NCBI RefSeq assembly: GCF_013364355.1
Contig: NZ_CP054931.1
Coordinates: 4,462,501 to 4,519,894, forward strand
Direction: 5' to 3'
DNA: 57,394 bases
DNA from: Stenotrophomonas sp. NA06056
Lineage (GTDB): Bacteria; Pseudomonadota; Gammaproteobacteria; Xanthomonadales; Xanthomonadaceae
Translations under genes and position numbers: made by a program
The notes under the pieces: generated by a model
Databases searched by the model: none
Seen by the model: only the letters and a program-made list of their open reading frames with translations
Told to the model about the DNA's origin: nothing
Shown: in pieces, positions 1 to 57,394 of the stretch
Layout of the letters: every line of letters starts with the position of its first letter
Position numbering within the stretch: position 1 is the stretch's first letter

Positions 1-13
1 CCAGCTGAGGGAA

Positions 14-799
14 TCAGCCGGTCAACACGACCCCGACGATACCCAGGGTGACGGACACGGCAATGGCGATCACGGCCCCCATCACGCTGGTATCGCCGCG
101 TGCTGCCAACATGCTGCGCACCGCAGCCTCATTGTCCCTGTTGAGCGACTGGGCGCGCGCGATCTCACGCTGGCAGTGCTGCAGGTACCAGCTGTTGGCC
201 AGGACACCCACGGTGGCGCTCAGACCCAGGTTGATCACCAGTGACAGGGCCTCTGGTACATCGACGAATGCCTCGACGACGCTGGAGGCCGCCAGCACGC
301 CAACCCAGATGGCAGCCATGCGGTACATCTTCCGGTACATCATCCAGATCACGCCAAACAGGAACCCTGGCCAATGCCAGGTGCCCGTCGCGTTCGCTGT
401 GCCCTGGTCCAGGCGCCAACGCTTGCGATAGATCGGGAAGTTGCCGCCGACAACGGCTGCATACAAGCCCATCTGGCCAGTCAGTCCGGCGCCCAGTGGA
501 ATGACATCGGGCGTTCCGGAAGCGGTCGGTGCGCGGTAGGGGTCTTGGCTGGCCGCTGCGGCGACGGCGGCCTCATCGGCACGCGGAGCTGCCGAGCCAT
601 CGGCGATATCGTCGGCAGCCGGCGCTGCCCTGGCCGTCGACTGCAGCGCCTGCAACGGCTGCCAACCCGCCATGCCTTCGCACCAGAGCAGGGTGTGACC
701 GGCGATGACGCCGTCCTGCTGCAATTTCTGCAGCCCGGCCAGGTCCACTGGACCTTCGCTCTTGCCGTTGCGGGCGTAGTACCACTGTGCTTCCTGCAT
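14..799 (-). CDS. GYF_2 / DUF2628 membrane protein
   Basis: This 261-residue protein starts with a GYF_2-like module (about residues 4-52, WYYARNGKSEGPV and a later GWQPL), followed by a low-complexity Ala/Asp linker. A DUF2628-like part follows, with an aromatic TWHWPGFLFGVIWMMYRKMY stretch and three or four hydrophobic segments. GYF_2 modules are thought to bind peptides, so an inner-membrane scaffold is possible; no enzymatic motif is visible. The start at 799 was chosen because the GYF motif begins right after it; the open frame runs further upstream but overlaps the next gene. It lies 31 bp downstream of the transglycosylase gene on the same strand and may be cotranscribed. Function unknown. 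Confidence 0.75.
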   Translation of the reverse strand: MQEAQWYYARNGKSEGPVDLAGLQKLQQDGVIAGHTLLWCEGMAGWQPLQALQSTARAAPAADDIADGSAAPRADEAAVAAAASQDPYRAPTASGTPDVIPLGAGLTGQMGLYAAVVGGNFPIYRKRWRLDQGTANATGTWHWPGFLFGVIWMMYRKMYRMAAIWVGVLAASSVVEAFVDVPEALSLVINLGLSATVGVLANSWYLQHCQREIARAQSLNRDNEAAVRSMLAARGDTSVMGAVIAIAVSVTLGIVGVVLTG

Positions 800-830
800 T
801 GAAGATCTTCCTGTGAGGGCGTTGCGTGGT

Positions 831-3008
831 TTACAGCGATGCGCTGGACAGCGTCTGCACCAGCGTGTGGCGGCCACCTGGGGCGACGGTGACCACGTCG
901 GGCCCGGCGTTGGCGGCTTCCAGGCAGACATAGTCGCGCCAGCCGTCGCCGACATCGGCCATCTTCGCTGCAGCGTCGGTACCCGGGTTCCATGCCACCA
1001 GCGAACGGCTGCCTTCGGTACGGATGTCGATGCGGCGCTTGAGCACCGGGTCGCGCAGCACATAGTGCCCGCCGGCTTGGGTGTAGATGCGGTCGCTGCG
1101 GCCCGGATCACGCGGATCGCGTAGCGACCACGGGCCCTGCTGGCGACGCGGCTGGGCGTAGTTCTCGAACTTGTCGAGGTAGTCCAGGCCATCGACGCCG
1201 TCGACGTCGACCCTGCTGGCGTCACCGACACGGAAATAGTTGTGCAGCGCCTGGGTGAAGGTGGTCGGGGCCTTGCCGGTGTTCTCGGTGACCAGCTGCT
1301 GGCGCAGTTCACGGCCGACACGGACGGTCATGGTCAGACGCAGGCCGAGATTGTCCAATGCAGGCGGCGCCAGGGTCAGTTCGATGCTGCCATCGTCGAG
1401 GCGGCGCGCCTGCTGCAGTTCCCAGGGCAAAGTGCGCACGAAACCGTGGGCGGGTACGTCATCGCCCTGCCCTTGCCGGCCGAAGTAGGGCCAACATACC
1501 GGGCTGCCACCGCGGATGGGTGTGGGCAGTGGCGCGCGCTTGGGCGAGAGCCACATCACTTCGGGCTGGCCCTTGGGCACGAACGAGAGCAGTTGACCTC
1601 CGAACACGCTGATCGCGGCAGTGGCCTGCGGTGTTTCCACCAGCCAGGCATCGAGTCCCTGGAACTGGCCGCTGCTGACACCCTTTATCTGTTGCACGCT
1701 GGATCGACTCCGGATGGCCGGCGACTGCGCGGCACTGTAGTTGGTGGGAAGGCTGAAGCGGGTGGGCGTGGCCGGAACCTTCGCCTGCGGTTCGCCCTGC
1801 AGCGCGCGCAGAATGCGCTGGCCAGCGCGACCATCGGTGTTGGCCCAGCCCAGGCGCTGCTGCTCAGCCTGGATCGCGCGACGGCTGGCAGTACCGATCA
1901 TGCCATCGGCGGCACCGATGTCATGGCCGCGCGCCAGCAACAGGGTCTGCAGCTGGCGGCGCTCGTCGCGGCCAAGACCGGGATCATCGGTGGGCCAGGC
2001 GGTGACCAGACCGTTGCCGCCACGCAGGCGGTCGGCCAGGGTGGCGATGGCCAGGGCATAGCTCTCTGCGGCGTTATAGCTGTAGATCGCATCGTAGTTG
2101 CGGAACACCAGCAGCGCCGGGCCTTTGTTGCCGGCCGGCAGCAACAGCGCCGCGCGGGCATCGGCAGGCAAACCGGCCGGCGCCAGCGCACTGCCGTCCA
2201 GGCCGGTCACGCCCAGTGCGCGCCAGTCGGCCAGTGCGCGGCGCTGGGTGCGGCCGGACTGGCTGGCGTTGAAACCAGCGGGGACACGGACTTCCATGCC
2301 CCAGGGTTCGCCGGTCCGCCAGCCAGCACGCTTCAGATAGTTGGCGGTGGAAGCCAGTGCATCGGGAATGCTGCCGACCAGATCGCGGCGGCCGTCGCCA
2401 TCACCATCCACGGCAATGCGTGCGTAGGTGCTGGGCATGAACTGGGTGTGGCCGAAGGCACCGGCCCAGGAGCCGGTGAGGCCCTGCGCCTGCAGGTCAC
2501 CCTTGTCGATGAGCTTGACCAGCGCCAGCAGTTCGCCTCTGAAGAAGGATTGCCGACGGCCGGCACAGGACAGCGTGGCCAGCGACTGCAGCAGCGGGCG
2601 CTTGCCGAACACGCGGCCGTAGTCGCTCTCCACGCCCCATACGGCGACGATGGTGACTGGATCGACGCCGTACTGCGCCGATACGCGCTGAAGCAGATCG
2701 CGATGCTGCTGCAGCATGGCGCGACCGTCGTCAACGCGTTGGCGATCGACCAGCGCGGCCAGGTAGTCCCAGATGGGCGTGGTGAACTCCGGCTGCGCGT
2801 CGAGCAGCGGCAGCACGCTGGGATCGGGCTGCAGTCCGGCGGTGATGGCCGTGAAACGGTCGGCGGCAATGCCCTGGGAGGCGGCAGTCGTCTGCAAAGC
2901 CGCCATACAGCGGGCGAACGCGGGATCTGCGGTTGCCGCTGCTGTCGACGGAGCAGCCGCTGGCAGGGCAAGTGCGGCGGCCAGGCCGAGCGTGGTCAGT
3001 ATGGGCAT
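831..3008 (-). CDS. MltB-type lytic transglycosylase fused to glucose-6-phosphate 1-epimerase-like domain
   Basis: The 725-residue protein opens with a signal peptide (residues 1-27). An SLT_2/MltB lytic transglycosylase domain follows (about 30-330) with the catalytic Glu in WGVESDYGR (E127) and the GHTQFMPSTY motif. A PG_binding_1-like segment covers about 345-405, then a linker. From about 438 to the end is a D-hexose-6-phosphate mutarotase (YeaD/aldose 1-epimerase) domain with PVCWPYFGRQG, VPAHGFVR (H521), ALHNYFRV (H589) and DYVCLEAAN (E697). MltB enzymes cleave peptidoglycan glycan strands in the periplasm, whereas YeaD enzymes are cytoplasmic, so the fusion is odd. There is no stop or frameshift at the junction. 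An in-frame GTG at 1697 could start the epimerase alone. The neighbours (egtBD) do not explain the pairing. Confidence 0.85.
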   Translation of the reverse strand: MPILTTLGLAAALALPAAAPSTAAATADPAFARCMAALQTTAASQGIAADRFTAITAGLQPDPSVLPLLDAQPEFTTPIWDYLAALVDRQRVDDGRAMLQQHRDLLQRVSAQYGVDPVTIVAVWGVESDYGRVFGKRPLLQSLATLSCAGRRQSFFRGELLALVKLIDKGDLQAQGLTGSWAGAFGHTQFMPSTYARIAVDGDGDGRRDLVGSIPDALASTANYLKRAGWRTGEPWGMEVRVPAGFNASQSGRTQRRALADWRALGVTGLDGSALAPAGLPADARAALLLPAGNKGPALLVFRNYDAIYSYNAAESYALAIATLADRLRGGNGLVTAWPTDDPGLGRDERRQLQTLLLARGHDIGAADGMIGTASRRAIQAEQQRLGWANTDGRAGQRILRALQGEPQAKVPATPTRFSLPTNYSAAQSPAIRSRSSVQQIKGVSSGQFQGLDAWLVETPQATAAISVFGGQLLSFVPKGQPEVMWLSPKRAPLPTPIRGGSPVCWPYFGRQGQGDDVPAHGFVRTLPWELQQARRLDDGSIELTLAPPALDNLGLRLTMTVRVGRELRQQLVTENTGKAPTTFTQALHNYFRVGDASRVDVDGVDGLDYLDKFENYAQPRRQQGPWSLRDPRDPGRSDRIYTQAGGHYVLRDPVLKRRIDIRTEGSRSLVAWNPGTDAAAKMADVGDGWRDYVCLEAANAGPDVVTVAPGGRHTLVQTLSSASL
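1695..1711 (-). promoter_or_regulatory. possible internal ribosome binding site and GTG start for the epimerase domain
   Basis: On the minus strand a GGAG (1711-1708) lies 10 nt before an in-frame GTG (1697-1695, codon 438 of the fusion). Initiation here would give a 288-residue protein close to the usual length of stand-alone YeaD-type epimerases, without the signal peptide. This is inference from spacing and length only. Confidence 0.4.
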
Positions 3009-3072
3009 GGCGTCCTCCGTGTTGCCGGTGCTGCAGCCATGGTAACGCGGAGGGGCGGCCAGGTTGGTCGAG

Positions 3073-3097
3073 ATTGCCGGCCAGCGGCCGGCACTAC
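3073..3097. repeat. SMAG/GTAG-type REP palindrome
   Basis: A short palindrome with stem TGCCGGCC/GGCCGGCA ends in the CACTAC (GTAG on the other strand) tail typical of S. maltophilia REP elements. It lies in the gap between the egtD stop and the transglycosylase start. The same sequence recurs near 8170 and 42826. Confidence 0.75.
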
Positions 3098-3103
3098 CTG
3101 TGG

Positions 3104-4081
3104 CTAGGGTGCGGGGCGAAGAAGGCGCAGGCCGTAGGCGGGATCGTCTGCGTTCCAGTGCGCCGCCACCTCCAGCCCTGCCTGCTGCAGGAGGTGGCCG
3201 AAGCTGGCGTCGGTGTACTTGTGGCTGTACTCCACGCGGATCGGTTCGCCCGCGCTGAAGTGGAAGGTGCGGCCGTCGAGATGGACGTCCTGCTCGCGCT
3301 GACTGACCAGGTCGGTTTCGATGCGCAGGCGCGCGGTGCTGTAACGCGCCTGGTGACGGAAGCCGTCGAGATCGAAATCGCTGCCGACCTCGCGGTTGAG
3401 ACGCGCCAGCAGATTCAGGGTGAAGGCGGCGGTGATACCGTCGGCATCGTTGTAGGCAGCCTCGATCAGGGCCGGGTCCTTGTGCAGATCAATGCCGATC
3501 AGCGCCAGGCCCTGACTGCCCATGGTCTGGCGCATCGCGCGCAGCAGCGCGATAGCGTCCTCATCGGCGAAGTTGCCCAGGGTGGAGCCCGGGAAGAACA
3601 GCAGGCGGCGCGCGGCGGGCCGATCCGACGCGGGAACCTGCACTGGGCGGGTGAAGTCGGCGCACACCGGCAACATTTCCACGTCCGGCAGCGCAGGGGC
3701 CAGGTGGTCGATGCTGGACAGCAGGGCCGCGCGCGAGATCTCGATGGGCGTATAGGCCACCGGATCCTGCAGCGCGGCCAGCAGGCGCGCGGTCTTGCGG
3801 CCACTGCCGCTGCCCAGTTCGACCACATGCACGCGCGATCCGACCGCCTGCGCGATCTCCGGCAGCACCCGATCCAGCAGGGCCAGCTCGGTGCGTGTGG
3901 GGTAGTACTCGTGGGTGTGGGTGATCTGCTCGAACAAGCGCGAGCCGCGCGCGTCGTAGAAGTACTTGGACGGCAGCTGGCGCGAGGCGTGCGACAGACC
4001 TGCTACGGCATCGGCAAGGATCTGCTGGCGGCCGGGGGTAAGGTCGGTCAGCGCCTGCAGCGCAGCCTGGACGGTGCTCAT
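3104..4081 (-). CDS. egtD: L-histidine N-alpha-methyltransferase EgtD
   Basis: EgtD trimethylates histidine with SAM to give hercynine, the first step of ergothioneine synthesis, in the cytoplasm. The 325-residue product fits the family: conserved PSKYFYDARGSRLFEQIT near residues 37-54, EYYPTRTE, the SAM-binding VELGSGSGRKT (about 87-97), FFPGSTLGNF and the C-terminal VEYSHKYT. The start at 4081 overlaps the egtB stop by one base pair step (ATGA), which indicates translational coupling; the longer upstream reading lies wholly inside egtB. The pair forms the core ergothioneine pathway with egtB first. Confidence 0.93.
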   Translation of the reverse strand: MSTVQAALQALTDLTPGRQQILADAVAGLSHASRQLPSKYFYDARGSRLFEQITHTHEYYPTRTELALLDRVLPEIAQAVGSRVHVVELGSGSGRKTARLLAALQDPVAYTPIEISRAALLSSIDHLAPALPDVEMLPVCADFTRPVQVPASDRPAARRLLFFPGSTLGNFADEDAIALLRAMRQTMGSQGLALIGIDLHKDPALIEAAYNDADGITAAFTLNLLARLNREVGSDFDLDGFRHQARYSTARLRIETDLVSQREQDVHLDGRTFHFSAGEPIRVEYSHKYTDASFGHLLQQAGLEVAAHWNADDPAYGLRLLRPAP

Positions 4082-5388
4082 GAAAGATCCCTTGCCAGGC
4101 GCATGCCTGAAAACTGCCAACGCGCCGGTGGCGTGAAGAAGTTGCGGTAGCTGCCACGCACATGGCCGCGCGGGGTGGCACAGCTGCCACCGCGCAACAC
4201 CCATTGGCCGCACATGAATTTGCCGTTGTACTCGCCCAGGTTGCCGGCGAACGGACGGAAGCCGGGGTAGGCGCCATAGGCACTGCTGGTCCATTCCCAG
4301 ACATCGCCGAACAGCTGGCGCAGGCCGTCGCCCTGCCCTGCCTGTGGATGCAGATGGTCCTCATCGGCGAAGTGGCCTTCGACCGGCTGCATGGCGGCGG
4401 CCGCTTCCCATTCGAATTCGGTGGGCAGGCGCGCACCGGCCCAGCGTGCGCAGGCATCGGCTTCGTAGTAGCTGAGGTGGCAGACCGGCGCATGCGGATC
4501 GAGCTCGCGCCAGCCACCCAGGGTGAACTCGCGCAGCAGGTCGTCGTGCCAGTACAGCGGATGCTGCCACTGCTCGGCCTCGCGCAGCGCCCAGCCTTCG
4601 CTCAGCCACCAGCGTGGATCGCGGTAGCCGCCGGCGTCGATGAAGGCGCGGTACTCGGCATTGCTGAGTGGGCGTTCGGCCAGTGCATGCGCAGGAAGCA
4701 GCACGCGATGCACGGGTGATTCATTGTCATAGGCGAATGTGGCGTGCTGCGGCCAAGCGGGTGCGCCGATGCTGACGATGCGTTCGCTCTGCTCGACCCA
4801 ACCCTGCGCGCTGTGGCCGCTGACGGCGACAGGCAGGTCATCGCGATAGGCAGGCTGCAGCGGATTGCACCAGAACGCGTGCTTGATGTCGGTGAGCAGC
4901 AGCTCCTGGTGCTGCTGTTCGTGGTGCAGGCCCAACTGCAGGTGGTGCAGGGCGTCGCTGCCCAGATCGCCGTCGCGCAGCTGTGTCAGCACCTGCGCAT
5001 CCACGTGCCGCCGGTAGGCATGGACCTGCTGCAGCGAGGGTCGCGAGAGCAGACCGCGCTGCGGCCGTGCGTGGGCGGGGCCGAGACTCTTGTAGTAACT
5101 GTTGAACAGATAGTCCCAGGCCGGATCCCAGGGTGTATAGCCAGGGCGGCTGGCGAGGACGAAGCGTTCGAAGAACCAGGTGGTGTGGGCCAGGTGCCAC
5201 TTGGCCGGGCTGGCATCGGCCATGCTCTGCAGCAGGGCGTCTTCGGGGCTGAGCGGTGCGGCCAACTGCACGCTGCGCCCCCGCACATGGCTGAAGTGGC
5301 GGGCGAGGTCGTGCTGCGGGGCAGCGACGGCGGCGGGTACGCTGTCCATGCAATCAGCTTCGACCGGGGCCGGTGAGCGCGATGTCAT
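4078..5388 (-). CDS. egtB: ergothioneine biosynthesis sulfoxide synthase EgtB
   Basis: EgtB is a non-heme iron enzyme joining hercynine to a thiol donor (gamma-glutamylcysteine or cysteine, depending on type) with oxygen. The 436-residue protein has an N-terminal DinB-like domain with the likely iron ligands in WHLAHT (H68) and HHEQQHQE (H156, H160). A C-terminal FGE/sulfatase-modifying domain follows, with LPTEFEWEAAA, DVWEWTSS, VLRGGSCATP and YRNFFTPPARWQFSGMRLA. It is the first gene of an egtB-egtD pair. No egtA, egtC or egtE gene is adjacent, so the donor thiol and the C-S lyase are not explained here. Met14 is an alternative start. Confidence 0.92.
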   Translation of the reverse strand: MTSRSPAPVEADCMDSVPAAVAAPQHDLARHFSHVRGRSVQLAAPLSPEDALLQSMADASPAKWHLAHTTWFFERFVLASRPGYTPWDPAWDYLFNSYYKSLGPAHARPQRGLLSRPSLQQVHAYRRHVDAQVLTQLRDGDLGSDALHHLQLGLHHEQQHQELLLTDIKHAFWCNPLQPAYRDDLPVAVSGHSAQGWVEQSERIVSIGAPAWPQHATFAYDNESPVHRVLLPAHALAERPLSNAEYRAFIDAGGYRDPRWWLSEGWALREAEQWQHPLYWHDDLLREFTLGGWRELDPHAPVCHLSYYEADACARWAGARLPTEFEWEAAAAMQPVEGHFADEDHLHPQAGQGDGLRQLFGDVWEWTSSAYGAYPGFRPFAGNLGEYNGKFMCGQWVLRGGSCATPRGHVRGSYRNFFTPPARWQFSGMRLARDLS

Positions 5389-5471
5389 GGCCCGGTGCCG
5401 TGGTGTTCACATCAGGCGCGTATTCAAGAAGGGCATGGCCACGCCGCTAACGGCAGTGCTGCGGCCGCGTC

Positions 5472-6794
5472 GTGACCGCGCTGGAATTCCGTGTGTCCCA
5501 TCATCCGCTCCGACAGCCTGTGCACTATCTGTTCGTGCTGCCCGCCGTGCTGGTCGCACTGGTGCTGTGGGCGAGCCTGGAAAACGACGATGTCGGCCGC
5601 GCCGGGCAGCGCATCCTGCCCTGGTTGCTGGCCTGCCTGGGTGCAGGCCTTGCCCTGCTGTACAACCAGGTGCGCACGTTGTGCCTGTTGCTGCTGGTGG
5701 CGCTGGCCTTCGCGGTGCTGCACCAGGATCTGGGGCACTACCTGCGCGATGGCCGGGTAACGGCGCTGACGCCACTGCGCTTCCACGCGATCTCGACCTG
5801 GCTGCCATTGTTGTTCGCTGTGCATGCGTTGTGGCCCGAGCGCGGGCGCCGCCGCCAGGATCTGCTGCTGAGGGCCACAACCAGCGGCGTTGCCGTGGCG
5901 GTTTTCATCCTGTTGGCCGCACAGCAGCCGCAAGGCATGCACGACCTGCTGTCGAACCGGCACTTCCGCTGGATACCGAGCGACTGGAATGCGCTGGCGC
6001 AGCTGCCTGCCGTGCTGTTCCTGCTGGCCACCGCCGCACTGGGATGGCAGGCATGGCGCCAGCCGCGGCCGCTGCACACGGCGATGCTGCTGGCCCTGCT
6101 GTGCCTGTGGTGGATGCTGCCGCGGATCTTCCTGCAGCCGGTACTGCTGCCGGCGCTGAGCGTGGCGGCGCTGCTGCTGATGTTGGCGGCGACCCTGCAG
6201 GAGTCTTTCCACATGGCCTTCGGCGACGAGCTGACCGGCCTGCCCGGTCGCCGGGCATTCAACGAGACCCTCAAGCGCGCCACCGGCACTTACAGCATCG
6301 CGATGATCGACGTCGATCATTTCAAGAAGTTCAACGACACCCATGGCCATGACACCGGCGATGATGTGCTGAAACTGGTGGCCTCACGGCTGTCGCGGGT
6401 GGGCGACGGTGGCCGCGCGTTCCGTTATGGCGGCGAAGAGTTCGCCGTGGTGTTCCTCGACCGCCCGGCGTCGGCCTGCGTGGAGGCGGTGGAGGCGCTG
6501 CGAGTGGGCATCGAACAGAGCCGGATGCAGCTGCGCGATCGCAGCACCCGCAGCCGTGACGATACGCTTGGCCAGCAGCAGCGCGGGCGCGGCGGTGGCG
6601 GTGCGGTGGTGCAGGTGACCGTCAGCATCGGCCTGGCCGACAGTCGGGTTGATCCGCGCCCGGCCGGGGTGGTCAAGGCCGCCGACCAGGCGCTGTATGC
6701 GGCCAAGGAAGAAGGTCGCAACCGCGTGTGCGCGCATGGCGGCCAGCGCGTGCTGGCCGTGCGCGGCAGCCACGCTCAGACGGCGTCGAGGTAG
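5472..6794 (+). CDS. membrane-bound GGDEF diguanylate cyclase
   Basis: The 440-residue protein has about six N-terminal membrane segments (residues ~18-200) and a C-terminal GGDEF domain (about 265-425) with [14 protein letters not shown] and an intact active-site GGEEF (320-324), so synthesis of cyclic di-GMP is expected. A canonical inhibitory I-site RxxD five residues before GGEEF is absent; RVGD occurs two residues too far upstream. A basic Gly/Arg/Gln-rich insertion near 355-375 interrupts the domain before [11 protein letters not shown]. The start is GTG; later in-frame Val/GTG codons are possible. The gene is divergent from egtB, and its 3' end overlaps the convergent ychJ-like gene by 19 bp. 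Confidence 0.9.
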
Positions 6795-7168
6795 TACCAG
6801 CGACCTTCGATCCGCAGGAAGCGGCTGTGCTCGGTCATTTTCACCGCGCTGCCGCCGCCGACGCGGTAGCGCGCGGTGAAGCGGACCTCGGCACTGTCAG
6901 TGCCGGTCACCTGGTGGTCCTGCACGGTCAGGCCCAGCCACTGGGTGCGCTGGCCGGGGGCATCATCGAGCGACAGTTCGGCAGGGCGGGTATCCGGATG
7001 CCAGGTGGCGCGCAGGTACTCCGGCAGATGGCGCACATAGGCGCTGTAGCGCGAGCGCATCAGACGCTCGGCGTCGGGCGCGGCGTCGCCGGCATGGAAG
7101 CGGCCACAGCAGGCGGCGTAGTCGGCGGCCAGGCCACAGGGACAGGGATCGGGGGCGGTTCGGCTCAT
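6776..7168 (-). CDS. YchJ-family SEC-C motif protein
   Basis: The 130-residue product has the family layout: an N-terminal Cys-rich SEC-C-like zinc motif (DPCPCG at 8-12, AACCGRFH at 19-25), [10 protein letters not shown], a central TWHPDTRP, and a C-terminal cystatin-like fold ending [15 protein letters not shown]. YchJ/UPF0225 proteins lack an agreed function; the SEC-C motif is known as a zinc- and SecB-binding module in SecA, which gives only a hint. The start at 7168 puts the Cys motif immediately after the initiator. It is convergent with the diguanylate cyclase gene. Confidence 0.85.
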
Positions 7169-7240
7169 GCGGGTATTGTCGCGTGGGCGGCGGCAATGTG
7201 ACAGGCGTATGCTGTCGCGCCCTCTCCTTGATCGATCGCC

Positions 7241-8020
7241 GTGCTGGAACTGATTCCTCCTGAGTTGTGGTGGCTGGTGGTGATCGCCTTCATTGCCGGC
7301 CTGGTCGATGCGGCCGTGGGTGGGGGCGGACTGGTGCAGCTGCCGGGCCTGTTCACGGTGCTGCCGCAGCAGACGCCTGCGATGCTGTTCGGCACCAACA
7401 AGTTCAGCTCGATGTTCGGCACCGGCGCGGCGGCATGGCGCTATGCACGCAACGTGCGCTTTCCGTGGAAGCCGGTGCTGTTCGCTGCCGGTACGGCCTT
7501 CGTGTTCTCTTTCCTTGGCGCTACGGCGGTCAGCCTGTTGCCCAAGGACGCGGTGCGGCCACTGGTGCTGGTGCTGCTGGTGGCGATGCTGGCCTACACG
7601 CTGTGGAAGAAGGACTTCGGCGCACTGCACCGGCCCCGCGAGATCGGCCGCAACGAGTTGGCGATCGCGCTGGCGATCGGTGCGGCGATCGGTTTCTACG
7701 ATGGCTTCTTCGGGCCCGGCACCGGCAGCTTCCTGATCTTCCTGTTCGTGCGCTTCTTCGGGCTGGACTTCCTGCGTGCATCGGCAGCGTCGAAGGTGGT
7801 GAACCTGGCGACGAACGTGGCGGCGATCTCGTTCTTCGTGCCGACCGGCAACATCCTGTGGCTGTTCGCGCTGCCGATGGCAGCGGGCAACATCATCGGT
7901 TCGGTGGTGGGCACGCGGCTGGCGCTGAAGGGCGGCACGCCGTTCATCCGCAAGCTGTTCGTAGGGTTGGTGGTGGTGCTGATCGCACGGATGGCGTGGG
8001 ATACGTTCCGTAGTTCGTGA
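7241..8020 (+). CDS. TSUP (TauE/SafE) family membrane transporter
   Basis: The 259-residue protein has about eight hydrophobic segments in two repeated halves, each opening with a glycine-rich motif: [16 protein letters not shown] near residue 20 and [14 protein letters not shown] near 150. This duplication is typical of the TSUP/YfcA family, whose members move sulfite, sulfonates or other organic anions across the inner membrane. The substrate cannot be told from sequence. GTG start at 7241. It stands alone, divergent from ychJ and convergent with the jet operon. Confidence 0.88.
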
Positions 8021-8095
8021 TCCACCGCGTCGCGGGCGCTTTGATTGTTACGAGGGCGGTCGGGCCAGGCAGAAGCAAAGACAGAACTGCTTCTG

Positions 8096-8119
8096 GTAGG
8101 TGCCAACCTTGGTTGGCAC
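8096..8119. repeat. REP-type palindrome (GTAGGTGCCAACC/GGTTGGCAC)
   Basis: GTGCCAACC and GGTTGGCAC form an inverted repeat preceded by GGTA. The same stem recurs at 34453-34470. It is the first of three palindromes in the convergent gap between the TSUP gene and jetC. Confidence 0.75.
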
Positions 8120-8140
8120 GTTGTTTCCGGTCGCGCAGAG

Positions 8141-8195
8141 CAGCCGAGCATGGCTCGGCTCTACAGGGGATTGCCGGCCAGCGGCCGGCATTACC
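8141..8195. repeat. two tandem SMAG/GTAG REP palindromes
   Basis: AGCCGAGCATGGCTCGGCT followed by CTAC, then a second palindrome with TGCCGGCC/GGCCGGCA ending in TTACC. With the element at 8096 they fill most of the 194-bp convergent gap. No U-tract follows any stem, so terminator activity is possible but unproven. Confidence 0.75.
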
Positions 8196-8214
8196 CGGGT
8201 GCCGACCGAGGCAG

Positions 8215-11200
8215 TCAGGCCTCGGCTTCTTCCGGTTCGTCGGCCTGCTGGCGGCTGCGCTCCGGCAGCTTCAGGCGCTTGCCTTCTTCGTCGTACTCGA
8301 TGAGCAGCACGCCCGAATCGTGGCGGCCGCTGATCTCGACGAAGCAGGCGCCGCCGATGAACGGCTCCAGCGTCATCACCGATTTCAGCGGGGTGGCGAC
8401 CACCATCTGGAAACCGAAGTTGTCGAAGATGTTCATCGCCAGCGCGGTGAACTCGTTGTCGGCCTTGTCGAAGGCTTCGTCGAGCACGACCGCGGCATAG
8501 CTGGGCAGCTGGCTGTCGGCACCGCCGAGCTGGTAGCGCAGTGCTGCCGCCAGGCAGGTGGTGGCCAGCTTCTGCCGCTGGCCACCGGACTTGCCGGCGC
8601 CGCTGCGGTAGATTTCGACCTGCTGGCGCGTCTCCACATCCAGTTCCACGCCAATGAACTCCACGTGCAGGCGTACGTCCAGCACCACCTCGCGCCAGCG
8701 CTTGTCTTCACCTTCCTGAGAACCCAGACGGTTGACCAGCTGGCGCAGGACGGTGAACTGCGTTTCGGCGACGTCGCGCTGCTCGGTCTGCTGCTGCGAC
8801 AACACTTCGCGCAGCTGGTGGTGGAACTCCAGCACTTCCGGCAGGCGCCGGTCGTTCAGCTCGATGGTCAGCAGGGTGCCACGGTTGAACGGCACCTGCT
8901 CCAGGCTGGCGTTGACTTCGTCCAGGCGCTGGCCGATCGACTTGCGGGCCTCGGCGCTGTGCCGCTGCAGCGCGAGCAGGTTGTTCTTGCTCTGGTTCTG
9001 CAGCAGGTCGAAGAAGCGTTCTTCGTGCTGCGGCAGGCCATCGCGTTCAAGGCGTTCGAGGCGGGCCAGGAAATCCTCGGCCGAGGCCACCGACACGGTG
9101 AAGTCGCCCGATTCTTCCGGCCACTGCTGGATGAAGCGGCGGAAGCAGCCCAACAGCAGGTTCTCGACACGGTTGACGTCCTGCTGCGAAGACGACAGCT
9201 GTTCGTTCAGCGCGTTGCTGACCTGGCGCATGTGCGCTTCCAGCGTTTCCAGGCTGAGCGGGCCCTGCTCCTGCAGGCGTTCGGCCAGGCCGGCTTCCTG
9301 CGCTTCACCCAGGTTGGGCAGCACCAACGCACGGCTCTGCTGCCGGGCACGGTCCAGGCGGTCGCGTTCGCGCACCAGCTGGCCGCGCTCGACGCGGGTG
9401 TCTTCATAGGTGCGGCGAGCCTGCTCGATATCGGCGCGGGTGGCGTCGATCTGCTGGGCGATCCTGGCCAGGTCGGCGTTGCCTTCGCGCAGGGCGTGCA
9501 GGCTGGCCTCGATGTCGGCCAGGCGCTGTTGCGGCGCGGCGACGTCGATTTCGTTCCAGCTGATGCCGGCCAACTGGTGGCAGGCCAGGCGACGTTCGTT
9601 GTCGCGGTCACGCTGGCCGCGCAGGCGCGCGATGTCGGTATCGCAGCCGGCGATACGGGCGGCCAGCTCCTGCGCTTCCTTCTCGAAAACGGCGAGCTTG
9701 TCGCCGTTGCTGAAGCCCAGCAGCCAGCGACGGCGATCGTTCACCGCACTGCGATCGTCCTTCTCGAAGCGGTCGCCCGGATGCTTGACCTGGCCTTCGC
9801 GGGTGATGCCGCGGTCGACGTTGCGCAGCTGCTTGGCATCCACGCACTCGTAGTCGAAGCGCTTGCCCAGCTCGCGGCGCAGCCAGCTTTCGAACACGTG
9901 GTCGCGCAGTTCCAGCTTGTGCAGCAGTGACTTTGCGGACGGTTCGCGAGCGAACGCCTCGTCGTTGCGACGCACGCGGTAGTAGGTGAAACGCATGCCC
10001 AGATGGGTGCGGTTCACCCATTCGGCGACGTCGTTGTAGTGTTTGTCATCGACCAGCAGTGACTGCGCGAAACCACCGAGCACACGCTCGATCGCACCCT
10101 GCCAGCTCTGCTCCTCCGAACGGACCTGGATCAGTTCGCCGACGAACGGCAAGGCCGCTTCGGAGATGCCGGTTTCTTCCGCCAAGCGCGCACGCAGCTT
10201 CTGCATCGGCGCGGGAATGCTGGAGGGCGTGCGCTGCATCGCCTCCAGTTCACCGCGTACTTCAGAGAAGCGTCGCTCGTCATCACGCTTGCCGCCAAGC
10301 CGTTCACTGATGGCATCGTCCAGGGCGCTCGAAGCGCGCTGACGGTCTTCCAGTTCGGATTGCGCCTGCTCGATCAGCTCGGCAAAGCCATGTGCATCGT
10401 CGGGCAACGCTGCCTGCAGCTTCTGTGCGGCGTCCTGCGCCTGCGCCTGCTTGGCCAGGCGGCGGTCGCGCTCGGCTTCGGCGCGGCCCTGCTCGCGTTC
10501 CAGTTCCTCGATGCGCTCACCGCCCTGCTGACGGCGCTGCAGTTCCAGCTCAGCCAGGCGTTCGGTGTGGTTGTCCAGCGCCGCACGACGCTGTGCTTCT
10601 TCCCCCAGCAGGCCACGATCGCGCGTATCCATCTCGCGCAGGCGCGCTTCGATCAACAACTGGCGGCGGCTTTCGCGGAAGCTGTCGATGCCGAGCTTGA
10701 GCGCTTCGTCGTCGCCGCGACGGCGGCTCATCGCCTGCAGGTCGCCGTAATGCTCACGCGCCGGCTGCAGGGTTTCGACCTGGCGCCGTGCCGTGACCAC
10801 GGCCTGGTGCGCGCCATCGAGTTCGGCGAAATCACTGACCAGCCGTTCGGCGGCGTCAAAGGTCTTCGGCGTGTCGAGCATGAAGTCGCGCAGGAAGACG
10901 TTGAGGTCGCCCAGGTTCTTCGCGGACTGCGTCTTGTGCAGCAGGCGCAGCGCCATCTCGTTGTCGATGCCGAGCAGGTGGCGGAAGCGTTCGGCGTAGC
11001 CGGAGAACGTATCGAAGTGGTGGACGTCAGCCAGTTTCTGCTTGAGCTTGCGCAGGTCCAGGTCGAAGCCGCCGAGGTCCTTGGCGATGTCGAACGGGCG
11101 CTCGGCGATCATGTAGTGCTTGCGGACGTCACCGGCGGAGGTGCTGCTGCCGGCAATCCAGAGCAGGCGTACCAAGCTGACCACGCGGCCATCACCGGCG

Positions 11201-11595
11201 CGGTACTCCAGCACCAGCGCGGTCCAGGTCGCGCCCTTGCGCAGGTACTGGGTGGCGATTTCACCGGTGCCACTGTCCTGCTGATCGGCCCACGCGCCAC
11301 GCACGTAGGACACCAGGTTGCGGTCGCGGCCGCTGCGCTCGGCTTCACGCGCGGCGGCGTTGAAGTCGACGATGGCCGGAGGTGTCAGCAGTGCGGACAT
11401 CGCATCGAGCAGGGTCGACTTGCCCGAGCCGGAGCGGCCGACGAACAGGAAGCCGCGCTCGGCGATCGGCACTTCGGTCAAGCCGTTGAAGGTGCCCCAG
11501 TTGTGCACCTGCAGGCGACGCATGCGGAACTGCTGCAGACGCGGGTCCGGCAGGCCGTCGTTGAACAGGGCGGGAGTGTGCTTGGAAATGGCCAT
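8215..11595 (-). CDS. jetC: JetC / MksB-like SMC ATPase
   Basis: The 1126-residue protein has a split ABC ATPase of the SbcC/MukB/SMC kind: an N-terminal Walker A GRSGSGKST (53-61), a long charged coiled-coil middle with a hinge-like region, and a C-terminal signature GKSGGQRQ (about 1001) with Walker B VVLDEAFDKAD (about 1036). It matches JetC of Wadjet or MksB of the MukB-like condensins, which form DNA-loop-extruding complexes with kleisin (JetA/MksF) and KITE (JetB/MksE) partners. Both partner genes lie directly upstream. The start at 11595 lies 16 bp after the jetB stop. No jetD nuclease gene follows; the next gene is a convergent transporter. Confidence 0.88.
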   Translation of the reverse strand: MAISKHTPALFNDGLPDPRLQQFRMRRLQVHNWGTFNGLTEVPIAERGFLFVGRSGSGKSTLLDAMSALLTPPAIVDFNAAAREAERSGRDRNLVSYVRGAWADQQDSGTGEIATQYLRKGATWTALVLEYRAGDGRVVSLVRLLWIAGSSTSAGDVRKHYMIAERPFDIAKDLGGFDLDLRKLKQKLADVHHFDTFSGYAERFRHLLGIDNEMALRLLHKTQSAKNLGDLNVFLRDFMLDTPKTFDAAERLVSDFAELDGAHQAVVTARRQVETLQPAREHYGDLQAMSRRRGDDEALKLGIDSFRESRRQLLIEARLREMDTRDRGLLGEEAQRRAALDNHTERLAELELQRRQQGGERIEELEREQGRAEAERDRRLAKQAQAQDAAQKLQAALPDDAHGFAELIEQAQSELEDRQRASSALDDAISERLGGKRDDERRFSEVRGELEAMQRTPSSIPAPMQKLRARLAEETGISEAALPFVGELIQVRSEEQSWQGAIERVLGGFAQSLLVDDKHYNDVAEWVNRTHLGMRFTYYRVRRNDEAFAREPSAKSLLHKLELRDHVFESWLRRELGKRFDYECVDAKQLRNVDRGITREGQVKHPGDRFEKDDRSAVNDRRRWLLGFSNGDKLAVFEKEAQELAARIAGCDTDIARLRGQRDRDNERRLACHQLAGISWNEIDVAAPQQRLADIEASLHALREGNADLARIAQQIDATRADIEQARRTYEDTRVERGQLVRERDRLDRARQQSRALVLPNLGEAQEAGLAERLQEQGPLSLETLEAHMRQVSNALNEQLSSSQQDVNRVENLLLGCFRRFIQQWPEESGDFTVSVASAEDFLARLERLERDGLPQHEERFFDLLQNQSKNNLLALQRHSAEARKSIGQRLDEVNASLEQVPFNRGTLLTIELNDRRLPEVLEFHHQLREVLSQQQTEQRDVAETQFTVLRQLVNRLGSQEGEDKRWREVVLDVRLHVEFIGVELDVETRQQVEIYRSGAGKSGGQRQKLATTCLAAALRYQLGGADSQLPSYAAVVLDEAFDKADNEFTALAMNIFDNFGFQMVVATPLKSVMTLEPFIGGACFVEISGRHDSGVLLIEYDEEGKRLKLPERSRQQADEPEEAEA

Positions 11596-11611
11596 GCGGT
11601 GCTCGGGTCTC

Positions 11612-14490
<2,879 letters not shown>

Positions 14491-14598
14491 TGCATACAGC
14501 GCCCGAACGGGGGGCGAGCATCGTACCCGACCGGGGGGTGGGTCGTCCTCTGGGGACGGTTCATCGGGGGGCGCGTTAGCGCGTCGTTGCTATCGGTT

Positions 14599-14785
14599 GG
14601 GAGGTTGAGAGGGGACTGCGCAGGACACGCCGTAAACCCCCCTCCGGGGTCCGGCCCAGCCGCTGGCGGCTGTGCGTTCGGGCGCTTGCGAGGCATGCCT
14701 CGCAGGCAAAACGCCCTCACCCATGGGGGCTCGTTGGCGCCATCCATGGCGCCAACGGTCCTGCGCAGCCCCCTCCCAACCTCCC
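14599..14785. repeat. long inverted repeat, copy A (type 1 centre, with insert)
   Basis: Arms 14599-14626 and 14758-14785 are complementary over 28 positions with two mismatches. The inner edges carry CGCCGTAAACCC on the left and CATGGGGGCTCG plus TGGCGCCATCCATGGCGCCA on the right, shared with copies at 20959 and 37914. Unlike those, about 80 bp of extra sequence splits the centre. The right flank CTGACAGTTTCCTGCGG resembles the flanks of the other copies. Confidence 0.85.
14688..14703. repeat. perfect 16-bp palindrome inside copy A
   Basis: GCGAGGCATGCCTCGC is its own reverse complement and sits within the extra segment of copy A, beside smaller hairpins (GCCGCTGGCGGC). Confidence 0.7.
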
Positions 14786-14967
14786 TGACAGTTTCCTGCG
14801 GGCGCGGCCGGACCGCCCGAAAGCGGGGCTAAAAAGGCTGGGGTTCATGGCTTCGGAGGCGGCCCGTCACCGCCCTGGTGGGTGCGGACCGTTGGTCCGC
14901 ACTGCTTCTGCTCCCGCTCTTGCCTTTAAAGAGCCAACCCACCGCGCTCGCGGGATGTGGGGTGGGT

Positions 14968-15069
14968 GGCGGAGGGCCGGGCGGGGCAGGGCCGTGAGGC
15001 GCATGGATGCGCCGATCGAGCTTACATGGACGTACTTGCAGCGTGCCCTGCCCCGTCCGGCCCTCCGCC
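14968..15069. repeat. long inverted repeat, copy D (type 2 centre)
   Basis: Arms 14968-14992 and 15045-15069 are complementary over 25 positions with one mismatch. The centre differs from copies A-C: GGCGCATGGATGCGCC, then GAGCTTACATGGACGTACTT and GCAGCGT. It ends about 70 bp before the marR promoter region. Confidence 0.8.
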
Positions 15070-15134
15070 GCCCCAACCGATAACCAGCAGGCGCAACGCT
15101 TTCCTCAACACACCCACCCATTCAGCAAAACCCA

Positions 15135-15165
15135 TTGATAGGAATGAAATTAGTAGTATCCTATC
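15135..15165 (+). promoter_or_regulatory. candidate marR promoter and autoregulatory operator
   Basis: A 7-bp perfect inverted repeat GATAGGA (15137-15143) / TCCTATC (15159-15165) with a 15-nt spacer covers a possible TTGATA -35 (15135-15140) and TATCCT -10 (15157-15162, spacing 16). The MarR product would be expected to bind such a site. The marR ATG lies only about 12 nt after the -10 and has no Shine-Dalgarno, so a near-leaderless transcript is possible. Confidence 0.5.
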
Positions 15166-15173
15166 TATTACTT

Positions 15174-15629
15174 ATGGACCGACCCCTCGACGAGCGCACC
15201 GTGCTGCAGATGCAGCTCAGCTCCGGCCTGCTGTACGCAGGGCGGCAGTGGCAGCGCCTGGCCGACAGCCGGCTCGGCAGCTACGGCATCTCCACCGCCT
15301 GCACCATGCCCCTGCTGATGATCGGCCGCTCCGGGGGTGGCATCCGCCAGGTGGCGCTGGCCCAGCAGCTGGGCATGGAAGGTCCTTCCCTGGTGCGCTT
15401 GCTGGACAAGCTGTGCGCCAGCGACCTGGTCCGCCGCGAGAGCGACGCCAGCGACCGTCGCGCCAACCTGTTGTGGCTGACCGACGCCGGGCAGGCGCTG
15501 GTCAGCGAACTGGAAGACCAGTTGATCGGCCTGCGCCAGGACGTGTTCGGCGAGCTTTCCATGGATGAACTGCACGCCGTACTGAAGGCGTGGCGCCTGC
15601 TGGCCGAGGCTGCCGACCGCATCACGTAA
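15174..15629 (+). CDS. MarR-family transcriptional regulator
   Basis: The 151-residue protein has the MarR winged helix (about 45-105): QVALAQQLGMEGPSLVRLLD recognition region and the wing LVRRESDASDRRANLLWLTDAG. It most likely represses the efflux genes that follow and itself, being relieved by a phenolic or other toxic ligand; this is inferred from position and family. It is the first gene before a DUF1656/HlyD/NodT/FUSC cluster, with a 108-bp gap to the next gene. The ATG at 15174 lacks a ribosome binding site; a TTG at 15135 in frame is less likely because it lies in the operator. Confidence 0.88.
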   Translation: MDRPLDERTVLQMQLSSGLLYAGRQWQRLADSRLGSYGISTACTMPLLMIGRSGGGIRQVALAQQLGMEGPSLVRLLDKLCASDLVRRESDASDRRANLLWLTDAGQALVSELEDQLIGLRQDVFGELSMDELHAVLKAWRLLAEAADRIT

Positions 15630-15737
15630 GCCCACTGCCTGTGAACACCGCCGCTGCCGTGCATACGCCAGCGGCTTTCGCCCGTTGCCGTTGTTCTGTT
15701 CCACCTCCCCTTCCCCATACCGCCCCTGCCCCTACCG

Positions 15738-15947
15738 ATGCCCGGTGAATTCAGTCTCCACGGAGTGTTCGTCCCGACCCTGCTCGGGTTGATGGTGTTG
15801 GCCTACCTGGTCAACAGCGGCCTGCACGCGCTGCTGCAGCGTGCCGGCGCCTATCGCCACGTATGGCACCCGGCGCTGTTCAACCTGGCCTTGTACGGGA
15901 TCGTGCTGGGACTGCTGTTCCACCTCCTGCGTTGGATGCAATCGTGA
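15738..15947 (+). CDS. DUF1656 (AaeX-like) small membrane protein
   Basis: The 69-residue protein has two membrane segments and the DUF1656 opening PGEFSLHGVFVP. Such AaeX-like proteins regularly precede HlyD/FUSC efflux genes, and their role is unclear. The stop overlaps the GTG start of the adaptor gene (GTGA), showing tight coupling. Confidence 0.85.
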   Translation: MPGEFSLHGVFVPTLLGLMVLAYLVNSGLHALLQRAGAYRHVWHPALFNLALYGIVLGLLFHLLRWMQS

Positions 15948-16861
15948 ACAAGATCGTGAAGAAAACCGTGCCGGTGCTGCTCACCTGTGCAGCCGTGATC
16001 GTCGCCCTGCTGGTGCTGCGCCAGCTGTGGGTCTACTACATGGATGAGCCGTGGACCCGCGATGCACACGTTGGCGCCGACGTGGTGCAGGTGGCGCCGG
16101 ATGTGTCCGGCCTGGTCGAAACGGTGCAGGTTGCCGACAACCAAGCGGTGAAGAAGGGCGACCTGCTGTTCGTGATCGACCGCGCGCGCTATCGCATCGC
16201 GCTGGAACAGAGCCGCGCCAGCCTGGCCGAACGCCAGGCGTCGGTCGCACAGCTGCGCCGCGAGATCGGCCGCGACCGCAGCCTGCAGGACCTGGTTGCC
16301 GCCGAGGATGCCGAAGTGCGCCGGGCCAAGCTGCAGGCTGCACAGGCCGCACTGGCCACTGCGCAGGCCGCGGTGGACCTGGCCGAGCTCAACCTGGCCC
16401 GCACCGAAGTGCGTGCCCCGGCCAACGGTCGGGTCAACGACCGCACCATGCGCGTGGGCGACTACGTGGTGGCCGGCAAGCCGGTGCTGGCGCTGCTGGA
16501 TACCGGTTCGTTCCGCATCGATGGCTACTTCGAGGAAACCCGCCTGCGCGGCGTGGCCCCTGGGCAGCGCGTGGACATCCGCCTGATGGGCGAGGACATC
16601 GCGCTGACCGGACATGTGGAAAGCATCGCCGCCGGCATCGAGGACCGCTACCGCAGCAACGGCAGCACCCTGCTGCCGAACGTGACCCCGGCGTTCGACT
16701 GGGTGCGGCTGGCGCAGCGCATCCCGGTGCGCATCGCCATCGATGAGGTGCCTGCTGGAGTGGAACTGATCGCCGGCCGCACCGCCACGGTGACCGTGGA
16801 CACCGGCCGCCACGTGCAGAACAAGAAGGCCGGCGCAGCGCCGACACAGGCGGGCCTGTGA
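15944..16861 (+). CDS. HlyD-family membrane fusion adaptor (AaeA/EmrA-like)
   Basis: The 305-residue adaptor has one N-terminal membrane anchor (residues ~10-28), the biotinyl-lipoyl motif VQVAPDVSGLVETVQVADNQ (about 50-69), a coiled coil (85-150), the second half-lipoyl RAPANGRVNDRTMRVGDYV, and a beta-barrel part. It should link the FUSC pump with the outer-membrane factor encoded on either side. GTG start overlapping the DUF1656 stop; its TGA overlaps the GTG start of the next gene. Confidence 0.9.
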   Translation: MNKIVKKTVPVLLTCAAVIVALLVLRQLWVYYMDEPWTRDAHVGADVVQVAPDVSGLVETVQVADNQAVKKGDLLFVIDRARYRIALEQSRASLAERQASVAQLRREIGRDRSLQDLVAAEDAEVRRAKLQAAQAALATAQAAVDLAELNLARTEVRAPANGRVNDRTMRVGDYVVAGKPVLALLDTGSFRIDGYFEETRLRGVAPGQRVDIRLMGEDIALTGHVESIAAGIEDRYRSNGSTLLPNVTPAFDWVRLAQRIPVRIAIDEVPAGVELIAGRTATVTVDTGRHVQNKKAGAAPTQAGL

Positions 16862-18327
16862 ACGCCGCCCTGCCCCGCCTGGGCCTGATCGTCGCGCTGG
16901 CCAGCCTTGCCGCCTGCAGAACCGTCGGCCCGGATTACGCCCTGCCGGAAGGCTCGGCGTTCAAGCGGCCGGAGGCCAATGCGGCCTTCATCGATACCCA
17001 GAACCCGCAGGTGACCGCCAACCAAGCGCTGCCCGACCGTTGGTGGTCGCTGTACAACGACCCGGTGCTGGATGGGCTGATCACCCAGGCGCTGCGCGAC
17101 AACGTCGAACTGAAGGCCGCCGATGCGCATCTGCGCCGCGCCGCTGCCGTGTACGAACAGGCGATGGACGCCGGTGGCTTCGAGTACGAAGCCGAAGCCG
17201 GCATCAGCCGCGCACAGTTGTCGGCCGAGTCGTTCCTGCAGGAGCACGAGCTGCCGGTGATCAATCTGGCCGACGGCAAGTTCGCGGTCAGCTACCAGTT
17301 CGATCTGTTTGGCAAGCTCAAGCGTGGTGCCGAAGCGGCGCGTGCCGACGAACAGTCGGTGGCGGCGGCACGCGATCTGGCCCAGGTCAGTGTGGTCGCC
17401 CAGGTGGCCGACAGCTACCTGGAAATCTGCCACGCCAACCACGAACTGCACGTGGCCGAGCATTCGCTGCAGCTACAGCAGCGCAGCCGCACCGTTACCG
17501 AACGCCTGATCGCAGCCGGTCGTGGCACGCCGCCGGAGCTGGCCCGCGCCAATGCCCAGGTGGCGCTGCTGGAAGCTGCGCTGCCGCCGCTGCAGGCGCA
17601 GCGGTCGGCGGCCGCCTATTCGCTGGCCGCACTGCTGGGCCAGACCCCGGGCCAGCTGCCGGCCGGCGTGATCGACTGCGCGCACGCGCCCAGCCTGGCG
17701 CAGCCGCTGCCGGTCGGTGATGGCCGTACGCTGCTGCAGCGCCGCCCGGACGTGCGCCAGGCCGAACGCAAGCTGGCCTCGGCCACCGCGCGCATAGGCG
17801 TGGCCACGGCCGAGCTGTACCCGGACATCCGCCTGGGTGCCTCGGTGGGCGCCGCCGGCCTGCTGGAAGACTTCGGCACGCCGATGACCCAGCAGTGGTC
17901 GATCGGCCCGCTGATCTCGTGGACGTTGCCGTCGTCGGGCACGCACGCGCGCATCCACGCCGCCGAAGCCGGTGCTGACGCCGCCTTGGCCGAGTTCGAC
18001 CACACCGTGCTGCAGGCGCTGCGCGAGACCCAGACCGCGCTGGACCGCTATGCACAGGACCTGCGCCGCCTGCAGTCACTGCGCATCGCGCAGGAGCAGG
18101 CCGCGCTGGCCGCCGAGCAGAACCGCCGGCTCTACCAGGGTGGCCGTACGCCCTACCTGTCCAGCCTGGATGCCGACCGCAGCCTGGCCACCAGCGACGC
18201 CACCCTGGCCGCTGCCGAAGCGCAGGTCTCGCGCGACCAGATCCATCTGTTCCTGGTGCTGGGTGGCGGCTGGCAGGCAACGGTCGCCCCCGCTGCACCG
18301 TCCACCGCACAGGCCTCGGCGAAGTAA
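16858..18327 (+). CDS. NodT-family outer-membrane efflux lipoprotein
   Basis: This 489-residue outer-membrane factor has a lipobox SLAAC (C20) followed by RTVGPDY, the usual opening of NodT/OprM-type channels, WWSLYNDPVLDGLI, two OEP repeats and LLQRRPDVRQAERKLASATARIGVATAELYPD near the second repeat. It should form the trimeric exit duct for the adjacent adaptor and FUSC pump. GTG start within the stop of the adaptor gene; three bases separate it from the pump gene. Confidence 0.92.
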   Translation: MNAALPRLGLIVALASLAACRTVGPDYALPEGSAFKRPEANAAFIDTQNPQVTANQALPDRWWSLYNDPVLDGLITQALRDNVELKAADAHLRRAAAVYEQAMDAGGFEYEAEAGISRAQLSAESFLQEHELPVINLADGKFAVSYQFDLFGKLKRGAEAARADEQSVAAARDLAQVSVVAQVADSYLEICHANHELHVAEHSLQLQQRSRTVTERLIAAGRGTPPELARANAQVALLEAALPPLQAQRSAAAYSLAALLGQTPGQLPAGVIDCAHAPSLAQPLPVGDGRTLLQRRPDVRQAERKLASATARIGVATAELYPDIRLGASVGAAGLLEDFGTPMTQQWSIGPLISWTLPSSGTHARIHAAEAGADAALAEFDHTVLQALRETQTALDRYAQDLRRLQSLRIAQEQAALAAEQNRRLYQGGRTPYLSSLDADRSLATSDATLAAAEAQVSRDQIHLFLVLGGGWQATVAPAAPSTAQASAK

Positions 18328-18330
18328 GCC

Positions 18331-20370
18331 ATGAACGCGCTGACCGACCGCCAGGCCTGGCTGTTCTCGATCAAGACCTATCTGGCCGCGGTGGCCGCGC
18401 TGTACATCGCCATGGCCGGCAACCTGTCGCGCCCGTACTGGGCGATGGGCACGGTGTACATCGTCAGCCAGCCGCTGCTGGGCCCGACCCGTGCCAAGGG
18501 CGTATACCGCATCGTCGGCACCCTGGTGGCCGGGCTGGCCACCCTGCTGGTGCTGCCGGCACTGGTGGAAACGCCGCTGGTGCTGAGCGCGGCCATGTCG
18601 ATCTGGCTGGCCGGTTGCCTGTTCATGGCGCTGCTCAACCGCGGACCGCGCGGTTACGCGTTCCTGCTGGCCGGCTACACCACCGCCTTCATCGGCTTCC
18701 CGGCGGTGACCTCGCCGGAAACCATCTTCGACACGGTGGTGGCGCGCAGCGAGGAGATCATCCTCGGCACGGTGGTGGCAGTGCTGTTTGCTTCGCTGCT
18801 GTTCCCGGCCTCGGTGCGCCCGATGCTGCGTGCCCGCATCGGCAACTGGATGGAGGACGCCGCGCAGTGGTGCCGGCAGATCCTTGAACGTGGTCGCGCC
18901 CATGCGCCGCGCAACCGGCTCGCCGCCGACCTGGTGCAGTTCGAGGCGCTGATCGAATTCCTGCGCCGCGATGATCCACGCCATGCAGGGTCGGCGGTGT
19001 CGATGGAGCGCCTGCGCGAGCGCATGCTGCTGCTGTTGCCGGTGCTGTCCTCGATCGCCGACCGGCTGAGCGCGCTGCGCAGCGACGGGCAGGCGTTGCC
19101 GGAAGGCCTGCCGGCGCTGATCGACGACATCCACGACTGGCTGGACGGGCCGACCAATGCCAGCGAGTACGCTCGCCTGCGTGCGCGCATCAGTGCGCTG
19201 AAGCCGCAGGTGGACCGCGACCTGCAGCACCTGCAGCTGGCCAGCCTGCTGCTGCGCCTGGAAGAACTGGTGGACCTGTGGCAGGACTGCCGCACCCTGC
19301 AACACGCGATCGACCACGGCACCGCGCCGCTGGACCGCGCGCACTACCGCATCCGCACCGAACGGGTGGCCGCCGACAAGCACGTCGACTACGGCATGGC
19401 GATGTTCTCCGCGCTCAGCGCCGGCGTGGCGCTGATGAGCTACTGCGTGCTGTGGATCGCGTTGGGCTGGGAAGGCGGTGGCAACGGCGCGATGATGGCG
19501 GCGGTGACCGCCGCGTTCTTCGCCGCACAGGATGACCCTGCGCCGAGCATGGTGTCGTTCCTGGTGTGGGCGATGGTCGCCTCGGTAGTGGCCGGCGTGT
19601 ACCTGTTCGGCGTGTTCCCGGCAGTGCACGACTTCGGCCTGCTGGCGCTGGTGCTGGCGGTGGCGTTCCTGCCGCTGGGGCTGATGCTGCACCACCCCAA
19701 GAGCGCGTTGTTCGCACTGCCGCTGACAGTAAACCTGGCCGCGCTGCTGAGCCTGCAGAACACCTACAGCGCCAACATCCAGACCTTCCTCAACTCGTCG
19801 ATCGCGATGTTCATCGGCATTGGGTTTGCGGTGGTGATGACCCGCCTGTTCCGTTCGGTCGGTGCCGAATGGACCGCGCGCCGGCTGGTGCGGCAAGGCT
19901 GGACCACGCTGGCCGAGGCCGCCGAAGGCCGTGGCCAGCAGGACCGGCAGCGCTTCGCCGCACGCATGCTCGACCTGCTGGGCCTGCTCGCACCGCGCCT
20001 GGCGGCGACGCCGGAAGGCAGCGACATCGCCTCGGTGGACATGCTCAACGAAGCACGCATCGGCCTGAACATCCTGCAGCTGCGCCGCGCCCGGCTGGAG
20101 CTGCCCGAGCGCAGCCGCGAGGCGGTCGAGCACATCCTGGAGGAAATCGCCGCGCACTACCGTCGGCAGATTGCCGCGCGCAAGCCGATGGTGGCGGCCG
20201 AGGCGCTGCGCGAGCGGCTGGATACTTCGCTGGGCCGGGTCGGCAGCGTCGGCGCCTGCAAGGCCCGCGACGAGGCGCTGATGGGCCTGATCGGCCTGCG
20301 CTTCGCGCTCTTCCCGGAGGCGAAGGCGTTGGCGCCGGGTTGGGCGGACGCCGGCGCGCCGTCCATGTAA
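18331..20370 (+). CDS. FUSC-family aromatic acid / fusaric acid exporter (AaeB-like)
   Basis: The 679-residue pump has two hydrophobic blocks (about 10-170 and 355-510) separated by a soluble helical domain, as in AaeB/FusC. FUSC proteins, with an HlyD adaptor, expel aromatic carboxylic acids or fusaric acid. Cluster order (MarR, DUF1656, HlyD, NodT, FUSC) resembles aaeXAB with an added outer-membrane factor. S. maltophilia FuaABC is a related system, but it is reported with a LysR regulator, so I do not assign that name. The operon ends at a REP pair. Confidence 0.88.
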   Translation: MNALTDRQAWLFSIKTYLAAVAALYIAMAGNLSRPYWAMGTVYIVSQPLLGPTRAKGVYRIVGTLVAGLATLLVLPALVETPLVLSAAMSIWLAGCLFMALLNRGPRGYAFLLAGYTTAFIGFPAVTSPETIFDTVVARSEEIILGTVVAVLFASLLFPASVRPMLRARIGNWMEDAAQWCRQILERGRAHAPRNRLAADLVQFEALIEFLRRDDPRHAGSAVSMERLRERMLLLLPVLSSIADRLSALRSDGQALPEGLPALIDDIHDWLDGPTNASEYARLRARISALKPQVDRDLQHLQLASLLLRLEELVDLWQDCRTLQHAIDHGTAPLDRAHYRIRTERVAADKHVDYGMAMFSALSAGVALMSYCVLWIALGWEGGGNGAMMAAVTAAFFAAQDDPAPSMVSFLVWAMVASVVAGVYLFGVFPAVHDFGLLALVLAVAFLPLGLMLHHPKSALFALPLTVNLAALLSLQNTYSANIQTFLNSSIAMFIGIGFAVVMTRLFRSVGAEWTARRLVRQGWTTLAEAAEGRGQQDRQRFAARMLDLLGLLAPRLAATPEGSDIASVDMLNEARIGLNILQLRRARLELPERSREAVEHILEEIAAHYRRQIAARKPMVAAEALRERLDTSLGRVGSVGACKARDEALMGLIGLRFALFPEAKALAPGWADAGAPSM

Positions 20371-20377
20371 TGCGATC

Positions 20378-20435
20378 CGCCGGGCATGGCCCGGCGCTAC
20401 CATCGTCATCCGGTAGCGCCGGGCCATGCCCGGCG
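20378..20435. repeat. inverted pair of SMAG/GTAG REP elements
   Basis: Two palindromic REPs in opposite orientation (20378-20401 and 20412-20435), each GCCGGGC ATG GCCCGGC-like with GGTAGCG tails pointing at each other, so the pair can fold into one 24-bp stem. It lies directly after the efflux operon and may end its transcript. Confidence 0.8.
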
Positions 20436-20464
20436 TCCTTACGCCACGGCAACAGGACAGTTCA

Positions 20465-20863
20465 ATGAGTTACGACATGATGGTGTTCGAGGCCAGCGTG
20501 GCCCCGCGTGACGCGGCGGCCTTCATCGCCTGGTTCGAGAAGCAGACGCAGTGGAATGAACGCCACGAGTACGACGACCCGGCGGTCAGCAGCCCGGCGC
20601 TGCAGGCCTGGTTTGCGGAGATGGCGCAGGAATTCCCGCCCTTGAACGGGCCGTTGAGCAACGACGATGACGACCGTGCCGAGGTGACCGAGTACAGCAT
20701 CGGCCAGCAGGTGATCTACGGTGCATTCGCGTATTCGGTGGCTGAGCGCGCGCATGGCCGCGTACAGGACCTGGCCGAGAAGCACGGCGTGGGGTTCTTC
20801 GACGTGAGTGCTGACGAAGCGGCGATCGTGTATCCGGATGGGCTGGTGTCGATGCCGGAGTAG
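20465..20863 (+). CDS. hypothetical protein, small acidic
   Basis: The 132-residue acidic protein begins MSYDMMVFEASVAPRDAAAF and has a Trp-rich WFEKQTQWNERHEYDDP segment. No signal peptide or membrane segment is visible. The start at 20465 has an AGGA eight bases upstream. I do not recognise a function. Similar-looking small acidic proteins are sometimes annotated near toxin systems as immunity proteins, but no toxin gene is adjacent here. Confidence 0.75.
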   Translation: MSYDMMVFEASVAPRDAAAFIAWFEKQTQWNERHEYDDPAVSSPALQAWFAEMAQEFPPLNGPLSNDDDDRAEVTEYSIGQQVIYGAFAYSVAERAHGRVQDLAEKHGVGFFDVSADEAAIVYPDGLVSMPE

Positions 20864-20900
20864 GTCTGGCGGCAGGGCTGCGCCCTGCACCTGCCGAATC

Positions 20901-20935
20901 AACGGCAACGGCAACTGCAACGGCAACGGCAACGT
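20901..20935. repeat. imperfect hexanucleotide repeat (AACGGC)n
   Basis: Five to six imperfect copies of AACGGC run after the stop of the small acidic gene. The tract is non-coding, so length changes would not alter a known protein. Confidence 0.7.
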
Positions 20936-20958
20936 CAAATGCGTGCTATCCGTGGGGT

Positions 20959-21060
20959 GGCGGGGTGGGTCCGGTTGCGGGGGACGCCGTAAACCCATCC
21001 ATGGGGGCTTGGTCGCGGCATCCATGCCGCTCACCCCCCCCCAACCGGACCCACCCCGCC
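20959..21060. repeat. long inverted repeat, copy B (type 1 centre)
   Basis: Arms 20959-20983 and 21036-21060 are complementary over 25 positions with one mismatch; the arm sequence (GGCGGGGTGGGTCCGGTTG) is unlike that of copy A. The centre has CGCCGTAAACCCATCCATGG, GGGCTTGG and CGGCATCCATGCCG, and the right flank TTCGACAGTTTCCCGC. Confidence 0.85.
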
Positions 21061-21110
21061 TTCGACAGTTTCCCGCGATCTGTCGGAATAACATGGCTTG
21101 CTTCTGGTGG

Positions 21111-21153
21111 GTGTCTACCTTGGTCGACACGTAGATCCACGCCATGCGTGGAT
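21111..21153. repeat. REP-like palindrome pair beside copy B
   Basis: GTGTCTACC/GGTCGACAC followed by GTAGATCCACGC/GCGTGGAT. The same two palindromes occur in the same order next to copy C (37842-37885), in the opposite orientation. Confidence 0.75.
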
Positions 21154-21194
21154 GAGGGTGCGCGTTGTGATTGGAGGAATTGGAAGGACTGAAG

Positions 21195-23078
21195 TCAGAA
21201 CAGCTGGCCCTGCACCGTCGGTTCTTCGATCGGTGTCGATGGCGCTTCGATGACGTCTTCCGCACCCAGCCGCCAGGCCAGTCCACCCAGACGGCTGGCA
21301 TGCCGTTTCAACGCGGCCTCCAGCACTTCCGCGCTGCCAGCTACATGTAGGCGCTGGCGGGCGCGGGTCAGGCCGGTGTAGACCAGTTCACGCGACAGAA
21401 CGCGGCTGTCCTGCCGTGGCAGCTGCAGCCACACTTCGTCGAACTCCGAGCCCTGCGCCTTGTGCACGGTCATCGCGAACGCGCTTTCGTGCGCGGGCAA
21501 CGCGGCCGGGTGGAAGGCGCGCGGCTGCTCGACGGTATCGCCCGGGAACCACGCCACCATCGCACCGCTGCCATCGCGCAGGCAGATGCCGATATCGCCG
21601 TTGAACAGGCGGTGCCGGTAGCTGTTCTCGGTGACCAGCAGCAGGCGGCCCTGGAAGTAGCCCGGGGTGTTGCCAGCCAGCAGCTGTTCGATGCGGCTGT
21701 TGAGGCCGCGCGCGCCCTGCGGGCCTTCGCGCAATGCGGTCAGCACGCGCAGGCGGCCGGCCTGCTGCAGGGCAAGCACCGGATCGGCCGCCTCGGCCAG
21801 CGCGCGCCAATGGCCGAGCAGATGCTCGCGCTGGCCGCGCAATGGATCGGCCTCACCTTCGTGGAAGTGCACGCCCGCCAGCGACCCACCGCGTAGCAGC
21901 TGCAATGCAGTGCTGCTGTCGCCTTCGCGCACGGCATGCGCCAGCGGCGCCAGGTCCAGCGCATCACTTTGCCGGTAACCACGTTGCAACTGCACGCGGC
22001 GACCGGCGAAGGCGCGTGGTGCGGCCTGGGGCTGCAGCGTGGCCGGCGCCAGCAGGCCATGCAGTGCCTGCGTATCATCGGCGCGGGTGCCGATGCCATC
22101 GCCGCTGGCACGCAGGATCGCGCTGAGCACGTCGCCGGCTTCGACCGACGGCAACTGATCGGGATCGCCGAGCAGGATCAGGCGGGTGCCGCTGGCGATC
22201 GCGTCGACCAGCTTGGCCATCATCGGCAGATCGATCATCGACGCTTCGTCGACCACCACCACATCCATCGGCAGCGGGTTGTCGGCATGGTGCCGGAAGC
22301 GTGGCGAATCGGGGATCACCCCGAGCAGGCGATGCAGGGTGGTGCCAGTAATGGGCAATGCCTTGCACAAGGTCGGGTCCAGTCTTTGTTCCTGCAGCCG
22401 CTGCACGGCCACGCGCAGGCTCTCGGCCATGCGCTCGGCGGCGCGCCCGGTAGGCGCGGCCAGCGCCACTTCGGGCAGCGGCTGGCCGGCGTACCGGGCC
22501 TGCGCCGCCAGCAGCAGCAACAAGCGCGCGATGGTGGTGGTCTTACCGGTGCCGGGGCCGCCGGTGACCAGCGCCAGCGGATGGCGCAGGGTCACGCCGG
22601 CTGCGCGTGCCTGGTGATCCTCGCTGCCCAATGCCTGCGGGAACAGCTGCGCGAACAACGGCGCCAACGCCGTCATGTCCGGGGCCGGCAGCGGATGCCG
22701 GCCGATACGCTGCAGACCGGCCGCCAACTGACGCTCGTACTCGCGGTAGCGGCGCAGGTAGAGCAGGCCGTTTTCCAGCACCAGCGGTGCATCCTCGGCG
22801 ATGGCCTCGGCCTGCTCCGGCGTCGCTACCCACGGCGATGCACACAACTGTGCCAACCAGTCCTGCGCGGCAGGCCACTCGGGCACGCCTTCCAGCAACC
22901 GCTGTGGTTGCGCAGGGTCGAACGCGGCGTGGCCCTGCGACACCGCCAGCGAGGCCAGCGCCGCCGCCAGCGCCACGCTTTCCGGCGTGTCGTCGCGCAG
23001 CCGCATCAGGCTGGTCGCCAACGCATGGTCGAGCGTGCGCAGCTGGCCCTTCTGGTGCAGTTCCTTCAACAGGCTCAT
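21195..23078 (-). CDS. recD: exodeoxyribonuclease V alpha subunit RecD
   Basis: RecD is the 5'-3' SF1B helicase of RecBCD. The 627-residue protein has Walker A VTGGPGTGKTTT (about 171-182), Walker B VVVDEASMIDLPMM, GDPDQLPSVEAGDVL, and the C-terminal FAMTVHKAQGSEFDEVWLQLP and YTGLTRARQRL motifs. It is the last gene of recC-recB-recD and overlaps the recB stop by four bases (ATGA). Confidence 0.95.
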   Translation of the reverse strand: MSLLKELHQKGQLRTLDHALATSLMRLRDDTPESVALAAALASLAVSQGHAAFDPAQPQRLLEGVPEWPAAQDWLAQLCASPWVATPEQAEAIAEDAPLVLENGLLYLRRYREYERQLAAGLQRIGRHPLPAPDMTALAPLFAQLFPQALGSEDHQARAAGVTLRHPLALVTGGPGTGKTTTIARLLLLLAAQARYAGQPLPEVALAAPTGRAAERMAESLRVAVQRLQEQRLDPTLCKALPITGTTLHRLLGVIPDSPRFRHHADNPLPMDVVVVDEASMIDLPMMAKLVDAIASGTRLILLGDPDQLPSVEAGDVLSAILRASGDGIGTRADDTQALHGLLAPATLQPQAAPRAFAGRRVQLQRGYRQSDALDLAPLAHAVREGDSSTALQLLRGGSLAGVHFHEGEADPLRGQREHLLGHWRALAEAADPVLALQQAGRLRVLTALREGPQGARGLNSRIEQLLAGNTPGYFQGRLLLVTENSYRHRLFNGDIGICLRDGSGAMVAWFPGDTVEQPRAFHPAALPAHESAFAMTVHKAQGSEFDEVWLQLPRQDSRVLSRELVYTGLTRARQRLHVAGSAEVLEAALKRHASRLGGLAWRLGAEDVIEAPSTPIEEPTVQGQLF

Positions 23079-26000
23079 GCGCTGGCTCCACGCGCACGCG
23101 CCACCAGTTCGGCCTGGGCCTGTTCGCCACCGGCGAACAGCGCGTCCAGTGCATCCACCAGCGCCAGCGGGAAGCGGTCCACATGCACGCCGTTGCCGGC
23201 GCCATCCAGCCCGCGGCAGAACAGGTAGCGGATGCCGCCCATGTCGCGCTCGTAATCGTAGGCCGCGCCCAGGCGGAAGCGCAGCCAGCGGTGCAGGGCC
23301 ACGGTGTAGATCAGTGCCTGCAGGTCGTACTCGCTGTGGCGCATGGCGATGGCCAGCAGGTCCGGGCTGTAGCCGGGCAGGCGGTTGGACTTGTAGTCGA
23401 GCACGTACCAGCGCCCGTCGCGCACGTAGGTCAGGTCGATCATGCCGGTCATCAGCCCTTCCAGCCGGTGGCGCTGACCGAAGCCTCGACGACCACTGGA
23501 AACGCCGTGCGCATGCAGCACCTGCAGCAGGGCCGGCACCGTGGTCGGTTCGATGGCGAAATGGAAATCGATTTCCGCGCGGCGCTCGCCTTCGCCCAGG
23601 CTGTGCAGCGCGCCACCTTCGGGTAGCGGCGCGGTGAGCGTGTGGCCGACCAACGGCGCCAGCACCGCCACGCCATCGTCCAGGTCGACGTCGGCATAGC
23701 CTTCATCGTGCAGCGCCTTGCGCAGTACCTCGGCCTGCCCCTCAGGGGCTTCCAGGCCTGGCTGCCAGTCACCCCATGCAGCGAAGTCGACGTTCTCCAT
23801 CGCCTCGTGCAGCACGTTGCCGAAGCGACTGCCCATGAAACGCGGATCGAGCGGCGCGCTGTCTTCGGCGGCCGCGATGGGTTCCGGCAGGGCCGGTTCC
23901 AGCGGCAGTTCCGGGCCAGCCGGTTCATCGGCGGCCGGTGCCGGCAGCTCGGTGGCGGCCGCTTCGATATCACTGTTTGCGCCGGCGTCCGCATGCGCCA
24001 GCTGGGTGAAGCTGTACACCCACCAGTCGTGCGGCACGCGCCGGGTCAGTGCACGCACCGCCGGAAGCTCACCTTCCACCTCGGCCGCCAGCTGCGGCAG
24101 CGTGGCCGGCGCCTCGCTGTCGTCGACATGTACATCGGCATGTGTGCGCAGCCCCTGCAGGTCACCCAGCAGGGGCGCCAGCCGCGTCCTGCCGAGCCCG
24201 GCCAGGTCGCCCACGGCGATCCACAGCGCATGTTCGGCACGGGTCAGGCCGACATACAGCAGGCGTGCATCTTCGGCACGCTGCTCGCGTTCGCGCTGCG
24301 CGGTGGCCGCTTCCCAGGCCTCGTCCTTGTCCAGCTTCCAGTGCAGCTGGCGCTGGCCGCCCACATGCACCGTGCAGTGCGAGGCGGTGTTCGGCGCACC
24401 GCCATCGATGCCCACGAAGGGCAGGAACACCAGCGGATACTCCAGGCCCTTGCTCTTGTGCAGGGTGATGATCTGCACACGCCGCGCATCCGATTCCAGG
24501 CGCAGCAGCTGCTGCTCGTCATCCTGGTCGGCGCTGGCCATCTGCCCCTGCAGCCAGTCCAGCAGGCCGTGCATGCCCAGCGCCTGTGCGGAGGCTTCCT
24601 GCAGAAGTTCACCCAGCTGCAGGTAGTTGGTCAGGCGGCGCTCGCCATCGATCAGCGCCAGCAGGCGCTCGCCTTGTGCAGCACAGACGTCGGCGATCAC
24701 CGCGAACGGTCCGCCGCGCTGCCAGCGCTCGCGCCAATGCAGCAGCTGCGCCTGGAACCCGCGTTGCAGGTCGCCCTCGCGTTCCATCGCCGCAATCGCA
24801 CTTGCGCGCTGGCCGAGCAGCACGGTGGCCAGCGCCGCACGCAGGCGGCCTTCGTCGGCCGGTTGCAGCAATGCGAGCAGCAGCGCACGGAGATCACGCG
24901 CTTCAGGGGTGGCGAACAGGCTCTGCTTGCCGGCTGCCACTGCCGGAATGCCAACCGCGGCCAGCGCGCGCTGCACCAGGGTGGCCTCGCGATGCGAACG
25001 TACCAGCACCGCGATGTCACCTGGCTGCACCGGTCGCCCGCGCAGCACGGCGTTGCCGGCCCGCGCATCGACCAGGGTCTGGTGGATGGCGGCGACGCAG
25101 GCCTGGGTGGCCGCGTCACGCGAGGCGTCGGCACTCATCGCCTTTTCGCCGCCACTGCGCAGCACGTGCAGGGTCAGCGCGATGGCGACGCGGCCATCGC
25201 GCAGGTAATCCTCGTCAACGCGCACGCCACCGGGCCGCACCGGCTCGAACTGGATGTCGCGTTCGAGGAAGGCGTCCTCACCACCGTTGTCATACAGCGC
25301 CTGCAGCGCACGCAGCACGGCCGGGCGCGAGCGGAAGTTCTGGTCCAGTACCGGCGCCTGCTGCGCCACCTGCTTGGCCTTCAGGTAGGTGTGGATGTCG
25401 CCGCCGCGAAAGCCGTAGATCGCCTGCTTGGGATCACCGATCAGGAACAGCGCCGGCGCCAGGCCGAGTTCACGCACCTCCAGCGAATCACCGAACACGG
25501 TGTGGAAGATGCCCCACTGGCGGTCGTCGGTGTCCTGGAACTCATCGACCAACGCGATGCGGTACTGCGCGCGCAGCTGCTTCACCAGTGCCAGCCGCTG
25601 CGGGCCTTCCAGAGCCAGTGCCACGCCATCGATCAGATCGTCGTAAGTCTGCACCCGGCGGGTGCGCTTCAGTGCCTGCAGGCGCTGCGTGGCTTCGTCG
25701 CGAAGCGCGTGCAGGAAATTCAATGCGGTGGCACGCAGCCAGGCATCGCGTTCGGCCAGCAACGCGACATAGCGCGCCAACGGCGCCTGCAGCGGCGACG
25801 ACGGCGTGCGATCGGGGAATTTCTTGTTGGTCTTGTCGGCCAGCACCTCCGGCAGCAGTGCCGGCAGGCGCTCGCTGGCCAGCAGTTCGCGTGGATCGGC
25901 GCGCTCGGCCCAGGCCAGCAGCTGCCGGCCCAGCGGGTGCAGCCAGCCCAGCTTGTAGGACACGCCGTTGAGCCACTTGTTGTCGACCGCATCGCAGAGG

Positions 26001-26755
26001 TCGATGAAGAACTGCTCGCCATGCTCGCGCACGCTTGCCGACAGTGCTTCCGCCGCGCTCTGCAATGCCGGGTGTGGATCGGCCAGTGTCACCGGCTGCG
26101 GCAACGGATGCAGTTGCGGCGCGGCCAGCAGCGCGCGCAGATCGGCGGCCAGCGCGTCCGGGGTGGACCACAGCCAGGTCAGCGGTTCCAGCGTGGCCGG
26201 GTCGTTGGCATGCACCCGCCACAGGTCCGCCGCCAGCTCCTCCAGCAGTTCACGATCGCTGGCCAGCAGTTCCGGAGGGTCGAAGGTGTGGCCGCTCTCC
26301 AGCGTATGCTCGCGCAGCACGCGGGTGCAGAAACCATGAATGGTGAAGATGGAGGCCAGGTCGATCTCGTCGGCGGCGACCTGCAGGCGGCGCTTCAGTG
26401 CTGCGGCGCTTTCGCTGCCCTCCTGCAGATGACGCTGCAGCACCGCGCGAGTGAGGCGCATGTCCGGCGCTTCGCCCTCGACCGGTTCCAGGTCGACCAG
26501 CCGCGCGGCCAGCGCCAAACGCTCGCGGATGCGCTTGCGCAGTTCCTGGGTGGCGGCATCGGTGAAGGTCACCGCCAGGATCTGGCCGATGCGCAGGCCC
26601 TGTTCCACCACCAGGCGGGTGAACAGCGTGGCCAGGGTGAAGGTCTTGCCGGTGCCGGCGCTGGCTTCGATCAGTCGTATGCCATCCAGCGGCAGGGCCA
26701 GGTAAGGGTCACCGGCCATGGGCACGATCGGCTCATCTGCGAGGGCACTGTTCAT
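23075..26755 (-). CDS. recB: exodeoxyribonuclease V beta subunit RecB
   Basis: RecB is the 3'-5' SF1A helicase and sole nuclease of RecBCD. The 1226-residue protein has Walker A EASAGTGKTFT (30-40), FTDAATQELRKRIRERL, LVDEFQDTDDRQW, LIGDPKQAIYGFRGGD, VQIITLHKSKGLEYPLVF and LLYVGLTRAEHAL. The C-terminal nuclease carries GMIDLTYVRDGRWYVLDYKS and YDLQALIYTVALHRWL with the Asp-Asp-Lys active site intact. Its ATG overlaps the recC stop by four bases. Confidence 0.96.
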   Translation of the reverse strand: MNSALADEPIVPMAGDPYLALPLDGIRLIEASAGTGKTFTLATLFTRLVVEQGLRIGQILAVTFTDAATQELRKRIRERLALAARLVDLEPVEGEAPDMRLTRAVLQRHLQEGSESAAALKRRLQVAADEIDLASIFTIHGFCTRVLREHTLESGHTFDPPELLASDRELLEELAADLWRVHANDPATLEPLTWLWSTPDALAADLRALLAAPQLHPLPQPVTLADPHPALQSAAEALSASVREHGEQFFIDLCDAVDNKWLNGVSYKLGWLHPLGRQLLAWAERADPRELLASERLPALLPEVLADKTNKKFPDRTPSSPLQAPLARYVALLAERDAWLRATALNFLHALRDEATQRLQALKRTRRVQTYDDLIDGVALALEGPQRLALVKQLRAQYRIALVDEFQDTDDRQWGIFHTVFGDSLEVRELGLAPALFLIGDPKQAIYGFRGGDIHTYLKAKQVAQQAPVLDQNFRSRPAVLRALQALYDNGGEDAFLERDIQFEPVRPGGVRVDEDYLRDGRVAIALTLHVLRSGGEKAMSADASRDAATQACVAAIHQTLVDARAGNAVLRGRPVQPGDIAVLVRSHREATLVQRALAAVGIPAVAAGKQSLFATPEARDLRALLLALLQPADEGRLRAALATVLLGQRASAIAAMEREGDLQRGFQAQLLHWRERWQRGGPFAVIADVCAAQGERLLALIDGERRLTNYLQLGELLQEASAQALGMHGLLDWLQGQMASADQDDEQQLLRLESDARRVQIITLHKSKGLEYPLVFLPFVGIDGGAPNTASHCTVHVGGQRQLHWKLDKDEAWEAATAQREREQRAEDARLLYVGLTRAEHALWIAVGDLAGLGRTRLAPLLGDLQGLRTHADVHVDDSEAPATLPQLAAEVEGELPAVRALTRRVPHDWWVYSFTQLAHADAGANSDIEAAATELPAPAADEPAGPELPLEPALPEPIAAAEDSAPLDPRFMGSRFGNVLHEAMENVDFAAWGDWQPGLEAPEGQAEVLRKALHDEGYADVDLDDGVAVLAPLVGHTLTAPLPEGGALHSLGEGERRAEIDFHFAIEPTTVPALLQVLHAHGVSSGRRGFGQRHRLEGLMTGMIDLTYVRDGRWYVLDYKSNRLPGYSPDLLAIAMRHSEYDLQALIYTVALHRWLRFRLGAAYDYERDMGGIRYLFCRGLDGAGNGVHVDRFPLALVDALDALFAGGEQAQAELVARARGASA

Positions 26756-29700
26756 GCGCCATCCTCCCGGCTTGATTCGGCGCCCAGCGTGCGGCCTTCG
26801 CGCACCGCGCTGAAGACCACCTGGCTGTTGCGCAGCAGGTCGGCATAGCTGGCATCGGTGGCGAACGGGTCGGCACCGCGCAGCAGCAGCTGCCAGGCGT
26901 CGCTGCTGGATTCACCCCAGCTGCGGTCGCTGCCGTGCCACTGCTTCCAGCCTTCGCTGCGCTGTTTTTCTGCCGGCGCGTTGTACAGCACCCAGCCGGT
27001 ATACGGGGCAAAGCGCAGCGGCTCACGCAGGCCACGCTGGCGCAGCTGCAGCAGCGCACGCAACGCCGCGCGTGCAACGGGAACGCTCAGCGCCGGTACG
27101 ACGTGCGGGCCGGGACCGGCATCGCCGCCATCGTGGAACTGCACCAGCGGCAGCGCATCACCGGCGGCATTGGCCAACAGCCAGTCCAGGCCCTGGCGGA
27201 TCACTGCATTGCCATTGAGGGTGCCGGCACGCAGGCGCACCAGCCCTTCTGGATGTCGATCGGCCACGCGGCCATGCAGGCGCACCCCGTCGATTTCCAC
27301 CTCGTAACGACGGCTTTCCAGCGGTTCGCCCTGCATCCAGCCCAGCAATGCACTGGCATACGGACGCGTCTTCAGCTGCTCCACCTCGAACTGGCGCTCG
27401 CCCAATGGACCCGACGGCAGCAGGCCGCGTGCGCGCAGGCGCGGATACAGCGGCTCGGTATCGCCGCTGAGCGTGGCACGTACCACTGCGGCCTGCACGC
27501 TGCGCTTTTCCGGCCCGCGCGGGGACAGCACCAGCGGTTCCAGGTCGTCCACCTCCTCGACCTCGTCGGCCAGGCGCAGACCGAGCGACTGCGCCAGGAA
27601 CTGCCCGGCCGGATCGCACAGGAAACGGCGCAGGGTATCGAGCGCGACCTCGTCTTCCACCGCATCGTCGAGCGGCGGCGGTAATGGGGCATCAAACCAC
27701 GGCAGCAGGCCGCCGCGCTGGCCGGTAAGGCGACCCGCCGCCGGATGCCACTGCCGGCGATAGCTGAAGCGACGCGGATCACCATCGCCAAACGCCGCAG
27801 GTGAGAACGGCTGCAGGGCATGGCGCACGGTGAAGTCGCGCACGGCCGCCGGTGGATCGAGGTGATAGGCGGCAGCGGCGTCGATCAGTTCGCTGACCAG
27901 CACCGACGGCTCGCGCACGCTGCCGTCGCGCGGGTCGGCGCCGAGATAGCTGAGATAGAACACCTCCTGCGCGGCCGCGAACAGCTGCAGGAACAGGAAG
28001 CGGTCGTCTTCCCGGGTAGAGCGGTCACCCGGGCGGCGACGCGGTGTGTCCAGCTCGGCGGTGAGCTGGTTGAGACCGGCAGCCGGGTCACGACGCGGGA
28101 AATCACCATCATTGAGGCCCAGCACGCAGATCACCCGGAATGGCAGCAGGCGCATCGGCACCATGCGGCCGAAGCTGATGCCACCCGTCAGCAGCGGTGC
28201 GCGTGTATCGGCCTCGCCCAGCGCGCCGGCGAAGTGCGAACGCACTACCTCCGGTGGCACACCGTCGGCGAAGCCGGCCTTGGCAGCATCGTCGGCAAAC
28301 TGGTTGAGCAGCTTGCGCAGGCGCTCCAGCGCGCGCTGGCTGTTGGGGGAGCTGGGCGCATTGGGCAGCAGTGCATCCAACAGCGACAGCAGGCGCTGCC
28401 GCCATTGCCCCGGGGTGAGCAGCTCACCGAGGCGACGCTGATACACGGCCAGCACACGCAGCAGCCGCAGCAAGCGGTCCAGCGCGTCCAAGGCACCACC
28501 TTCCAGCTCGATCCACGGCGCCACGCCGGCCAAGTCGGCTTCGCTGCCGGTGGCATGGCCGAGTACCAGGCGATCCAGCGCGAACTGCCAGGTGTAGGCA
28601 TCGTCGGCCGGCGCCTGGTGCTGGTTGCGATGCTTCGCGTCCAGGCCCCAGCGCGCGCCGGCCTGCTGCAACCAGCCATGCAGGCGGTCGAAGTCCACCG
28701 CTTCCAACCCGGCCGCTTCGGCCAGCGGCGCGCTGGCCAGCAGGTCCAGCACCTCGTTCAGGCCGAAGCGCGAGACCGGCAGGCCCAGCAGGTGCACGAA
28801 CACATCGGCCAACGGCTCGCCGGCCAGCGGGCTGCTGTCGGCCAGCGCATACGGAATGTGCTCGTCGTCACCGCCGCGGCCGCCGAACACCGCTTCCAGG
28901 TACGGCACGTATGGATCGATGTCCGGCGCCAGCACGGCGATCTCGCGTGCCTGCAGCGGCGGGTCGAAGCGCGGGTCCTGCAGCAGGCTGCGCAACTGGT
29001 CGTGTAACACCTGCAGCTCGCGCAGGCGGGTGTGGCAGGCATGCACCTGCAGGCTCGGGTCGTCGCTGCGCAGGCCATCGCGCAGTTCGCCCCAGGGCAA
29101 TGCGCGGCGGTGGAACAGGTCGCGCTGCAGGCGGTGCAGCAGGCTGTCGGACAGGCCGCCTTCGTCCAAGGTCGGGCGTCTGTCGTCTTCCGGATCGGAA
29201 TAGGCGGCGATCTCGCCGGCCGGGTGCACCACCTCGTAACTGCCCAGCACCGCCATGAAGTCGCGACCGGCCGCACCCCAGGCTTCCAGCAGGCGGTTCT
29301 CGCCGGCCGCTTCACCGAAGGGATCGGGCGCGCCGCTGCGCAGGCGCTCGGCCAGCGTCTGCAGGTCACCCCAGTACGACTGCACCGGGGTAGGCATGTA
29401 GAAGTGCAGCTCGCCCACACGCGCCTGCGTGGCCATCACCCGCAGCACGTCGGGTGAGATGTTGAGCGTTGCGAACGCGGACATGCGCGGCGGCAAGCCC
29501 TTCGGCAGCGGCTGGCCGGCCCCCTCGAAGCGGTCCAGGTATTCCTGGATGCGACGTGCGCGATAGTCATGGCCGTGGGTGATGGTGCGCCACAGGATCG
29601 CCTGCGGATCGGCCGGATCGGCGCCGGCCGCCCAACGCAGCAGCCAATCACGGCGCCAGGCCTGGTACTTCTCGAACACCGAGGCCATCTCGCCAGCCAG

Positions 29701-30096
29701 CGCCCACGGCTTCAATGCGTCATCGCCGGCAAGATAGGACTGCAGCGCGCGCATCGGTGGCTGCGCCAGCAGATGCGGGTCGCGCAGTGCCTGGTACAGC
29801 CTCCAGTGCAGGCCGGCGGCATCCAGGTCGTCCTGCTCCCCGCTGACGTTGGCCTTCAGCGCGCGGGCCACGAACTCGCCCGGCGTGAGGAATTCGAGGT
29901 TGGCGGCGACACCGAACTCGGCGGCGAGTGTCGCTTGCAGCCAGCGCCGCATCGCCACCTGCGGGATCAGCACCACCTCCGGCGCCAGCAATGGCTGCCC
30001 TGGCACCGGCACACGCACGTTGCGCGCCAGCAGGGCAGCCAGCACGTCCAGCGAATTGGAATGGTAGAGGCGGAAATCGCTGCCCGGGTCACTCAT
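26752..30096 (-). CDS. recC: exodeoxyribonuclease V gamma subunit RecC
   Basis: RecC is the Chi-recognising scaffold of RecBCD. The 1114-residue protein has the family opening FRLYHSNSLDVLAALLA, PQVAMRRWLQATLAAEFGVAANLEFLTPGEFV, MSAFATLNISPDVL, RTLAPFxx-like FGRMVPMRLLPFRVICVLGLNDGDFPR and a C-terminal nuclease-like fold. The start MSDPGS at 30096 was chosen over an in-frame ATG seven codons upstream, which adds a Cys-rich leader not expected in this family. First gene of the recCBD unit; divergent from mlaF across 194 bp. Confidence 0.94.
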   Translation of the reverse strand: MSDPGSDFRLYHSNSLDVLAALLARNVRVPVPGQPLLAPEVVLIPQVAMRRWLQATLAAEFGVAANLEFLTPGEFVARALKANVSGEQDDLDAAGLHWRLYQALRDPHLLAQPPMRALQSYLAGDDALKPWALAGEMASVFEKYQAWRRDWLLRWAAGADPADPQAILWRTITHGHDYRARRIQEYLDRFEGAGQPLPKGLPPRMSAFATLNISPDVLRVMATQARVGELHFYMPTPVQSYWGDLQTLAERLRSGAPDPFGEAAGENRLLEAWGAAGRDFMAVLGSYEVVHPAGEIAAYSDPEDDRRPTLDEGGLSDSLLHRLQRDLFHRRALPWGELRDGLRSDDPSLQVHACHTRLRELQVLHDQLRSLLQDPRFDPPLQAREIAVLAPDIDPYVPYLEAVFGGRGGDDEHIPYALADSSPLAGEPLADVFVHLLGLPVSRFGLNEVLDLLASAPLAEAAGLEAVDFDRLHGWLQQAGARWGLDAKHRNQHQAPADDAYTWQFALDRLVLGHATGSEADLAGVAPWIELEGGALDALDRLLRLLRVLAVYQRRLGELLTPGQWRQRLLSLLDALLPNAPSSPNSQRALERLRKLLNQFADDAAKAGFADGVPPEVVRSHFAGALGEADTRAPLLTGGISFGRMVPMRLLPFRVICVLGLNDGDFPRRDPAAGLNQLTAELDTPRRRPGDRSTREDDRFLFLQLFAAAQEVFYLSYLGADPRDGSVREPSVLVSELIDAAAAYHLDPPAAVRDFTVRHALQPFSPAAFGDGDPRRFSYRRQWHPAAGRLTGQRGGLLPWFDAPLPPPLDDAVEDEVALDTLRRFLCDPAGQFLAQSLGLRLADEVEEVDDLEPLVLSPRGPEKRSVQAAVVRATLSGDTEPLYPRLRARGLLPSGPLGERQFEVEQLKTRPYASALLGWMQGEPLESRRYEVEIDGVRLHGRVADRHPEGLVRLRAGTLNGNAVIRQGLDWLLANAAGDALPLVQFHDGGDAGPGPHVVPALSVPVARAALRALLQLRQRGLREPLRFAPYTGWVLYNAPAEKQRSEGWKQWHGSDRSWGESSSDAWQLLLRGADPFATDASYADLLRNSQVVFSAVREGRTLGAESSREDGA

Positions 30097-30290
30097 CGTG
30101 CACAGTGTGCAGCACACCCGGCCGTATTCAATGCCGGGGGATGGTGATCGCGACGGATTGTTCCGGCCGTTTCCGGAATTGTCCCGGTCTGGCAGCGGTC
30201 CGACCGTGCAACAATACTGGACCGTCCAGTCTGCTTATGTTCAGCAGTCTGACCCGATGCTTCAATGTCGAAAAAACGTTAAGGGTGCCC

Positions 30291-31079
30291 ATGTCGGCTG
30301 CCACTCCCAGTCTGGTGCAGTTGTCCAACGTCCGCATCGACCGGAGCGGGCGCACGATCCTGCGCGACGTTTCGCTGCAGGTGCCCCAGGGCAGCATCAC
30401 TGCTGTGCTCGGTCCGTCCGGCAGTGGCAAGTCGACCCTGCTGGCGGCACTGACCGGCGAACTGCGCCCGGCTGCGGGTGACATCACCCTGTTCGGCAAG
30501 CCGATCCCGCAGCGCAGCGCCGAACTGCTGGAGATGCGCAAGAGCGTCGGTGTGCTGCTGCAAGGCAATGGCCTGCTGACCGACCTGACCGTGGCCGAGA
30601 ACGTCGCCCTGCCGTTGCGCACACACACCCGCCTGCCGGCTCCGGTGCTGCGCCGGTTGGTGCAGATGAAGCTGCATTCGGTCGGCCTGCTGGCCGCCGC
30701 CGATGCCTGGCCGCGTGAACTGTCCGGTGGCATGGCCCGCCGCGTGGCACTGGCCCGCGCGCTGGCCCTGGACCCGCCGCTGATGATCTACGACGAGCCG
30801 CTGACCGGGCTGGACCCGATCGCCTCCGGAGTCATCATGAGCCTGATCCAGCGCCTCAACCACAGCCTGGGCCTGACCAGCATCATCGTCAGCCACCACG
30901 TGCATGAGACCCTGCCGATCTGCGACCAGGTGATCGCCATCGCCAATGGCGGCATCGTGTTCCAGGGCAGCCCCGAGGCGCTGCAGTCCAGCCAGGACCC
31001 GCTGCTGCGGCAGTTCCTGCACGGCCAGCCCGACGGCCCCATCCCGTTTGATGCCGCACCGCGTGCGAGGGTTGCCTGA
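30291..31079 (+). CDS. mlaF: phospholipid ABC transporter ATPase MlaF
   Basis: MlaF powers the MlaFEDB inner-membrane complex in phospholipid traffic between the outer and inner membranes. The 262-residue protein has Walker A GPSGSGKST, Q-loop VLLQGNGL, signature LSGGMARRVALARAL, Walker B LMIYDEPLTGLDP and a switch His in SHHVHE. The start at 30291 gives the usual length. First of mlaF-E-D-C-B-A; its stop overlaps the mlaE start (TGATG). Confidence 0.94.
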   Translation: MSAATPSLVQLSNVRIDRSGRTILRDVSLQVPQGSITAVLGPSGSGKSTLLAALTGELRPAAGDITLFGKPIPQRSAELLEMRKSVGVLLQGNGLLTDLTVAENVALPLRTHTRLPAPVLRRLVQMKLHSVGLLAAADAWPRELSGGMARRVALARALALDPPLMIYDEPLTGLDPIASGVIMSLIQRLNHSLGLTSIIVSHHVHETLPICDQVIAIANGGIVFQGSPEALQSSQDPLLRQFLHGQPDGPIPFDAAPRARVA

Positions 31080-31828
31080 TGCCGTTCGTGCAAGCCACCC
31101 GCTCGCTGGGACGTGCCGGTCTGTTCTCGCTGACCGTGCTGCGCGGCTCATTGCCAACCCGTGATTTCCTGGCCGAGCTGACCCGCGAGATCTACAAGAT
31201 CGGCGCGCGCTCGCTGCCGATCATCGCCGTCGGCGGCGCCTTCGTCGGCCTGGTGCTGACCCTGCAGGGCTACCGCACGCTGACCACCTTCGGTGCGGCC
31301 GACGCGCTGTCGACCCTGCTCGGCCTGTCGCTGTACCGCGAACTGGCACCGGTATTGACCGCGCTGTTGTTCATCGGCCGCGCCGGCAGCTCGATCGCCG
31401 CCGAACTGGGCCTGATGCGCGCCACCGACCAGATCAAGGCCTTGGAACTGATGGCCATCGACCCGGTGGCCAAGGCCGTGGCGCCGCGCTTCTGGGCAGC
31501 GGTACTGACCGTGCCGCTGCTGACCGGCATCTTCTGTTCGCTGGCGATCAGCGCCAGCTACTTCGAAGCCGTGCACGTGCTGGGCCTGGACAATGGTGTG
31601 TTCTGGTCGGCACTGCGTGGCAGCGTGGACTTCTGGGACGACTTCGGCGTGGCGATGCTGAAGTCGGCGATCTTCGGCGGCACCGCCGCGCTGGTTGCCG
31701 CCTATGTCGGCTTCCACGCCGAACCGACCATCGAAGGCACGTCCGTCGCCACTACCCGCGCGGTGGTCAACGCCTCGCTGCTGGTGCTGATGTTCAACTT
31801 CGTGCTGTCGGCAATGTTGTTCACCTAA
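31079..31828 (+). CDS. mlaE: phospholipid ABC transporter permease MlaE
   Basis: The 249-residue permease has five or so membrane segments and the hallmark GRAGSSIAAELGLMRATDQIKALELMAIDP motif region of MlaE/Ttg2B, with the conserved Glu. It partners MlaF, MlaD and MlaB. It overlaps mlaF by one base and is followed by a 58-bp gap before mlaD. Confidence 0.95.
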   Translation: MPFVQATRSLGRAGLFSLTVLRGSLPTRDFLAELTREIYKIGARSLPIIAVGGAFVGLVLTLQGYRTLTTFGAADALSTLLGLSLYRELAPVLTALLFIGRAGSSIAAELGLMRATDQIKALELMAIDPVAKAVAPRFWAAVLTVPLLTGIFCSLAISASYFEAVHVLGLDNGVFWSALRGSVDFWDDFGVAMLKSAIFGGTAALVAAYVGFHAEPTIEGTSVATTRAVVNASLLVLMFNFVLSAMLFT

Positions 31829-31886
31829 CCCCTCCATCGGCGGCGCGCATCGGCGCGCGGCCACCACGACTGATCAGGTAATCCAC

Positions 31887-32411
31887 ATGGCCATCCGCGG
31901 TCCCAGACTCGAATTCTCCGTCGGCGCTTTCCTGCTGCTGGCCCTGGCCTCGCTGATGGTGCTGGCCGTCGCCTCGACCAACCAGCGCTGGAGCTGGGGT
32001 GGCGAAGGCTATGAACTCAAGGCCCGCTTCTCCCAGGTTGGCCAGTTGCGCAAGCAGGCGCCGGTGAAGATTGGTGGTGTCACCGTTGGCCAGGTCGCGG
32101 CGATCGACCTGGACCCGGTCAAGTTCGAATCGATCGTGACCCTGCGCATGGACAGCAAGGTCAAGGATCTGCCGGCGGACACCTCGGCCGGCATCTTCAC
32201 CAGTGGTTTGCTCGGCGAGAGCTATATCGGTCTGCAGCCCGGCGGCGATCCGGACGTGCTGAAGCCCGGCGAAGAAATTGTCTTCACCCAGCCGGCCGTG
32301 GACCTGATCCAGCTGGTCGGCAAATACATGTTCAGTGGCGGCGCCGGTGGCGGCGCTGCTCCGAAGCCCAACGATGGCGCGCAGGCGCCTGCAACGGAAC
32401 CGCAACCATGA
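31887..32411 (+). CDS. mlaD: MCE-domain lipid carrier MlaD
   Basis: The 174-residue protein has one N-terminal membrane anchor (LEFSVGAFLLLALASLMVLA) and an MCE domain (about 40-120) with YELKARFSQVGQLRKQAPVKIGGV-type sequence and LLGESYIGLQPG. It forms the periplasmic hexameric ring on MlaE. The C-terminal tail is Gly/Ala/Pro-rich. Its stop overlaps the mlaC start (ATGA). Confidence 0.93.
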   Translation: MAIRGPRLEFSVGAFLLLALASLMVLAVASTNQRWSWGGEGYELKARFSQVGQLRKQAPVKIGGVTVGQVAAIDLDPVKFESIVTLRMDSKVKDLPADTSAGIFTSGLLGESYIGLQPGGDPDVLKPGEEIVFTQPAVDLIQLVGKYMFSGGAGGGAAPKPNDGAQAPATEPQP

Positions 32412-33070
32412 AGATGAAACTGATCCCGGCCCTGCTCGCCTCGTCGCTGCTGCTGGCCACCCCGTTCCTGGCACAGGCGCAGGCCGCCGCCCCCGCTGCT
32501 GCCGCCCCCCAGGGCCAGGCCGGCAAGGTGGTGATCGACGCCAGCACCCGCATCCTCAACACCCTGCAGCAGCGCCGTGCCGAATTCAGCGGCAACCCGG
32601 CCAGCCTGCGCAGCTACATCGACAGCGAGCTCAACCGCACCTTCGACCGCGACTATGCCGCGCGCCTGGTGCTGGGCACGCACGCGCGAGGCGCTGCTGA
32701 CGCGGACATCAAGCTGTTCGCCAATGCGATGGCCGACAACCTGATGCAGCGCTACGGTTCCACGCTGCTCAACATCCAGGGCAAGCCGAGCTTCCGACTG
32801 AAGGGCGAAAGCCCGCTGCCGGGCAACCGCGGCGTGCGCGTGAGCACCGAGCTGGTGCGTGCCGGCAGCGAGCCGACGCCGGTCGAGTACTGGATGCGCA
32901 ATGAAGGCGGCCAGTGGAAGATCTTCGATGTGAACATCGAAGGCATTTCCTACGTACAGACCTTCCGCAACCAGTTCGATGCCCCGCTGCGACAGAAGGG
33001 CATCAAGCAGGTGGCCAACGATCTGCGCAGCGGCAGCATGCAGGCCGGGCCGGCCGGCAATGGCAAATAA
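32408..33070 (+). CDS. mlaC: periplasmic phospholipid-binding protein MlaC
   Basis: The 220-residue protein has a signal peptide (to about AQAQA, residue 24) and the MlaC/Ttg2D fold: RRAEFSGNPASLRSYIDSEL, FDRDYAARLVLG, VEYWMRNEGGQWKIFDVNIEGISYVQTFRNQF. It shuttles phospholipid between the MlaA and MlaFEDB complexes. Its end overlaps mlaB by 11 bp. Confidence 0.94.
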   Translation: MKMKLIPALLASSLLLATPFLAQAQAAAPAAAAPQGQAGKVVIDASTRILNTLQQRRAEFSGNPASLRSYIDSELNRTFDRDYAARLVLGTHARGAADADIKLFANAMADNLMQRYGSTLLNIQGKPSFRLKGESPLPGNRGVRVSTELVRAGSEPTPVEYWMRNEGGQWKIFDVNIEGISYVQTFRNQFDAPLRQKGIKQVANDLRSGSMQAGPAGNGK

Positions 33071-33371
33071 GGCGCTGGCGCTGCTGGAAGGTGACACCCT
33101 GCGCCTGCGCGGGGTGCTCGACCGTGCTGCGGTGATCGCGCTGTGGCCGCAACTGCAGGCCCTGCCGGCGCAGCTGTCGCGGCTGGAGCTGGCGGAGGTC
33201 GAGCGCGTGGACAGCGCCGGCCTGGCGTTGCTGGCCGAGCTGGCCGCACGCGCACGCCAGAGTGGCCATCCGCTGACGATCTCCGGCGCCCCCGCCGGCT
33301 ACAACGAACTGAGCGCGGCCTACCGGCTGTCGCCCGACCTGGACTTCAACGCTACTTCTGCTGCGAGCTGA
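33060..33371 (+). CDS. mlaB: STAS-domain protein MlaB
   Basis: The 103-residue single STAS-domain protein has the strand-loop VERVDSAGLALLAELAARAR. MlaB binds MlaF and is needed for activity of the ABC complex. The ATG at 33060 sits inside the end of mlaC, an 11-bp overlap that implies coupling; the longer frame upstream lies in mlaC. Confidence 0.9.
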   Translation: MANKALALLEGDTLRLRGVLDRAAVIALWPQLQALPAQLSRLELAEVERVDSAGLALLAELAARARQSGHPLTISGAPAGYNELSAAYRLSPDLDFNATSAAS

Positions 33372-33372
33372 C

Positions 33373-34374
33373 ATGAACGTCGTACGCGTTTTTCCTCTGA
33401 TCCTCCTGGCTGCTGCGCTCAGCGCCTGTGCCGGCAAGCCGGCACGCAGCGACGCGCCGGTGGCCGACACCGTGGTGCCGGCGACGAGCATCACCCCTGT
33501 CGACAACGCTGTTGGTGCCGATGCACCTGCTGCGAGCGCGGTTGCCGATGCCCCCGTACCGCAGGCAACCACGCCGGCACCGGCTACCGCCGCACAGGGT
33601 GCGACCGGTAGTGACACCGCTGCTGCCGCTCCGGGCGGCGATGACGACTTCGACGCGTTGTACGGCGCCAACGGCAGCACCACCAACACCACCGCGTACG
33701 ACCCGTGGGAACCGTTCAACCGCAAGGTGCACGGGTTCAACAACGCCGTCGACCGCGGTATCGCCCGTCCGCTGGCGACCGCCTATACCCACGTGGTGCC
33801 GCGCTTTGCCCGTACCGGTGTGAGCAACTTCTTCAGCAACCTGCGTGCGCCGCTGACCATCACCAACCAGCTGCTGCAGGGTCGCCCCGCCGATGCCTGG
33901 GACAGCCTGGGCCGGTTCCTGATGAACACCACGCTGGGCATTGGTGGTCTGTTCGACCCGGCCAGCAGGGCGATGGTGCCGCGTCGCAACGAGGACTTCG
34001 GTCAGACCCTGGGTGCCTGGGGCTGGCGTCGTTCGCGTTACGTGGAACTGCCGTTCTTCGGCCCGCGTACCGTGCGTGACGTGTTCGGCCTGGCCGGTGA
34101 CATCCCGCTGTCGCCGATCCGCCGCATCGAAAGCGACAAATACCGCATCGGCCTGCAGGGCCTGCAGCTGGTCGATACCCGTGCGCAGCTGCTGGCGATC
34201 GACGACCTGCGCGATACCGCAGTGGACGAATACGCCTTGGTCCGCGATGCGTGGATGCAGCGTCGCAACTACCAGATCGAGAACGACCTGCGCGGCAAGC
34301 GCGAGCGTGGCAGCGACGATGCGAACTCGCCGATCCCGGTCGATGCGATGCCGATGCCGCAGTGGACCAACTGA
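33373..34374 (+). CDS. mlaA: outer-membrane lipoprotein MlaA (VacJ)
   Basis: The 333-residue lipoprotein has the lipobox LSAC (C19), a long Ala/Pro/Thr-rich linker (20-110), then the MlaA domain with YDPWEPFNRKVHGFNNAVD, NFFSNLRAPLTITNQLLQGRP, and LGAWGWRRSRYVELPFFGPRTVRD. MlaA removes mislocalised phospholipid from the outer leaflet. It begins two bases after mlaB, so the outer-membrane part is in the same operon; in E. coli mlaA lies elsewhere. The linker is longer than in E. coli MlaA. Confidence 0.94.
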   Translation: MNVVRVFPLILLAAALSACAGKPARSDAPVADTVVPATSITPVDNAVGADAPAASAVADAPVPQATTPAPATAAQGATGSDTAAAAPGGDDDFDALYGANGSTTNTTAYDPWEPFNRKVHGFNNAVDRGIARPLATAYTHVVPRFARTGVSNFFSNLRAPLTITNQLLQGRPADAWDSLGRFLMNTTLGIGGLFDPASRAMVPRRNEDFGQTLGAWGWRRSRYVELPFFGPRTVRDVFGLAGDIPLSPIRRIESDKYRIGLQGLQLVDTRAQLLAIDDLRDTAVDEYALVRDAWMQRRNYQIENDLRGKRERGSDDANSPIPVDAMPMPQWTN

Positions 34375-34393
34375 TCACTGCTGGCACCGCATG

Positions 34394-34424
34394 AAAAACC
34401 CCGCCTTGGCGGGGTTTTTTGTTT
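34394..34424 (+). terminator. Rho-independent terminator of the mla operon
   Basis: CCCCGCC TT GGCGGGG (34399-34414) flanked by AAAAA and TTTTTTGTTTT, 20 bp after mlaA. The A-run on the other side lets it also work for the minus strand (gpx). Confidence 0.9.
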
Positions 34425-34452
34425 TACCGGCATCCATCCACCTTCCGGCAGC

Positions 34453-34470
34453 TGCCAACCTTGGTTGGCA
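34453..34470. repeat. REP-type palindrome
   Basis: TGCCAACC/GGTTGGCA, the same stem as at 8096-8119, placed between the mla terminator and the gpx stop. Confidence 0.65.
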
Positions 34471-34478
34471 CGTCGTTT

Positions 34479-35024
34479 TCAGGCAGCCAGCGCCGCCTCG
34501 ACGGCCTCGCGCAGGCGCGCGTCATCAGCGGCAACGTCCGGGGCGAAGCGGGCGATGACCTTGCCATCGCGGCCGACCAGGAACTTCTCGAAGTTCCACA
34601 GCACTGCCGGTGCCGCGTGGATCGGAATCTCCTTGCTGGCCAGGCGCTCGCGCAGCGGGCCTTCACCGATCGCCTGCGGCTGTGCGGCAGTCAGCTGCTG
34701 GTACAGCGGATGGGTGTCTTCTCCCGCCACGCTGATCTTGGCGAACATCGGGAAGCTCACGTCGTAGGTCAGCTGGCAGAACTGCTGGATCTCCGCCTCG
34801 CTGCCCGGCTCCTGGCCGAGGAAGTTGTTGGCCGGGAAGCCCAGCACTTCCAGACCCTGCGCGTGCTTTTCCGCGTACAGCGCCTGCAGGCCTTCGTATT
34901 GCGGGGTCAGGCCACACTTGGACGCGACGTTGACCAGCAGCAGCACCTTGCCCTGGTAGTCGGCAAGCGAGGACGGCTGGCCGTCGATGGTGGTGAGGGA
35001 AATATCCTGGATCGAGGTGCTCAC
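34479..35024 (-). CDS. glutathione peroxidase (Cys type)
   Basis: The 181-residue thioredoxin-fold peroxidase has VNVASKCGLTPQY with the peroxidatic Cys (C37), LGFPANNFLGQEPGS and WNFEKFLVGRDGKV. The active residue is cysteine, not selenocysteine; such bacterial enzymes often use thioredoxin rather than glutathione as donor. It reduces hydroperoxides in the cytoplasm. It is convergent with the mla operon and 126 bp from the next gene, with a REP pair between. Confidence 0.93.
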   Translation of the reverse strand: MSTSIQDISLTTIDGQPSSLADYQGKVLLLVNVASKCGLTPQYEGLQALYAEKHAQGLEVLGFPANNFLGQEPGSEAEIQQFCQLTYDVSFPMFAKISVAGEDTHPLYQQLTAAQPQAIGEGPLRERLASKEIPIHAAPAVLWNFEKFLVGRDGKVIARFAPDVAADDARLREAVEAALAA

Positions 35025-35080
35025 GCGGGACTCCGGCTACAGCGGGGAAAGGCCCACCAGCATACCGCCGCGCGCGCTGC

Positions 35081-35142
35081 GGTAGAGCCGAGCCCATGCT
35101 CGGCTGCCGTGGCATCAGCCGATGCATGGGCTCGGCTCCACA
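35081..35142. repeat. inverted pair of SMAG/GTAG REP elements
   Basis: GGTAGAGCCGAGCCCATGCT and its near inverse (35118-35142, with GATGCATGGGCTCGGCTC) face each other and could form one long stem. The same sequence family is at 50571-50632. Confidence 0.8.
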
Positions 35143-35150
35143 GGACATCC

Positions 35151-35552
35151 TCAGTCGACGCAGATCGTGCCCTGCGCCTTGCCACCTTCGATACGCTGGC
35201 GGCAGCCGAAGGTCTGGCTGGCATCACGCTGGCAGGTGCCGGTGGCCACCGCACCGGCAGCCACCTCGCCCGTGGCCAGGCACTGGCCGCTGCAGTCGCT
35301 TTTGTTGCTGCAGGTCTTGCCGGCGTCGGCATAGGGAATCACGCACTGCACCCGTTGCAGGCGGCCCAACGGCTGCAGGGTACCCCCGGCCGCACGGCAG
35401 TCCACGTCGCGTGCTTCTTCATAGGCTGTGGCGGCTTCAGGGCTGTCGGCCGCCGTGGGTACCGCACCCGCATCCTCACTGGCCGGTGGGGTACTGCTGC
35501 AGGCGGCAAGCAGCGCGCTCAGGGCAAGGCTGGCAAGGAATCGGAGGCGCAT
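35151..35552 (-). CDS. Cys-rich putative lipoprotein
   Basis: The 133-residue protein has a lipobox LLAAC (C18) and a short Ala/Pro/Asp linker. A cysteine-rich domain (about 50-133) follows with eight cysteines: VDCRAAGG, VQCVIPY, TCSNKSDCSGQC, TCQRD, FGCRQ and a terminal ICVD. The even number suggests disulfides in the periplasm. I do not recognise a named family and assign no function. It lies between gpx and rmuC on the same strand. Confidence 0.78.
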   Translation of the reverse strand: MRLRFLASLALSALLAACSSTPPASEDAGAVPTAADSPEAATAYEEARDVDCRAAGGTLQPLGRLQRVQCVIPYADAGKTCSNKSDCSGQCLATGEVAAGAVATGTCQRDASQTFGCRQRIEGGKAQGTICVD

Positions 35553-35622
35553 GGCAGTACCTGATCGGTGTGGACGGCGCCAGCATACGCACCCGACGAT
35601 GCAGATGGCGTGTCAGCCGGCG

Positions 35623-37173
35623 TCAGGCGTCCTCACCCTCGCCTTCTGCCGCCTCTTCGTCGCTGGGTGCTTCGCCCAGGTCACCCAGCAGGCCTTGCGC
35701 CTGTTCGCCGGCCAGTGATTCCACGCCACGCAGGCGGCGTTCGATGGTGCGTGTCTTGCGGCTGGCCTCGCCGATGCTGCGGCCCACCGTGGTGATCTGT
35801 TTCTCGGCCTTCTCGAGGATACCGGCGAACTTGCCGAACTCGCTCTTCACTGCGCCCAGCAGACCCCATACTTCGCTCGATCGCTGCTCGATGGCGAGGG
35901 TGCGGAAGCCCATCTGCAGGCTGTTGAGCAACGCGGTGACGGTGGTCGGGCCGGCCACCACCACGCGGTGCTCGCGCTGCAGCAGATCGACCAGGCCAGG
36001 GCGTCGGATCACTTCGGCATACAGGCCTTCGGTAGGCACGAACATCACCGCGAAATCGGTGGTGTGCGGCGGCACGATGTACTTCTCGCAGATCGACTTG
36101 GCCTGCACGCGGATCGCGCGTTCCAGCTGGATGCCCTGCAGGCGCACGCCCTCGGCATCGCCCTGCTCCTGCGCATCGAGCAGGCGTTCATAGTCTTCGC
36201 GCGGGAACTTGGAATCGATCGGCAGCCAGACTGGCGTGTCGTCGTCGCGACGGCCCGGCAGGCGTACGGCGATATCGACCATCTCGTTGCCGTCAGGACG
36301 CACTTTCACTCCGCGCGCGTACTGTTCCTGGGTGAGGGTCTGCTCGAGGATGTTCTCCAGCTGCACTTCTCCCCAGCTGCCACGGTTCTTGACGTTGGTC
36401 AGTACCCGCTTCAGATCACCAACGCCGGTCGCCAGCTGCTGCATTTCACCCAGCCCGCGCTGCACCTGTTCCAGCCGTTCGGACACCAGCTTGAACGAGT
36501 TGCCCAGCCGCGTTTCCAACGTGGACTGCAGCTTCTCGTCCACGGTGTGGCGCATCTGCTCGAGCTTCTGCGCGTTGTCGGCCTGCAGCGCGCGCAACTG
36601 TTCTTCCAGGGTGGCGCGCATTTCCGAGATGCGCTGTTCATTGCGCTGGGTCAGCTCCTGCAGGCGCAGGCCCAGGCTCTCGGTCAGTCGCTGCTGCGAC
36701 TGCGCTCCCTCCTCTCGGCCCTTGCGGGCGTCCTCCACCAGCGCCTGCCGCAGCGCACCGAACTGGGTATCGGTACGGGCGGTCAGTTCCTGCAGCTGTT
36801 GGCCGAAGGCATGGATGCGCGCCTCCTGCTGCTGACCGAACACATCCAGCTGCACGCGCAGTTCCTGCAGGCGCTCGCCCAGCGAAGCAGCACTGCGTTG
36901 CTGGCTGTCGGCCGCCTCGGCGCGGGCCTTGCGCGCATCTTCGCCCAGCGCTTCGCGCAGCAGATCCAGACGCTGATCGGTGCGCGTGGACAGGTCCGTC
37001 AGCGCGCGCGCGAACCCATCCAGCTGCTCGCGCAACTCGCTGCGGCCAGCGCGTGCTTCATCACGCACGGCCTGTTCCAGGCGATCGTGGGGCGGACGGC
37101 GCAGCAGCGCCACCAGTTGCAGGATCAGCACGACCAGCAGCAGGCCGGCGACGAGGAGGAATTCGGTTTGCAT
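35623..37173 (-). CDS. rmuC: RmuC family protein (DNA recombination)
   Basis: The 516-residue protein has one N-terminal membrane segment (about 5-24), a long coiled coil (about 30-265) and the RmuC domain (about 270-460) with NRGSWGEVQLENILEQTLT, VWLPIDSKFPREDYERL, YIVPPHTTDFAVMFVPTEGLYAEV and VVAGPTTVTALLNSLQMGFRTLAI. RmuC limits inversion and rearrangement at short inverted repeats in E. coli and has a nuclease-like fold. The start at 37173 precedes the membrane segment. The C-terminus is a Glu/Asp-rich tail. Confidence 0.93.
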   Translation of the reverse strand: MQTEFLLVAGLLLVVLILQLVALLRRPPHDRLEQAVRDEARAGRSELREQLDGFARALTDLSTRTDQRLDLLREALGEDARKARAEAADSQQRSAASLGERLQELRVQLDVFGQQQEARIHAFGQQLQELTARTDTQFGALRQALVEDARKGREEGAQSQQRLTESLGLRLQELTQRNEQRISEMRATLEEQLRALQADNAQKLEQMRHTVDEKLQSTLETRLGNSFKLVSERLEQVQRGLGEMQQLATGVGDLKRVLTNVKNRGSWGEVQLENILEQTLTQEQYARGVKVRPDGNEMVDIAVRLPGRRDDDTPVWLPIDSKFPREDYERLLDAQEQGDAEGVRLQGIQLERAIRVQAKSICEKYIVPPHTTDFAVMFVPTEGLYAEVIRRPGLVDLLQREHRVVVAGPTTVTALLNSLQMGFRTLAIEQRSSEVWGLLGAVKSEFGKFAGILEKAEKQITTVGRSIGEASRKTRTIERRLRGVESLAGEQAQGLLGDLGEAPSDEEAAEGEGEDA

Positions 37174-37218
37174 GTGGCAAGTGTAGGCTGGGCCAGTCTC
37201 ACGTGCTGAAACCCGCCC

Positions 37219-37824
37219 ATGTTTGTTCTCTACGGAAAACCCACCTCGATCAACGTACGCAAGGTGCTGTGGCTGTGCGCCGAACTCGATCTGGCGTTCA
37301 CGCATGACCCGGCACCCGCGCCGGACCTGCTGGCCACGCTGAATCCAAACCGGCAGGTGCCGGTGCTGCGCGATGGCGACGTCGTGCTGTGGGAGTCCAA
37401 CAGCATCTGCCGCTACCTGGCCGCGCGCCAGGGACGCGATGACCTGCTGCCCGCCACGGCGCAGGGCCGCGCCAAGGTGGAGCAATGGATGGATTGGCAG
37501 GCCACCGACCTCAACAGTGCCTGGCGCCACGTGTTCATGGCCCGCGTACGCCAGCACCCCGACTTCGCGGACGACGCACGAGCGGAGGCCAGCCTGGCGC
37601 ACTGGAACCATCTGATGACACTGCTCGATGCACAGCTGGCGACGACCGATGGCTACGTGGTGGGCAACACCTTCACCCTGGCCGACATCGTGCTCGGCCT
37701 GTCGGCGCAGCGCTGGCGCAGCACCCCCGGCAACAAACCGGCGCTGCCCTACGTGGAAGCCTGGTTCGAGCGCCTGCGCCCCCGCCCGGGCTTCGCCGAG
37801 CATGTGGACAACGGTGTGGCGTAG
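37219..37824 (+). CDS. glutathione S-transferase
   Basis: The 201-residue protein has the GST layout: thioredoxin-like N-terminal domain (1-80) with FVLYGKPTSINVRKVLWL, PNRQVPVLRDGD and WESNSICRYLA, then the helical C-terminal domain with GNTFTLADIVLGL. Substrate unknown. It is divergent from rmuC across 45 bp and followed by the compound repeat C. Confidence 0.92.
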   Translation: MFVLYGKPTSINVRKVLWLCAELDLAFTHDPAPAPDLLATLNPNRQVPVLRDGDVVLWESNSICRYLAARQGRDDLLPATAQGRAKVEQWMDWQATDLNSAWRHVFMARVRQHPDFADDARAEASLAHWNHLMTLLDAQLATTDGYVVGNTFTLADIVLGLSAQRWRSTPGNKPALPYVEAWFERLRPRPGFAEHVDNGVA

Positions 37825-37841
37825 CACGCTTGCTTGGCTTC

Positions 37842-37885
37842 ATCCACGCATGGCGTGGATCTACTGTGTCGACCAAGGTCGACAC
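37842..37885. repeat. REP-like palindrome pair beside copy C
   Basis: ATCCACGC/GCGTGGAT followed by CTACT and GTGTCGACC/GGTCGACAC. It is the reverse-complement counterpart of the pair at 21111-21153 and lies on the matching side of the long inverted repeat. Confidence 0.75.
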
Positions 37886-37913
37886 CTACCAACAGCAGCG
37901 GGAAACCGTCGAA

Positions 37914-38017
37914 GGCGGGGCGGTGTGGGTTGGCAGGACCGTTGGCGCCATGGATGGCGCCATCGAGCCCCCAAGGACGGGTTTACGGCGTGTCCTGCCA
38001 GCCCACACCGCCCCGCC
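37914..38017. repeat. long inverted repeat, copy C (type 1 centre, inverted orientation)
   Basis: Arms 37914-37939 and 37992-38017 are complementary over 26 positions with one mismatch, with a third arm sequence (GGCGGGGCGGTGTGGGTTGG). The centre, read on the minus strand, repeats the type 1 core: CGCCGTAAACCC, TGGGGGCTCGATGGCGCCAT and CCATGGCGCC. The left flank is the reverse complement of the GACRGTTTCCCGC flank of copies A and B. The region 37825-38081 holds no gene. Confidence 0.85.
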
Positions 38018-38081
38018 AACCCGCAGGAGCCCCGCTTTGGCTTTGGCTGTCGCCTCTGCGGGTGCCGGGCGCAGCCCGGCG

Positions 38082-39089
38082 TCACCAGCCCTCGAGCACG
38101 ATCTTGCCCTTGGCCCGATGGCTCTCCAGCAGCGCATGCGCCCGCCGCAGGTTGGCCGCATCGATGCGGCCGAAGTGCTCGCCCAGCGTGGTCTGCAGCA
38201 CGCCGGCATCGACCAGTTCGGCCACTCGGTTCAGCAGCTCATGCTGGCGTTGCATGTCCGCGGTCCTGTACAGCGGCCGGGTGAACATCGACTCCCAGTG
38301 CAGCGACAGTGCCTTGCGCTTGAGCGCCATCACATCGATCTGGCCCGGATCATCGATCAACCCCAGCTGCCCTTGCGGCGCCAGCAACTCGACGAGCTGC
38401 GCATAGTGCTGGTCGGTGTGGGTCAGGCTGGCCACGTGGTCCACCTCGGTGATACCGAGCCGGGCCAGGCCCTCGGCCAGCGGCCGGGTGTGGTCGATCA
38501 CATGATGTGCGCCCATTGCCTGCACCCAGTCCTGGGTCTCCGGGCGCGAGGCGGTACCGATCACCGTCAGCTTGGTCAGCCGACGCGCCAACTGCACCAG
38601 GATCGAACCCACGCCACCCGCTGCACCGATCACCAGCAGGGTCTGGCCGTCACCACCGCCTTCGGCGATGCGCAGGCGGTCGAACAGCAGCTCCCAGGCG
38701 GTGATCGCGGTCAGCGGCAGCGCTGCCGCAGCGGCATCGTCGAGGCTGGTCGGCTTGCGGCCAACGCTGCGCTCGTCCACCAGCTGGTATTCGGCGTTGC
38801 TGCCCGGGCGATCGATCACACCGGCGTAGTACACCGCATCGCCGGGCTGGAACAGGGTCACCTCGCTGCCGACTGCATCAACCACACCCACCGCATCCCA
38901 CCCCAGCACGCGAGGGCCGTCGGTGGCAGCGCCGCGGCGTACCTTGGTGTCGACCGGGTTCACCGCTACCGCGCGCACCGCTACCCGCAGGTCACGCGGG
39001 CCCGGCTGAGGTACGGGCAGGTCGAGGTCGATCAGGGCCTGCGGGTCGTCGATCGGCAGGCCGGCTTGGGTGTAGGCAATAGCGCGCAT
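38082..39089 (-). CDS. zinc-free MDR alcohol dehydrogenase / quinone oxidoreductase
   Basis: The 335-residue protein has a GroES-like N-terminal domain (VNPVDTKVRRG, VLGWDAVGVVDAVGSEV, GDAVYYAG) and a Rossmann NADPH-binding motif GAAGGVGSILVQLAR. It lacks the zinc-ligand pattern of classical alcohol dehydrogenases and looks like the quinone-oxidoreductase branch. The ATG at 39089 was chosen as MRAIAYTQAG is the typical family opening. A LysR gene is divergent across 89 bp and probably controls it. Confidence 0.9.
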   Translation of the reverse strand: MRAIAYTQAGLPIDDPQALIDLDLPVPQPGPRDLRVAVRAVAVNPVDTKVRRGAATDGPRVLGWDAVGVVDAVGSEVTLFQPGDAVYYAGVIDRPGSNAEYQLVDERSVGRKPTSLDDAAAAALPLTAITAWELLFDRLRIAEGGGDGQTLLVIGAAGGVGSILVQLARRLTKLTVIGTASRPETQDWVQAMGAHHVIDHTRPLAEGLARLGITEVDHVASLTHTDQHYAQLVELLAPQGQLGLIDDPGQIDVMALKRKALSLHWESMFTRPLYRTADMQRQHELLNRVAELVDAGVLQTTLGEHFGRIDAANLRRAHALLESHRAKGKIVLEGW

Positions 39090-39178
39090 GGGGGAGATCC
39101 AATGAGGAGAGGCCACAGCGTGCGCCGTGCGCAGGGGGGTAGAAAGGCGCAGAATCGGTCAACACTTTCACTGCAGCA

Positions 39179-40153
39179 ATGAAAATGGTCCGTTTCGATG
39201 ATCTGCAGCTGTTCGTCCGTACCGCCGCACTGGGCAGCTTCTCGCAGGCTGCGCGCGAGGCCGATCTGCTGCCGGGACAGGTGGCCGCAGCGGTGGCGCG
39301 GCTGGAACGCGAACTGGACCTGCGCCTGTTCGTGCGTACCACCCGCAGCCTGCGGCTGACTGCCGAAGGCGCGCTGTACCTGCCCTATGCACAGGACGTT
39401 CTGACCACCCTGCGCGAAGGCCAGGCACGGGTGCAGGGCGAGGATGCCGAACTGCACGGCACCCTGCAGTTGTCGGCGCCCTCGGATTTCGGCCGCAACC
39501 TGCTGCTGCCGTGGCTGACCGCGTTCCGTGCCGCGCATCCGCGGCTGCGTCTGCACCTGCGCTTGTCCGATGAAGTGGCCGACGTGTTCCGCGACCCCGT
39601 CGACGTGGCCATCCGCATCGGCCACTTCGACGACGCCAACTACGTCGCCCTGCCGTTGCTGGAAGGCAACCGGCGCGTGCTGACCGCATCGCCCGAGTAC
39701 CTGCGGCGGCGTGGCACGCCGACCCGGCTGGAGGATCTGCGTGAACACGATTGCCTTGTCTACCAGCTCGGCGGCCGTGCCTACGATCGCTGGTCGTTCG
39801 AGCTTGAGGGGCGCCGCGCGGTGATCCCGGTACGCGGGCCACTGGTCTGCGACGACGCCGACGTGGTGCGGCGCTGGGCGGTCGCCGGCGAAGGCATCAC
39901 CTACAAGTCCTGGCTGGACGTGCGCGAGGACGTACTGGGTGGACGCCTGCAGGTGCTGCTGGATGGCATCGGCAGCCACATCCCCCTGCAGCTGGTGTGC
40001 CCGCACCGCAAGCAGTTCTCACCGGCCGTGCGGCAACTGCACGCGCAGCTGCGCCAGTACCTGCAACCGCTGCTGTCCGCGATGCCCGGCCATGGCGACA
40101 CGCCCCTGTCGCCTGCGTCGTCACTGGCCGACAATGGGCCTCCCCCGTTGTAA
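39179..40153 (+). CDS. LysR-family transcriptional regulator
   Basis: The 324-residue regulator has an N-terminal winged helix (DDLQLFVRTAALGSFSQAAR, LERELDLRLFVRTTRSLRLT) and a C-terminal LysR substrate domain with LSAPSDFGRNLLLPWLTAF and VDVAIRIGH. It belongs to the branch that usually regulates a divergent oxidoreductase, here the MDR gene. The effector is unknown. Thirteen bases separate it from the LysE exporter. Confidence 0.92.
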   Translation: MKMVRFDDLQLFVRTAALGSFSQAAREADLLPGQVAAAVARLERELDLRLFVRTTRSLRLTAEGALYLPYAQDVLTTLREGQARVQGEDAELHGTLQLSAPSDFGRNLLLPWLTAFRAAHPRLRLHLRLSDEVADVFRDPVDVAIRIGHFDDANYVALPLLEGNRRVLTASPEYLRRRGTPTRLEDLREHDCLVYQLGGRAYDRWSFELEGRRAVIPVRGPLVCDDADVVRRWAVAGEGITYKSWLDVREDVLGGRLQVLLDGIGSHIPLQLVCPHRKQFSPAVRQLHAQLRQYLQPLLSAMPGHGDTPLSPASSLADNGPPPL

Positions 40154-40165
40154 GAGAGTCGCGCC

Positions 40166-40795
40166 ATGCCGTGGATGGGCATCCAGGACCTGTGGACATT
40201 TCTGGTCGCCGTGCTGGTGTTTCTGGCCCTGCCCGGGCCGGGCACCTTCACCCTGCTGACCGCCACCGGTCGTGGCGGTGTACGCGGCGGCTACACGGCG
40301 CTGGCCGGCCTGCTGGTCGGCGACCAGATCCTGATGTGGCTGGCACTGGCCGGCGTGGCCGCGCTGCTCAAAGCCAATCCGACAGTGTTCCACGCGGTGC
40401 AGTATCTCGGCGCGGCGTACCTGGTGTGGGTAGGCATCAGCCTGCTGCGCACGCCCAAGGGTGACGGTGCCGAAGTTGGCCCGGTGCGCATGCAGCCGGG
40501 CCGCTACTTCCACCAGGCAATCCTGGTCAGCCTGCTCAATCCGAAGGCGATCCTGTTCTACATGGCTTTCCTGCCGTTGTTCATCGACCCGAAGGCACAC
40601 CAGGGCATGGCCACCTTCGCGGCGCTGGCCGGCATCATCTTCGTGGTCAGCATCGCTTACTGCTCGCTGTTGATCTGGGTTGGCAACCTGGCCCGGCGCC
40701 GGTTGATCCAGCACCCGCGGGTCAGTGATGCGCTGCGACGCGTGGCCGGTCTGTTCCTGGTCGGCTTCGGCATCCGCCTGGGCCTGAACGGGTGA
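40166..40795 (+). CDS. LysE/RhtB-family exporter
   Basis: The 209-residue protein has about six membrane segments and the LysE-family signatures PGPGTFTLLTATGRGGVRGG near the N-terminus, LGAAYLVWVGISLLR and NPKAILFYMAFLP. Such proteins export amino acids or homoserine lactones; the substrate is not determinable. The stop overlaps the GTG start of the next gene. Confidence 0.9.
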   Translation: MPWMGIQDLWTFLVAVLVFLALPGPGTFTLLTATGRGGVRGGYTALAGLLVGDQILMWLALAGVAALLKANPTVFHAVQYLGAAYLVWVGISLLRTPKGDGAEVGPVRMQPGRYFHQAILVSLLNPKAILFYMAFLPLFIDPKAHQGMATFAALAGIIFVVSIAYCSLLIWVGNLARRRLIQHPRVSDALRRVAGLFLVGFGIRLGLNG

Positions 40796-41205
40796 TCGCG
40801 CGCTTGCCGCTGCTGGCGCTGGGACTGATCCTGGCCGGCGCCGCCAGCGCTGCGCCGGAACACCGCTGCCTGACCGGCGGTCGCAATGACAGCATCCATC
40901 TGGAATGGCGCTGGCTGGAGGACGGCCAGGCCGATGTGCGCTACGCCGGGCACCGCGAGCGCCTGCAGTTGCGCCGGGTTTCGCTGGAGACCACGGTGCT
41001 GGCCGAAGATCGCCCCTACCAGTTCGACAGCGTGTGGGAAGAGCGCATCGACGGGCGCCTCAACGGCCGCTACCGGCTGAGCACACAGGGCGCCCTCGTG
41101 CTGGAACTGCGTTATGAACGCGCCCGCGACGGCCGCAGCACCCTCTTCCACGATGACAGCGACGCGTGGCAGGAAGACGGCTGCCACTGGCCGAGCCCTC
41201 CCTGA
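40792..41205 (+). CDS. hypothetical secreted protein
   Basis: The 137-residue protein has a signal peptide (ending near GAASA-AP, residue 21), one cysteine in HRCLTGG and another in DGCHWPSPP, which may pair, and a mostly polar beta-rich body. The GTG start overlaps the LysE stop (GTGA), so the two are translationally coupled. I do not recognise the family. Confidence 0.75.
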   Translation: MIARLPLLALGLILAGAASAAPEHRCLTGGRNDSIHLEWRWLEDGQADVRYAGHRERLQLRRVSLETTVLAEDRPYQFDSVWEERIDGRLNGRYRLSTQGALVLELRYERARDGRSTLFHDDSDAWQEDGCHWPSPP

Positions 41206-41363
41206 CCCAACACTGGGCCGACTCCCCTTTATGCCGATTCCGGCAGCCTGGCCGGGGCGCAGCGCGCGCCCCGCCCTGCATGACCCCCGTCAGTGGCAAT
41301 GCTGCGCTGCGTTCGGTCACACTCGGGAACTTGTCGTTCTCAGTCACCCCTTCCGAGGCCTGC

Positions 41364-42791
41364 ATGTCCCTGCTCCGGCGCAAGTCCCTAGATTCCGTCA
41401 CCGTCCATGAAGCCGGCCGGCGCCTGGTCCCGACCCTCAGCTGGCCGCATCTGATCGCGCTGGGCATCGGTGCCATCGTCGGCACCGGCATCTACACCCT
41501 GATCGGCGTGGGTGCCGACCGCGCTGGCCCCGCCGTGCTGATCTCCTTCGCCATCGCCGGCGCAGTGTGTGCCTGTGCGGCATTGGCCTACGCCGAACTG
41601 TCCACGATGATGCCGGCCGCCGGCAGTGCCTATACCTACAGCTACAGCGCGCTGGGCGAGGTCTTTGCCTGGGTGGTGGGCTGGAGCCTGATCCTGGAGT
41701 ACTCACTGGTGGTGAGTACCGTGGCGGTCGGCTGGTCGGGCTATTTCGTCGGCTTCCTGGAATGGGTGCATACCCAGTTCGGCTGGGACCTGCGCCTGCC
41801 GGCCATGCTCGCGGCCGGACCGCATGTCGATGGCGGCATGATCAACCTGCCCGCGATCGTCATCACCTGGCTGGTGGCCCTGATGCTGATGGCCGGCACC
41901 AAGGAAAGCGCCACCCTCAACGCGATCCTGGTCGTGTTCAAGCTGATCGCGCTGGCCATCTTCGTCGCAGTGGCACTGCCGGCGTTCGACGCCAACAACC
42001 TGCAGCCGTTCATGCCCTACGGGTTTGCCAAGACGCTGGGACCGGATGGCGTGGAGCGCGGCGTGATGGCTGCAGCGGCGATCATCTTCTTCGCGTTCTA
42101 TGGCTTCGATGCGATCTCCACCGCCGCAGAAGAAACCAAGAACCCCGGGCGCGACCTGTCCATCGGCATCATCGGCTCGATGGTCGGCTGCACCATCGTG
42201 TACGTACTCGTGGCGCTGGCCGCGATCGGTGCGATGAGCTACACCGTGTTCGGCCAGAGTGCCGAGCCGCTGGCACTGATCATGCGCCAGCTGGGCCAGC
42301 CGACTGCCGCGATGCTGATCGGCGTGATCGCCATCATTGCCCTGCCGACCGTGCTGCTGGCCTTCCTGTACGGCCAGAGCCGCATCTTCTTCGTGATGAG
42401 CCGTGATGGTCTGCTGCCGCGTGGCCTGTCCAAGGTCAATGCACGTACCGGCACGCCGGTAGCGACCACGCTGTTCACCGCTGTGGTGGTGTCGGCGCTG
42501 GCCGGTGTGGCGCGCCTGGACGAGATCGCCGCACTGGCCAATGCAGGCACCCTGGCCGCGTTCACTGCCGTTGGCATCTGCCTGGTGGTGCTGCGCGTGC
42601 GCGAGCCGAACCGCGAGCGCACCTTCCGCACGCCGTTGGCCTTCATCGTCGGCCCGCTGGCGGCGCTGGGCTGCATCTACCTGTTCATCAGCCTGCCGCA
42701 CACCACCCAGCTGTACTTCCTGGCCTGGAACGTGGTCGGTCTGGTGCTGTACTTCGCCTACAGCCGTCGCAATGCGCTGATCGGCCGGTAA
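41364..42791 (+). CDS. APC-superfamily amino acid permease
   Basis: The 475-residue protein has twelve or so membrane segments and the APC motifs HLIALGIGAIVGTGIYTLIG and PAAGSAYTYSYSALGEVFAW, with FAFYGFDAISTAAEETKNPGRD in the middle, as in YfnA/cationic amino acid transporters. It imports amino acids over the inner membrane; specificity is not visible. The start at 41364 gives MSLLRRKSLDSV, the common opening; the extra N-terminal 66 codons overlap the previous gene. Confidence 0.92.
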   Translation: MSLLRRKSLDSVTVHEAGRRLVPTLSWPHLIALGIGAIVGTGIYTLIGVGADRAGPAVLISFAIAGAVCACAALAYAELSTMMPAAGSAYTYSYSALGEVFAWVVGWSLILEYSLVVSTVAVGWSGYFVGFLEWVHTQFGWDLRLPAMLAAGPHVDGGMINLPAIVITWLVALMLMAGTKESATLNAILVVFKLIALAIFVAVALPAFDANNLQPFMPYGFAKTLGPDGVERGVMAAAAIIFFAFYGFDAISTAAEETKNPGRDLSIGIIGSMVGCTIVYVLVALAAIGAMSYTVFGQSAEPLALIMRQLGQPTAAMLIGVIAIIALPTVLLAFLYGQSRIFFVMSRDGLLPRGLSKVNARTGTPVATTLFTAVVVSALAGVARLDEIAALANAGTLAAFTAVGICLVVLRVREPNRERTFRTPLAFIVGPLAALGCIYLFISLPHTTQLYFLAWNVVGLVLYFAYSRRNALIGR

Positions 42792-42792
42792 A

Positions 42793-42852
42793 GGTAGCGC
42801 CGGGCCATGCCCGGCGGTCTTTGAGGATTGCCGGCCAGCGGCCGGCACTACC
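42793..42852. repeat. two SMAG/GTAG REP elements
   Basis: GGTAGCGCCGGGCCATGCCC (42793 on) and GATTGCCGGCCAGCGGCCGG with CACTACC (42826 on), GTAG tails pointing outwards. They fill the convergent gap between the permease and dipeptidase genes. Confidence 0.8.
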
Positions 42853-42883
42853 ACGGGGCGGCTGAGGGATTGCCGCAGGGCGG

Positions 42884-44125
42884 CTACCCGCCCTGCTTTG
42901 CCGCGTAATCCTGCGCCTGGCGCATCACCCGCAGCAGATTGCCGCCCCAGATGGCGGCAATCTGCTTCTCGGTGTAGCCCTTGCGCAACAGCCATGCGGT
43001 GATCTTCGGCAGCTGGCTGACATCGGACAGGTCGCTCAGGCCACCGCCGCCATCCCAGTCCAGGCCGATGCCGACGTGCTCGGGGCCGACCACCTTCAGG
43101 ATGTGCTCGAAGTGGGCAAAGAAGTCGTCCAGGCTGGCGTGGCGCACGGGATGTTCGTGGTCCAGTGCCTGCTCGGCCTTCTGCAGCGCCACGCCCTGTT
43201 CGATGGTCATGCCTTCCCAGCCACCCAGCTGCTTGCTCAGCGCTTCCTCGGCCTGCTTGCGCTCGGGCGTCTTCGCGGTATCGATCAGGTAGCCACCATA
43301 GGCGTTCACCTGGATCACCCCGCCGGCCTTGGCCAGCCTGCGCAGGCGCGCGTCGTCGAGGTTGCGGGGATGGTCGAAGACCGCCTTGGCCGAGCTGTGC
43401 GACAGCACGAACGGCACCGGCATCATTGCCAGCAGGTCATCGAACACCGCGTCCGACGCATGTGACTGGTCGATCACGATGCCCAGCTTCACCGCGTGCC
43501 GCACCAGATCCTTGCCGGCCGGGCTCAGGCCTTTCCATTCCGCGCCCTTGGGGTCGGTGGCCGAATCGGCGAACTCGTTGTTGGCGAAATGCACGGTGCT
43601 GAGCAGGCGCAGGCCGGCACGGTGGTAGAACGACAGCAGGCTGGGATCGGCCACCAGCGGGCTGGCATTCTCCATGCTGATGTAGACCACGCGCTTGCCG
43701 GCGGCCTTGATGCGCGCCGCGTCATCGGCGGTCAGCGCCAGTGCGAAGCGCTCGGGGTTGGCGGCCAGCATCTGCCGGATCTCCAGCAAGCGCTGCAGGC
43801 CGTGATCGCGTTCGGCCAGATGCGCAGCGGCCGTGCGATCGCCCTGGTCGGTATAGATCGCAAAGAAACCGCCATCGAGCGCGCCTTCGACCATGCGCGG
43901 GTAATCCACCTGCGAGAGCGCATTGCGGTCGTGCCGCTGCTCGATGTCGAAGCCGTCGCGGCCGAAGTTGGCCGGCGTATCCAGATGACTGTCCAGGGTC
44001 AGCAGGCGCTGCTGCAGTGCCTTGGCCCGGGCCAGCTCCTGCGTGCTGAAGTCGATGGCATGGGCCGACAGCGGCGCACTCAGCGCCAACGCGAGCAGCA
44101 GGGAGAGACGACGCAACGACGGCAT
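42884..44125 (-). CDS. M19 membrane dipeptidase family protein
   Basis: The 413-residue protein has a signal peptide (to about SAHA, residue 23) and the M19 zinc-dipeptidase motifs: LDSHLDTP (H47, D49), VYISMENASPL (metal Glu), LTVHFANNEF-type segment, VIDQSHASDAVFDDLL, VLSHSSAKAV and HVGIGLDWDGGGG. It should act on dipeptides in the periplasm. A second ATG two codons upstream (44131) is equally possible as start. Confidence 0.9.
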   Translation of the reverse strand: MPSLRRLSLLLALALSAPLSAHAIDFSTQELARAKALQQRLLTLDSHLDTPANFGRDGFDIEQRHDRNALSQVDYPRMVEGALDGGFFAIYTDQGDRTAAAHLAERDHGLQRLLEIRQMLAANPERFALALTADDAARIKAAGKRVVYISMENASPLVADPSLLSFYHRAGLRLLSTVHFANNEFADSATDPKGAEWKGLSPAGKDLVRHAVKLGIVIDQSHASDAVFDDLLAMMPVPFVLSHSSAKAVFDHPRNLDDARLRRLAKAGGVIQVNAYGGYLIDTAKTPERKQAEEALSKQLGGWEGMTIEQGVALQKAEQALDHEHPVRHASLDDFFAHFEHILKVVGPEHVGIGLDWDGGGGLSDLSDVSQLPKITAWLLRKGYTEKQIAAIWGGNLLRVMRQAQDYAAKQGG

Positions 44126-44282
44126 GGGCATCCACCGGCAATGGGAAGGAGATGACCATAGCGCCGGGATGGCCAACGCGGGTAGTGCCGCGTTGACCAG
44201 CGCGCTCCATTACACTCGCCAACAGCCGATAAGGGCAGCGTGCAGCACCGCGTGCTGCGTCGACCATGGAATGGAAACACCG

Positions 44283-45101
44283 ATGTCGAAGTCCCAGACT
44301 CCGCCGCTGCCCGTACAGGGCGAAGCGCCTGTCCCCGCCAGCGTGGTCACCGTCGAACAGCTCAAGCGTGACGTGCTGCCAACGTTGTTTGCCGGGCGTA
44401 CCGACATCGGCCGCTATGGCCCGGCCGACCTGGCCAGCGCCAGTGCAGAGCCGGCCTGGCAGGATGGCAGCGCCAACGCGCTGGCCCAGGCGCTTGCCGA
44501 GCTGGTCAACCGGCTGTCAGAACACGATCCCAATGCCCTGCTGCAGCGCGCGGGGTGGTGGCAGCGGTTCACCGGGGCCGATATCGAAGAACGCCTGCGC
44601 CGGCGCATCGCGATGGGCAGCAACGGCGATGTACTGGCCAGGATCGAGCGCGAGGCCGTCGCCGTGCGCGCCAGCGTCGATCGACTGGATGCGCAGCTGA
44701 TCGAGCATGACGTGCAGGGTGTGCGACTGCAGGTGTACATCGATGCGGGCGTGCAGTTCCTGCAGGAACTGCCAGCGGCCGTCGACAGCGCCGATGATGC
44801 GCCTGTCCTCGACCGCCCGGTCGAGCGGTTGCAGCGCCGGGTGGCCAACCTGACCGCGCTGCTGGCCAGCCATTCGATGAGCCGGATGCAGGTGCAGCTG
44901 GCACGCAGCAATGCCATCGACCTGCTGGACCGCTACAGCGAGACGGTGCAGATCCTGCTGCCGATCTGGCGCCAGACCATCCAGGCGCTGCACAACAGCG
45001 ACAACGCCAGCCCGCAGATGATCGCCAGTGCTGCGCAGGCGCAGGACCAGCTGAAGAAGGCGCTGCAGCAGTTGCTGCGCACGTCCGGGGTGCCGGCATG
45101 A
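44283..45101 (+). CDS. TelA-like protein (tentative)
   Basis: The 272-residue helical protein has no signal peptide or membrane segment. The C-terminal half (MSRMQVQLARSNAIDLLDRY, then ETVQILLPIWRQTIQAL) resembles the TelA toxic-anion-resistance family, in which a similar helix pair ends in IPLWKNQ. It is shorter than typical TelA and the assignment is tentative. The start at 44283 was preferred to ATG 44271 for spacing to a GGAA. It overlaps the next gene by four bases. Confidence 0.65.
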   Translation: MSKSQTPPLPVQGEAPVPASVVTVEQLKRDVLPTLFAGRTDIGRYGPADLASASAEPAWQDGSANALAQALAELVNRLSEHDPNALLQRAGWWQRFTGADIEERLRRRIAMGSNGDVLARIEREAVAVRASVDRLDAQLIEHDVQGVRLQVYIDAGVQFLQELPAAVDSADDAPVLDRPVERLQRRVANLTALLASHSMSRMQVQLARSNAIDLLDRYSETVQILLPIWRQTIQALHNSDNASPQMIASAAQAQDQLKKALQQLLRTSGVPA

Positions 45102-45964
45102 GCGCGCCGGTACGCGATCCGCTGCAGATTCCGCCGGACCTGCAGGCGCGGGTGGAAGCCGTTCCGGGCCTGCGCGCGTTCTACCGGCGGGCCTCGCTGC
45201 TGCGGGTCTTCGGCCTGGCCTGCATTCCGCTGGCGGCCATGGCGCTGTCCTACATGGCGCTGGCATTCACCGGTACCGAACTCGGTCCCCCCTCATGGGC
45301 ACACGTGCCGGCCGGTTATGGGGAGAACGACACAGGCAAGCAGTTGCTGATCCTGCTGGTCATCACCCCCTTGCTGCTGGTGTGGATGTTCTTCGGTGTG
45401 CGCGACCTGCTCGGCCGCCATCGCCTGCGCCGCTTCGCGTGGTCGTTCGCGCTGGGTTCGATGCTGCTGTGTGGCGCATGGGGAAGCATGGGCATCACCG
45501 CACCCAGCATGGGCCAGGGTGATCGCCTCGACCATCGCAAGTTGGACGCACTCATCGCCAGCCCGGACTTCAGCGGCTTCAACCCGCAGTGGCAGGCCTA
45601 TCTGCGTGCGCAGCAGGAGCTCCCCTACGGCGTTGCTTCGTCGGCCGTGGTCGCTACCGCCCGCGCGCTGGCCAAGGGCGAGGACATCGGTGTTCCGGTA
45701 TCGCCGGCAATGCAGTCCCGCTTCGAGAAAGCAGCCGGCCTGCCCCGCTCCGAACGATCGCAGCGATGGCATCAGCAGCGTCTGCTGGGCTGGCTTCTGT
45801 TCGACGTCGGCTGGGTGCTGGCGCTGCTCGCGGTACCGGCGCTGCTTGCGTTGGGCGCCGTGGCGATCGTGCTCGGCCGCCACCTGCGTCGCAGGTCCGA
45901 CGTGATCAACGGCTTGTTGCAGCAACTGCAGCCGGCTTCTGCGCAGCCGCGCGCGCAGCCCTGA
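45098..45964 (+). CDS. hypothetical membrane protein
   Basis: The 288-residue protein has three membrane segments in its first 130 residues, a periplasmic or cytoplasmic middle part (about 140-225) and a fourth segment (LLFDVGWVLALLAVPALLALG). A polar Arg/Gln C-terminus follows. Translationally coupled to the TelA-like gene (ATGA). I recognise no family; the pairing suggests the soluble protein acts with this membrane protein. Confidence 0.75.
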   Translation: MSAPVRDPLQIPPDLQARVEAVPGLRAFYRRASLLRVFGLACIPLAAMALSYMALAFTGTELGPPSWAHVPAGYGENDTGKQLLILLVITPLLLVWMFFGVRDLLGRHRLRRFAWSFALGSMLLCGAWGSMGITAPSMGQGDRLDHRKLDALIASPDFSGFNPQWQAYLRAQQELPYGVASSAVVATARALAKGEDIGVPVSPAMQSRFEKAAGLPRSERSQRWHQQRLLGWLLFDVGWVLALLAVPALLALGAVAIVLGRHLRRRSDVINGLLQQLQPASAQPRAQP

Positions 45965-46001
45965 GGCCGGCGCGCGGGGTCGGTCTTTCGTGCGGTGTGC
46001 G

Positions 46002-46024
46002 GGAGCCGGGCATGGCCCGGCTCC
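46002..46024. repeat. SMAG-type REP palindrome
   Basis: GGAGCCGGGC ATG GCCCGGCTCC in the convergent gap between the membrane protein gene and rlmI. Confidence 0.7.
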
Positions 46025-46036
46025 ACGCGCCGTGGG

Positions 46037-47206
46037 TCAGTCCACCACGCGGCAGAACACGGCCTTCAGGTAACGCGATTCCTGCACATGGGCCATGAAC
46101 GGATGGTCCGCACCGGCACCGGCCACCTTCAGGATCTGGATGGTGCGGCCGGAGAAGTACGCCGCACGACGCAGCATGTCGAGGAACTGGTCTTCGGCCA
46201 CCAGGCCGGTGCAGGAGAACGTGGCGAACAGGCCACCGGGCTTGACCACACCCAGCGCCAGCTTGTTCATGTCCAGGTACTTCTTCAGCGCGGTGATCAC
46301 CTGGTCGCGATCGCGGGTCATCTTCGCCGGGTCCAGGATCACCACGTCGTACTGCTCACCGCGGTTGGCCGCGTCGCGCAGCCACGGGAAGATGTCGGAC
46401 TGGACGAACTTCGGGCGCACGTTGTTCAAACGCGAATTGCCCTTGGCGATCTGGATGACGTCTTCATCGATGTCGATGCCGACCACTTCCGATGCACCGC
46501 GCGCGGCTGCATACACGGCGAAACCGCCGGTGTTGCAGCACAGGTCGAGCACGCTCTTGCCTTCCACCTGCTGGCTCAGCCACTCACGGTTCTCGCGCTG
46601 GTCGGCGAAGAAGCCGGTCTTGTGCGCACCAGCCGGGTCGGCGCGGAACTTGATGCCGTACTCGGTGATCACCGACGCTTCGGTGGTGGTATTGCCGTGG
46701 AAATCGAAGCTTTCCTGCTTCTGCACGTGCTCGTCGGCGAAGCTGTGGAAGCGGCAGCCCGGGAATTGTTCACGCAGCGCTTCATAGATCCATTCGCGGT
46801 GGCGGAACATGCCGGCGGCGAAGAACTCCACCACCACCAGGTCGTTGTAACGGTCCACCACCAGGCCGGACAGGCCGTCGCCTTCGCTGTGCACCACGCG
46901 CCAGGCGTCGGACACCGCGTCAAGCTTCAGCACCTCACGACGCAGCGACACCGCCTGGGCGATCTTGCGCGAGAACCAGCCGGCATCAACCGGGATCTGC
47001 GGGTCGGTTTCGAGGATGCGAACGGCAATACGCGAATGCCCGTTGTAGAAGCCACGGCCGATGAACTCGCCATCCACACCGACGACGTCGACGAGGGAGC
47101 CGGGCTTGGGCCGGACGGTCGGCTTCTCGACCAGTTTCTGGAAAATCCACGGGTGGCTGGAACGCCACGCGTTCTTGAGGCGTACAACGGGAAGGGGGGT
47201 ATTCAT
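46037..47206 (-). CDS. rlmI: 23S rRNA (cytosine-5) methyltransferase RlmI
   Basis: The 389-residue protein has an N-terminal PUA domain (about 1-75, LKNAWRSSHPWIFQKLVEKP) and a SAM methyltransferase domain with DLCCNTGGFAVYAAARGA, VVGIDIDEDVI and FSCTGL. RlmI makes m5C in 23S rRNA (C1962 in E. coli). Motif IV reads ILDPAKMTR where E. coli RlmI has DPPK; the downstream Cys in FSCTG is present. The start at 47206 gives full family length. It is divergent from the terC riboswitch region. Confidence 0.9.
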   Translation of the reverse strand: MNTPLPVVRLKNAWRSSHPWIFQKLVEKPTVRPKPGSLVDVVGVDGEFIGRGFYNGHSRIAVRILETDPQIPVDAGWFSRKIAQAVSLRREVLKLDAVSDAWRVVHSEGDGLSGLVVDRYNDLVVVEFFAAGMFRHREWIYEALREQFPGCRFHSFADEHVQKQESFDFHGNTTTEASVITEYGIKFRADPAGAHKTGFFADQRENREWLSQQVEGKSVLDLCCNTGGFAVYAAARGASEVVGIDIDEDVIQIAKGNSRLNNVRPKFVQSDIFPWLRDAANRGEQYDVVILDPAKMTRDRDQVITALKKYLDMNKLALGVVKPGGLFATFSCTGLVAEDQFLDMLRRAAYFSGRTIQILKVAGAGADHPFMAHVQESRYLKAVFCRVVD

Positions 47207-47264
47207 CCGCCTATTGTAGCCGGGGCCCGCGGGGCGCCGGAAATCCGGTGAAGGCCCGGGGCAT

Positions 47265-47293
47265 TTGACGCCGGCCCGGCCAGGCCGCAGAAT
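47265..47293 (+). promoter_or_regulatory. candidate promoter of the riboswitch-terC transcript
   Basis: TTGACG (47265-47270), 17-bp spacer, CAGAAT (47288-47293). It would start transcription near 47300, right at the riboswitch 5' end. Confidence 0.55.
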
Positions 47294-47297
47294 CGGC

Positions 47298-47440
47298 GGC
47301 AGAAGGGGAGTAGCTCCCAGACGTTGTCGCCGTCAATTCGAGCCCGCAGGCTCCGGTGCAACGGCAGTTCCGGCCCATCGGAACTGCGAGCGAGACCTTC
47401 GCCGTACTGGCGAAGCTCTGTCCCTGGATCCCCTCCCGAT
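47298..47440 (+). ncRNA. yybP-ykoY (manganese) riboswitch
   Basis: The 5' leader of the TerC gene has the family signatures in order: AAGGGGAGTAGC near 47304, CCGTCAATTCGAGCC, a GCAGGCTCCGGTGCAACGG stem, a variable hairpin (GCAGTTCCG/CGGAACTGC) and GAGCGAGACCTTCGCC, followed by GGCGAAGCTCTG and a C-rich TCCCCTCCCG that can pair back to the G-rich start. This class senses Mn2+ and usually controls TerC/Alx or MntP exporters, as here. Exact ends are approximate. Confidence 0.88.
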
Positions 47441-47503
47441 CCTCCGTTGCAGATCCTCGCCGTCCGGCTTGAGGCATTTTTCATTTTCCCAACGGACAAA
47501 CCC

Positions 47504-48460
47504 ATGCAGACGATCGGTAATTTGTGGTTGTGGGGCGGCTTCGCAGCGGTGGTGGTCATCGCCCTGCTGGTCGACCTCGTATTGATGCGCCATGGTGGCC
47601 CGCACAAGGTCACCTTCAAGGAGGCGCTGTGGTGGTCCATCGGCTGGGTGGCGCTGGCGCTGGCCTTCAACGGCGGCCTCTGGTTCTACCTGAACGAGAC
47701 CGCCGGCCAGGTCGTGGCCAACAAGGTCGGCCTGGAGTTCCTGACCGGCTACCTGGTCGAGAAGGCGCTGGCGGTGGACAACATCTTCGTCTTCCTGATG
47801 ATCATGAGCTACTTCGCGGTGCCGGAGGAACAGCGCCAGAAGGTACTGATCATCGGCATCCTGGGTGCGATCGTGCTGCGTACGATCATGATCTTCGCAG
47901 GTAGCGTGCTGATCACCCAGTTCCATTGGCTGCTCTACGTGTTCGGCGCCTTCCTGCTCTTCACCGGCTGGAAGATGTGGTTCGCCGCTGGCCAGGAACC
48001 CGACCTGGAGGCCAATCCGGCCCTGCGCTGGATGCGCAAGCACCTGCGCCTGCTGCCGGATTACGAAGGCAACGCGATGAGCGTCAAGCGCGACGGCGTG
48101 CGCTGGTTCACCCCGCTGTTCGCGGTGCTGATCCTGATCGCAGTGACCGACGTGATCTTCGCGGTGGACAGCATCCCGGCGATCTTCGCGATCACCACCG
48201 ACCCGTTCATCGTGCTGACCTCCAACGTGTTCGCGGTGCTCGGCCTGCGTGCGATGTTCTTCCTGCTGGCCGGCATGGCTGACCGCTTCCACCTGCTGCC
48301 GTACGGCCTGGCCCTGGTGCTGGCCTTCATCGGCATCAAGATGATGATCATCGACCTGTTCAAGATCCCGACCCCGATCTCGCTGGGCGTGGTCGCGGTG
48401 ATCATCGCCGCCACGGTGGTGCTGAGCCTGAAGAACCCGCCGAAGGAAGGCGGCGCCTGA
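47504..48460 (+). CDS. TerC/Alx family membrane protein (probable Mn exporter)
   Basis: The 318-residue protein has about nine membrane segments with the family's paired acidic motifs: YLVEKALAVDNIFVFLMI near residue 85 and VTDVIFAVDSIPAIFAIT near 215, plus MSVKRDGVRWFTPLF. Alx/TerC proteins protect against manganese excess, and the riboswitch upstream supports that role. The start at 47504 is after the riboswitch. Confidence 0.92.
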   Translation: MQTIGNLWLWGGFAAVVVIALLVDLVLMRHGGPHKVTFKEALWWSIGWVALALAFNGGLWFYLNETAGQVVANKVGLEFLTGYLVEKALAVDNIFVFLMIMSYFAVPEEQRQKVLIIGILGAIVLRTIMIFAGSVLITQFHWLLYVFGAFLLFTGWKMWFAAGQEPDLEANPALRWMRKHLRLLPDYEGNAMSVKRDGVRWFTPLFAVLILIAVTDVIFAVDSIPAIFAITTDPFIVLTSNVFAVLGLRAMFFLLAGMADRFHLLPYGLALVLAFIGIKMMIIDLFKIPTPISLGVVAVIIAATVVLSLKNPPKEGGA

Positions 48461-48479
48461 TTCAGGCGGCTTGAACGAT

Positions 48480-48507
48480 GCGGCCGGCGGATTGTCCCGC
48501 CGGCCGC
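48480..48507. repeat. perfect 11-bp stem hairpin after terC
   Basis: GCGGCCGGCGG and CCGCCGGCCGC flank a six-base loop, 20 bp after the terC stop. A C-tract, not a T-tract, follows, so it is a weak terminator candidate or an mRNA 3'-end stabiliser. Confidence 0.55.
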
Positions 48508-48566
48508 CCCCACTCTCCCGCGGCGGTGGCCTTGGTTTCGCGCCAGCCACCGCCATTGCAGAGGGT

Positions 48567-49337
48567 ATGAACACGAACGCGCCCCTGCCCGCCGGCGACG
48601 TGCCGGCCGACCGCAACGACCGTACGCGCATCCTGCGCGCCTTCAATGCCAGCCTGGCCACCGTGCTGGTGCTGGTGGCCGTGTTCGCCCTGCAGGACCA
48701 TTTCGACTGGCGGCCTTGGGCCGTGGCACCGCTGGAGGCCAAGGGCCTGCTCGGCCTTATCGGCGCACCGCTGCTGCATGCCTCGGTCGAACACATCGCC
48801 GCCAACAGCGCCGCGATCCTGATCCTCGGCACCCTCGCCGGCAGCGTCTATCCAAAGGCCACGCTACGTGCCCTGCCCCTGCTGTGGGTCGGTTCGGGCA
48901 TCGGTGCGTGGATGCTGGGCAATCCCGGCAGCTTCCATCTCGGTGCCAGTGGCGTCACCCACGGCCTGATGTTCCTGCTGGCCAGCCTCGGCCTGCTGCG
49001 CCGCGATCGCGCGGCCATCGCCACCGGGCTGATCGGCATGCTGTTCTACGGCGGCATGCTGATGACCGTGCTACCGCACGCCGACGGCGTGTCCTGGCAA
49101 TCGCACATGGGCGGTGCCTTCGCCGGCATCATCGCCGCGCTGCTGTTCCGCAACGCCGACCCCTTGCCGCCGCGCCCGCGTTACAGCTGGGAAGACGAGG
49201 AAGAGGACGTCGAGCCGCTGGCCGACGACGAACTCGAGCCGCCGTCGCCGCAGCGCGTGCCGGTGCTGTGGCAGCCGCGCGAGGGGCAGGACTATGTGGT
49301 GATTCCGTTCCGCCGGCCGGACGACCCGCGCGGTTGA
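48567..49337 (+). CDS. rhomboid-family intramembrane serine protease
   Basis: The 256-residue protein has about six membrane segments. The catalytic pair is visible as HLGASGVTHG (S128) and SHMGGAFAG (H180), with HASVEHIAANS before them. Rhomboids cut substrate membrane helices. The C-terminal cytosolic tail (about 200-256) is strongly acidic (EDEEEDVEPLADDE). The ATG at 48567 follows a GAGGG. Confidence 0.9.
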   Translation: MNTNAPLPAGDVPADRNDRTRILRAFNASLATVLVLVAVFALQDHFDWRPWAVAPLEAKGLLGLIGAPLLHASVEHIAANSAAILILGTLAGSVYPKATLRALPLLWVGSGIGAWMLGNPGSFHLGASGVTHGLMFLLASLGLLRRDRAAIATGLIGMLFYGGMLMTVLPHADGVSWQSHMGGAFAGIIAALLFRNADPLPPRPRYSWEDEEEDVEPLADDELEPPSPQRVPVLWQPREGQDYVVIPFRRPDDPRG

Positions 49338-49349
49338 GCGGGTGGATAC

Positions 49350-49368
49350 GCCGGACATGGCCCGGCGG
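49350..49368. repeat. short REP-like palindrome
   Basis: CGCCGGACATGGCCCGGCG (near-perfect) in the 43-bp convergent gap between the rhomboid and glpQ genes. Confidence 0.55.
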
Positions 49369-49380
49369 CATTGACGCCGG

Positions 49381-50496
49381 TCAGTCCGCCGCGTTCCCCG
49401 ACGCGCCCATTCCGTCTACCGCCTGCCGGCCCAGTGCCGGGTCATCGGTGAAGAAGGCATCGATGCCGGTCGCCAGATAAGCACGCATCTCCGCGATCGA
49501 CCCTTCCGCATTGCGCGCGTTGTCGGCGCCCTTGCGCAGGTTGCTGGCCTGGAAGTGATTCTCCGGGCGGAAGGTGTACGGGATCACCATCAGGCCGGCC
49601 GCATGTGCGTCGCGCACCAGCGATGTCGGCGTGCCCAGCGCTCCGCTGGCATCCAACGGGATGACCGAACGCAGCTCCGGGCCGATGCCATCGGCATAGG
49701 TTGCGATGTCCTTCAACCCGGCTGGGGTCATCATCTGCGCATAGGTCAGCGCGCCGCCGGCCTTGGCGATGTCAGCCGGCTGGGTATCGCCTTTCCACAA
49801 CAGCTGCAGCAGGCGGATGTTGCTGCCACGCGGGATCTTGCCGCGCAGGTAACGCAGGTTTGCCGTCTCGAACGACTGGATGGTGACCGGGCCAACGTTG
49901 GTATAGGCGTTGCCACGCAGCGCAGCCAGCACCTTGTCTTCCATCGGCAGGCCGATCGACTGGAAATAGGTCGGGTGCTTGATCTCCGGCACCAGGCCGA
50001 TGCCGCGGTTGGCACGACCTGCCTGCTGGACCAGGAACGCGAGGATCTCGTCCAGGCTGGCGATGCGGAACTGGCCGTCATAGGCCGTGCTGCGCAGTTC
50101 CGGCAGGCGCTCGCGGGCGTACAGGGTCTTCAGCTCAGCCAGGGTGAAGTCTTCGGTGAACCAGCCTTCGACCGTCTGCCCGTCGATGACCTTGCGGGTC
50201 TTCCGCTTGGCGAATTCCTTGTGCTCGGCCACATCGGTGGTGCCGCCGATCTCGTTCTCATGGCGGGCCACCATCACCCCGTCCTTGGTCATCACCAGAT
50301 CCGGTTCAATGTAGTCGGCGCCGTCGGCGATGGCCTGCGCATAGGCGGCCAGGGTGTGTTCGGGCAGCAGCGCGCTTGCGCCGCGGTGGCCGTAGACCGA
50401 CGCCTTGGGCGCGGCCGGAGGGGAGGATTCAGCACTCATGGCCACCGATGGTGCCACGGCCAGCGACAACAGCAACGCACGACCCCACGACTTCAC
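49381..50496 (-). CDS. glpQ: glycerophosphodiester phosphodiesterase
   Basis: The 371-residue protein has a signal peptide (about 1-22) and the GDPD motifs GHRGASALLPEHTLAAY (H37, R38), DYIEPDLVMTKDG (E64, D66), ARHE (H79) and VPEIKHPTYF. Length and periplasmic location match GlpQ, which splits glycerophosphodiesters into glycerol-3-phosphate and alcohol. Confidence 0.92.
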   Translation of the reverse strand: MKSWGRALLLSLAVAPSVAMSAESSPPAAPKASVYGHRGASALLPEHTLAAYAQAIADGADYIEPDLVMTKDGVMVARHENEIGGTTDVAEHKEFAKRKTRKVIDGQTVEGWFTEDFTLAELKTLYARERLPELRSTAYDGQFRIASLDEILAFLVQQAGRANRGIGLVPEIKHPTYFQSIGLPMEDKVLAALRGNAYTNVGPVTIQSFETANLRYLRGKIPRGSNIRLLQLLWKGDTQPADIAKAGGALTYAQMMTPAGLKDIATYADGIGPELRSVIPLDASGALGTPTSLVRDAHAAGLMVIPYTFRPENHFQASNLRKGADNARNAEGSIAEMRAYLATGIDAFFTDDPALGRQAVDGMGASGNAAD

Positions 50497-50570
50497 TGCG
50501 ACTTCCCCAAGCGGATTGTGATGGGCGTCAGTATGAGGCGGGAATATGACAGGTGGGGGAAGCCTGCACC

Positions 50571-50632
50571 TGTAGAGCCGAGCCCATGCTCGGCTGACTG
50601 GAAGAACAGCCGAGCATGGGCTCGGCTCTACA
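50571..50632. repeat. inverted pair of SMAG/GTAG REP elements
   Basis: TGTAGAGCCGAGCCCATGCT (50571 on) and its reverse complement (50608-50632) form a 25-bp perfect-type stem with a 12-nt loop, immediately after the mnmE stop. Likely 3' end of the mnmE transcript. Confidence 0.8.
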
Positions 50633-50633
50633 G

Positions 50634-51983
50634 TTACTTGCCGATGCAGAAACTGGAGAAAATCCTTCCCAGCAGGTCATCCGCACTCATCTGCCCGGTG
50701 ATCTCGCCAAGTGCATCGTGGGCCAGTCTCAGCTCCTCGGCGGCCAGTTCCAGATGTTCATGCACCAGCTCTCCATCCGCGCGCTGCGCATGTTCCTGCG
50801 CGCGCTCGATGGCATCCACATGGCGGGTGCGCGCGGAGAACTCGCCGTCCACCTGCTCGCCCGCACCAGCCGAGGCAATCGAACGCAGCCGTGCATGCAG
50901 GTTGTCCAGTCCCGCGCCGGTCGCAGCGGAAACGAACACTCTGTCCGGGTCATCCACCACCGGCATCGCATCCAGCAGATCCGACTTGTTGTGGATGTAC
51001 ACCTTGTGCGGCACCGCCAGCACGGCATCACCAATGGCTGCTTCGCCCGCAATCGGGTCGCGCGCGTCCAGCACGATCAGCGCCAGGTCGGTGCGTTCGA
51101 TCTCCGCGCGCGCGCGACGCATGCCTTCGCGTTCGATGGCATCGCCACCGTCGCGCAGGCCGGCGGTGTCGACCAGGGTCAGCTCCAGCCCATCCAGGCG
51201 GATGGTTTCGCGCAGGGTGTCGCGGGTGGTGCCGGCGATGTCGGTGACGATGGCGCGCTCGCTGCCGGCCAGCGCGTTCAACAGCGAACTCTTGCCAGCA
51301 TTCGGTGGGCCGATCAGCACGGCGTGCAGGCCATCGCGCAGGCGACGGCCGCGCTCGGCATCACGACGCAGCAGGGCCAGGTCGCTACGCGCCTGTTCCA
51401 GTCCACGTCGCACCTGTCCACCGCCGAGTGTGTCCAGCGGCTCATCGGCGAAGTCGATCGCCGCTTCCACGTGGATGCGCAGCAGTACCAGCTGTTCGAC
51501 CACCGCATCGATGCGGCGCGAGAACACGCCATCCAGTGAGCGTCGTGCTGCGCGCGCGGCACGGTTGTCACCGGCCGCGATCAGATCGGCGATGGCTTCA
51601 GCCTGGGCCAGATCGAGCTTGCCGTTGAGAAACGCGCGCTCGCTGAACTCGCCCGGCCGTGCCTGCCGCGCGCCGAGTGCGATGCAGCGTGCGGCCAGTT
51701 GCTGCAGCAACACCGGACTGCCATGGCCCTGCAGCTCCACCACTTCTTCGCCGGTGAAGCTGTTCGGGGCCGGAAACCACAGCACGATGCCATCATCGAT
51801 CACCTCACCATCGGCATCACGCAGGCGCGCATAGTGCGCGTGGCGCGGGCGCAGCGTGGGCGCGCCCAGCGCGTTGGCAATCGCCGCAGCACACGGGCCG
51901 GACAGACGCAGCAGGCCGACACCGCCCGCGCCGGGGGCACTGGCGATGGCGACGATGGTGTCGGTGCGGGTCACATCGTTCAT
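50634..51983 (-). CDS. mnmE: tRNA modification GTPase MnmE
   Basis: MnmE with MnmG makes the xnm5s2U modification at the tRNA wobble position. The 449-residue protein has an N-terminal tetrahydrofolate-binding domain ([16 protein letters not shown]), a helical domain with inserted G domain carrying G1 GPPNAGKS (225-232), G3 DTAGLRDG and IHNKSDLLD (G4), and the terminal FCIGK with the essential Cys. It follows the caspase/deacetylase gene by only three bases. Confidence 0.96.
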
Positions 51984-51986
51984 GGC

Positions 51987-54656
51987 TCAGAGCTTCTCCA
52001 GCTGCGCGCGCGCCTGCGCTGCACCACTGCCCTGCGGCTGCAGCGCCAGGTAAGTGGTGTAGGCCTGCTTGGCCTTGGCCTTGTCGCCCGCGTTGAAGTA
52101 GGCATCGCCGAGGTTGAGATGGGCTACCGCGCGCGACGGATCGATCTTCAGTGTGTTCTCCAGCCAGCGCGCCGCTTCGGCGTAGCGTTGCTGGCGGTAG
52201 TAGACGAAGCCGAGGTTGTTGGCCGCCTGGGCGAAGTCCGGGCGCAACTTCAGCGCCTCGGCGAACTGCACGGCAGCTTCGTCGTAGCGCTTCTCGCGGT
52301 ACAGCTGCAGGCCACGGTCGTTGGCCTGCTGCGCGCGCTGGCGGTCCGAAGCCGGTGCGGCCGTCGGCACCACCAGCTTGGCCTTGCCGCCCTGCAGGTC
52401 GGCCACGGTCACGGGCGATTCACTGTTCTTGGCGTCCTGGGCAGCGTCGACCTTGTTGTTCAGTGCGATCGCATCGGGCGTCAGCTGCCGCGTATCGGCG
52501 TTGAGGTATTCCTGGCTGTCGGGCACCTGGAACACGAACTCACCGCCCTGCGAACCGGGCAGGCTGCCGAACGCTGGGGTCTGGTGCGAGACCGCCGACA
52601 CCGCCGGCGCCACATAGGCGGCCAGTTCGGTGCCGGTGATCAGGCCATCGCCATTGAGATCGCCCTTGCCAGCCAGCGCCTGCAGCAACACCCAGGTAAA
52701 TACCGAGTGGCCGTTCGGGCCGGCATCGGCCACCTGCTGGTCGGCGCCGCCGGCGGTCAGCATCTGTCGCGCGCTTCGGCGTGCGTTCTCGCGCAGGAAC
52801 GACGACGACGACGGGCCACCGCGGGTCAGGCCGAGGCCGCTGTAGCAGGCATCCATCACGAACATCACATGCTTTGCCTGCATGCTCTCGGCGATGTTCT
52901 GGATATCGGTCATCGCGATGGCATCGGTAGCGAATTCCTTCGGGTCCGAATCGACCGGGATGATGTAACCCAGGTCGCGGCCGGAGGCGAGCTGCCGAGT
53001 CGCGCCATGGCCGGCAAAGAACACGAACACGCGGTCGTTCTTTCCCGTGCGGTCATCGGCCAGGCGGTCGTGGAAGGCGGCCAGGATGTTGTTGCGGGTG
53101 GCCTGCTCGTTCTTCAGCACGATCACCTGCGAGGACGGAAACCCGAACTGCCCGGTCAGCGTATCGGCCACGGCCTGCGCATCGTGGCTGGCGTATTCCA
53201 GCTTCGGCCACTTGGCGTAGTTGTCGATGCCGACCATGATCGCCCACGACTTTTCATAGCCGGTGGTGACGGTGGCATCGCGGTCGCTGCCCTTGCGCGG
53301 TCGGGCAACGCTGAAGTCGCGGCCATTCCAGCCAGCGAACTGGTAGCCATCGGCGATCAGCCGATCCAGGATCTGCGGCAGCGCCTTCACGGCACGGTCG
53401 TGGATGTCGTGGAACAGGATGATGCCGCGCTGCTCCTTGTTCACCTGGTCGAGCACGCGCTGCACGATCGATTCCGGCACCGGATCAGCCCAGTCCATCG
53501 AATCGATGTTCCACATGATCGACTTCAGCCCCGCTTCGTTGAGCAGCTGCAGGCCTTCGGCGTTGCGCGCGCCGTATGGGAAGCGGAACAGTGGTGCACG
53601 CTTGCTGTCCACGTCCTTCAGCAGGGTGTCGGTATCCAGCACCTGCTGGCGCAGCGCATCGCCGGTGGTACGCGACAGCTGTGCATGGGTCAGGCTGTGG
53701 TTGCCGACGGCGTAGCCCTCTTCCATCAGGTTGCGGCTGATCTTCGCCATCGGCCCGAGACTGACCTTGCCGTCGGCCTCGACCTTGCCGAGGTTGCGGC
53801 CCACCTCGAAGAACACGCCCGGTACGTCGTAGCGCTTGAGGATGGCCACCACTTCATCGGTATAGGCCTTGTGCGGGCCATCGTCGAAGGTCAGCACCAC
53901 GGTCTTCGGTGGCAGGTCGCGGCCGAAGATCTCGCGGTCGCTGTCCTTCATCGACATCGGGTAGGGCTCGATCACACCGTAGTCGCGCAGGATCCCTTCA
54001 CGGCTGTAGTCCTTGTGCAGATGCGCGATGTAGTCGTCCCACTTTTCGCGCTTCAGCTCGATGGCACGGGTGCGCTCGAAGCGGCTGAAGATGCGGGTCA
54101 GTTCCTGGTTGTAGTTGCGCTCGATTTCATCCAGCGCCTCCAGGTCTTCGCCAATGCGCTGGTGCAGTTTCACCGCCGGCAGCGATGAATCGGCGCCGAT
54201 GCGTTCGTGCAGGTCGCGCAGCACTTCGCGGAAGGCCAGTCGGTCGGCATCAAACAGTTCCGGCGCCGATTCGATGTAATCCAGCACGGTGCCAAGCGTG
54301 GCGAAGCGCTGCGGGCTGGTGCCACGCAGCAGCGTATCGAACTGGGTGGCAATGGCGCTGCGCTGTTCCAGGCCATCGTGGAACAGCTGTTGGCCGATGC
54401 GGGTGGAAGTGGTGCGATCGGCCGCGGACTGCTGTTCCTCATCAGCCAGCAGCACGATGATCCGTCGATAGCCGTCGAGCTGCTTCTGCAATGCGCCCAG
54501 CAACGGGGCGGCGGCCGGGTCGGCACCAGCGGCAGCCTGTGCGCTCGGCTGGGTGACCGCCGCCGGTGCGTGCGCGTCCTTGTCGCCGCAGCCGGCCACG
54601 AGCAGGGTCAGCAACAGGCTGGGCAGGAACAGACGGAACGACGACGCACGCGGCAT
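51987..54656 (-). CDS. lipoprotein with NodB deacetylase, caspase (C14) and TPR domains
   Basis: The 889-residue protein has a lipobox LLVAGC (C23), a helical region (45-215), a NodB polysaccharide deacetylase domain (about 240-450) with TFDDGPH (D258, D259), NHSLTH (H320, H324) and RFPYG. A caspase-like domain follows (about 470-700) with MVGIDNYAKWP, the catalytic His in FFAGHGA (H550) and Cys in MDACYSG (C604). DLNGDGLITGTE (666-677) fits an EF-hand loop. About three TPR units end the protein (773-880). Both active sites look intact. Export as a lipoprotein would put the protease in the periplasm or on a membrane face. The start at 54656 was chosen because it directly precedes the signal sequence. 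Three bases before mnmE. Confidence 0.88.
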   Translation of the reverse strand: MPRASSFRLFLPSLLLTLLVAGCGDKDAHAPAAVTQPSAQAAAGADPAAAPLLGALQKQLDGYRRIIVLLADEEQQSAADRTTSTRIGQQLFHDGLEQRSAIATQFDTLLRGTSPQRFATLGTVLDYIESAPELFDADRLAFREVLRDLHERIGADSSLPAVKLHQRIGEDLEALDEIERNYNQELTRIFSRFERTRAIELKREKWDDYIAHLHKDYSREGILRDYGVIEPYPMSMKDSDREIFGRDLPPKTVVLTFDDGPHKAYTDEVVAILKRYDVPGVFFEVGRNLGKVEADGKVSLGPMAKISRNLMEEGYAVGNHSLTHAQLSRTTGDALRQQVLDTDTLLKDVDSKRAPLFRFPYGARNAEGLQLLNEAGLKSIMWNIDSMDWADPVPESIVQRVLDQVNKEQRGIILFHDIHDRAVKALPQILDRLIADGYQFAGWNGRDFSVARPRKGSDRDATVTTGYEKSWAIMVGIDNYAKWPKLEYASHDAQAVADTLTGQFGFPSSQVIVLKNEQATRNNILAAFHDRLADDRTGKNDRVFVFFAGHGATRQLASGRDLGYIIPVDSDPKEFATDAIAMTDIQNIAESMQAKHVMFVMDACYSGLGLTRGGPSSSSFLRENARRSARQMLTAGGADQQVADAGPNGHSVFTWVLLQALAGKGDLNGDGLITGTELAAYVAPAVSAVSHQTPAFGSLPGSQGGEFVFQVPDSQEYLNADTRQLTPDAIALNNKVDAAQDAKNSESPVTVADLQGGKAKLVVPTAAPASDRQRAQQANDRGLQLYREKRYDEAAVQFAEALKLRPDFAQAANNLGFVYYRQQRYAEAARWLENTLKIDPSRAVAHLNLGDAYFNAGDKAKAKQAYTTYLALQPQGSGAAQARAQLEKL

Positions 54657-54707
54657 GGCGGACTCGAACAGAGGGGAATGGTGTGCCGGCAATTCTAACG
54701 CCGCATG

Positions 54708-54731
54708 CGAAAAGCCCGCCTTGCGGCGGGC
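54708..54731 (-). terminator. Rho-independent terminator of rpmH-rnpA-yidC
   Basis: On the minus strand GCCCGCC GCAA GGCGGGC is followed by TTTTCG, 56 bp after the yidC stop. It separates the yidC transcript from the caspase-mnmE unit. Confidence 0.8.
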
Positions 54732-54747
54732 CTTTGCAGGGTCGATC

Positions 54748-54783
54748 GACCCTGGAGAGCAGTCGACCAACGTCGACGCCTAC
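54748..54783. repeat. REP-like palindrome remnant
   Basis: CTGGAGAGCAGTCGACC and GTCGAC with CCTACC tail resemble the GTGTCGACC/GGTCGACAC repeats at 21111 and 37866, between yidC and its terminator. Confidence 0.45.
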
Positions 54784-54786
54784 CTC

Positions 54787-56502
54787 TTACTTTTTCTTGG
54801 TCGGGGCGGTGGTTGCCGTCGCCGGAACCGGATCGCTGCCGTGGCGCTTGGTCATCCACCACTGCTGCAGCAGGCCCAGGCCACCGTTGACCACCCAGTA
54901 CAGGACCAGGCCGGACGGCATGAAGGCCATCATGACGCCGAACACCAGCGGCATGAACTGCATCATCTTCTGCTGCATCGGGTCCATGCCCGGTGCCGGC
55001 GTCAGCTTCTGGGTGAACCACATCACCGCCACGTTGATGACCGGCAGGATGAAGTACGGGTCGCGGGCGGTCAGGTCCTGGATCCAGCCGAACCAGGGCG
55101 CCTGGCGCAGTTCGACCGATTCCACCAGCACCCAGTACAGGGCGAAGAAGATCGGCATCTGGATGAGGATCGGCAGGCAGCCGCCCATCGGATTGATCTT
55201 TTCCTTCTTGTACAGCTCCATCATCGCGGTCTGGAACTTCTGGCGGTCATCGCCATAGCGTTCCTTCAACTGCGCGATGCGCGGCTGGAAGCGACGCATC
55301 TTGGCGCCACTCTTGTACTGCGTCGCCGACAGCGGGTAGAGCACGATCTTCAGCAGCACCACCAGGCCGACGATGGCCCAGCCCCAGTTGCCCACCAGCT
55401 TGTGGACCTGGTTGAGCACCCAGAACAGGCCCTGGCCGATCACCGCCATCATCGAGAAGCGGCTGTAGTCGACCACACGGTCCAGGCCCGGCACGTCTTC
55501 CTTGGCGATCAGGTTGACCAGCTTCGGGCCGACCCACAGGCGGGCCTCGGTGCTGGTGGACTGGCCCGGGGCCACGGTGAAGGCCGGACCACGCGCTTCG
55601 ATCAGGTCACGACCGGCCACCTGCGACAGCACGTAGTGGGCGGTCTGGTCCTTCTGCGGGATCCAGGCGGTGAAGAAGTGGTGCTGCAGCATCGCCAGCC
55701 AGCCGCCGGTGATGTTCTGGTTCAGCGCGCCATCTTCCAGGTAATCCTTGAACGCACGACGCTGGTACTTCTTGTCGTTGTCGTACCAGGTGGCACCGTT
55801 GAAGCTGAACGAGTCCGGATTGGTCATGCTCCGCGACAGGATCGTCGGGGTGCGGTCCAGGGTGCGGTACACGTAGCCGTTCCACGGCGCGGCGCCAGCA
55901 TTGCTGACTTCGTCCTTGAAGCGGATCGCGTACTCGTTGCGGCCCACGATCAGGGTGCGCTTGATGGTCACGCCGTTGTCGGCGGTCCACACGAACGGGA
56001 CCTGCAGCTCGTTCTGGCCATCGGCCAGCACGAAGTCGCGGGTATCGCCGACCAGCTTGAAGCCATCGGCACCCGGCACCGGGGTGTTCTTGTCTTCGCT
56101 CGCCCAGCCGCTGATCGCGCTGTACGGATGTGCGGGATCTTCAGTCAGCAGGCGTACCGGCGGGCTACCCTCGTCCTTGCTCTGCGGGAACTGCAGCAGT
56201 TCGGCATCGAGCACGCGGCCACCATCGAGCACCAGGCGCAGCACGTCGGTGGTGATGGTCACGCGCTGTGCGGACGGGGTGGCGCTGGCCTGGGCCTGTA
56301 CAGCGGCCTGGCCCGTGGCACCGGGAACCTGCGCGCTGGGGATGCTGCCCGGGGTTGCACCCGGAACGCTCTGTGCGGCGGCCGGGGCCGAGCTGGTCGT
56401 CGGCGCCGGGATCGGGGCGGACTTCTCACGGCTCCACTCCATCCACAGCAGCACGGCCACCATCAGCCAGGCAAAGATCAGGAAAACACGGGTCTGGTTC
56501 AT
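54787..56502 (-). CDS. yidC: membrane protein insertase YidC
   Basis: The 571-residue insertase has an N-terminal membrane segment ([18 protein letters not shown]), a Pro/Ala-rich linker, a large periplasmic beta domain (about 70-340) and the conserved C-terminal core with five membrane segments ([73 protein letters not shown]), ending in a basic KKK. Its start shares one base with the rnpA stop (TGATG). Confidence 0.96.
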
Positions 56503-56996
56503 CAGCAGGCAGGCTCAGCGGGGCCGGGACGCGGTGCCGGCTCGGTGATGGAGGAAATGGCAATGCCATCAGGCGGCGGCATTGTGCCGTCCACGCCCGG
56601 CGCGGGCAATGCGCGCAGGCGCCGCAGCAGGCGCATGAAGGCCTGGCGGATATCGTCATTGCTGGCATGACGCGCAGCAGTACGAGCCACGACGACGAAG
56701 TCGCCTGGCTGTATGTCGGTTCGTGTCTGACGCAAGGCGTCGCGCAGGACGCGCTTGATCCGGTTACGCCCAACGGCGTGAGGATCGACCTTGCGGGAAA
56801 CCGCCAGACCCAGCCTGGCCGGCCGGTCAGCCGGCAGCCAGTGCAGGGTCATCAGCGGATCGGACACACGGCGGGCGCCGTTGAAGACCGTTGAATATTC
56901 GGCACGCGTGCGAACCCGCGCAGAGCGAGGGAATCGCTTGCGCGGGTCTGCAGTATTCACTGTCGAATGGATTGCGTCTGCCGCTGGATGCGGCAT
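56502..56996 (-). CDS. rnpA: ribonuclease P protein component
   Basis: RnpA helps the RNase P RNA cut tRNA 5' leaders. The 164-residue protein has [20 protein letters not shown] and the signature [25 protein letters not shown]. The C-terminal tail after about residue 125 is a Pro-rich extension. The start at 56996 lies five bases after rpmH; an in-frame GTG at 56960 ([10 protein letters not shown]) is a good alternative that gives 152 residues. No yidD lies between it and yidC. Confidence 0.93.
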
Positions 56997-57001
56997 GGCA
57001 A

Positions 57002-57142
57002 TCAGGCGCTCAGGACTTTGCGGCCCTTGGCGCGGCGACGCGACAGGATCTTGCGGCCGTCAGCGGTCTTCATACGGGCACGGAAGCCGTGGTCGCGCTT
57101 ACGCTTGAGGTTGCTGGGCTGGAAGGTGCGCTTGGTGGCCAT
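57002..57142 (-). CDS. rpmH: 50S ribosomal protein L34
   Basis: The 46-residue product begins [20 protein letters not shown] and ends in [11 protein letters not shown], a full-length L34. A GAGAGG lies five bases upstream of the ATG. It is the first gene of rpmH-rnpA-yidC, next to the replication origin. Confidence 0.97.
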
Positions 57143-57180
57143 GTGGGCCTCTCGTATGAATGGGACGGAAAGAACCGGAA

Positions 57181-57210
57181 ATTTTAGAGAGGTCTCCCCC
57201 CTCCCGTCAA
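57181..57210 (-). promoter_or_regulatory. rpmH promoter
   Basis: On the minus strand TTGACG (57210-57205), 18-bp spacer, TAAAAT (57186-57181), ahead of rpmH by about 40 bp. A good sigma-70 match in GC-rich surroundings. Confidence 0.75.
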
Positions 57211-57250
57211 CCCCTGTCTGCTACGCCAATTCACCGGGCTGTGCAATAGC

Positions 57251-57271
57251 TGTGGATCTTTTTGTGAATAA
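57251..57271 (+). other. DnaA-box-like sites near oriC
   Basis: TGTGGATCT (57251-57259, 7 of 9 to TGTGGATAA) and TGTGAATAA (57263-57271, 8 of 9) in the same orientation, within the AT-richer rpmH upstream region. In Xanthomonadaceae the origin lies between rpmH and dnaA; dnaA would start just beyond the window. Confidence 0.65.
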
Positions 57272-57394
57272 GTAGGGGACAAGCATTCCGAAGGCGGGCG
57301 CTCGGTGGTAGTCTGAGCCATCCATTTCCCCCTTTCAGGCCTGTGTTTGGGCGCCTTTTCGCGCCTATGCATCGGCCACCGGACAATTATTGCT

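Follow-up and report, generated by a model that had tools for sequence, protein, structure and literature searches.

A Xanthomonas-type metacaspase of Stenotrophomonas joining a NodB deacetylase, a caspase and TPRs in one lipobox-bearing chain

The gene and its neighbours

The window analysed here is a stretch of 57,394 nucleotides from Stenotrophomonas sp. NA06056, in which one minus-strand gene encodes a protein combining a NodB/CE4 deacetylase, a caspase and TPRs behind a predicted lipoprotein signal. The gene, its parts and its surroundings are listed below in window coordinates.

54787..56502, minus strand: yidC, upstream neighbour
54710..54735, minus strand: GC-rich hairpin and T-run after yidC, common to the empty site of a congener
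54692..54697, minus strand: TAGAAT, a -10-like element, common to the same empty site
51987..54656, minus strand: NodB-caspase-TPR lipoprotein gene ('Xanthomonas-type metacaspase'), whole gene, 889 aa
54588..54656, minus strand: predicted signal peptide with lipobox LVAGC, the Cys being residue 23 and followed by G-D
53919..54527, minus strand: N-terminal domain (residues 44-246), all-helical, for which neither Pfam nor PDB gave a convincing match
53313..53918, minus strand: NodB/CE4 deacetylase domain, residues 247-448, from Pfam, motifs and structure alignment
53253..53312, minus strand: variable linker between NodB and caspase, residues 449-468, pLDDT <50 at 452-464
52521..53252, minus strand: caspase (C14), p20 and p10, residues 469-712, with H550, C604 and the probable pocket acids D492 and D602
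52626..52661, minus strand: EF-hand-like loop DLNGDGLITGTE, residues 666-677, with invariant positions
51990..52349, minus strand: TPR array, residues 770-889, seven helices in the model
50634..51983, minus strand: mnmE (trmE), downstream neighbour, separated from the gene by 3 nt

A sequence-only reading of this DNA had placed a single chain of 889 residues at 51987-54656. Coordinates and length are correct, but the coding strand is the minus one, on which the interval translates as a single open frame from an ATG at 54656; read on the plus strand, it contains an internal stop. The mechanically called open frame of 829 residues that runs antisense to the gene on the plus strand (51699-54188) is probably a high-GC artefact.

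The two neighbours we take to be yidC and mnmE. These names are consistent with the available passage of PMC3501461 (Asplund-Samuelsson et al. 2012), which describes a two-gene operon with trmE and yidC next to it; the window gene likewise lies beside trmE (mnmE) with yidC near. A scan of one genome per species yielded 93 confirmed loci, 80 of them kept, mostly from Stenotrophomonas, Xanthomonas and Pseudoxanthomonas. The order yidC-gene-mnmE is found at 62 of the 80 and gene-mnmE at contig ends at three; mnmE is in the fetched DNA for 66 loci, and the other 14 have neither neighbour. Their labels are Roseateles, Paucibacter, Pelomonas, Scleromatobacter, Undibacterium, Duganella, Uliginosibacterium, Fluviicoccus, a betaproteobacterium and two bins called Azonexus, and the ten flanking proteins annotated outside Xanthomonadaceae include no consistent partner. 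At one S. koreensis locus (L051:2253-8598) the gene follows mnmE instead of preceding it (yidC-mnmE-gene). A contig labelled Bacillus subtilis SK7B5 (L043) carries a Stenotrophomonas-like yidC-gene-mnmE arrangement (gene 89% identical, mnmE and yidC 80%) and very likely comes from a contaminated assembly. The two 'Azonexus' copies (L033, L035) are 79-82% identical and sit beside other genes; a tree of 37 rows (window and 36 loci) places both inside the Xanthomonadaceae clade, which suggests transfer or a binning error.

Presence or absence of the gene is clean between yidC and mnmE. In each of five genomes selected for lacking the protein, yidC is present with mnmE within about 0.4 kb, and P0001 gave only weak single-domain matches in their yidC-mnmE region. 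The closest view of an empty site comes from the congener L083 (yidC 94% and mnmE 95% identical), whose 104-nt yidC-mnmE gap aligns with the 130-nt gap between yidC and the gene in the window, including the hairpin and TAGAAT, neither of which was called by a consensus scan; a second congener (L084) aligns more poorly. The gene therefore sits between a shared leader and the start of mnmE, from which it is separated by 3 nt, and is probably co-transcribed with mnmE. The empty site may represent either a loss or the older state.

Domains, active sites and structure models

Pfam places PF01522 at residues 247-378 (E 5e-26, 91.5 bits, cut-off 23.1) and PF00656 at 470-666 (E 1.5e-21, 77.6 bits, cut-off 21.4), and confirms the proposed TPRs through TPR_2 (E 7.7e-17, 60.4 bits, cut-off 27), with additional TPR models matching towards the C-terminus, some below their own cut-offs. 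Chance matches are excluded for these three models, and the order PF01522-PF00656-TPR lies in one chain. Among the 25 listed of 36 NCBIfam matches no family reaches its cut-off, the best being PdaB, PgdA and NodB. A fourth piece, absent from the first reading, is a conserved all-helical N-terminal domain at about residues 44-246, for which we found neither a Pfam family with convincing coverage nor a convincing PDB match. Modelled alone it forms a helical bundle (pLDDT 81, pTM 0.77); the full-length model has a mean pLDDT of 72 and, because its pTM is 0.37, gives the domains but not their arrangement.

Conservation was assessed in an alignment of 76 rows, the window and 75 of the 80 loci; four loci without a single frame (L060, L072, L078, L080) and one cut by a contig end (L031) were left out. 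Motif location puts the lipobox, NodB D258/D259, H320 and H324 and caspase H550/C604 exactly where the earlier reading had them. It had named loss of catalytic residues in orthologues as a point against function, and the tested residues of both enzymes are identical in all 76 rows. On the deacetylase side all five CE4 motifs are complete: TFDDGPH at 256 (D258, D259), GNHSLTH at 318 (H320, H324), RFPYG at 358, DSMDW at 385 and ILFHD at 413 (H416), in agreement with the CE4/NodB pattern (TFDDGP, H-x3-H, RxPY, DxxDW, LxH). These residues predict a metal-dependent deacetylase, although by themselves they are no proof of activity. Its glycan is most likely peptidoglycan, although likeness to peptidoglycan deacetylases does not fix which glycan is used.

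The caspase dyad lies in FAGHG at 547 (H550) and DACYSG at 602 (C604), and D492 and D602 occupy positions that we take to correspond to the acidic S1 pocket of metacaspases. All four residues are invariant (76 of 76 rows), so that cleavage after Arg or Lys is predicted. The C14 features are thus complete, with the p20 His-Cys dyad, the acidic pocket positions and a p10-like part after the dyad, and structure alignments to MALT1 and metacaspases extend to about residue 712. Within p10, positions D666, N668, D670 and E677 of the EF-hand-like loop are also invariant (76/76). For comparison, PF00656 was found in 59 of 321 class genomes; the best places gave 30 caspase loci (L091-L120), 28 of them readable by a loose dyad pattern (14 by a stricter one) and 21 of the 28 with a closed 5' end, a set that is best-scoring and not a random draw. 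The loop pattern is present in 75 of 76 family rows vs none of these 28 other caspases, and the Pfam search of the 889-aa protein called no EF-hand. The acids that bind calcium in T. brucei-type enzymes are kept only in part, the second Asp of the 'DD' pair being Ala in the alignment. The loop may gate the caspase by calcium.

The linker between the two conserved enzymes is variable and modelled with low confidence, which would fit a protein that matures itself, the caspase cutting the Lys/Arg-containing stretch at 449-468 and so releasing or activating the deacetylase part. Some metacaspases do process themselves (PMC5756287, in the part available), and K or R occurs within residues 449-470 in 74 of 76 rows; composition predicts 70.3 such rows, however, which makes the count next to no evidence, and 18 linkers hold no conserved cleavage motif while two of the 76 rows have no basic residue there. 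We regard self-maturation as unlikely.

Export and anchoring

The window protein begins with an n-region and an h-region followed by the lipobox LVAGC ending at C23. Of the 76 rows, 67 have a Cys at this lipobox column; 63 of these fit a loose lipobox pattern and the remaining four come near it (PAGC, LATC, LQGC, LQGC). Gly or Ser follows the Cys in 61 of the 67, and by the E. coli +2 rule these residues favour the outer membrane. The nine rows lacking the Cys, all outside Xanthomonadaceae, have instead an N-terminal hydrophobic segment after positive charges, with means of 1.42-2.74 over 19 residues, and a membrane anchor in these is weakly suggested, as the cytoplasmic MnmE reaches 1.76 on a similar hydropathy measure. 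Hydropathy is side support for export, weakened by the MnmE score, and our confidence in the proposed mechanism is unchanged by this. Beyond the lipobox column, 73 of 76 rows have no cysteine other than the catalytic one, as would be expected of an exported protein (a count covering the family rows alone), and this scarcity together with the lipobox-column Cys favours export out of the cytoplasm. The protein is probably exported, lipid-anchored and oriented to the periplasm.

The first reading had set this against a premise that bacterial caspases are usually cytoplasmic, which is not clearly right: 6 of the 21 best-scoring class caspases with a closed 5' end have a loose lipobox match. For the others hydropathy alone is not decisive: 19 of these 21 score 1.6 or more, but cytoplasmic MnmE scores 1.76 on the same scale. 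Exported caspases may be not unusual in the class and simply under-described.

Distribution and selection

Whole-genome searches (E <1e-100) recovered the protein from 75 of the genus's 91 genomes (72 of the 86 of good quality), from 24 of 198 genomes in a family sample and from 3 of 369 in a class sample, all three from its own genus. Common at genus level, it has a patchy distribution across the family and is rare in the class as a whole. The architecture, which the earlier reading had wanted sought in relatives, is therefore present throughout much of the genus and in full-length betaproteobacterial proteins. An intact single frame is missing from four Xanthomonas loci (L060, L072, L078, L080), and in the family sample one genome (G092) shows an internal stop; either pseudogenes or sequencing errors may explain these. 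The four, out of 80 loci, show that some records contain broken or erroneous copies, and could be held to favour a fusion, frameshift or assembly artefact of separate genes in the window as well, but none of the 75 matches in the genus has an internal stop. Full-length relatives within and beyond the genus rule the artefact out, and we give it practically no weight.

Compared with L001-L013 (S. maltophilia and closely related species), the window has its lowest mean Nei-Gojobori dN/dS in the two enzymes, 0.008 in the caspase part and 0.016 in the NodB part. The TPRs (0.058) and the N-terminal domain (0.062) come next, followed by residues 1-50 (0.159) and the second linker (0.181). With nine further Stenotrophomonas loci every ratio rises, the folded parts reaching 0.065-0.148, and the caspase value is again lower than that of NodB. 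Such strong purifying selection on both enzymes suggests that both are functional.

Clean presence or absence at one locus, and a match to the PADLOC 'caspase' model (E 3.9e-20 over 469-636), might point to an envelope sensor for defence or antagonism, in which damage from phage entry, a predator or a rival releases the caspase and kills or seals the cell. The PADLOC match covers the shared domain only, however, the immediate neighbours in Xanthomonadaceae are housekeeping genes, the plasmid and phage collections held no match at the limits used, and the strong conservation is unlike arms-race evolution. We consider a defence role very improbable.

An envelope enzyme or a cell-death caspase

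The union of deacetylase, caspase and TPRs in one lipobox-bearing chain is confirmed as real and conserved. From the first reading, the single chain, its predicted export and anchoring and the constraint on both active sites stand, but its implied novelty does not: this architecture has been in print since 2012, in the available text of PMC3501461, where the 'Xanthomonas-type metacaspase' is defined as PF01522 and PF00656 followed by one to three TPRs. That account lists 17 sequences from Xanthomonas, Xylella, Stenotrophomonas and two Acidobacteria, all 17 with the His-Cys dyad; since Stenotrophomonas is among the genera named there, the headline finding was already known. Predicted export, the probable pocket acids, the EF-hand-like loop, the N-terminal helical domain and the clean presence or absence at the locus are what the present sequence analysis adds.

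PMC3501461, in the part available, also ties the family to death of X. campestris pv. glycines via GI 88792532, with 55 kDa observed vs about 100 kDa predicted, and PMC4006831 reports DEVD-based caspase-3-like activity during X. campestris death. On these grounds the protein could be a cell-death executioner that is trimmed from about 100 kDa to 55 kDa and attacks the cell's contents, and no other PF00656 protein was found in the genome to which the window belongs. Against this stand the lipobox-column Cys in most rows and the few other cysteines, which argue for export, and the metacaspase-aligned pocket acids, which predict Arg/Lys and not DEVD cleavage, so that the reported DEVD-ase activity may not come from this protein. 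A cut in the linker would yield about 49 and 47 kDa, not clearly 55, and the available text of PMC4006831 contains neither 'metacaspase' nor 'deacetylase' and names no caspase gene in the 12 of 16 places seen. We judge the executioner improbable. The published caspase-3-like activity would be the strongest point against an envelope enzyme, if it turns out to stem from this gene.

Taken together, export signs, pocket acids, loop and helical domain make an envelope enzyme likelier than an executioner in the cytoplasm; the export signs, pocket acids and scarce cysteines argue for envelope work on glycan and protein together. The reading we prefer, at somewhat better than even confidence, is that this is the Stenotrophomonas member of the Xanthomonas-type metacaspases, an envelope-anchored glycan deacetylase coupled to a basic-specific, perhaps calcium-gated protease. 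It would be expressed from a two-gene unit that its gene heads, with mnmE second, and exported by Sec, a lipid on C23 anchoring it in the envelope with all domains facing the periplasm; most relatives outside Xanthomonadaceae would probably use an N-terminal membrane segment as anchor. The metal-dependent NodB/CE4 domain would N-deacetylate a glycan containing GlcNAc, peptidoglycan being the likeliest, and the caspase domain, with Arg or Lys at P1, would cut envelope proteins in its vicinity or its own chain, perhaps under calcium control through p10. The TPRs and the N-terminal helical domain would dock a partner or substrate. The domain architecture, the lipobox, the conservation of both active sites and of the loop, the correspondence to pocket acids, the purifying selection and the position of the gene are read from sequence, whereas export and orientation, co-transcription, the glycan, the basic P1 preference, calcium gating and any coupling between the two enzymes are inferences. 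A bolder extension, which we hold only tentatively and think rather doubtful, makes the exported calcium-gated protease and the peptidoglycan deacetylase a self-contained device for envelope repair or damage response; were it true, the much-cited Xanthomonas cell-death caspase would be a misassigned envelope enzyme. A family previously proposed as the bacterial caspase of Xanthomonas cell death is in any case given a likely compartment and two likely chemistries.

Comparison with known systems

With the CE4/NodB deacetylases of the PgdA kind (2c1g), Bd3279 (5jp6), Bc1960 (4l1g) and 7fbw the protein has all five motifs in common, at 34-36% identity over 181-193 structure-aligned residues for 2c1g, 5jp6 and 7fbw; it differs from them in its fusion to a protease and TPRs and in its N-terminal domain. 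Metacaspases (Yca1 4f6o, AtMCA4, AtMCA9) and the paracaspase MALT1 share the p20 and p10 fold, the His-Cys dyad and the acidic pocket positions, whereas predicted export, the p10 EF-hand-like loop and the deacetylase fusion set the present protein apart. Its domain order, dyad, trmE/yidC context and Stenotrophomonas membership are those of the 'Xanthomonas-type metacaspase' (PMC3501461, in the part available). The family text there has no lipoprotein signal, calcium or betaproteobacterial members; the main text, figures and supplements aside, has no instance of 'periplasm', 'export' or 'calcium', and its single 'lipoprotein' refers to operon neighbours, though Fig. 4 or Table S1 may show an N-terminal helix. 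The same source describes Amidase_2-metacaspase fusions, which carry an amidase instead of a deacetylase and belong to other lineages, and in which a caspase is likewise joined to a cell-wall enzyme.
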